Program-made: the position numbers and the translations under genes | Notes under the pieces: generated by a model | What the model was told of the DNA's origin: nothing | Databases searched by the model: none | The model's input: only the letters and a program-made list of their open reading frames with translations | Origin: an uncultured Gammaproteobacteria bacterium | GTDB taxonomy: Bacteria > Pseudomonadota > Gammaproteobacteria > Pseudomonadales > Litorivicinaceae | Assembly: GCA_913042205.1 (NCBI GenBank) | Contig: CAJWIY010000018.1 | Coordinates: forward strand, 1 to 36,927 | DNA: 36,927 nt | Direction: 5' to 3' | Shown: piece after piece, positions 1 to 36,927 of the stretch | How positions within the stretch are numbered: position 1 is the stretch's first letter | Layout of the letters: each line of letters opens with the position of its first letter

Positions 1-109
1 ACTGCGTCACAATGGTGCGGTTGACGGCCTCAAAATCGTCGGCCACCACGGCGTGCAGCGGTGAAGGCGAAGGGCTGGCAGGCGGGATTGAGGAGACGTT
101 GGCTGTCAT
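1..109 (-). CDS. ispB: Octaprenyl/polyprenyl diphosphate synthase, N-terminal fragment (cut by left edge)
   Basis: Only the first 36 codons are in the window, read leftward from an ATG at 109. The fragment has a Pro/Ser-rich lead-in followed by LHAVVADDFEAVNRTIV, which resembles the start of pseudomonad IspB proteins (a VADDF.AV motif). IspB is a trans-isoprenyl diphosphate synthase that builds the side chain of ubiquinone; its aspartate-rich catalytic motifs would lie outside the window. The identification rests partly on context: ispB transcribed divergently from rplU-rpmA is a conserved gammaproteobacterial arrangement. The Pro/Ser stretch at residues 6-17 is unusual, and a later start cannot be excluded. 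Confidence 0.75.
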   Translation of the reverse strand, partial: MTANVSSIPPASPSPSPLHAVVADDFEAVNRTIVTQ

Positions 110-145
110 GGGTTCCGTTCATCGCGGCAGGTAAGAGTGGAGCTC

Positions 146-174
146 ATGCTATGGGGCTGCCTGTAAGGCGTCAA
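146..174 (-). promoter_or_regulatory. Candidate sigma-70 promoter for ispB
   Basis: On the minus strand a TTGACG -35 box (169-174) and a TAGCAT -10 box (146-151) are separated by exactly 17 bases. Transcription would start near 139, about 30 bases before the ispB ATG. It points away from the rplU promoters, as expected for a divergent pair. Confidence 0.4.
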
Positions 175-216
175 GGCATAGCCGCGCTAAGCAGGCCCAG
201 GCCGGCGTTTGGAAGA

Positions 217-264
217 TTGACAAGCCCCGGTGGCCTTGTGGTATGAAGCGATAGTCGTTATAAT
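217..264 (+). promoter_or_regulatory. Candidate tandem promoters for rplU-rpmA
   Basis: Two overlapping promoter-like arrangements are visible. The first has a perfect TTGACA (217-222) and, 19 bases on, TATGAA (242-247) preceded by TG as an extended -10. The second has TTGTGG (236-241), a 17-base spacer and a perfect TATAAT (259-264). The downstream one would start transcription near 271 and leave a leader of about 130 bases before rplU. The rest of 110-402 shows no gene I can support. Confidence 0.5.
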
Positions 265-402
265 CCGCGACCCACTCATCATGCTCCCTGTCAGATGGCT
301 GCCAAAAGAGGCGCCACTCGCAGCAGGTCGATAAGAGCGGAAGGCGATGAGCGTTGGTTACGCGGGGCGTAACCGGCATTAACGACAAGTCCGGAGAGCG
401 AC

Positions 403-714
403 ATGTACGCAGTTATTAAAAGCGGTGGTAAACAGTACCGCGTTCAAGAAGGTCAAACCCTCAAGCTCGAGAAAATCGAAGTCGCTACCGGCGAAACGAT
501 TGAGTTTGATGAAGTGCTGCTGGTTGCAGACGGCGATGACGTAAACATTGGCGCACCTTTCATTAGCGGTGCCAAAGTTTCCGCTGAAATCGTTTCCCAC
601 GGCCGTGGCGATAAAGTGACGATCATCAAATTCCGTCGCCGGAAGCACCACATGAAGCGTCAGGGCCACCGTCAGTGGTTCACTGAAATAAAGATTACAG
701 CAATCAACAGTTAA
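403..714 (+). CDS. rplU: 50S ribosomal protein L21
   Basis: A 103-residue protein with the full L21 pattern: [14 protein letters not shown] at the N-terminus, the GHGRGDK-type loop (here SHGRGDKV), and the basic [15 protein letters not shown] segment that contacts 23S rRNA. L21 is a small late-binding protein of the large ribosomal subunit. Length matches the E. coli protein exactly. The ATG at 403 follows a GGAGAG ribosome binding site. It lies 14 bases before rpmA, and both precede a terminator at 1013-1034, so rplU-rpmA is the main transcription unit, with obgE reached by read-through or a separate promoter. Confidence 0.98.
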
Positions 715-728
715 GGTAGGAAACGGAA

Positions 729-989
729 ATGGCACACAAAAAGGCTGGAGGCAGTACCCGTAACGGTCGCGATTCTGAAAGTAAAAGGCTCGGTGTGAAA
801 AAATTTGGGGGGGAGAAGGTGCTTGCTGGTAATATCCTAGTTCGTCAGCGTGGGACACAGTTCCATCCAGGCGTTAACGTCGGATGCGGCACAGACTACA
901 CCCTTTTTGCCAAAGCTGAAGGCGTGGTGAAGTTCGAAGTGAAGGGGCCGCAAAAGCGGCGTTTTGTGAGTGTTGTAACTCCTGCCTGA
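729..989 (+). CDS. rpmA: 50S ribosomal protein L27
   Basis: An 86-residue L27 starting [20 protein letters not shown], whose flexible N-terminal arm reaches the peptidyl transferase centre. The conserved core GTQFHPG and a glycine-rich hairpin follow. There is no N-terminal prepeptide of the Firmicutes type, so it is made in mature form. The start has a clear AGGAAA-type ribosome binding site (GGTAGGAAACGG just upstream). It sits between rplU and the terminator at 1013. Confidence 0.98.
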
Positions 990-1005
990 GCAAAGCATTT
1001 ACTGA

Positions 1006-3364
<2,359 letters not shown>

Positions 3365-3382
3365 CCTACCCGCCGTTGTCGA

Positions 3383-3649
3383 TTATGACGCCATCGCTTT
3401 GACTTTGGCGTTTAGACGACTCTTGGTCCGTGCACATTTATTTTTCTTGTAAATGCCCTTCGTGACCATGCTATCAAGAACCGGTACTGCCTCACTAAGC
3501 GCTTCTGTAGCGGCCTTTTTGTCGCTGGTTGCGATAGCCGCTAAGGTTTTTTTGACGTACGTGCGAGCCCGCGACCGCAGGCCAGCGTTATGATTGCGAC
3601 GGACATCCGCCTGTTTTGCACGCTTCCGTGCTTGGGGACTATTTGCCAA
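3383..3649 (-). CDS. rpsT: 30S ribosomal protein S20, TTG start
   Basis: An 88-residue, lysine/arginine-rich protein with the S20 pattern (ANSPQARKRAKQADVRRNHN, then SMVTKGIYKKNKCARTKSRL). S20 binds 16S rRNA early in small-subunit assembly. The start codon is TTG (3649-3647) and the next residues are ANSPQ, so no earlier or later start fits. An AGGGAG ribosome binding site precedes it. E. coli rpsT is also known to start with UUG, a feature tied to its autogenous translational control, so this looks conserved. It is divergent from murJ and convergent with proB. Confidence 0.97.
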   Translation of the reverse strand: MANSPQARKRAKQADVRRNHNAGLRSRARTYVKKTLAAIATSDKKAATEALSEAVPVLDSMVTKGIYKKNKCARTKSRLNAKVKAMAS

Positions 3650-3662
3650 CGGGGTTGCTCCC

Positions 3663-3693
3663 TTACACTACACTGTGGATCTGTCGATATAAC
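3663..3693 (+). promoter_or_regulatory. Possible promoter of the murJ-ispH operon
   Basis: In the 108-base gap between rpsT and murJ, TATAAC (3688-3693) matches the -10 consensus at five of six positions. The best -35 is TTACAC (3663-3668) with a long 19-base spacer. The ATATAA core is nearly symmetrical, so it could also serve rpsT on the other strand. Confidence 0.3.
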
Positions 3694-3757
3694 TGAAAAA
3701 TCAACCGGGGGGAGGGAAATTACCGAAAATGGGGCCTCGGGTCAAGGAAAGTAAAGT

Positions 3758-5305
3758 GTGACAACAGAAAAAATGATTCGGTCCGGTGTCACTGTCGGCG
3801 GTTGGACGCTGGGCTCCCGTGTACTCGGATTGCTACGAGATATCGTTCTGGCTAACACGGTTGGCGCATCCGCAGGCGCTGATGCATTTTTTGTGGCATT
3901 CAAAATCCCCAATTTTTTGAGACGCCTTTTTGGTGAGGGGGCTTTTGCTCAAGCATTTGTTCCGGTGTTTACCGAGACCCGTGAAAAGGAAGGTGACCAG
4001 TCCGTTAAGCTGTTAATTGACCAGGTAGCTGGCCGATTGGGATTGATCCTTATCGCTATCAGCATTCTCGGTATCCTGCTGGCGCCTTGGATCGCGAAGC
4101 TTTTTGCGCCAGGATTCTCGGATGATCCTGAGAAACTGACACTGACAGCTGATCTGTTACGTTGGACCTTTCCATATCTTGGTTTCATTTGTTTTGTTGC
4201 GTTTGCGGGAGGCATCCTCAACAGTATCGGGAGGTTTGCTGTGCCAGCCGCGACTCCACTATTTTTGAATCTATCCTTGATAGGGAGTGCGTTATTTTTG
4301 GCACCCCTAATATCTCCCTCAGTACTAGGGCTCGCGATCGGCGTGGCGATCGCAGGCGTAGTACAGTTGATAATTCAGATCCCTCCGCTTATGGCGGCGG
4401 GGTTATTACCCAAACCTTCGTTGTTGGCAGACCATCCGGGTGTCTCAAAAATCTTAAAATTGATGATTCCTGCTTTGTTCGGTGTTTCTGTCAGTCAAAT
4501 TAATTTACTGCTTGATACCGTCCTCGCATCATTATTGGTATCTGGGTCGGTTTCGTGGCTTTACTACTCAGATCGCTTAATGGAATTACCTTTGGGTGTG
4601 ATCGCGATCGCTATTTCTACTGTGATTCTTCCCAAGTTATCACGTGACTTCGCGCAGGGAGACAACACAGCATCACATCAAACACAGAGTTGGGCGGTTT
4701 GGGTAGTCCTCGTATTGGGGCTCCCGTGCGCTGCAGTCTTGGCCGTTTTTGGTGAATTGATTTTGGCGACACTATTCCAATATGGGGCAATGACCGTTCA
4801 AGACATCGAGGCATCATCATTGTCACTGATGGCTTACTCCATAGGGCTACCAGCATTCATGTTGATCAAGGTGCTTGCTCCACATTATTTTGCGCATCAA
4901 GATACTAAGACACCTGTTAAAATAGGTGTGATCGCTATGGCCTCGAATATGGTGTTTAACCTGATCCTGGTTTGGTCGTTAGAGCACGTTGGGTTAGCCC
5001 TTGCAACGTCCTTATCTGCGTGGGTCAATGCATTGTTGCTACTAAGGGGTTTGCATCAACGCGGTTGGTATGAGGTCCGTCAGCCGCCATGGCGTCCAGC
5101 GGCACAAGTTATTTTGGCCATCTTGGTGATGGTTCAAGTGGCGTGGTGGGCGCCGTCCTCGGCATCTTTGGAAGATGTCTCTCTGTATGGACGTATGAGT
5201 TGGACCTCTGTTTTGTTGTTTACCTCAGGGTTTTTGTATCTGATTACATTGAGATTAGTTGGGATCCGCTATACTTCGTTGCTCATGCCACCAGCAGCAC
5301 GATAA
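3758..5305 (+). CDS. murJ: Lipid II flippase MurJ
   Basis: A 515-residue polytopic membrane protein of the MOP superfamily, with about 14 hydrophobic segments. The N-terminus (SGVTVGGWTLGSRVLGLLRDIVLA, then GADAFFVAFKIPNFLRRLFGEGAFAQAFVPVF) is the MurJ hallmark, including the conserved Arg of RLFGEGAF. It moves lipid II across the inner membrane for peptidoglycan synthesis. The GTG at 3758 is preceded by AAGGAAAG at a proper distance; an ATG five codons later is the alternative. It heads a tight run through ispH, with ribF starting 4 bases after its stop. Confidence 0.96.
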   Translation: MTTEKMIRSGVTVGGWTLGSRVLGLLRDIVLANTVGASAGADAFFVAFKIPNFLRRLFGEGAFAQAFVPVFTETREKEGDQSVKLLIDQVAGRLGLILIAISILGILLAPWIAKLFAPGFSDDPEKLTLTADLLRWTFPYLGFICFVAFAGGILNSIGRFAVPAATPLFLNLSLIGSALFLAPLISPSVLGLAIGVAIAGVVQLIIQIPPLMAAGLLPKPSLLADHPGVSKILKLMIPALFGVSVSQINLLLDTVLASLLVSGSVSWLYYSDRLMELPLGVIAIAISTVILPKLSRDFAQGDNTASHQTQSWAVWVVLVLGLPCAAVLAVFGELILATLFQYGAMTVQDIEASSLSLMAYSIGLPAFMLIKVLAPHYFAHQDTKTPVKIGVIAMASNMVFNLILVWSLEHVGLALATSLSAWVNALLLLRGLHQRGWYEVRQPPWRPAAQVILAILVMVQVAWWAPSSASLEDVSLYGRMSWTSVLLFTSGFLYLITLRLVGIRYTSLLMPPAAR

Positions 5306-5309
5306 CGCA

Positions 5310-6251
5310 ATGCGATTTATTTTCGGTCGACACTTTGAATTCCGGTCACCACATGTTTTAACCATCGGTAACTTTGATGGTGTGCACGTGGGCCATCAAC
5401 GCGTCATCGAACAGGCAAAAGCAGTTGCTACTCGACTCGGGCTTCCGTTGACAGTCTTGTTGTTCGAACCCCAGCCGAGGGAATTCTTCGCAAGACAAAG
5501 AGGTAAGTCCGCCCCAGCCAGACTAATGAGCCTGAAAACAAAAGTGGCCGCTCTGAAATCATTGGGCGTTGATTCGATTTGGTGCTTGAAGTTTTCAGAT
5601 ATCAGACCCTTGACAGCCGACAATTTTATCGATCAGTTGGTCTCCGGTAAACGCGTTGCTCAGGTTGTCGTTGGTGATGATTTCCGTTTCGGTTGCGATA
5701 GGCAAGGTGACTTTGATTACTTGCTGGCAGCGGGTAATCGACGTGGGTTTAAAGTCGAACAGTCAGAGACGCATCTTCTAGACGGTGTACGTGTCTCATC
5801 ATCCCGTATTCGTGAGCTGCTAAGGCTGAATGATTTTGATGGCGCCGCAAGAATGCTGGGTCGCTCGTATGCCTTTTGTGGACGAGTATCCTACGGGCAA
5901 CAACTGGGGCGGCAAATTGGCTTTCCGACTGCTAACATAGCACTCCGAAACTGTCCACCAATACACGGGGTGTTTGGTTGCTCGGTTGAAATCCCTAATG
6001 GACGAGTTATGAGTGGGGTCGCCAACATCGGATCGCGTCCCACTGTCTCTGGCCAGAAGGACCGACTAGAAGTACATTTGCATGGGTTCTCTGATGAGCT
6101 GTATGGTCTTCACCTGACCGTGACTCCACTGATATTCATTCGCGCCGAGCAGAAATTCGAGAGCCTTGAGGCACTAACCGAACGGATTAGGTTCGACAAC
6201 AATAAGGCTCGGGAGTCGCTGAGTTTTTTAAATGGATCTGAAATTGAATGA
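5310..6251 (+). CDS. ribF: Bifunctional riboflavin kinase / FAD synthetase
   Basis: A 313-residue enzyme converting riboflavin to FMN and then FAD. The N-terminal adenylyltransferase domain carries [13 protein letters not shown] (residues 18-30), a nucleotidyltransferase GxxxGH-type site; the C-terminal kinase domain carries GFPTAN (204-209). I start it at ATG 5310 ([11 protein letters not shown]), 4 bases after murJ, because the in-frame upstream extension to 5259 lies wholly inside murJ and has no family counterpart. The stop overlaps the ileS start as ATGA. The order ribF-ileS-lspA is conserved in gammaproteobacteria. Confidence 0.96.
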
Positions 6252-9073
6252 CTGATTACAAACAGACACTGAATCTTCCTGAGACTGAATTCCCGATGCG
6301 TGGGAACCTGGCAAAGCGTGAGCCTGATATGCTGGCCACTTGGGAGGCCGACGACTGGTACCGGCAGGTACAGGATGCGCAGTCAAATAGAGAGAAGACC
6401 TTTATCCTACACGACGGTCCTCCGTACGCGAACGGCGACATCCATATCGGTCACGCTGTTAACAAAGTCCTTAAAGATATTGTTGTCAAATCGCGTGGTC
6501 TCGCCGGCTTCAATGCTCCCTACATACCCGGCTGGGACTGTCACGGTCTACCAATCGAGCACAAGGTGGAGACCACGGTCGGTAAGATTGGTGGAAAGTT
6601 TCAATCCACCAGTGAGTTCCGAGACGCTTGTCGTGAGTACGCTACCTCGCAAATTGAGCGGCAGAAGGTCGATTTTAAACGTTTGGGGATTCTTGGTGAT
6701 TGGGATAACCCGTATCTGACAATGGACTATAAGGTCGAAGCAGACATCGTTCGATCACTGGGTCGGATCATCAATAATGGTCATTTTCATCAGGGCGCGA
6801 AACCCGTTTACTGGTGTACCGACTGTGAAAGTGCCCTCGCGGAGGCTGAGGTCGAGTATCAAGACCGAGAGACGTGGACCGTTGACGTAGCCTTTCCAAT
6901 CCAGAATACGACCCAAATCGAGACCGTATTCGGTGTTTCTTCTGAAATTGCCTCCGAGGCCGCGATAGCGATCTGGACGACCACCCCATGGACGCTTCCG
7001 GCGAACCAATTTGTGGCCGTTCATGCGGCGCTTTCGTACGTGTTAGCTCGGTTTGAGAAGGACGGGCAACGCTGGACATTAGTCCTGGCCGAGGGTCGCC
7101 TGGAGGCATTGGCTGCGAGGTACACGATCGAGTCATTTGAAATTCTTGGGGAGGCAGATGGTAGCGCCTTAGCTGGTATTCAAAGTGAGGCACCTTGGGA
7201 TGGACGCATAGTCCCTGTAATCACGGGCGATCATGTGACGCTCGAGGCCGGAACCGGCGCCGTACACTCAGCTCCAGCATATGGCCTCGAGGACTTTCAT
7301 GCCGCCACCTCGTTAGATCTTGAACTTCTCACACCGGTTCGTGATGACGGCACATTTGCTGAGTCTGTAGCCATTGTCGGAGGACTTCATGTTGAAAAAA
7401 CGGGTGCTGTTATCGCTGACTATCTAGCCAAGAACGGCAGGTTGGTTCATAGAGAGCGATTAGAACATTCCTACCCTCATTGTTGGCGCCATAAAACGCC
7501 AGTGATCTATCGGGCCACTCCGCAGTGGTTTATCCGTATGCAGGGCGAGGGACTCCTCGAGACAGCGCGTCAGGAGATTGACTCGGAAATTCAATTCACC
7601 CCTGGTTGGGGTAAGAACAGACTGGCCGCAATGCTAGAGGACCGTCCTGATTGGTGTATCTCACGACAGAGAAATTGGGGCGTGCCGATCACAGTCTTCG
7701 TGCATAAAGAAACCAGTCAATTGCATCCAGATACCGAGATGTTGTTCGAAAAAATAGCCCATAAAATTGAAAGGGGTGGGATCAATGCGTGGTTTGATCT
7801 CGAGGTAAGTGAATTATTAGGCGACGAGGCGTCAAATTACCGAAAGGTCACCGACGTATTGGACGTATGGTTTGACTCAGGGACGACGCACGCCTCAGTC
7901 TTGGGCCGTCGGGATGGACTGCATTTCCCCGCAGATTTATATCTCGAGGGCTCGGACCAGCATCGTGGTTGGTTCCAGTCGTCACTTTTGACCTCGGTAG
8001 CCATCCACGGTAAAGCGCCTTATGGGGGCCTTCTCACACATGGGTTTACCGTGGACCAAGACGGCCGCAAGATGTCGAAATCACTGGGGAACGTGATACC
8101 ACCACAAGATATTGTGAACACACTTGGGGCCGACATCTTACGCCTGTGGATTGCGTCTACCGACTTCACGAAGGAAATGACGGTGAGTCATGAGATTCTG
8201 AATCGAACGTCAGACACGTATCGACGTGTCCGAAATACTGCCAGATTCTTGTTAGCAAATATGACCGGATTTAATCCCGAGACCGATCAGGTTCCGATGG
8301 ACGATCTGGTATCTCTCGATGCAGAAATGATTCGACGAACTTATGAACTGTCGACTAAAATTATGGCCCATTACGATCGTTATGAATTCTCTGAGGTCAC
8401 CCAGACTTTGCATCACTTCTGCGTTGATGATTTGGGTGGCTTTTATCTGGATATCATCAAAGACCGTCAGTACACACTGAAAGCGGAAAGCCATGCTCGA
8501 AAAAGTTGCCAAACGGTACTCTACTGGATTACAGATGCATTGGTGCGTTGGATGGCTCCCATTTTGTCTTTCACGGCTCAGGAAATTTGGGAGGCAATGC
8601 CCGGTGAACGTCCTCATCGCTTCGTGTTTGCTGTTACTGAAGCTGAAATACCAAGGGCGGGTCGTCGTGCAGAGGTAAATTGGTCACTAATTCAATCTGC
8701 TAAGAGAGTAGTCAATCAAGCTATAGAGGCTGCGCGTTCCGACGGTCTTGTGAAGGGCTCTTTGTCGGCTGAGGTTGAATTGTTCGCTGCTGGCCCAATT
8801 TTCGATGCGCTAGCGGCTTTGGGGGAGGAACTTCGTTTTGTTACCATCACGTCTGATGCCACGTTGGGTCGCCTAAAAGAGGCCCCTGATCAAGCGATAT
8901 CAGACTCTACATGTCCAAACCTTTCTGTGGTTGTGAAGGTTGCAGAGACGGAGAAATGTGAGCGCTGTTGGCACCATCGTCTCGATGTTGGTTCGGTACG
9001 CGCTCACCCTACACTCTGTAAACGTTGCGTTGATAATATCGAGGGCGCGGGCGAAGAGCGGACTTTTGCATGA
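6248..9073 (+). CDS. ileS: Isoleucyl-tRNA synthetase
   Basis: A 941-residue class Ia aminoacyl-tRNA synthetase of the bacterial (mupirocin-sensitive type) length. It shows the HIGH motif at residues 66-69, the KMSKS motif at 608-612, a CP1 editing domain between ([11 protein letters not shown], then [16 protein letters not shown]) and a C-terminal zinc site (CERCWHH followed by CKRC). It charges tRNA-Ile and hydrolyses mischarged Val. The start codon overlaps the ribF stop (ATGA) and the stop overlaps the lspA start (ATGA), indicating translational coupling along the operon. Confidence 0.98.
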
Positions 9074-9549
9074 GGCTTGACCTCGCTTTGGTGATTGGGT
9101 CGATCTTCTTAGTTGACCAGTTCACCAAGTTTTTGGCGTCCGCTTATCTGACCTATGCAGAGCCCGTCGGTGTGCTGCCGTTTTTCTCTTTCACGTTGTT
9201 GCACAACACCGGGGCGGCGTTTAGTTTTTTGGCGGATGCAAGTGGGTGGCAACGATGGCTATTTTTGACTCTCGCAGTGGGTGTTTCGGGATACTCAATC
9301 TGGTCTCTGCGAGATCCTGGGCTTTGCCGTTGGGTGCGGACTGGATTCGTGTTATTGATTCCGGGCGCCATTGGCAACGGGGTTGACCGTATCGCCTTTG
9401 GTTATGTTGTCGATTTTTTACACTTCCATTGGGGAGGTTGGTCATTTCCGGCCTTTAATATTGCCGATACAAGTATTACTTTAGCTGCTGGTTGTTTGTT
9501 GATTGGATGGTACCTAGATGCTCGACATCGGTCTAAATTGCAAGGTTGA
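9070..9549 (+). CDS. lspA: Lipoprotein signal peptidase (signal peptidase II)
   Basis: A 159-residue inner-membrane aspartic protease with four predicted transmembrane segments. The catalytic aspartates are D115 (GYVVDF) and D133 (FNIADT); the conserved [12 protein letters not shown] and GNGVDRI boxes are present. It cleaves the signal peptide of diacylated prolipoproteins, such as BamD encoded at 13749. It overlaps ileS by 4 bases and fkpB by 32 bases. Length is typical (E. coli 164). Confidence 0.97.
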
Positions 9550-9964
9550 ACTTCACTTTGCACTCAGGCTCTCTGACACGGGTGAGCTAGTTGATTCAAC
9601 CTTCGGGAAAAAACCTGCTTCTCTAGTCATTGGTGATGGAAACCTGCCTGAAGCGTTCGAGATGGTTATTCATGGGATGAGCGCAGGTGAACGGAAAGTC
9701 GAGATTATCAAGCCTAAGGACGGATTTGGGCAGCGCAATCCCTCCAATATACAGCGGATCCCGAGAGATCAATTTGATCCCACTATTGAACTCGCCGAGG
9801 GCTTGGTACTGAGTTTTCAGGACAAAGCTAAATCTGAATTACCGGGTGTCGTATCCTTAATTGAAGACAGAATGGTGACGGTTGATTTCAATCATCCATT
9901 GGCGGGGCGAGATCTTGAATTCGAGGTTGAAATTCTCTCTGTAGTTCCGGCGGAGACACATTGA
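9518..9964 (+). CDS. fkpB: FKBP-type peptidyl-prolyl isomerase, SlpA-like
   Basis: A 148-residue protein of the FkpB/SlpA group: an FKBP core interrupted by an insert-in-flap domain ([19 protein letters not shown]), then [19 protein letters not shown], the family signature. It isomerises Xaa-Pro bonds and may act as a chaperone in the cytoplasm. The ATG at 9518 lies within lspA; no later ATG/GTG/TTG precedes the conserved core, so the 32-base overlap seems real. The lspA-fkpB-ispH order is conserved in gammaproteobacteria. Confidence 0.95.
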
Positions 9965-10911
9965 TGCAAGCGACTCTTGCCAACCCTCGCGGCTTTTGTG
10001 CTGGTGTCGACCGCGCGATTGACATCGTTAATCGTGCGCTTGAGATCTTCGGGGCACCGGTTTACGTGAGGCACGAGGTGGTCCACAACAAAACAGTGGT
10101 CAACGACCTCAGGTCGCGGGGAGCGGTGTTCGTGGACGAGCTTGATGAGGTCCCAGACGACACCATTGTGATCTTTTCAGCCCATGGCGTATCGCGGGCG
10201 GTTCGAGACGAGGCGACGCGACGAAAACTGAAGGTGTTTGATGCCACCTGTCCATTGGTAACTAAAGTCCACTTGGAAGTGCTCAAGTTTTCAGAGGAAG
10301 GCCGTGAATGTATTTTGATAGGTCATGCCGGCCACCCTGAAGTCGAGGGAACCTTAGGGCAGTTTGATAGAACCCATGGCGGTGTCATGAAGCTTGTTCA
10401 AGATGAACAAGAAGCGCAGACAGTCGTGATTGACGATCCCAAGAGTGTATCCTTCGTGACACAAACGACATTGTCGATGGACGACACAGTGCGAATTATT
10501 GATATCCTTCGCGAGCGCTTTCCCGACATCCAAGGCCCGCGAAAGGATGATATTTGCTATGCCACACAGAACCGGCAAGATGCAGTCAAACGGCTCGCTT
10601 TGGAGCACGATCTCGTTTTGGTGGTCGGCTCTATAAACTCGTCCAACTCCAACCGACTCAAAGAACTTGCTGAGCGATTGGGCTCGAAGTCATATCTGAT
10701 TGACGGCCCCGAGCAGATTGACTCAGTGTGGGTTAAAGAGGCGAACGCAATCGCTGTAACTGCTGGCGCATCTGCCCCTGAGAATGTCGTTCAGGCTGTC
10801 TGCGATCGTTTGAGGGAATTAGGTGTCGATACGGTTGTCCAAGAAGATGGCGTCACAGAATCGATTCAGTTCTCCTTACCGAAAGAACTAAAGCTACGTG
10901 TCGTGGATTAG
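9964..10911 (+). CDS. ispH: 4-hydroxy-3-methylbut-2-enyl diphosphate reductase
   Basis: A 315-residue iron-sulfur enzyme catalysing the last step of the MEP pathway, giving IPP and DMAPP. The three cluster-binding cysteines are C12 ([12 protein letters not shown]), C96 (DATCPLV) and C198 ([11 protein letters not shown]), matching E. coli IspH (C12, C96, C197) almost exactly. The substrate residues in HEVVHN and the GHxGHPE loop ([11 protein letters not shown]) are present. I use ATG 9964, which shares its A with the fkpB stop (TGATG); a TTG at 9961 is less likely. It appears to close the murJ operon. Confidence 0.97.
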
Positions 10912-10973
10912 TACGGTAGTCTAAACAGAAAATCTGCCACTCATTCATCTGCATAGTTTGTACGGAATTGACT

Positions 10974-11002
10974 CTGACGGGCGGACGTCTGCGTGCGATA
11001 AT
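10974..11002 (+). promoter_or_regulatory. Candidate extended -10 promoter for thiO
   Basis: GATAAT (10997-11002) is preceded by TGC, forming an extended -10 (TGnGATAAT). CTGACG (10974-10979) lies 17 bases upstream and matches the -35 consensus at four of six positions. The expected start site falls at or next to the thiO ATG at 11009, which has no visible ribosome binding site, so the message could be leaderless. The remainder of the ispH-thiO gap (10912-11008) shows nothing else. Confidence 0.35.
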
Positions 11003-11008
11003 CAAACG

Positions 11009-12103
11009 ATGGTGAGATCTCAATCTTATTCGGCCGATGTATTAGTGATTGGTGCTGGAGTAATGGGCATGATGTCTGCTTTGGAGTTAGCTGAGGCAGG
11101 TCTTTCGGTTTTTGTGTTCGATAAAGGGCGGGCGGGGCAGGAGGCCTCTTGGGCTGGTGGTGGAATTATTTCGCCACTATACCCATGGCGGTACGCGCCT
11201 TCGATTACGGCACTCGCCACATGGTCGCAGCAGGCGTTTCCCGATCTGATTGCCTCACTGAACGAATCAACCGGGATTGATTCCGAGTTATCTACAGAAG
11301 GAATGTTGGTGACCGCAACTGATGAGCGTGAAAAGGCACTCGCTTGGGGTGTCGGTCTATCACCTAAAGTTATTGAAATCAGTGACGAAGAGGCGCGAGT
11401 GCTCGAGCCGAATGTAGTATTGGATGAAACGCCGCTTTGGATGCCACGTATCTCAAGCGTTAGGAACTCGAGAATGGGTCGGGCACTGAGACAGGCTTGT
11501 TTGAACCATCCAAAGATTCAATTACTTGAATATCGTGAGGTCATATTGTCGGGGGATCTTGATTCGCCCAAGGTCTCAAGTCAAAGCCAAGGCTACGTCA
11601 GTGGTCGAGTCGTTTTAGCAGCCGGGGCGTGGACCGGAAATATGTTTACGGGAGTTAAGCTCAGTTGCCCGATAAAGCCAATGAAGGGGCAGATGCTGTT
11701 GTTCGGTCCATGTGATTTGGTAAATAGAGTTGTCTTGGCGAATGGGCGCTATGCAATACCCAGGGCCGACGGGCGGATTATATTTGGATCAACATTGGAG
11801 GATGTTGGTTTTGAAAGGATACCTGACCGTGACGCATTTGAGTCGCTATACGCATCTGCGCTTTCGATGATTCCGATACTTGAGGAGATTCCATTAGAGG
11901 CACAATGGGCCGGGTTCCGACCTGGATCACCTGAGGGGTTACCTTGGATTGGAGCCGTCTCGGACAAGCTATGGGTGAACTCAGGTCATTTTCGAAATGG
12001 AGTTGTCTTGAGTCCCGCGTCCAGCCGACTATTATGCGACCAGATGATGGATCGAACACCGATTGTTGACCCCACGCCTTATCAACCTTGGAAAACCTTA
12101 TGA
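11009..12103 (+). CDS. thiO: FAD-dependent glycine/D-amino acid oxidase (ThiO-like)
   Basis: A 364-residue flavoprotein of the DAO family. The Rossmann motif VIGAGVMG (residues 13-20) binds FAD, followed by SWAGGGIISP and a C-terminal WAGFRPGSPEGLPWIG block typical of glycine oxidases. ThiO makes the glycine imine (dehydroglycine) used in thiazole synthesis for thiamine; broader D-amino acid oxidase activity is possible. The start is ATG 11009; an in-frame extension from TTG 10958 adds a polar tail without family support. The stop overlaps nadE (ATGA). In Pseudomonas thiO lies next to type IV pilus genes, which are absent here. Confidence 0.87.
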   Translation: MVRSQSYSADVLVIGAGVMGMMSALELAEAGLSVFVFDKGRAGQEASWAGGGIISPLYPWRYAPSITALATWSQQAFPDLIASLNESTGIDSELSTEGMLVTATDEREKALAWGVGLSPKVIEISDEEARVLEPNVVLDETPLWMPRISSVRNSRMGRALRQACLNHPKIQLLEYREVILSGDLDSPKVSSQSQGYVSGRVVLAAGAWTGNMFTGVKLSCPIKPMKGQMLLFGPCDLVNRVVLANGRYAIPRADGRIIFGSTLEDVGFERIPDRDAFESLYASALSMIPILEEIPLEAQWAGFRPGSPEGLPWIGAVSDKLWVNSGHFRNGVVLSPASSRLLCDQMMDRTPIVDPTPYQPWKTL

Positions 12104-13752
12104 CGCAACGCTCTATCCGATTATTTCAAATGGATGCCACAGTTGGAGATTTCAGCGTCAACTTACAGAAGCTTTCCCGAGCGGCAGCGCAAGCTCGGGC
12201 TGATGGTATCTCTATCTTGATCGCTCCTGAACTAGCTTTGACCGGATATCCGCCTGAGGACTTACTTTTACGTCCCGCGCTGATCCATAAGTTGGAGTTC
12301 GCCGAGACAAAATTGTGTGAAATCAGCGAAGGATTGACGCTCTGTGTTGGGCTGCCGACACTAGCACCAAAAAAGCTTCGAGAGTGCGATCGAGGTGACC
12401 TGAGTTTCAGACCTTCATCACTGCACAACAGTCTAGTTGTTTATCAGTATGGGCGGCGTTTGACCGCTTATCACAAAAATTCCCTACCAAACTATCAGGT
12501 ATTTGATGAACGTCGTTATTTCGTTGCTGGGACGGAACCAATGGTATGCGAGATCGAGGGGATACGAATTGGCTTGTTGGTCTGCGAGGATGTTTGGGTC
12601 CCAGAGATTGTTGAAGCCACCTGTGCGCTTGGTGTGGACTTGATTATGGTTGTGAACGCGTCGCCATTTGCGGAGAACAAAATCTCTGAGAGGTATTGGC
12701 ATCTGACGGATCGAGCTAGCAACAATCAGATACCAATTGCTTACGTGAATCTGGTCGGTGGACAGGACGAATTGGTCTTTGATGGGGGTTCATTTGCCGT
12801 CAATCGGCAGGGAAAAATCGTCGCACAAGCTAATTTTTTTGCTGAGGAAATGCTCGATATTATCTGGGATGGGAAGGACCTTGCTAAAAGCTGTACAGCC
12901 GCTTTACCGTCTAAGGATTGGTTGCTATACCAGGCGCTCGTGACGGGTGTCCGTGATTATTTTGCAAAAACAGGATTTAAGAAGGCTGTTCTCGGATTGT
13001 CAGGAGGCATTGATTCAGCACTGACACTCGTTTGTGCCGTGGATGCATTGGGTGCTGAAAATGTGCACGCGGTGATGATGCCCTATCTATACACAGCTGA
13101 AATCAGTGTCACTGATGCTAGACGACAGGCGGAGATTCTGGGCTGTGAGTTTTCTGTTGTTTCTATCGAACCAATGGTCCGTGAATGTATGGATGTGTTA
13201 GGGCCTTTCTTCAAGGGTCATCCTGTTGACGCGACAGAAGAGAACATACAGAGCCGGTGCCGGGGCGTACTTTTAATGGCGCTCTCCAATAAAACAGGCG
13301 CCCTGGTCCTTACTACAGGCAACAAGAGCGAGATGGCGGTAGGGTACGCCACCCTATACGGAGATATGGCCGGTGGATTCGCGGTATTAAAAGACGTCTG
13401 GAAAACAAGGGTTTATGATCTTGCTCGGTTTGTGAATCGAGACAGGGAGGCTATCCCCGAACGTGTCATCAGCCGACCACCTTCGGCTGAACTTGCGCCG
13501 GAACAGGAGGATTCTGACAGTCTGCCCCCGTATGATCGGCTTGATCAGATGCTGTCACTATATATTGAATCCGACCAATCGCCTCAGGCCATCATCGATT
13601 CCGGTTTTGATTCGGAAGAGGTGAAGCGAATATGTCGGCTGGTCGATATCAACGAGTACAAGAGGCGACAGTCGGCTGTTGGTCCCCGAGTGACCGCGCG
13701 AGGCTTCGGCCGCGATCGGAGGTATCCGATAGCGAATCGCTGGTCATTCTAA
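12100..13752 (+). CDS. nadE: Glutamine-dependent NAD+ synthetase
   Basis: A 550-residue two-domain enzyme for the last step of NAD synthesis. The N-terminal nitrilase-type glutaminase domain has the catalytic triad E44 (APELALTGY), K126 (YHKNSLPNY) and C162 (LLVCEDVW). The C-terminal synthetase domain has the ATP pyrophosphatase loop SGGIDS (301-306) and the GNKSEMAVGY signature. The presence of the glutaminase domain means it can use Gln rather than only ammonia. The ATG overlaps the thiO stop. Its stop codon overlaps the bamD stop on the other strand by 4 bases. Confidence 0.96.
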   Translation: MTQRSIRLFQMDATVGDFSVNLQKLSRAAAQARADGISILIAPELALTGYPPEDLLLRPALIHKLEFAETKLCEISEGLTLCVGLPTLAPKKLRECDRGDLSFRPSSLHNSLVVYQYGRRLTAYHKNSLPNYQVFDERRYFVAGTEPMVCEIEGIRIGLLVCEDVWVPEIVEATCALGVDLIMVVNASPFAENKISERYWHLTDRASNNQIPIAYVNLVGGQDELVFDGGSFAVNRQGKIVAQANFFAEEMLDIIWDGKDLAKSCTAALPSKDWLLYQALVTGVRDYFAKTGFKKAVLGLSGGIDSALTLVCAVDALGAENVHAVMMPYLYTAEISVTDARRQAEILGCEFSVVSIEPMVRECMDVLGPFFKGHPVDATEENIQSRCRGVLLMALSNKTGALVLTTGNKSEMAVGYATLYGDMAGGFAVLKDVWKTRVYDLARFVNRDREAIPERVISRPPSAELAPEQEDSDSLPPYDRLDQMLSLYIESDQSPQAIIDSGFDSEEVKRICRLVDINEYKRRQSAVGPRVTARGFGRDRRYPIANRWSF

Positions 13753-14720
13753 AAGAAGACATCTGTAATCACACTTGGTTTATCAATTGTGGGTGCGCCC
13801 TCTGCTGGTCGAAGCGTTGCTAGTGGACGACGACTCGCATCTCGACGTCTCAATTCGCTGAAAGTAGCCAAACGGTCGGCAAGGTCGCTCGCACTTCCCA
13901 AAAAACCAAAGGTGAGTATGCTGGTCAGGGTCTCACCCTCTGCGTAGAGCACCCCCGGGGCCAAACGTTGATCACCGCGATTACCAGCAACATATTGCGG
14001 ATAATTCTCAGATAGTACGAACAGCGCATCCTGAGATTCTTGCGGCAAACCTAGCGCTTCATAGGCCAAATACATAATGATTAAGGCGTCTATTACGGCG
14101 GGCGTGGAGGGGTAACCTTCGACCACCTGTCTTGCTCGATTTGCGGCCGCAAGGTAGGCACCACGTCGGATGTAGTAACGAGACACGTTGACTTCGTATT
14201 CAGCGAGCTGGTTGCGTACATAGATTAATCGAAGGGTAGCATCTTCTGCAAATTCGCTGTCTGGGTAACGTTCGAGCAGTTGTGTGAAATCGGTTATCGC
14301 GTCGCGAGCGCCACCCAGATCTCGGCCAGTCTCATCGCCCGGGAGGTAACGGGATATTATGGAATTATTTGATGCGTAGGATGATAGCCCCTTCATATAT
14401 TGCGCGTAGGCCGCTTGAGGATGATCTGGATTGAGACGAATGAAGCGATCAGCGGTAAGGCGCGCAAGGTCAAATTTTGATGATTTAAAGTAAGCGTATA
14501 CGAGGTTGAGTTGGGTACCATCTGCATATTGCCCAAACGGAAAGCGACGATCGAGCTCCTCGAGTGCAGTGATTGTGTCTAGATAACGACGACCATCCAT
14601 GTGTATCTGGGCCGTCTCCCATAATTGCTTTTCACTCTTAAGATTGGCTTCCGGATCGAAGATCGAGCAGGCTGTCAACACAATAGAAATGAGCAGGAAG
14701 CTAAGAGTCCGGGTTATCAT
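13749..14720 (-). CDS. bamD: Outer membrane assembly lipoprotein BamD
   Basis: A 323-residue lipoprotein. Residues 1-17 form a signal peptide ending in the lipobox LTAC, with lipidated C18. TPR-like repeats follow (DGRRYLDTITALEELDRRFPFGQYADGTQLNLVYAYFKS has been split here only in description; the RRFPFG motif near residue 55 is diagnostic). BamD is the essential partner of BamA in inserting beta-barrel proteins. The C-terminal tail beyond the TPRs (about residues 230-323) is longer than in E. coli BamD (245 residues). An AAGGAC ribosome binding site precedes the ATG. Divergent from rluD with only 27 bases between, a conserved pairing. Confidence 0.93.
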   Translation of the reverse strand: MITRTLSFLLISIVLTACSIFDPEANLKSEKQLWETAQIHMDGRRYLDTITALEELDRRFPFGQYADGTQLNLVYAYFKSSKFDLARLTADRFIRLNPDHPQAAYAQYMKGLSSYASNNSIISRYLPGDETGRDLGGARDAITDFTQLLERYPDSEFAEDATLRLIYVRNQLAEYEVNVSRYYIRRGAYLAAANRARQVVEGYPSTPAVIDALIIMYLAYEALGLPQESQDALFVLSENYPQYVAGNRGDQRLAPGVLYAEGETLTSILTFGFLGSASDLADRLATFSELRRRDASRRPLATLRPAEGAPTIDKPSVITDVFF

Positions 14721-14747
14721 AAAAGTCCTTTTTTAACGAATCGAAAA

Positions 14748-15716
14748 ATGGCTGATCGACAAAACAATAAGACCTATATTCAAGCACAGTTTGAAGTACC
14801 TTTGGAGGAGTCTGGGTCTCGGATAGATCAGGTCTTGGCTCGTCTGATGCCAGATTACTCCCGAGCACGTCTTTCGCAATGGCTTGTCAATGGCCAGATA
14901 CTAGTCAATGGAGTGGCTTTGAAGCCTAAAAATAGGGTGCTAGGTGGCGAAAATATAGCGGTAAACGTGGAGCTTGAGCCACGGATCGGCTGGTCAGCTG
15001 AAACAATTCCATTAGATGTGGTTTACGCCGATAGCGATCTGATAATAGTGAACAAGCCGGCTGGACTTGTTGTTCATCCGGGCCATGGGAATCCCTCGGG
15101 AACCCTGGTGAATGCCTTGTTGGACCTATATCCGGAGCTAGAGAAAGTCCCGCGTGCGGGCATCGTTCACCGACTAGATAAAGATACTAGTGGTGTCTTG
15201 GCAGTCGCACGCTCACTCAAAGCTCAAGCCAATCTAGTAAAGCAACTTAAGAATCGTTCGATGAGTCGTCGATACTGCGCACTAGTCTACGGTCACCCCA
15301 GTAAAACGGGAACGATTGATGCGCCCTTGGACAGGCATCGGATTCAACGAACCAAAATGACCGTAGTCTTTTTAGGTAAGCCAGCAGTCACTCAATATCG
15401 ATTGATTGAGACAACCGCGCATTTCGCTTGGTTGGATGTGAAGCTAGAAACAGGTCGGACGCATCAAATTCGTGTGCATATGACGCATATTGGTCATCCG
15501 TTGGTTGGTGATCCAGTGTATCGCCAAGGTCGGCTAGGTCTTGGTCGTGCGACACAGGAAGTGCGTGCATTAATCGATGGATTCCCAAGGCAAGCCCTTC
15601 ACGCTAGAAATCTTGGCTTGATTCATCCGATACGTGGTGAACCCGTTGAATTTGAGGTGCCAATTGCCTCTGATTTGAATGATTTGTTAATTGCTCTGAG
15701 GAGCGTGGATGTCTGA
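14748..15716 (+). CDS. rluD: 23S rRNA pseudouridine synthase D
   Basis: A 322-residue RluA-family pseudouridine synthase. An N-terminal S4 domain (about residues 24-80; SRIDQVLARLMPDYSRARLS) precedes the catalytic domain with HRLDKDTSG, D144 being the nucleophilic aspartate. RluD modifies helix 69 of 23S rRNA (positions 1911, 1915, 1917 in E. coli). I start at ATG 14748 (MADRQNN); the longer in-frame extension to 14625 lies antisense to bamD and has no family match. The end overlaps pgeF by 8 bases. Confidence 0.94.
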   Translation: MADRQNNKTYIQAQFEVPLEESGSRIDQVLARLMPDYSRARLSQWLVNGQILVNGVALKPKNRVLGGENIAVNVELEPRIGWSAETIPLDVVYADSDLIIVNKPAGLVVHPGHGNPSGTLVNALLDLYPELEKVPRAGIVHRLDKDTSGVLAVARSLKAQANLVKQLKNRSMSRRYCALVYGHPSKTGTIDAPLDRHRIQRTKMTVVFLGKPAVTQYRLIETTAHFAWLDVKLETGRTHQIRVHMTHIGHPLVGDPVYRQGRLGLGRATQEVRALIDGFPRQALHARNLGLIHPIRGEPVEFEVPIASDLNDLLIALRSVDV

Positions 15717-16422
15717 GCCGTGGTTTGAAATTGATTGTGGGCCGAAAGTTGTGGCACTGCAAACGACTAGTGACCCTGAGCCCGCTCCCTTTGGTTCATT
15801 TAACTTGGGCCTGCATGTTGGCGACAATGAGGCTTCGGTTCTTAGAAACCGCGAACATCTTGCTAGCCGGTTTGGTTGTGGTGTCTACTTTCCCGAACAA
15901 GTTCACGGCATCAAAGTAGCCCACGTAAATAGAGAGTCCTCAGTCACGTCCGCCGACGCGGTAGTGACAGATCAACCTAACTGTCCCATCGGTGTCATGA
16001 CGGCCGATTGCCTTCCGGTGTTATTTGCGACCCAAGGGCTCGTGGGTGCAGCTCACGCCGGTTGGCGAGGGCTCGGCTCTGGAGTGCTTGAGAATATCCT
16101 TCGAGAATTCCCGCATCCGAGTCGGGTGCAGGTGTGGCTCGGCCCCTGCATCGGTCCAGATGCCTTTGAAGTTGGCCCAGATGTTGTGGACGCTTTTGTG
16201 TTTAGAAATTTGGCGTGGGCTCGTTATTTCGAGGCCGGCTATGGCGCTGATCGTTCATTTGCTAATCTCCGGGGCCTCGCCACAGATATTCTTGAAAATC
16301 TTGGTGTCATGAATATTACAGGGATTGATGCATGTACATACTTTGACTCGAATCGGTGGTACTCCTACCGTCGCTCAGGAGTCACTGGACGGATGGCAAG
16401 TTGCATTATGCTCACTGAATAA
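15709..16422 (+). CDS. pgeF: Multicopper-oxidase-like purine nucleoside phosphorylase (YfiH/PgeF, laccase domain)
   Basis: A 237-residue DUF152/Cu-oxidase_4 protein. The zinc-binding triad typical of the family is H66 (EQVHG), C101 (TADCLPVL) and H116 (AAHAGWRGL). Family members in bacteria and the human homologue LACC1 act on purine nucleosides; E. coli YfiH has also been called PgeF and linked to peptidoglycan editing. GAGGAG (15697-15702) gives a good ribosome binding site for ATG 15709, which lies inside the end of rluD. The rluD-pgeF-clpB order is conserved. Confidence 0.93.
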   Translation: MSEPWFEIDCGPKVVALQTTSDPEPAPFGSFNLGLHVGDNEASVLRNREHLASRFGCGVYFPEQVHGIKVAHVNRESSVTSADAVVTDQPNCPIGVMTADCLPVLFATQGLVGAAHAGWRGLGSGVLENILREFPHPSRVQVWLGPCIGPDAFEVGPDVVDAFVFRNLAWARYFEAGYGADRSFANLRGLATDILENLGVMNITGIDACTYFDSNRWYSYRRSGVTGRMASCIMLTE

Positions 16423-16424
16423 CC

Positions 16425-16433
16425 TGTGGATAA
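16425..16433 (-). promoter_or_regulatory. Perfect DnaA-box-like 9-mer upstream of clpB
   Basis: The minus strand reads TTATCCACA, the exact high-affinity DnaA box consensus. It starts 2 bases after the pgeF stop codon and directly abuts the -35 element of the candidate clpB heat-shock promoter. It is a single box, so an origin is not implied; DnaA-mediated regulation or chance are both possible. Confidence 0.4.
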
Positions 16434-16462
16434 CTTGTGATCGTGGTTGGTCGTCCCCACCT
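16434..16462 (+). promoter_or_regulatory. Candidate sigma-32 heat-shock promoter of clpB
   Basis: CTTGTGA (16434-16440) matches five of seven positions of the sigma-32 -35 consensus CTTGAAA. After 14 bases, CCCCACCT (16455-16462) matches the -10 consensus CCCCATNT except for one base. Start of transcription would fall near 16470, about 30 bases before the clpB ATG. clpB is a classical sigma-32 regulon member in gammaproteobacteria. Confidence 0.65.
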
Positions 16463-16498
16463 CCTCATTGTTAGTTGTTTTAGATAAGGGATTACCTA

Positions 16499-19072
16499 AT
16501 GCGATTGGATAGATTAACAAATCGTCTCATGCAAGCTCTGCAGGATGCGCAAAGTCTTGCCTTAAATCTTGACCACAATGAGGTGTCACCTTGGCATCTC
16601 CTGAAAGCATTGCTCACACAAAGGGGTGGTTCAGCTCGATCTCTAGTGTTGACTGCTGGCGGTCAAATTGATTTGTTGCTGGCGGAAGCCGACCGGGCCT
16701 TAGATCGGATGGCTCGATTAGAGAATCATGACGGCGAGGTGCGAATTAGTCAGGATCTTGCGCGTCAGTTTAATTTGGCTGAAAAGCAGTCCATGTCACA
16801 GAAAGATTCCTTTCTCTCTTCAGAGACGATTCTCGCTGTGATGTCCAAGGACAAGGCGACAAAGCGGGCGTTTCAGGCGGCTTCTGTCGATGAAGATAGG
16901 TTAGCGGACGCAACGGCGAAACTCCGTGGAGGCGAGTCAGTGCAAACTGAAAATGATGAAGAAAATCGTGGTGCTCTTGATAGATATTGCCTTGATCTGA
17001 CCGCGCAAGCGTCGGAGGGCAAGTTAGACCCGGTGATTGGTCGAGACGAGGAAATCCGTCGAGCGGTCCAAGTGCTACAGCGTCGTACAAAGAACAATCC
17101 AGTTTTGATCGGTGAGCCTGGCGTTGGTAAAACGGCGATTATTGAGGGCTTGGCGGCTAGAATTGTTAATGGCGAGGTGCCAGAGGGTTTGAAGGATAAG
17201 CGTGTCTTATCCCTTGACATGGGTTCCTTGATTGCTGGCGCAAAATTCCGAGGCGAATTCGAAGAGCGACTGAAGGCTGTGTTGAAGGAGTTAGCGCAGC
17301 AAGAGGGGCAAGTTATTCTCTTTATCGATGAAATCCATACCATGGTTGGAGCTGGTAAGTCTGAGGGTGCAATGGACGCCGGTAACATGCTGAAGCCGGC
17401 ACTCGCGCGTGGAGAGCTTCATTGTGTGGGAGCATCAACCCTTGATGAATACCGCCAGTACCTTGAAAAAGATGCTGCACTCGAACGTCGCTTCCAGAAA
17501 GTGTTGGTGGGTGAGCCTACCGAAACCGATACCATCGCAATTCTTCGGGGATTGAAGCCAAAATATGAGGTGCATCACGGTGTAGAGATTTCTGATTCCG
17601 CAATTATTTCGGCAGCAAAATTGTCGAGTCGTTACATCACAGATAGAAAGCTACCAGATAAGGCCATCGATCTGATGGATGAGGCAGCAAGCCGTATCCG
17701 TTTAGAAATGGACTCCAAGCCCGAAGAATTGGACCGTTTGGATCGTCGATTGATTCAATTAAAGATCGAACGCGAGGCGCTTAAAAAAGAAAAAGATGAA
17801 GCGAGTAAGGCGAGGCTCACTGAACTTGAAGAAACAATTTCCGAAGTGGAGAAGGAAGCGGGAGCACTGGAGGAAGTTTGGGCCTCTGAAAAAGCGCTGA
17901 CTCATGGTGTGCAAGCAATTAAGGAGGAGCTTGACCGCGCGGAAATTGATTTAGATCAGGCACGGCGCGCGGGTGATTTAGCTCGGATGAGTGAGATCCA
18001 GTACGGTGTGATCCCAACCCTCGAGAAAAGGATGGCCGAGGCCCAAGAGGCCAATGAATCTGTTGAAGGAAAACTTGTTCGGTCTCGGGTCACCGGTGAA
18101 GAAATTGCTGAAGTTGTCAGTCGTTGGACCGGTATCCCTGTGTCGAAGATGCTTGAGGGTGAAAAAGATAAATTACTTCATATGGAAGATGCGTTACACG
18201 CACGAGTGGTAGGCCAGAGCACTGCGGTGACAGCGGTCGCCAATGCGGTGCGTCGATCTAGGTCTGGCTTATCTGACCCAAAGAGACCCAATGGTTCGTT
18301 TTTGTTCCTTGGGCCAACAGGTGTCGGTAAGACTGAACTCTGTAAGAGCCTGGCCCAGTTTTTGTTCGATTCAGAAGACGCCATGGTTCGCATTGATATG
18401 TCTGAATTCATGGAGAAGCACTCGGTGGCTCGACTTGTTGGAGCACCTCCCGGATATGTCGGATATGAGCAGGGTGGTTATTTGACCGAAGCGGTCCGTC
18501 GACGTCCGTACTCTGTTGTGCTCTTGGATGAGGTCGAAAAAGCCCATCCAGATGTCTTTAATATTCTTTTGCAAGTGCTCGATGATGGCCGTCTGACCGA
18601 TGGTCAGGGTCGTACGGTTGATTTTTCGAATACGGTTGTGGTGATGACATCGAACTTAGGGTCAGACCTGATTCAGAGCATGGTACACGAGTCACACGAG
18701 ACAATTCGTGATGCTGTGATGGGTGTCGTCGGCACTCATTTCCGGCCAGAGTTAATCAACCGAATCGATGATACTGTTGTTTTTCATGCGCTTGGCCGAG
18801 ACCACATTCGCGGTATTTTGGATGTTCAGTTGTCCTATTTACGTGCTCGTCTAGAGGAGTTGGATTATGGACTCGAGCTGACATGTGAGGCCACTGAAAA
18901 ACTGTGTGAAGCGGGCTACGATCCGGTCTATGGGGCACGTCCATTGAAACGGGCCATACAGACGCACCTCGAAAACCCCCTCGCAGAACTGCTCCTAAAA
19001 GATGAGTTTGCTGCTGGCACGACTATCAGGGCAGAGCTTACTTCATCTGGTGGGATAGCTTTCCACGCCTAA
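16499..19072 (+). CDS. clpB: Disaggregase ClpB (Hsp100 ATPase)
   Basis: An 857-residue hexameric AAA+ chaperone that, with DnaK, dissolves protein aggregates. In order: an N-domain (1-145), AAA1 with Walker A GEPGVGKT (204-211) and Walker B DEIH (276-279), the coiled-coil M domain (roughly 400-525), AAA2 with Walker A GPTGVGKT (605-612) and Walker B DE (677-678), and the C-terminal sensor [10 protein letters not shown]. Length equals E. coli ClpB. A GGAGG sequence (16928-16932) followed by GTG codon 148 marks a probable internal start for a short form lacking the N-domain. Upstream lies a sigma-32-type promoter. Confidence 0.98.
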
Positions 19073-19106
19073 ATAACCGCGGCCTGTCAGTTGACAGGCT
19101 GGTTAT
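19073..19106. repeat. Inverted repeat between clpB and ilvI, overlapping a -35 box
   Basis: GCCTGTCA (19082-19089) and TGACAGGC (19092-19099) form a perfect 8-base inverted repeat with a 2-base centre. An outer pair ATAACC (19073-19078) and GGTTAT (19101-19106) extends it with a small bulge. No T-run follows, so it is a poor intrinsic terminator for clpB. The right arm contains a perfect TTGACA -35 box, which suggests a regulator-binding site at the ilvI promoter. Confidence 0.6.
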
Positions 19107-19118
19107 GAGTGTCACAAT
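19091..19118 (+). promoter_or_regulatory. Candidate promoter of ilvI-ilvH
   Basis: A perfect TTGACA (19091-19096) is followed after 16 bases by CACAAT (19113-19118), four of six matches to the -10 consensus. Transcription would begin near 19125, giving a leader of about 35 bases, too short for a peptide attenuator. Confidence 0.45.
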
Positions 19119-19158
19119 TCCCGGTTTATCTTAACTAATTGACGAAAGAGGGTCGGGA

Positions 19159-20895
19159 GTGGAGTTGCTTTCTGGCGGTGAAATGATCATGCGCGCGCTG
19201 AAAGAAGAGGGAGTCAAAATGATATTTGGCTATCCCGGCGGTGCGGTTTTACATATTTATGATGCGCTCTATCAGCAAGATTCGGTCGAGCACATTTTAG
19301 TGCGGCATGAGCAGGCCGCGGTGCACGCGGCAGATGGTTTTTCGCGGTCAACTGGTGAAGTGGGTGTCGCGCTCGTGACCTCGGGCCCTGGAGCGACTAA
19401 TGCAATCACTGGCATCGCGACTGCGTATATGGATTCGATTCCACTGGTTGTAATTTCAGGAAACGTTCCGAGTCATCTCATTGGAAGCGATGCATTTCAA
19501 GAGACTGACATGATCGGGTGCTCGCGGCCCATCGTTAAACACTCTTTTTTGGTTCGCTCAATTGAAGAGATACCCGGTGTTATGAAAAAGGCTTTCCACA
19601 TCGCCAAGTCGGGTCGTCCGGGCCCCGTCGTCGTCGATGTTCCAAAAGACATGACAGCGCCACAGGAAAAACGTCCATTTCAGTATCCAGAAACCATCAA
19701 GCTGCGTTCTTACACGCCCGCCTTGAAGGGCCATACAGGTCAAATCCGTAAAGCGTTGGACCTTTTGTTGGAGGCGAAGAGGCCAGTGATCTATGCGGGT
19801 GGGGGTGTGGTCTTGGGTGACGCCGCAGAGGAGCTGACCATACTCTCTAGACGATTCGGATATCCAGTAACCAATACTCTGATGGGTCTCGGAGCATTTC
19901 CTGGTTCCGACGACCAGTTTATTGGAATGCTTGGAATGCATGGCTTCTATGAAGCGAACCAAGCGATGCATCAGGCAGATGTTATTTTTGCGGTTGGCGC
20001 TCGTTTTGATGACCGGGTGACGAACAATCCGAAAAAATTCTGTCCAAATGCGCGGATAATACATATCGATATTGACCCGGCATCCATCCAGAAAACAGTG
20101 CGTCATATCGAGGTGCCATTAGTTGGGCCTGTGAAGCCAGTTTTGGCAGATATGATTGAGATGTTAAACCAAATGGACATCGAGCCCGATCAGGAAGCTT
20201 TGAAGGCATGGTGGGAAACCATCAACGGTTGGCGTGAAAAGCACGGCCTTTGGACGGGAGATCGTTACACGCGTCGCGACCAGATTATGCCACAAGATGT
20301 GATCCGGGTTCTTTATGAAGTGACCAACGGCGAGGCGTTTATTTGTTCCGACGTTGGCCAGCACCAAATGTTTGCCGCGCAATATTACAAGTACGATAAA
20401 CCTCGTCAATGGATTAACTCGGGTGGTCTCGGAACCATGGGATTCGGATTACCTGCAGCTATGGGTGTGCAGCTTGCCCATCCCGAGCGCGCGGTTGCGG
20501 TTGTCACGGGCGAGGGATCAATCCAGATGTGCATCGAAGAATTATCGACCTGCACTCAGTACAACATGCCTGTGAAGATTATCAATCTGAATAATGCAGC
20601 ACTGGGCATGGTAAAACAATGGCAGGATATGCAGTATGGTGGCCGTTATGCTGGGTCCACTTACTCTGACTCTTTGCCGGATTTTGTCAAACTAGCGGAG
20701 GCTTATGGTCACATTGGTATGAAAGTGACTGATCCGACTCACTTGAAAACGAAAATGGAAGAATGTTTTTCAATGAAAGATCGTGTGGTCTTCATGGATA
20801 TCTATGTTGACCCTGAGGAGCACGTGTACCCGATGCACATTCCAACTGGCTCTATGAAAGATATGGTTTTGAGTAAAACGGAGCGCACAAAGTGA
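19159..20895 (+). CDS. ilvI: Acetolactate synthase large (catalytic) subunit
   Basis: A 578-residue thiamine diphosphate enzyme that joins two pyruvates (to acetolactate) or pyruvate and 2-oxobutyrate, the first common step of valine, leucine and isoleucine synthesis. The N-terminal domain has the TPP-activating E51 (VRHEQAA); the C-terminal TPP/Mg site is GEGS (451-454) continuing to [14 protein letters not shown]. It starts at GTG 19159 (MELLSGGEM, the usual pseudomonad start) with GAGGG upstream. The stop overlaps the ilvH start as GTGA. Its acetohydroxyacid synthase group III-like versus other isoenzyme properties cannot be told from sequence. Confidence 0.97.
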
Positions 20896-21383
20896 GACAC
20901 ATTATTTCGGTTCTAATGGAAAATGAGCCTGGTGCGTTGTCTCGCGTTGTTGGTCTATTTTCACAGCGTGGTTTTAACATCGAGTCATTGACTGTCGCCC
21001 CAACAGAGGATGCGACATTGTCGCGTCTGACAGTGACCACTATCGGGGAAGATGGAGTGATCGAGCAGATCACCAAGCAGCTCAATAAGCTAATCGACGT
21101 TGTTAAACTTGTTGATCTTACCGAGGGAGATCACATCGAACGCGAGCTGATGCTGATTAAGATCAAAGCGACTGGTGCTCAGCGCGCAGAAGTTAAGCGG
21201 ACATGTGATATCTTCCGCGGGCAAGTGGTTGATGTGGCTCCTGCTATGTACACGGTGCAGCTAACCGGGGCGAGTGAAAAACTTGACGCATTCATTGAGT
21301 CAATTGGTACCTCGGCCATTTTGGAAGTGGTCCGAAGTGGCGTCAGCGGTATCGCGCGCGGCGAACGCGTGCTTTCTGTATAG
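20892..21383 (+). CDS. ilvH: Acetolactate synthase small (regulatory) subunit
   Basis: A 163-residue protein with an N-terminal ACT domain (about residues 3-75; [21 protein letters not shown]) that binds valine for feedback inhibition, and a C-terminal ACT-like domain that contacts the large subunit. The GTG start overlaps the ilvI stop by 4 bases, so the two subunits are probably translationally coupled. Full length for the IlvH family. Confidence 0.97.
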
Positions 21384-22430
<1,047 letters not shown>

Positions 22431-22436
22431 TTGCAT

Positions 22437-22458
22437 ACGGGCCTTCGGGTCCGTTTTT
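22437..22458 (+). terminator. Rho-independent terminator after ilvC
   Basis: ACGGGCC and GGTCCGT pair over 7 positions (one G-T) around a TTCG tetraloop closed by C-G, an unusually stable hairpin, followed by TTTTT. It ends only 4 bases before the pssA ATG. Confidence 0.85.
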
Positions 22459-22462
22459 CGCG

Positions 22463-23209
22463 ATGGCTCAGTCAAAAGGTATTTACCTTCTTCCAAACAT
22501 CCTTACTACGGCCGCGTTGCTAGCGGGATTCTTTTCGATTATCACCGCGACTCGTGCCGTTTATCAGGGCGAAAGCCTCTTTGAAACAGCGGCGATTGCA
22601 ATTCTGGTATCAGGCCTTTTCGATGGGCTTGATGGTCGCGTAGCGCGACTCACAAATACTCAGAGCGAGTTTGGCGCACAATATGATTCATTAAGCGATG
22701 TGGTGGCTTTTGGTGTCGCGCCCGCTGTCTTGGTTTTCAGCTGGTCACTGTCTGCGCTGGGCAAACTGGGTTGGGTAGCTGCTTTTATTTACGTTGCTGG
22801 AACCGCGTTACGGTTGGCTCGTTTTAACATACAACGTGAAATCGTCGACTCCAACCATTTCGTGGGTCTCGCCTGTCCCGCTGCTGCTTACTTCTTGGCT
22901 TCGGCTGTTTGGACACTGGTTGACTCTGACATCCAAGGTGAGACGGTAGCGTTAATTATGGTTGTTCTCACAGCGGTATGTGGTCTTTTGATGGTTTCAT
23001 CGGCTCTATATCCATCTTTTAAAAACTCCGACCTAAAAGCTCGCGTACCCTTACTGAGTATTATGGCGGCCGCTCTCGTTTTTGCTTTTGTATCGCTCGA
23101 TCCGCCTAGAGTATTATTTTTACTGACCGGATGTTATGTATTGAGTGGACCAGTGCTGTGGTTAAAAGATCGTTTAGAAGTGAAACATGATGCGTCGGAA
23201 GAAGAGTAA
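22463..23209 (+). CDS. pssA: CDP-diacylglycerol-serine O-phosphatidyltransferase (type II)
   Basis: A 248-residue membrane enzyme making phosphatidylserine, the precursor of phosphatidylethanolamine. The CDP-alcohol phosphotransferase signature is complete: D54, G55, D57, G58, A61, R62, G71, D75, D79 (DGLDGRVAR then GAQYDSLSD). About eight hydrophobic segments follow, so this is the integral-membrane type, not the E. coli peripheral type. ilvC-pssA adjacency is known in Pseudomonas. No ribosome binding site is visible because the ilvC terminator occupies that position. The end overlaps the next gene by 23 bases. Confidence 0.95.
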   Translation: MAQSKGIYLLPNILTTAALLAGFFSIITATRAVYQGESLFETAAIAILVSGLFDGLDGRVARLTNTQSEFGAQYDSLSDVVAFGVAPAVLVFSWSLSALGKLGWVAAFIYVAGTALRLARFNIQREIVDSNHFVGLACPAAAYFLASAVWTLVDSDIQGETVALIMVVLTAVCGLLMVSSALYPSFKNSDLKARVPLLSIMAAALVFAFVSLDPPRVLFLLTGCYVLSGPVLWLKDRLEVKHDASEEE

Positions 23210-23444
23210 ACGTGGGATCATTGACGAGGATATCCCTCGTGTGTCAGAGAATGAAGCACGGCGCCAAGTAGTCTATGGCGGCATTGGGTTTGTTGTAAGC
23301 CTAGTGTTGGCGTTGCTGTTTCGACCTGGAACCGACCACCTGCTTGAGATGTTCGTTCTAATAGGTTTTGTGGCCTCTAGTACACTGGGTGGGATGAAGC
23401 TAGCCAGTCATGTAGAAACAAAACAATACAACCTTAAAGGATAA
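23187..23444 (+). CDS. Small two-helix membrane protein, unknown
   Basis: An 85-residue protein I do not recognise. A basic N-terminus (MMRRKKSKRG), then an acidic stretch, precede two hydrophobic segments at about residues 28-45 and 54-71, with a short RPGTDH loop between. The basic leader suggests both termini face the cytoplasm. ATG 23187 lies within the last codons of pssA, so translation is likely coupled and the protein may serve in the membrane with PssA; that is inference from position only. It is 3 bases before the DUF1330 gene. Confidence 0.7.
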   Translation: MMRRKKSKRGIIDEDIPRVSENEARRQVVYGGIGFVVSLVLALLFRPGTDHLLEMFVLIGFVASSTLGGMKLASHVETKQYNLKG

Positions 23445-23447
23445 AAA

Positions 23448-23738
23448 ATGCAAAAAGGGTATTGGGTTAGTTGTTATCGCGAGATATACGATCCAAACAA
23501 GCTAAGCGCGTATGCTGAACTAGCAAAGTCAGTCGTCGAAAGCCGTGGCGGCCGCTTCCTGGTTCGTGGTCTTTCAATCTACGCCTCGGGTTCTGGGCTC
23601 TTGGAAAGAACTGTGATCGTTGAATGGCCAACATTAGATGCTGCACAGAGCGCATATGATTCCGACGCATACCAGGCAGCGCTTGATGCTTTGTCTGATG
23701 GTGTAGACCGTGATTTCAGGATCGTGGAAGGTGTGTGA
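23448..23738 (+). CDS. DUF1330 family protein
   Basis: A 96-residue protein with the DUF1330 (dimeric alpha-beta barrel) pattern: GYWVSCYREIYDPNKLSAYAE, GGRFLVRG, then ERTVIVEWPTLDAAQSAYDSDAYQ. Such proteins are ferredoxin-like dimers related to EthD and antibiotic monooxygenase folds; no reaction is established. ATG 23448 follows AAAGGATAAAA, a good ribosome binding site. It ends the pssA run. Function remains unknown. Confidence 0.85.
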   Translation: MQKGYWVSCYREIYDPNKLSAYAELAKSVVESRGGRFLVRGLSIYASGSGLLERTVIVEWPTLDAAQSAYDSDAYQAALDALSDGVDRDFRIVEGV

Positions 23739-23760
23739 TTACTTTTAGCTACTGCCTATC

Positions 23761-23868
23761 ATGATGATAAAAAACCGACTTGCACAATCGGTCGTTCATT
23801 GGCATCCTCAAACCATGACAGCGCATTGCACTATCTACTACATTCTACTTGGTCGTCGACTGCCCTGA
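23761..23868 (+). CDS. Possible leuA leader peptide
   Basis: A 35-codon open frame (ATG ATG at 23761) or a shorter 17-codon version from ATG 23815. Both end in IYYILLGRRLP then TGA. The codons ATT CTA CTT, and CTG two codons before the last, concentrate Ile and Leu close to the stop, including the rare codon CTA that E. coli leuL also uses. It lies in the 214-base gap before leuA and its stop falls within a hairpin followed by a T-run (23858-23885). This is the layout of a transcription attenuator, but the alternative antiterminator pairing is not clear to me. Confidence 0.4.
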   Translation: MMIKNRLAQSVVHWHPQTMTAHCTIYYILLGRRLP

Positions 23869-23885
23869 TGGGCGGCTCAATTTTT
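23858..23885 (+). terminator. Terminator-like hairpin in the leuA leader (possible attenuator)
   Basis: GACTGCCC (23858-23865) pairs with GGGCGG-c-TC (23870-23878, one bulged C and one T-G pair) around TGAT, and ATTTTT follows within two bases. The region to 23912 stays T-rich. The leader peptide stop codon is in the loop. Confidence 0.4.
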
Positions 23886-23952
23886 CTCATTCTTTATTTC
23901 TACTCTTTTTGTTTGCATTGCCGAGCGGTTACAGCCCGTTGGAGAAGTTAAG

Positions 23953-25503
23953 ATGGCAAAAGATCAATTAATTATATTTGATACGACTTTACGTGACGGG
24001 GAACAGAGTCCCGGCGCATCAATGACACGTGACGAGAAAGTGCGAATTGCCAAGGCCCTTGAACGGCTCCGTGTGGATGTAATCGAGGCCGGATTTGCGG
24101 TTGCGAGCCCAGGTGATTTTGAGGCCGTTAAAGCGGTCGCCTCAGCTGTTACGGAATCGACAGTGTGCAGCCTTTCGCGCGCGCTTGACCGTGATATCGA
24201 AGTTGCAGCGGAAGCAATCGCATCAGCGCCACGACATCGAATTCACACATTCATCGCAACCAGCCCAATTCATATGAAGCACAAGCTGAGGCTTGAACCC
24301 GAGCAAGTTATTGACCAAGCGGTCTATGCGGTGAAAAAAGCACGCTCATACACAGATGATGTTGAGTTTTCAGCCGAGGATGCGGGCCGATCCGAGCTCG
24401 ACTTCCTTGCCCGGGTATTTGAGGCCGTGATCGATGCAGGAGCCACGACTTGTAATTTTCCAGATACTGTTGGATACAACCTACCATTCCAGATTGAGGA
24501 AACAGTGCGGACGCTATTAACGAAAATCCCAAATTCTGATAAAGCAATTTTTTCAGTGCACTGTCACAACGACCTGGGACTGGCCGTCGCAAATTCAATC
24601 GCCGCGGTTCGTGCGGGCTGTCGTCAGATTGAATGCACCATCAATGGTCTAGGTGAGCGTGCCGGCAATACATCGCTCGAGGAGGTGGTTATGGCTGTGA
24701 AGACCCGCGCCGATATTGTCGACGTCGAAACGCATATCGATACACAACATATCGTACCCACATCACGACTTGTATCATCTGTTACTGGTTTTCCAGTCCA
24801 GCCCAATAAGGCAATTGTGGGGGCCAATGCCTTCGCTCACGAATCAGGTATCCATCAGGATGGTGTTTTAAAGCACCGTGAAACCTATGAAATCATGCGC
24901 GCTGAAGATGTGGGATGGCACACCAACAAGATGGTCCTTGGTAAGCATTCAGGTCGCGCGGCCTTTAAATCTCGCTTGGACGAATTGGGTATTATTTTGG
25001 CGGGTGAGCAGGCATTGAACGATGCATTCGCACGGTTCAAGGATCTGGCTGATAGGAAGCATGAGATTTTTGATGAAGATCTTCAGGTACTGATGAATGC
25101 CCAGAAAATTGAAGCGGACAAAGCGCGCTACGAACTAATTGACTTGTCAGTAACATCAAAACTAGGCGTTGCGCCTACAGCGAATTTGAAATTGTGCGTG
25201 GACGGGTCAGACATCGATGCAACAGCGGAGGGAGACGGTCCGGTTGATGCTGTTTACAAGGCAATAGAATCAGTCGCAAAGTCGGGCAGTGATCTTCAGC
25301 TTTACTCAGTGAATGCCATCACGACTGGCACAGATTCGCAGGGCGAGGTTACTGTCCGTCTTGAGAAGTCGGGTCGTATCATCAATGGTTTGGGTGCTGA
25401 TACCGATATCATCGTTGCATCGGCAAAAGCGTACCTGCATGCGCTCAACTTGATTGAAAAGCCACTCGAGAAACAGCACCCTCAAAAATCTGAAGGGATT
25501 TGA
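23953..25503 (+). CDS. leuA: 2-isopropylmalate synthase
   Basis: A 516-residue enzyme condensing acetyl-CoA with 2-oxoisovalerate, the committed step of leucine synthesis. The HMGL-like TIM barrel has [13 protein letters not shown] (D10, R14, D15) and the metal-binding HCHND (H203, H205). The C-terminal half (about 390-516) is the leucine-sensing regulatory domain, so feedback inhibition by leucine is expected. Length is E. coli-like (523), the long LeuA type 1 group, not the 560-residue LeuA2. A GGAGAAG ribosome binding site precedes ATG 23953. The stop shares bases with the next start (TGATG). Confidence 0.97.
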
Positions 25504-26201
25504 TGCAGACACTATCGCCAGATGAGTCTCGGGGAATTTTGGACGCTATGGGTATCCCGGTCGTCATTTCTCGGGATCGAATATCCGTTGGACCTTTGCT
25601 GGCGGCAACGGAAACCGATTCTGAGCGAAAGTCAAGCAGCGAGACTGAAGCAGGTCTTGAAGAATCGGACCAAGGTTTGGCAGACGTTGACATCGATATA
25701 AAAGTCGATTCGCCTGAAATTGGTGACTTGGTTGAGGTAGCGACAGCCGCACGGAAAAACATACCCAGTGGGTCATGTATGACAGAGCCGTTGCAGTTTT
25801 CTGTCGTCAGCGCTGTCACGGCTAATACGCTGTTGGCGTGTGAGCTTCCTGTTTGGGCCGGGGGCTTGCTGGAGGGTCGGTTAACGGGAATCTGTGCGGA
25901 CTTGATGAGACTGCTTTCGCCCGGGAACGTTGATGCTGATTGGCAGTATTTTCATTGGCCAATCGCTGGTTTCAGAGATCAGAGCGTGGAGCAAGCCTAT
26001 GAGGCTCTCGATGCGTGGTTACACCGAAGATGGGCAGAGACGCGCGCACAGGAGCCCTTAATAGTTTTGTCTAGCTCATCTATCGACCTATCCACCATAT
26101 TCGCTGATGCTCTAATGCTACCGGCGCTTGACGAAATGACCGTGTCTGGTGATGCAAAGCGGGCAGCGTGGCAGGCGATACAAGACTACCACTGTGTCTG
26201 A
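25503..26201 (+). CDS. holD: Putative DNA polymerase III psi subunit (HolD-like)
   Basis: A 232-residue protein with weak but consistent similarity, by eye, to E. coli HolD: LDAMGIPVVISRD near residue 13 resembles LQQLGITQWSLRR, ACELPVWAGGLLEGRLTGIC resembles the central ANDLP segment, and DAKRAAWQAIQDY near the C-terminus resembles TARAALWQQICTY. It also holds the holD position directly before rimI, as in E. coli. It is much longer than E. coli HolD (137 residues) because of an acidic, Ser/Glu-rich insert at about residues 35-90. Psi links the clamp loader to SSB through chi. It starts at ATG 25503, overlapping the leuA stop by one base. Confidence 0.6.
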   Translation: MQTLSPDESRGILDAMGIPVVISRDRISVGPLLAATETDSERKSSSETEAGLEESDQGLADVDIDIKVDSPEIGDLVEVATAARKNIPSGSCMTEPLQFSVVSAVTANTLLACELPVWAGGLLEGRLTGICADLMRLLSPGNVDADWQYFHWPIAGFRDQSVEQAYEALDAWLHRRWAETRAQEPLIVLSSSSIDLSTIFADALMLPALDEMTVSGDAKRAAWQAIQDYHCV

Positions 26202-26655
26202 TACCGGTAGCCTTTCTTTCAGACTGATGAGCGACAATGACCTGGATGCCGTTTGTGAACTGGAGGCGCGCGCATACCAGTTTCCGTGGTCACGGGCGAT
26301 CATCAGCGGTTGTAGGTCTGTTCAATATCGAATCTGGTTGGGTGAGCTTGTTGGTCAGCTTAGGCATGTATCACAGGCATTCCTATCGATCACATTGGAT
26401 GAAGCACATATCCTAAATCTCGCAGTCGAACCCAACTTACAAGATCGAGGGTTGGGTAGCCAAACACTTAGATACTTGGTTGAGGACGCCCGGGGACAGG
26501 GCGCTCGACAGATATTTTTGGAAGTTCGGGCGTCAAATCAACCGGCGATCCAAATGTATTTAAATCAGGGGTTTAACGAAATAGGCCGACGCCGGCACTA
26601 TTATCCAACCAAAGATGGCCGCGAGGACGCACTCATTCTTGGGATGGAGCTTTAG
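26194..26655 (+). CDS. rimI: Ribosomal protein S18 alanine N-acetyltransferase
   Basis: A 153-residue GNAT acetyltransferase. The sequence shows RAYQFPWS near residue 30, the acetyl-CoA loop VEPNLQDRGLGSQTL, then LEVRASNQPAIQMYLNQGF and RRHYYPTKDGREDALIL, all diagnostic of RimI. It acetylates the N-terminal alanine of S18. I prefer GTG 26194, overlapping holD by 8 bases, because it gives the family length; an in-frame upstream ATG (26149) inside holD and a later ATG (26227) are alternatives. The last 23 bases overlap the 3' end of fabY on the other strand. Confidence 0.92.
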   Translation: MSDTGSLSFRLMSDNDLDAVCELEARAYQFPWSRAIISGCRSVQYRIWLGELVGQLRHVSQAFLSITLDEAHILNLAVEPNLQDRGLGSQTLRYLVEDARGQGARQIFLEVRASNQPAIQMYLNQGFNEIGRRRHYYPTKDGREDALILGMEL

Positions 26656-28504
26656 GTTTGATTAAGTCTGAGTATTTTGTTTTTGCGTCATCGAGTGGCA
26701 TTTCTGCACCAAATCCAGGTACTGAGATCGACTTTGCAGTTATCCTTAGATCTGATCCCTCGACAATGCTTTCGCCATAGTTGTAGAGAATCTCGATAGT
26801 TCCACGATCAATATTATGTCGATAATGCTCCTGACAAGCTTGGACCTCGTCTGAGCCTCGAAAATTAATCTCACCGTAGCGAGATTTGAGAAGTAACGCA
26901 GTCGCTTCTGGGGAGAGGACGGCTGCTGTTGAGTTGTTACCGCCAAAACCTTTTGCATTAATAAGTGCTGCCGAGATGCGTTGTTCTCTGGATTTCAAGA
27001 CGAATTCCAAGCCATCTTGAATAACATCAGGAGCAACCGCGTCGGTTGTCTGGATTCCGGGAATAATCTGTGATGCAAAGCTACCCAGGCTAATGGCTAA
27101 CTGATCGCCACCGGCGGTGCCTTGCGAGTGACCGAGCTGGCTCTTAACCGCGCAAACAGGCCAATTCTCGATCCCAAAGGTTCGCGCAACTCGTGACAGG
27201 ACGTCCGATTCGGTGACGCGATTTTGCGGTGTACTGGTTCCGTGAGCTTGGACGATGGTCTCGCGGGAGAGTGCGTCTTCGCCAAGCAGGTCGTGGACAC
27301 TGGCTGCGGCCTGGGCGACGGTTAGATAGTTCCCCGCACCCGGCGTTGAGATGCTTCGTTTACCGCCATCAGCGTGGCTAGCCACTGTTGGAATTGAGCC
27401 GTAAATGGTCGCACCAAGCTCGATAGCCAAGTGATCCTCCATCAAAATCACGTACTGACTTGATTCTCCAATTGTGAAGCCGCAGTTCATACCGAATGGT
27501 CGACTAGTTCGACGATAATCGGGTGTGTCGTGGTCGCTAAGGCTATCAATTTCGCGTAGGCCCTGGTCTTCAGCGAGGGCCCCCATGGCACGGAAACCCT
27601 CGATCACTTCGGGCGTGATGGGACAGTCCGCCCCTCCAACTACCGCGATCTTGTAACGACCTTCTTGTATCCCATCAACGGCATGGTGGAGATTGTAGAG
27701 AAAGCTCGCACAGGCTCCCATGTTCGCACCAGATCGTCCAAGACTTCCCAATACATAGGCGTTACTGAAGTCTGCGGGCATTTGTGGATATCCGAGCGGT
27801 AACTGCTTTGATGTTGTGCGTTTGCCGACAAAAGCACTTTTCAACATGCCTCCGAACCCTAAATTGTCCATTTGCCCAATTGAGGAGCCCGCAAATACAG
27901 CAACCTGATTTGGGGCAATATGTTGTTTAATCTGATGCCACTTCAGGCCCGAACTTAGCCAGCAATCGGAGAGCGCGAATAGGGCAAGTTGCAGGGTCCG
28001 AGGGTGGTTCCGAGACGGATAAAACATGTCCGGACGAAAACCAGTCGGCGCCATCCCTGCGGCCTGCACAGACAGTTTTTTTGTACATCGCTTTAGTATT
28101 TCTCCGGCCTCAACAAGATATTCCGTTTGCCTATTGTCTTTACGTCCGATACGCCACCCGTAGGGTAGCGGGTTGGGCGTTTGCAAGGGGTTCAGCCAGA
28201 TCGAGATTGGCTCACGTGTATGGCCCAGCCTATGGAGGGGGACGTCGTCGGGGTCAAACCAATCCTTATGAATCCTTCGGATCAGAGTATTGTTGAGGAT
28301 ATGGTACGCTTGCTTGTCGGTCGGAGACAGTCCAGTCCCCATCCCGGTTAGTGCGCCTATCTGGTTAATGGTGCGGGTCTTTTCAGATGACGTGAGAGCG
28401 TCCATGACAAGGCGTCTAAATGCCTGGTGGTCTGAACTCCGGCCCGCGGCATTTATGCCGCCAAATCCGACGATGAGAGGTAAAGCGGTCACAGTGTCAT
28501 CCAT
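26633..28504 (-). CDS. fabY: Beta-ketoacyl synthase FabY (fatty acid initiation)
   Basis: A 623-residue ketosynthase, much longer than FabB/FabF (about 410). It matches the layout of Pseudomonas FabY, which condenses acetyl-CoA with malonyl-ACP to start fatty acid synthesis in place of FabH. Recognisable blocks are LIVGFGGINAAGRSS (10-24), SKQLPLGYPQMPADFSNAYV, the catalytic C265 (GACASFLYN), H421 (QAHGTSTPQNRVTES) and H459 (KSQLGHSQGTAGG). The start at 28504 (MDDTVTALP) matches the family; upstream in-frame ATGs would overlap ampD. No clear ribosome binding site is seen. Divergent from ampD, with 42 bases between. Confidence 0.9.
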   Translation of the reverse strand: MDDTVTALPLIVGFGGINAAGRSSDHQAFRRLVMDALTSSEKTRTINQIGALTGMGTGLSPTDKQAYHILNNTLIRRIHKDWFDPDDVPLHRLGHTREPISIWLNPLQTPNPLPYGWRIGRKDNRQTEYLVEAGEILKRCTKKLSVQAAGMAPTGFRPDMFYPSRNHPRTLQLALFALSDCWLSSGLKWHQIKQHIAPNQVAVFAGSSIGQMDNLGFGGMLKSAFVGKRTTSKQLPLGYPQMPADFSNAYVLGSLGRSGANMGACASFLYNLHHAVDGIQEGRYKIAVVGGADCPITPEVIEGFRAMGALAEDQGLREIDSLSDHDTPDYRRTSRPFGMNCGFTIGESSQYVILMEDHLAIELGATIYGSIPTVASHADGGKRSISTPGAGNYLTVAQAAASVHDLLGEDALSRETIVQAHGTSTPQNRVTESDVLSRVARTFGIENWPVCAVKSQLGHSQGTAGGDQLAISLGSFASQIIPGIQTTDAVAPDVIQDGLEFVLKSREQRISAALINAKGFGGNNSTAAVLSPEATALLLKSRYGEINFRGSDEVQACQEHYRHNIDRGTIEILYNYGESIVEGSDLRITAKSISVPGFGAEMPLDDAKTKYSDLIKPKAPSQE

Positions 28505-28546
28505 TATTAAAGGACGTAATGTACCAAGTTGGGCCCCTGTTGTGCT

Positions 28547-29077
28547 ATGAAGAATCATCGCTTTTCCGATGCTCTTTGGATCCCGAGTCCACATTTCGAC
28601 GAGAGACCGGGCGACGCCATCGATTTAATTGTGATACATGCGATCTCTTTGCCACCTAACTTATTTAACCCCCTGCCCATCATGGCCTTCTTTCAAGGGT
28701 TATTAAGTTACGGCGCTGATGGTTACTTTGAGAAATTGAGGGATGTCCGAGTCTCGTCTCATCTGGTAATCGGGCGTGGCGGTGCTGTCTATCAATCCGT
28801 CGCCTTCGATAAGCGTGCCTGGCATGCTGGTGAGTCGGAATTTCAGGGACGGGCTCGATGTAATGATTTTAGTATCGGCATTGAATTAATCGGTGACGAA
28901 GAGGGGCCATTTACAGCTGAGCAATATCGCTCACTTTCTAGCATATGCGATCGACTGTGCGTGACCTATGAGATCCCCAGTGAGCACATCGTTGGCCACC
29001 GTGATATCTCTCCTGGGCGTAAAGTCGATCCAGGAGCTGATTTTGACTACTTAAGAATTCGCCCGTCCCCTAAATAG
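28547..29077 (+). CDS. ampD: 1,6-anhydro-N-acetylmuramyl-L-alanine amidase
   Basis: A 176-residue cytoplasmic zinc amidase of the amidase_2 family. Zinc ligands are H31 (LIVIHAISLPP), H151 (VGHRDISPGRK) and D161 (KVDPG); K159 lies in the conserved position. It cleaves anhydroMurNAc-peptides in peptidoglycan recycling and in other gammaproteobacteria controls ampC induction through AmpR. No signal peptide. I use ATG 28547 (MKNHRF); an in-frame extension to 28529 has no support. Its end overlaps the convergent permease gene by 8 bases. Confidence 0.94.
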   Translation: MKNHRFSDALWIPSPHFDERPGDAIDLIVIHAISLPPNLFNPLPIMAFFQGLLSYGADGYFEKLRDVRVSSHLVIGRGGAVYQSVAFDKRAWHAGESEFQGRARCNDFSIGIELIGDEEGPFTAEQYRSLSSICDRLCVTYEIPSEHIVGHRDISPGRKVDPGADFDYLRIRPSPK

Positions 29078-29963
29078 GGGGCGCTAGGGCGAGTGCGAGG
29101 GGGATCCATATGATCGCCGCTATGTTTCCAATTAAAACGATCGAAGCGACCCGGGTCGGTTCCTGTTTGTATTGCTCAGCGAGCATGAAGCAAAGTACTG
29201 CGGGTGGTAGTGCCGCGAACAACAGAAAGACACTCCATTGAACGGGATTCAAATCCAGAAGCGGCTTCAGTAGAAAAGCGATAATCAGACTAACCATCGG
29301 ACACCATATCGCTCCGAGAACTGCTATCCGTAGATCGCGAGTGGAGACACTGTTCATACGGATACCAAGCGCAAACAGCACAAGCGTGACCCCCGTATTT
29401 GCTAAAAAATCTAAGGGCACCAGTATTGTCTCGTTTACCTCGACCGGCGTTAACGCAACCGTTATCCCGGCCATGGTCGCAAGGACGGTTGGGGCTGAGA
29501 TTGGGTTAATGATTTTGGCCTCCCGGTCTAAGATATAAAAGCCAAGTGAGAAGTGTAGAAACTGCGAGACGATGAAAACGACGACGATAGCGGGCATCGC
29601 TTGCTGGCCAAATGCCAAAAGGACCAGCGGAAACGCTAGGTTTCCAGTGTTGGTAAACATCATCGGTGGGACAAATGTTTTGGATTCAATTTTGAGTAAT
29701 AGGCATAGAAGCCAGGTGATTAATCCGCAGCCCAAGATAATGCAGGACACTCCAAATGCCAGGGTGACATACTTTTCGAGTTGAACATTTTTGCCCGCTA
29801 GCACCGAGAAAATAAGAATAGGGACAAGTAATTCCATGCATAGCTTATTGATCACGGACATATCTGGTTTACGCCACCTGCCGTAGATGTAGCCGATAAG
29901 CACGACTATCAGCACCGGGATGACGCTCCGCAGAATTCGATCAATAATTAGCTCGGTAGTCAC
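29070..29963 (-). CDS. AEC (auxin efflux carrier) family permease
   Basis: A 297-residue membrane protein with about ten hydrophobic segments in two repeated halves. The N-terminal IPVLIVVLIGYIYGRW, the central MMFTNTGNLAFPLVLLAFG and the C-terminal ALPPAVLCFMLAEQY are the AEC/Mem_trans pattern. Bacterial members often carry malate, malonate or related organic acids, so a carboxylate substrate fits its position after the hydroxyacid dehydrogenase gene. It starts at GTG 29963 with AAGGAAT upstream. It lies 63 bases downstream of the dehydrogenase on the same strand. Substrate not determinable here. Confidence 0.87.
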   Translation of the reverse strand: MTTELIIDRILRSVIPVLIVVLIGYIYGRWRKPDMSVINKLCMELLVPILIFSVLAGKNVQLEKYVTLAFGVSCIILGCGLITWLLCLLLKIESKTFVPPMMFTNTGNLAFPLVLLAFGQQAMPAIVVVFIVSQFLHFSLGFYILDREAKIINPISAPTVLATMAGITVALTPVEVNETILVPLDFLANTGVTLVLFALGIRMNSVSTRDLRIAVLGAIWCPMVSLIIAFLLKPLLDLNPVQWSVFLLFAALPPAVLCFMLAEQYKQEPTRVASIVLIGNIAAIIWIPLALALAPPI

Positions 29964-30026
29964 GTGACTGGCGATTCCTTTTTGGTAAGCATTGTTTCGG
30001 GTAAGGTATAGCGATTTATTGTTGGA

Positions 30027-31184
30027 CTATTTTCGGTGAAAGCCGTCTGGAACGATCAGAATATCTTGGTCTATATCTCTGATTAGGGTCCGCCCACAGA
30101 GCCCCATTGTTGTGTCCAACTCTTTATGGATGATTTTTAGAGCGTCGGTCACACCCTGTTCACCGTTGGCTCCGAGACCATAGGTATAGGCCCGGCCTAT
30201 CATTGTACCTTTCGCTCCCAGAGCGATTGCCTTCAACACATCCTGGCCTGAACGAATCCCACTATCGAACAATACTTCAGTTTTATGGCCTACCGTATCG
30301 ACGATATGGGAGAGCATCCGAATCGAGCTTGATGCACCATCCAATTGACGTCCACCATGATTAGATACCACGATAGCGTCCGCACCAAGCTCTGCGGCTT
30401 TGACTGCGTCTGCCGCATCGAGAATACCTTTTAGGATAACCTTGCCGCCCCACATTTCTATTAATTGCCCGATGCGTTTCCAATCCAGCGATTGGTCAAA
30501 CGCCTCTGCCGTCCAGCTGCTCAGAGAAGATGCGTCACTTACGCCTTTGGCGTGACCGACGATGTTGCCAAAAAATCTGCGCTTAGTTCCAAGCATTTCG
30601 AGCCCCCAGCCGACTCTGGTGATCATGTCTGCGACTGATTTCAGTGTCAGCTTAGGAGGAGCGGAGAGACCGTTCTTAAGATCTTTGTGTCGTTGGCCTA
30701 GCATCTGGAGGTCCACTGTAATGACTAGAGCGGAGCAATTCGCCGCCTTCGCACGTTCCATCAGACGACGCATAAAGTCGTCGTCTTTTAGGGTGTACAC
30801 CTGAAACCAGAAAGGTTTATGGGTGTGCTCTGCTACGTCTTCGATCGAGCAGATTGACATGGTGGATAATGTAAAGGGAACACCGAAACTCTCTGCGGCT
30901 CGGGCGGCTTTGATTTCACCGTCCGCGCATTGCATCCCGGTCAGGCCAACTGGAGCTAGCGCTACGGGCATTGAGACAGGGTGCCCGATCATCGTAGTCT
31001 CGGTTGATCGACCCTCCATGTTGACAGCTATTTTTTGTCTGAAGTATAGCTCTTGAAAATCTGCTGAATTTTCAAGAAACGTCTGCTCGGTCCAGCTGCC
31101 GGTCTCCGCGTAGTCGTAAAACATCTTGGGAACCCGGCGTTTATAGATCTGCTTCAGATCGTCGATGGTTGTTATAACCGTCAT
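30027..31184 (-). CDS. FMN-dependent alpha-hydroxyacid dehydrogenase (LldD-like)
   Basis: A 385-residue (S)-2-hydroxyacid oxidase/dehydrogenase of the lactate dehydrogenase/glycolate oxidase family. The TIM barrel shows APVGLTGMQ (FMN site), FQVY with Y130, TVD with D158, the catalytic base H276 and R279 in SNHGGRQLDGA, and the C-terminal FDSGIRSG phosphate-binding loop. It oxidises an L-2-hydroxyacid to the 2-oxoacid, passing electrons to quinone or oxygen. Lactate is one option, not shown by sequence. GAGGATC precedes ATG 31184. It sits 115 bases after the small membrane protein gene, on the same strand as the TRAP genes. Confidence 0.9.
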   Translation of the reverse strand: MTVITTIDDLKQIYKRRVPKMFYDYAETGSWTEQTFLENSADFQELYFRQKIAVNMEGRSTETTMIGHPVSMPVALAPVGLTGMQCADGEIKAARAAESFGVPFTLSTMSICSIEDVAEHTHKPFWFQVYTLKDDDFMRRLMERAKAANCSALVITVDLQMLGQRHKDLKNGLSAPPKLTLKSVADMITRVGWGLEMLGTKRRFFGNIVGHAKGVSDASSLSSWTAEAFDQSLDWKRIGQLIEMWGGKVILKGILDAADAVKAAELGADAIVVSNHGGRQLDGASSSIRMLSHIVDTVGHKTEVLFDSGIRSGQDVLKAIALGAKGTMIGRAYTYGLGANGEQGVTDALKIIHKELDTTMGLCGRTLIRDIDQDILIVPDGFHRK

Positions 31185-31299
31185 GTTGGGGATCCTCGTT
31201 CTTTATGAGGCAGATAGGTTAGGTTTTTGTGCGACCTGATAATCTCAATATAACGCGAATAACAAGATCGAAAAAATCCGACTATTTGGTTGACTATCG

Positions 31300-31500
31300 C
31301 TAATCTTTTTGTCGAATTATCTCGTCCCAGAGGTCATAGAAGGCCATGCCCACTACCGCTGTTGCGATAATTGCGAACGGGAGCCCCCCCCAGAATCCAG
31401 CGAAACCCGTGGAGATACTATGGGATAGACCAAAAATGAAGATCGCAAACAAAATTGTTGCGATTAGCGCAAGAATTACTTTTACCTGTTGTGAAAGCAT
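31300..31500 (-). CDS. Small membrane protein coupled to the amidase gene
   Basis: A 66-residue protein I do not recognise, with two hydrophobic helices at about residues 7-27 and 36-55 and a charged end (DLWDEIIRQKD). The ATG shares its A with the amidase stop (TAATG), and AAGGAGAAG gives an excellent ribosome binding site, so it is very likely translated. Possible roles are an extra subunit of the DctQM transporter or an unrelated membrane factor; neither is shown. Confidence 0.72.
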   Translation of the reverse strand: MLSQQVKVILALIATILFAIFIFGLSHSISTGFAGFWGGLPFAIIATAVVGMAFYDLWDEIIRQKD

Positions 31501-32834
31501 TAAGCTTCTCCTTCATCAAAAAGCGTGGTCATGAACCAGCGTGCTGTTCTTAGTAGACGGGCATCGTCTCTGAGGCGACCGACCATCTGTAACCCAATCG
31601 GGAGCCCATTTTCACCTTGCATAATGGGGAGATTCAAGGTTGGTAGACCGGCGAGGGTCCAGACAGTGCAGAAGATTGGGTTACCCGTGTGTCCCTCGCT
31701 AAGAAGCGGTGCCTCGCCTGATGCCGATGGGGATAGTATCGCGTCAAAGTCTTCGAAGAAACTTTGGAAAAACGATCCGGCTGACGCTTTAATTTCAAGT
31801 GCCTCATCGTATTCGTTTTGTGCAAAGTTTCTACCCTCTTCGAGCATCTTAGACAGAATTATAGAAAGGTCTGAACTCCCCACGAATCCAAGCCTGTCAA
31901 AGGCGCGGTGTGCCTCGGTCATGTGAATGATGCGCTGTGCCCTGATGAGTTCCTCGAACATTGGCGGGGCTTCCAGAACCTCCACTTGCCCCTCGAGAGC
32001 GTCTGCTAGTTCACGAAACCCTTCCGTGCATGCTCGTGACTGCAGTTTGCTGTATGGCAAAGTCAGGATCGCAAAGTTCGGATCCATCGGGGGCTCTGAG
32101 CAGGCACCTTGGAAGCAAGACGGTCTTGGCGCGGCGATGCTATGCGGGTCGCGGCTATCGTGAATCGACAGAGCATCGGTCACCAAGCCTAGGTCCTCAA
32201 GAGATGTCGCAAATAATCCCATCTGGTCCAATGTTGGCGACTGCTCGAAAACGCCTATTCTTGGGATAATTCCGGCAGAGGGCTTCATGGCGTACACCCC
32301 ACAGTAGGATGCCGGACGAATGACCGAGCCATTTGTCTGTGATCCGATCGCGACCGGCACATCTCCAGATGCCACCGCCGCGGCGGAGCCGGCCGATGAT
32401 CCGCCTGGCGAGTACTCCTGCGAATGTGGATTCTTCGTGCGTGCGGGATTTAAAAATGCAAATTCAGTGGTCTCTGTTTTTCCTAGGATTATCGCTCCCG
32501 CGGCTTCTAGTGCGTCGACCAAAACCGCGTTTTGATCCGAGACCTGACCCATCAAAGGTGACCCGCAGCCATGAGGCATCGCTTTTACTTCGATGATATC
32601 TTTTACGCCTATCGGGCATCCGTGAAGAGAACCAAGGGCACTCCCGTCCTTGCGAATCCGATCCATTTGGTCTGCTCGTTCTAGGGCGCGAGTTTCATCG
32701 ACAAATGACCACGATCCCAATGCCTCGTTATCACGAATGCGTCCGAGGCAGTGCTCTACCCACTGTCTGGAGCCCAAGAGCCCGTCCGCAACAGCGCTAA
32801 CGGTTTCAGAGATCGTCTGACTACTCTCGGGCAT
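31500..32834 (-). CDS. Amidase signature family hydrolase
   Basis: A 444-residue amidase-signature enzyme. The catalytic Ser-cisSer-Lys triad is K78 (PIGVKDII), the cis-serine in GGSSAGS (about S147) and nucleophile S170 (QTNGSVIRPA). There is no signal peptide, so it acts in the cytoplasm on an amide that has been taken up. The family covers aliphatic and aryl amides, ureido compounds and tRNA-linked glutamate, and the length and QTNGSVIRPA variant do not suggest GatA. The ATG shares a base with the dctM stop (TAATG), tying it to the transporter. Confidence 0.88.
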   Translation of the reverse strand: MPESSQTISETVSAVADGLLGSRQWVEHCLGRIRDNEALGSWSFVDETRALERADQMDRIRKDGSALGSLHGCPIGVKDIIEVKAMPHGCGSPLMGQVSDQNAVLVDALEAAGAIILGKTETTEFAFLNPARTKNPHSQEYSPGGSSAGSAAAVASGDVPVAIGSQTNGSVIRPASYCGVYAMKPSAGIIPRIGVFEQSPTLDQMGLFATSLEDLGLVTDALSIHDSRDPHSIAAPRPSCFQGACSEPPMDPNFAILTLPYSKLQSRACTEGFRELADALEGQVEVLEAPPMFEELIRAQRIIHMTEAHRAFDRLGFVGSSDLSIILSKMLEEGRNFAQNEYDEALEIKASAGSFFQSFFEDFDAILSPSASGEAPLLSEGHTGNPIFCTVWTLAGLPTLNLPIMQGENGLPIGLQMVGRLRDDARLLRTARWFMTTLFDEGEA

Positions 32835-34195
32835 TACGGAACATATTCTCCGAACAGGTAATCAGGTAGCCATAGCGCGAGTTCAGGGAATTGGTATAGA
32901 AGCACCATGCTAAATATAACGATCCCAAGGTAAGGCATCAGCCCCTTAAAAATTTCCATGAGCTCGATTTGATTCTTCAACACGCCTTTCAGGTAATATG
33001 CGGACATGGCCATCGGTGGGGTCAAGAACGAGGTCTGCAGATTCAGAGCCACGAGCATTGCAAAGAAGTAGGGGTTGACACCGAAGTTATCGAGCATTGG
33101 CAAGAAGATTGGCACAAAAATGATCAGGATCTCGGACCATTCTAGAGGCCAACCCAGTATGAAAATAATCGCCTGCACCATCACCAGAAACTGCCACGGA
33201 GCCAGTTCCATCCCAAGCACCCAGTGCTCAATCACATCGTGGCCACCGAGATAAGAGAATATTGAGGCAAAGGTCCACGACCCTACAAATAGCCAGCACA
33301 CCATCGCCGTTGCTTTAGCGCAAAGAAATACACTCTCCTGAATCTTCTGCCACGTGAGCGCGCGGTACAAAGCCGCCAAGACCAACGAACCGAGGGCGCC
33401 CATCGCTGCAGCCTCTGCCGGCGTCGCGAGGCCCCCAAGTATCGAGCCGAGGACCATGACGATCAGGACCGTAAGGGGAACAAATGAGAAGAGTAGGTCT
33501 TTGTAGATCTCAAAAACCGGAGGAATGGTGTCTTTGGCGGGTTTCGGCGCTATGGTCGGATTTATTGTGACCCTAACAATTGAATAGACGATATACAAAC
33601 CCGCGAGCATCAATCCCGGAAACATCGCAGCGGCGTAAAGGCGGAGCGGTGAGAGCTCTGCGATCGCCGCGTACACAATGAGCATGATCGATGGTGGGAT
33701 CAGTATCCCAAGCGTTCCACCAGCGCAGATTACACCTGCAGCGAACTTCTTGTCATAGTTGGCGTTGGCCATCGCTGGATACGCCAATAACCCCATCAGG
33801 GTAACAACCGCGCCGACGATCCCGGATGCGGTAGAGAAAACCGCGCACGTTATGAGTGCGGCGATCGCCATGGATCCGGGTAGGTTGTGCGCCGCCATCT
33901 GCAGTGAACGGAATAGGCGCCCAACGATGTCGGCCCGCTCGACGACGTACCCCATGAACAGAAAAAGAGGGATCGCGACCAATGTGTCGTTCTCCATCAC
34001 CGAGTAGGTGTTTTGGTTCAGAAGATAGAAAATTTGGTTATTAAAAAGGTCAGCTAAACTATCTGGTGCCTGGTAGTAAGCGTAGTAACCGAATCCGACA
34101 CCCATCGCGATGAGCGTGAAGGCGATTGGGAAGCCCAGGAGGACCAGGACAATAAACAGGCACAGCATCAAAATTGCGACTTCAGGGTTTGTCAT
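32834..34195 (-). CDS. dctM: TRAP transporter large permease DctM
   Basis: A 453-residue membrane protein with about 12 hydrophobic segments, the size and pattern of the TRAP large subunit (ion transporter superfamily). Typical are the opening helix PEVAILMLCLFIVLVLLGFP, the AALITCAVFSTASGIVGA segment and GGTLGILIPPSIMLIVYA with its GxxIPPS loop, and LQTSFLTPPMAMSAYY near the C-terminus. It drives sodium-coupled uptake of a carboxylate delivered by DctP. Its ATG overlaps the dctQ stop by 4 bases (ATGA) and its stop overlaps the amidase start. Confidence 0.95.
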   Translation of the reverse strand: MTNPEVAILMLCLFIVLVLLGFPIAFTLIAMGVGFGYYAYYQAPDSLADLFNNQIFYLLNQNTYSVMENDTLVAIPLFLFMGYVVERADIVGRLFRSLQMAAHNLPGSMAIAALITCAVFSTASGIVGAVVTLMGLLAYPAMANANYDKKFAAGVICAGGTLGILIPPSIMLIVYAAIAELSPLRLYAAAMFPGLMLAGLYIVYSIVRVTINPTIAPKPAKDTIPPVFEIYKDLLFSFVPLTVLIVMVLGSILGGLATPAEAAAMGALGSLVLAALYRALTWQKIQESVFLCAKATAMVCWLFVGSWTFASIFSYLGGHDVIEHWVLGMELAPWQFLVMVQAIIFILGWPLEWSEILIIFVPIFLPMLDNFGVNPYFFAMLVALNLQTSFLTPPMAMSAYYLKGVLKNQIELMEIFKGLMPYLGIVIFSMVLLYQFPELALWLPDYLFGEYVP

Positions 34196-34770
34196 GCTCT
34201 CTTCTCCTGGTGCTCAGCTTCTTCCATAAGGAGCTGCTCGGTTTCTTTAACGTCGCTTAGCCTTTGCATCCACCTGTCCTCGCGAATTGCACGGATGCAC
34301 CTGCAAATCTCGGCAGCTCCCTGCAACATCAGCAGGAACCCGGCGATGGGTATTAAAGTTTTAAAGAAGTAGATCTGTATCCGGGCCGGACTGTTCCAAC
34401 TCACCTCTTTATAACGCCAGCTGTCGGCCGCGATCTCTGCGCCGTACCAAAACAGAGCGAGCATGCCCGGAAAGAAGAACAAGACGTACAGTATCAGGTC
34501 TATTTTTCCTTGGGTTTTAGGGGAAAGTAATCGATACAGGAAGTCTCCCCGGACGTGTGCGTCTTGGGCAAGTGCGTATGGACCCGCCATCAAGAAGAGG
34601 GCACCATACATCTGTATCATCATATCCATGGACCATACGGTTGGCGCATTTAAAACATAACGCACGAACACTTCATACGATACGGACAGGGTCAATATTA
34701 AAATACACCAGCCGAAGGCCCGCCCAACCCACACGTTGAGACCCTCGATAGCGTAGACGAAACGATCCAC
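34192..34770 (-). CDS. dctQ: TRAP transporter small permease DctQ
   Basis: A 192-residue membrane protein with four hydrophobic segments and the DctQ pattern (GRAFGWCILILTLSVSYEVF, then YALAQDAHVRGDFLYRLL). It forms the membrane complex with DctM. The start is GTG 34770 with GGAG 10 bases upstream. The charged C-terminal tail (EQLLMEEAEHQEKRA) is cytoplasmic. A strong terminator separates it from dctP upstream. Confidence 0.93.
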   Translation of the reverse strand: MDRFVYAIEGLNVWVGRAFGWCILILTLSVSYEVFVRYVLNAPTVWSMDMMIQMYGALFLMAGPYALAQDAHVRGDFLYRLLSPKTQGKIDLILYVLFFFPGMLALFWYGAEIAADSWRYKEVSWNSPARIQIYFFKTLIPIAGFLLMLQGAAEICRCIRAIREDRWMQRLSDVKETEQLLMEEAEHQEKRA

Positions 34771-34891
34771 TACCTAGCTACTCCAAAAAGATTGGCATCC
34801 TGCTCGAACATCAAATGTGCGCATCTTGCGCCATTACTTGAGGCTGAAACTTTGTTAGGACGAAGTTTAATACTTCCCTCACGCTTTAGCC

Positions 34892-34925
34892 AAAAAAATA
34901 CCCGAGCACGGAGGCTCGGGTATTT
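34892..34925 (-). terminator. Strong intrinsic terminator between dctP and dctQ
   Basis: A perfect 12-base-pair stem (34896-34907 with 34914-34925, ACGGAG loop on the plus strand) is flanked by seven As at 34892-34898, which read as a T-run on the minus strand. It lies 18 bases after the dctP stop codon. It should stop most dctP transcripts before dctQ. Confidence 0.9.
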
Positions 34926-34943
34926 CTGTTCCACTAATAGGTA

Positions 34944-36047
34944 TCAACCGAAGTGGTGCTTGTAGGCCATCCGGTAGTCCGGCTGGTTCAGGTTCAGATA
35001 ATTCATCACCCGCTTAGCGTAGGCCTTCTGCGAGTCAATTACCTTCGCGAAGAAAGGATCCTCTGCGCTGATCCGGTCTACAACGATGTCCCAAGCCTTG
35101 AGCTGCTCCTGCATCACAGAATCAGGGGTACGGTATACGTTGACGCCTTGATTCTGCAGGTTCACCAAATCATCAGCGTACCGGTTGGTGTTGTGCCAGT
35201 AGAAGTTCGAGTTCTCTGCCTCTGATGCATACTTCAGGATCGCCTGAAGCTCTGCTGGTAGACCATCGTACTTCTTCTTGTTGAAAGAGATCTCGAAGAA
35301 TTCCTGCGACTGGTGGAACGAACCCAGATGATAGTGCTTAGATACGTCTTGCATACCGAAGTCACGGTCAGAGGTTGGGTTATTGAATTCTGCGGCGTCG
35401 ATCAGACCAGACTTCATCGCCGGCTGGATTTCACCACCGGGTAGTTGGACTACGGACATCCCCATCTCCATGAGGACGTCAGCAGCCAGGCCGACCGTAC
35501 GATACTTCAGGCCGCTCATCTGCGATGCGTCATTTATTTGTTCTTTGAACCAGCCCATTGGCTGCGCTGGCATTGGGCTGTTGAAGAACGACACGATGTT
35601 CAGACCCAACGACCCCATGAGCTCGTTGAAGAGTTCCATACCGCCGCCGTAGTGACACCAGCCCAAGACCTCTTGTGAGGACCAGCCGAAACATGGGCCA
35701 GTGCCGAACAATGAAGCTGCCTTCGACTTTGAGTACCAATAAGCAGGCACGTAGTGACAACCGTCGAGCACGCCGCGGTGCACCGCGTCCTGCATCTGAG
35801 AGGTTTTTACAACTGAATTAACTGGGAGCAGATCAATCTTGAGGTCCTTGCCTGCCATCGCGTGAACACGGTCGACATATGCCTGCGCGTTCTCGAGGAA
35901 AATACCGCCACCCCAGGCTGCCTGCACTTTAAGAGTTGTACCACCGTGACCACCGGCGTTGACAAGTGCTGGGAAACCGAGACTGGAGGCCGCTGCTGTT
36001 GCCGTAGCTCCCTTGAGGAATGAACGGCGATCGAGTTTTTTGCTCAT
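34944..36047 (-). CDS. dctP: TRAP transporter substrate-binding protein DctP, Tat-exported
   Basis: A 367-residue periplasmic binding protein. The N-terminus carries a twin-arginine signal (DRRSFLKG, R7-R8) and a hydrophobic stretch, with likely cleavage near residue 31 (LVNA). The mature part has the TRAP fold: GLKYRTVGLAADVL with the signature arginine, PGGEIQPAMKSGLIDAAEF, and SQEFFEISFNKKKYDGL. It resembles Rhodobacter TakP, a 2-oxoacid binder that is also Tat-type, so a 2-oxo or 2-hydroxyacid ligand is plausible but not proven. TAAGGTAG precedes ATG 36047. Confidence 0.94.
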   Translation of the reverse strand: MSKKLDRRSFLKGATATAAASSLGFPALVNAGGHGGTTLKVQAAWGGGIFLENAQAYVDRVHAMAGKDLKIDLLPVNSVVKTSQMQDAVHRGVLDGCHYVPAYWYSKSKAASLFGTGPCFGWSSQEVLGWCHYGGGMELFNELMGSLGLNIVSFFNSPMPAQPMGWFKEQINDASQMSGLKYRTVGLAADVLMEMGMSVVQLPGGEIQPAMKSGLIDAAEFNNPTSDRDFGMQDVSKHYHLGSFHQSQEFFEISFNKKKYDGLPAELQAILKYASEAENSNFYWHNTNRYADDLVNLQNQGVNVYRTPDSVMQEQLKAWDIVVDRISAEDPFFAKVIDSQKAYAKRVMNYLNLNQPDYRMAYKHHFG

Positions 36048-36090
36048 CGGACTACCTTATTTTTATCTATTACCTGCGCGCTTTTCCTGT

Positions 36091-36105
36091 CCTGCCGCAG
36101 GCAGG
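36091..36105. repeat. Short inverted repeat in the dctP leader
   Basis: CCTGCC (36091-36096) and GGCAGG (36100-36105) pair perfectly around a 3-base loop, about 45 bases upstream of the dctP ATG. No T-run follows on either strand. It may be an mRNA hairpin or an operator half. Confidence 0.4.
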
Positions 36106-36136
36106 GCGCTCCTTATTTCCATCCGTGGGGCAGTAA

Positions 36137-36165
36137 ATAGTGCGGATTTCTGTCGAATCTTGCAA
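36137..36165 (-). promoter_or_regulatory. Possible promoter of dctP
   Basis: On the minus strand TTGCAA (36160-36165) and CACTAT (36137-36142) are separated by 17 bases. The -10 match is weak (three of six). Transcription would start near 36130 with a leader of about 80 bases containing the 36091-36105 hairpin. Confidence 0.3.
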
Positions 36166-36224
36166 GGCTTTTGCGAAAAAACCGACCAGGCTATTTTTTC
36201 ATTGAAAGTTGTTTCCAATAAAGT

Positions 36225-36244
36225 CACTGTGAGCGCTTACTATT
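36225..36244. promoter_or_regulatory. LacI-family-like operator palindrome
   Basis: The core GTGAGCGCTTAC (36229-36240) is palindromic apart from one position pair, with a CG centre. The 20-base site matches the symmetric ideal lac operator at 16 of 20 positions. It is 14 bases before the hydroxyacid dehydrogenase ATG, a typical place for a repressor of the LacI/GalR family. No LacI-family gene is in the window. Confidence 0.45.
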
Positions 36245-36258
36245 CGCGGAGAGATTGC

Positions 36259-36927
36259 ATGCCAGAATTGAGTATCACACGTCGTTTGGTAGATCCGGTT
36301 CTGATCCGAGCCAGGAAGAATTATTCAGTGTGGCTCAATGAAGACGACCACGTTATGTCATCAGACGAGATCATTGAGAGAAGCCATGAGGCTGACGCGA
36401 TGATGATTTGTCACTCTGAGATTTTGTCGGCCGATGTCGCGGCGCGCCTGTCTGATCGGTTGAAGATCGTCGCTAACTATTCGGTTGGTGTAGATCACTG
36501 TGACCTTCTTGCGTTAAAGGAGCGGGGGATTGTCGTCACTAACACGCCGGATGTCTTATCTGACGCCACGGCTGAGATCGCGATGCTTTTACTACTGGGC
36601 GCGAGTCGTCGTGCCTACGAGGGTGACCAGATGCTTCGCTTAGGCACCTGGAAGCATTGGGCCCCAGTCGGCATGAACGGTATTCAAGTCAGCGCGAAAA
36701 AGCTCGGAATTGTAGGCATGGGTCGCGTCGGTCAGACGGTTGCGAGGCGCGCACGCGGGTTCGATATGGAAATACACTACACAAACCGCAGACGGCTACC
36801 GCCCGAACTGGAACAGAACGCGGTCTATCATTCAACGATCAAATCGCTGTTTGAGACAGTAGATATGATTTCACTTAATTGCCCCGCAACGCCCGAGACT
36901 GATAATTTGGTTAATACAGAGTCAATA
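36259..36927 (+). CDS. D-2-hydroxyacid dehydrogenase (glyoxylate/hydroxypyruvate reductase type), cut by right edge
   Basis: The first 223 codons of an NAD(P)-dependent D-2-hydroxyacid dehydrogenase run to the window end without a stop. The sequence shows ANYSVGVDHCDL, NTPDVLSDATAEIAMLLLL and the Rossmann loop GMGRVG (153-158). After the second beta strand comes YTNRRRLPPE: arginines rather than an aspartate, which favours NADPH and a glyoxylate or hydroxypyruvate reductase role. The catalytic Arg/Glu/His residues fall partly beyond the edge. GGAGAG (36248-36253) precedes ATG 36259. Divergent from dctP over 211 bases; probably linked in function with the hydroxyacid dehydrogenase at 30027. 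Confidence 0.9.
   Translation, partial: MPELSITRRLVDPVLIRARKNYSVWLNEDDHVMSSDEIIERSHEADAMMICHSEILSADVAARLSDRLKIVANYSVGVDHCDLLALKERGIVVTNTPDVLSDATAEIAMLLLLGASRRAYEGDQMLRLGTWKHWAPVGMNGIQVSAKKLGIVGMGRVGQTVARRARGFDMEIHYTNRRRLPPELEQNAVYHSTIKSLFETVDMISLNCPATPETDNLVNTESI

Follow-up and report, generated by a model that had tools for sequence, protein, structure and literature searches.

TRAP importers are described as three-part systems, among which TakPQM, the alpha-keto acid TRAP of Rhodobacter sphaeroides, offers the nearest comparison for the locus considered here. Its solute-binding protein, TakP, and our DctP have the same fold, at 25-26% identity in structural alignment; unlike TakPQM, our locus further has genes for an amidase and for a small membrane protein. 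A second point of comparison is SAR11 strain HTCC1062, whose SAR11_0274 is named a glycolate transporter, together with glcDEF, in PMC6775983; the accessible text of that paper has no occurrence of amidase or TRAP. The glycolate genes of HTCC1062 most likely form the same cassette as we find in the small-genome family f122 (glcDEF, FMN dehydrogenase, D-2-hydroxyacid dehydrogenase (Ddh), dctPQM, amidase, small protein), and SAR11_0274 is presumably part of this TRAP. Unlike the SAR11 locus, the site in our genus has no glcDEF and is flanked by LldD-type, AEC and pdhR-like/aceE genes. The accessible portions of reviews PMC5812351 and PMC8276074 mention no amidase and no small protein as a fourth TRAP part, and no title on such TRAP parts was among the matches listed in a full-text literature search, which is no proof of absence. 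The portions available of PMC8269220 and PMC7992965 hold nothing about this locus, and those of PMC6018831 and PMC10308909 nothing on this TRAP next to glycolate genes.

The stretch analysed (the window; 36,927 nucleotides) is one complete contig from the MAG of a marine gammaproteobacterium of Litoricola/OM252 type. On balance we lean towards reading its TRAP locus as one cassette: a TakP-class, cation-dependent importer of a small 2-hydroxy- or 2-oxo-monocarboxylate, with a small protein serving the permease and an amidase for a carboxylate-bearing amide. The importer would consist of DctP, DctQ, DctM and the small two-helix protein, and would take an acid in the range of glycolate, glyoxylate, lactate or pyruvate.

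Gene layout in the window and its relatives

All genes listed in the initial annotation were recovered in the window, from its open reading frames and from Pfam and NCBIfam families. On the minus strand, dctP (34944-36047; Pfam DctP 4.2e-25, TAT_signal 1.8e-05) encodes the Tat-exported solute-binding protein, dctQ (34192-34770; Pfam DctQ 1.1e-23) and dctM (32834-34195; Pfam DctM 1.7e-77) the small and large permease subunits; then come an amidase-signature hydrolase resembling malonamidase E2 (31500-32834; Pfam Amidase 3.7e-75) and a 66-aa membrane protein (31300-31500). The overlaps said to join these genes are present, of 4 nt between dctQ and dctM and 1 nt each between dctM and the amidase gene and between the latter and the 66-aa gene. 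A 115-nt spacer separates the 66-aa gene from that of an LldD-like, FMN-dependent L-2-hydroxyacid dehydrogenase (30027-31184, minus strand; NCBIfam subfamily PRK11197, L-lactate dehydrogenase, 408.7 bits). The AEC-type membrane carrier that had been counted in the locus exists (29070-29963, minus strand; Pfam Mem_trans 3.2e-17), but lies outside the interval 30027-36927 to which the locus had been assigned. On the plus strand, the contig end interrupts a glyoxylate-reductase-type D-2-hydroxyacid dehydrogenase (36259-36927; Pfam 2-Hacid_dh_C 8.1e-27), leaving a 223-aa fragment. The same eight genes stand in identical order in the five relatives with spanning contigs (L033, L034, L035, L037, L038), and the order is thus more than chance.

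The dctP-dctQ gap (34771-34943, minus strand) is predicted to fold strongly as a whole (MFE -57.2, z -3.58), a hairpin that resembles a terminator lying close to its start; all 13 loci folded have predicted hairpins within 75 nt downstream of dctP, a count made without shuffle control. DctP may by this means be made in excess of DctQM. Rfam gave no match at gathering scores over 28900-36927, and sites in a consensus promoter scan were rarer than in shuffles.

The solute-binding protein and its site

Its sequence, its predicted fold and its site residues all place DctP in the TakP class of 2-oxo/2-hydroxyacid binders, as its initially noted resemblance to TakP had suggested. TakP (2hzk) is its best PDB sequence match (8.5e-41). 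The predicted fold aligns with 4yzz at Z 41.2, with TakP bound to sodium and ketoacid (2hzl) at 40.7, with 7ug8 (ketovalerate-Ca) at 40.1, with the lactate-binding TTHA0766 (2zzv, Ca-lactate) at 36.2, and with two lactate sensors at 35.4 and 34.8. Pyroglutamate-binding DctP7 (2pfy) shares the TRAP solute-binding fold at 30.3, and the other TRAP binders listed reach at most 31.6, except 4yzz, 4yic, 4pet and 5cm6, whose ligands the fold listing does not give. A helix-swapped dimer is a further trait of the TakP class, and the DctP model has long C-terminal helices at 265-299 and 331-354.

The carboxylate and cation positions of TakP were mapped from the accessible text of PMC1839085, in which 14 of 15 TakP residues agree in number with the PDB chain, the paper's A213 being Thr there. 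On this mapping, Y103, R183, Q162 and E220 of DctP correspond to TakP Y100, R177, Q156 and E214, and the Arg and Tyr for the carboxylate and the Gln and Glu for the cation are kept in all 80 DctPs compared (the rows of our DctP tree, which is restricted to DctPs longer than 300 aa). The second acidic cation ligand of TakP, E240, is Gln in 80/80; despite this we retain the view that DctP would work like TakP, and claim no strict orthology. Two further replacements are shared by all 80, TakP Thr153 by Met and Val245 by Phe, and among the pocket positions four carry larger residues than in TakP (F to W, I mostly to F, T to M, V to F), while at Y99 the residue is smaller. The pocket also holds a Glu, E249, at the position of TakP Pro243 in 80/80, a residue that plain glycolate or lactate would not require.

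This pocket bears on a different proposal, close to that of the initial annotation, that the TRAP imports the amide of a 2-hydroxy- or 2-oxoacid (for instance oxamate or ureidoglycolate, or a carboxylate amide like them), which the amidase cuts in the cytoplasm and whose acid the dehydrogenases process. The invariant Glu could hold an NH2 group, but the four enlarged residues suggest a small ligand, the Y99 position again being smaller. Since all 80 DctPs, including 19 that come from amidase-less loci, share the key site residues, an amide may be imported but need not be; we rate such import as a rather doubtful alternative, to which the amidase genes themselves contribute on both sides, as set out below. 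(For ureidoglycolate in particular, a purine link of the amidase was considered and dropped: in the accessible text of PMC11698098, ureidoglycolate lyase is listed and the word amidase does not occur.)

The amidase and the small membrane protein

The dctP, dctQ and dctM genes stand together in the window and in 80 of 81 DctP loci, the exception being L211, where dctP is alone and no dctQ or dctM was found. The conserved unit combines dctPQM with an amidase of malonamidase-E2 type and a membrane protein of two helices, often with a glyoxylate-reductase-type dehydrogenase nearby, and recurs across Pseudomonadota in many of the families sampled. The set of 84 loci excludes same-contig duplicates (L047, L049, L050, L052, L054), loci L039-L044 and L046, and the amidase relatives without this DctP, L058-L062; of the 65 amidases, the window's genus contributes 12 and the SAR11-like family 21, and L104, where the contig ends, was omitted from the 64 aligned.

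The best PDB matches of the amidase are malonamidase E2 entries (best 3.7e-61). Its K78, S146 and S170 form the Ser-cisSer-Lys triad of the amidase signature family, and these and R173 are conserved in 62, 63, 63 and 63 of the 64 cassette amidases; catalytic Lys, Ser and Ser and a GSVIRPA-YCG stretch are common to malonamidase E2 and the window enzyme. Unlike malonamidase E2, the cassette amidases are TRAP-linked and have Asn rather than Gly two residues before the nucleophile Ser (45/64). R173 aligns with Arg158 of malonamidase E2, which lies beside the nucleophile and has a role in carboxylate binding; its retention is what a substrate with a carboxylate would lead one to expect, and counts in favour of amide import. 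We read the enzyme as a probable hydrolase that would act in the cytoplasm on an amide bearing a carboxylate, encoded directly after the permease though not in every locus. In 63 of 64 loci its gene lies -14 to 63 nt behind dctM, a linkage that supports the unit as such and also favours amide import; 19 of the 84 loci, whose DctPs retain the site residues, have no amidase. Of the 15 amidase-less genomes searched, two (G335, G170) gave no match to an amidase at E 1e-40, which speaks against amide import; the other 13 have amidases elsewhere at 37-48% identity, about the level between cassette amidases of different lineages, so that an unlinked counterpart is possible there and amide import gains something.

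In the 66-aa protein of the window, to which the initial annotation assigned no role, helices are predicted at 4-31 and 40-63 (mean pLDDT 88.7). Purifying selection acts on the gene (mean pN 0.126, mean pS 0.69; 28 pairs from 8 genes). Its counterparts across cassettes measure 53-95 aa, mostly 54-70. Scanning found such an ORF after 59 of 64 amidase genes (60 after reading L192, 61/65 with the second contig of G282), as against 5 of 479 other ORFs, among them 4/82 dctM, 1/80 dctQ, 0/81 dctP and 0/38 Ddh. An apparent 510-aa frame in L192 is not an amidase-small protein fusion, a stop codon lying between the genes. The DctP tree shows 3 changes for the small protein and 5 for the amidase, so that these 65 amidase cases are far from independent. 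Among 38 small proteins scanned, no Pfam family matched more than 3 members (best 25 of 35 families) and no NCBIfam family more than 2 (among 23 listed); the best E was 5.1e-4, and the window protein was under every cut-off. In a profile search of 299 genomes, all 11 with a small-protein match of E 1e-7 or better carry this DctP.

We propose, on sequence grounds, that the small protein is an accessory of the permease, because its gene stands directly after dctM in four amidase-less loci (L112, L113, L114, L201), which represent two separate amidase losses on the DctP tree. The opposite assignment, that it belongs to the amidase as a membrane tether, would explain why its gene nearly always follows that of the amidase, often with an overlap of 1-11 nt, and why the distances of the two proteins correlate (r 0.781). 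We nevertheless think the tether unlikely: besides those four loci, the amidases of L057, L097, L200 and L204 have no small protein, and its distances track those of DctP (r 0.866) and DctQ (r 0.865) more closely, DctQ and DctP themselves giving r 0.898, all without species-tree control. The small protein thus follows the TRAP somewhat more faithfully than the amidase.

Beyond an accessory of the permease, one could picture a fourth subunit of a large TRAP clade that sits next to DctM and keeps the amidase at the permease exit so that imported acid amides are cut on entry, with a two-helix segment built into DctM instead in a neighbouring clade; this more elaborate picture we think quite unlikely. 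Against the accessory reading itself, the small protein is absent from L200 and L204, inside the core clade, and from 17 rows outside it, where L211 is uninformative (no dctM found). None of the 12 loci with the DctM insert has the small protein, weak evidence in view of a single insert event on the tree; 5 of the 17 non-core rows have neither, and in L198 a different DctM insert, at another position, occurs together with the small protein. A comparison by hhalign detected no homology of the small protein to this two-helix insert (probability 5.4%).

The recurring amidase and two-helix protein hint at an unrecognised extra part of this transporter type. A conserved additional membrane protein outside all known families, shared by almost all the members examined of a large clade with presumed representatives of the abundant SAR11, would change the three-part picture.

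Acid-processing genes around the cassette

The neighbourhood check proposed with the initial annotation finds the amidase, the small protein and a D-hydroxyacid dehydrogenase with this TRAP in distant lineages, and its acid theme extends further, the same TRAP elsewhere adjoining genes of glycolate-oxidase type and for FMN 2-hydroxyacid dehydrogenase and tartronate-semialdehyde reductase. Family f122, probably SAR11, has the unit in all 21 loci examined, with FMN 2-hydroxyacid dehydrogenase in 20/21, GlcD and GlcF in 17/21 and Ddh in 20/21; L097 has GlcDEF, Ddh, tartronate-semialdehyde reductase and an AEC carrier of the same Pfam family as the window's. Were the ligand glycolate or lactate, the TRAP would be an entry route into ocean bacteria for phytoplankton-released carbon, and what the amidase does there would become a concrete question.

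The FMN dehydrogenase and AEC carrier, included in the locus initially, are neighbours of the cassette in this genus but stand outside its conserved part. The former passes the PRK11197 model (cut-off 376 bits) and falls short of the LldD exception model NF033901 (357.1 against 550 bits); it would turn an L-hydroxyacid into the oxoacid. Glyoxylate reductase is the best NCBIfam model for the window's Ddh, below cut-off, and the full-length relative in L033 scores 265.1 bits against 455 for the equivalog PRK13243. The Ddh motif GxGxxG is present in 38/38, followed by Asn in 37/38 and Arg in 37/38 (L096 omitted), and the enzyme would turn the oxoacid into a D-hydroxyacid.

Ordinary operon drift, with a TRAP importer and hitch-hiking genes that form no functional unit, would suit the mobility of Ddh, which shows 9 changes on the tree and switches side, and the composition of the neighbourhoods: in the 53 loci compared, no family beyond the cassette and Ddh occurs in more than 5. 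We consider it very unlikely for the whole, as many of the families sampled have the cassette, Ddh and further 2-hydroxyacid genes turn up again at different positions, and two cassette versions from different tree branches share one site in this genus.

At that site, the unit of the relatives has the LldD-type gene and the AEC carrier on one side; on the other, Ddh is followed by a PdhR/LldR-like gene and by aceE. The regulator scores 221.8 bits against a cut-off of 330 for the NCBIfam PdhR equivalog, its best model, LldR being second (195.8). Operator-like pairs lie upstream of the regulator gene in 13/13 of the relatives' loci, exact in 11; the window's own gaps have no such site within one mismatch, and over the whole genome (G000) the pattern is barely above control (89 against 74).

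The neighbourhood sample comprised 31 of 32 hits of one set (the 32nd being the window's genome), and 20 of 50 (plus G440) and 20 of 38 of the others. Among the 53 loci, a metallo-beta-lactamase-like neighbour, assigned by eye, occurs in 5, and several other families occur in 3, including a GarR-like one named from L097.

Gene layout and recurrence of the cassette

What is conserved is a TRAP cassette of the TakP class that includes an amidase and an unassigned two-helix membrane protein and sits among 2-hydroxyacid genes; the small membrane protein is its most interesting part. Gene calls and family matches bore out every gene that the initial annotation had claimed. In the window, contig C18 of genome G000 (2.02 Mb, 93 contigs), dctQ and dctM overlap by 4 nt, dctM and the amidase gene by 1 nt, and the amidase and 66-aa genes by 1 nt; dctP and dctQ are 173 nt apart, with a terminator-like hairpin, found by folding, close to the start of the gap. 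A hairpin was predicted within 75 nt 3' of dctP in 13/13 loci folded, a count made without a shuffle control. The gene for the D-2-hydroxyacid dehydrogenase (Ddh) is incomplete, truncated at the contig end. The end of the AEC carrier gene (29070-29963, minus strand) overlaps by 8 nt an N-acetylmuramoyl-L-alanine amidase domain gene (28529-29077, plus strand), which keeps its order with an adjoining ketoacyl-synthase-like gene in relatives. DctP-family genes above the Pfam cut-off occupy eight places in this 2 Mb genome.

With DctP as query, a phylum set of 398 genomes yielded 32 at E 1e-75, including the window's genome, and a set of 337 from the class around genome G440 yielded 38 at E 1e-90. 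In the small-genome family of G440 DctP is present in 50/60 genomes (25/26 of high-quality ones); we take this family to be SAR11 because of its genome size (0.8-1.6 Mb), its low third-position GC and its agreement with what has been published on HTCC1062. A Rokubacteria MAG contributes one cassette (L057). Within the 84-locus set, the distance from dctM to the amidase start is -14 to 63 nt in 63 of the 64 cases measured, the exception being L097, where Ddh lies between them. The proposed arrangement, an amidase between dctM and a small two-helix ORF, recurs, with a small ORF following 61/65 amidases. At L109 (9908-12997) the cassette adjoins two genes identified by eye, one for a regulator and one P450-like, and also a second TRAP binding protein gene that clusters with DctP.

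The two-helix membrane protein and the DctM inserts

Small ORFs were scanned for on the same strand, at 45-100 aa with two hydrophobic stretches and a start no more than 70 nt downstream. They followed 59/64 amidases, and 5/479 of the other long ORFs used as control; the counts were 4/82 after dctM, 1/80 after dctQ, 0/81 after dctP, 0/38 after Ddh and 0/31 after FMN dehydrogenase genes. The four dctM genes directly preceding a small ORF (L112, L113, L114, L201) are all in loci without an amidase. The total of 61 adds L192 and G282 (small gene on a second contig) to the scan's 59; no such ORF follows the amidases of L057, L097, L200 and L204. The 59 ORFs encode 53-95 aa, and the small gene is under purifying selection within the window's genus. 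The predicted model of the window's protein has helices at 4-31 and 40-63 (mean pLDDT 88.7). Among the matches listed for 38 members, no Pfam family was common to more than three and no NCBIfam family to more than two, the best E overall being 5.1e-4; in the PDB, E 0.42 was the best that a search reached.

When 299 genomes were searched with a profile, 13 gave a match at E 0.001 or better. Each of the 11 at E 1e-7 or better carries this DctP, but of these only G128, G282 and G335 contributed no row to the profile. Weaker matches (2.2e-4 to 4.5e-4) occur in G146, G228 and at a second place in G174, in stretches that gave no match to the cassette queries. Pairwise distances of the small protein correlate with those of DctP (r 0.866), DctM (0.85) and DctQ (0.865), nearly as high as the TRAP subunits reach with one another (0.868-0.898); the amidase is lower against the TRAP subunits (0.70-0.74), and the lowest values are those of Ddh (0.58-0.62). 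In 500 permutations no observed value was reached; these are raw correlations, uncorrected for a species tree.

In twelve loci (L057, L092-L101, L212) DctM carries an insert, placed after the position of residue 227 in the DctM of the window, of 133-210 aa that include two hydrophobic stretches; none of the twelve has the small gene. The insert has a single origin on the DctP tree, on which a supported clade (63 rows) is marked by the small protein, so insert versus small protein is one contrast, not twelve. Neither is found in L102, L103, L207 or L210; in L211 dctM was not found. No homology between insert and small protein could be detected. The linker between the hydrophobic stretches is Pro/Ala/Glu-rich, in some with repeated motifs such as QEPP. 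In L198, where the small protein is present too, DctM has another kind of insert (140 aa with three hydrophobic stretches).

DctP, the amidase and the 2-hydroxyacid genes

The suggested likeness of DctP to TakP is upheld by TakP being its best PDB sequence match. The AlphaFold model (mean pLDDT 88.8) is structurally closest to 4yzz, 4yic, TakP, 7ug8, 4pet, 5cm6 and the lactate binder 2zzv (Z 41.2 to 36.2), then to two lactate sensors (35.4 and 34.8), the rest being at 31.6 and below. Of the TakP ligand residues reported in the relevant part of PMC1839085, Y100, R177, Q156 and E214 are kept in 80/80 DctPs of the cassette set, whereas E240 is Gln in all 80. The pocket also differs from that of TakP by P243 to Glu, T153 to Met, V245 to Phe and F40 to Trp (each 80/80), I47 to Phe (69 DctPs) and Y99 to Ala, Val or once Gly; from these substitutions we infer a smaller, more polar pocket. 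The 19 amidase-less loci share the invariant DctP residues, and the ligand is therefore probably the same with and without the amidase.

In the cassette amidase the catalytic triad is present, and one arginine aligns with R158 of malonamidase E2. Unlinked amidases were sought with one cassette amidase as query in 20 genomes: three cassette carriers, G747 and G821 (one genus), and 15 with amidase-less loci. For two of the 15 (G335, G170) nothing matches at E 1e-40; the remaining 13 have a best match elsewhere of 37-48% identity, partial in some. Since cassette amidases of different lineages are themselves roughly 38-47% identical to the window's, those 13 may possess an unlinked counterpart. 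Import of an amide, as initially modelled, is possible; the data do not require it.

The hydroxy/oxoacid theme of that model is well supported, 2-hydroxyacid genes adjoining the cassette in SAR11-like loci and L097. Around 21 SAR11-like cassettes we found an FMN dehydrogenase in 20, an aminotransferase in 20, GlcD and GlcF in 17 and Ddh in 20; at L097, GlcDEF relatives are joined by an AEC carrier and by a tartronate-semialdehyde reductase that scores above its model's cut-off. Most of these neighbour enzymes act on C2-C3 hydroxy- and oxoacids. In Ddh, GxGxxG is followed by Asn-Arg in 37/38, which we take as a sign of NADPH preference and hence of action as a reductase. Three SAR11-like loci (L181, L183, L186) have the FMN dehydrogenase in two copies together with a weak relative of GlcD, GlcF not being found. 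A passage of PMC6775983 names SAR11_0274 of HTCC1062 as a glycolate transporter, with glcDEF, and describes HTCC7211 as without both; a section of PMC2217521 lists SAR11_0273 and SAR11_0274 under carbohydrate transport. Both assign the function by naming, an assay of transport appearing in neither.

Relatives within the genus and operator-like palindromes

DctP matches at E 1e-40 in 14/21 other genomes of the window's genus and in 0/3 genomes of another genus of the family. Among the relatives, the isolate HIMB30 is treated as OM252, 'Ca. Halomarinus', in a portion of PMC8269220. Five loci on long contigs have all eight genes in the same order, and in G001 (L033) the genes next after Ddh are, in order, one for a GntR/FCD regulator most similar to PdhR and LldR, aceE and one for an E2 protein. 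G020 and G006 (L036, L045) have another cassette version at the same chromosomal site, inverted, in the order dctPQM-amidase-small-Ddh and flanked by the FMN-AEC pair and the regulator-aceE genes; its DctP is 51-53% identical to the window's and on a separate branch of the tree. That two versions occupy one site suggests replacement of the cassette with its function kept.

Across 269,962 bases from 19 loci of the genus, the palindrome TGGTC[AT]GACCA, which resembles the PdhR/LldR operator, has 38 exact and 24 one-mismatch copies, not independent as the loci are related; for the 17 N-free loci (238,061 bases) a first-order Markov model predicts 8.8 copies when one mismatch is allowed. All 13 loci that show the gap from Ddh to the regulator gene have a pair in it (exact in 11), as do 6 of 11 gaps separating the small and FMN genes (one site of one pair mismatched); of the gaps from dctP to Ddh, 5 of 11 hold a one-mismatch copy. 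L036 and L045 have a pair between the FMN gene and dctP, one L036 site with a mismatch. The proposed regulatory link holds for the relatives and reaches the window by homology only, since the window's own gaps contain no site and the one-mismatch count across G000 (89) is barely above that of the reversed control (74). Four exact copies are present in G000 (C4:32817, C19:13885, C25:1334, C25:24446), one of them before the regulator gene. Near the start of C25 (L046, G000:C25:1-12000) is a second Ddh (303-1319), 78% identical to the window's and followed by regulator, aceE and an E2 gene; it probably represents the window's locus in a second strain, and the MAG may then be a composite.
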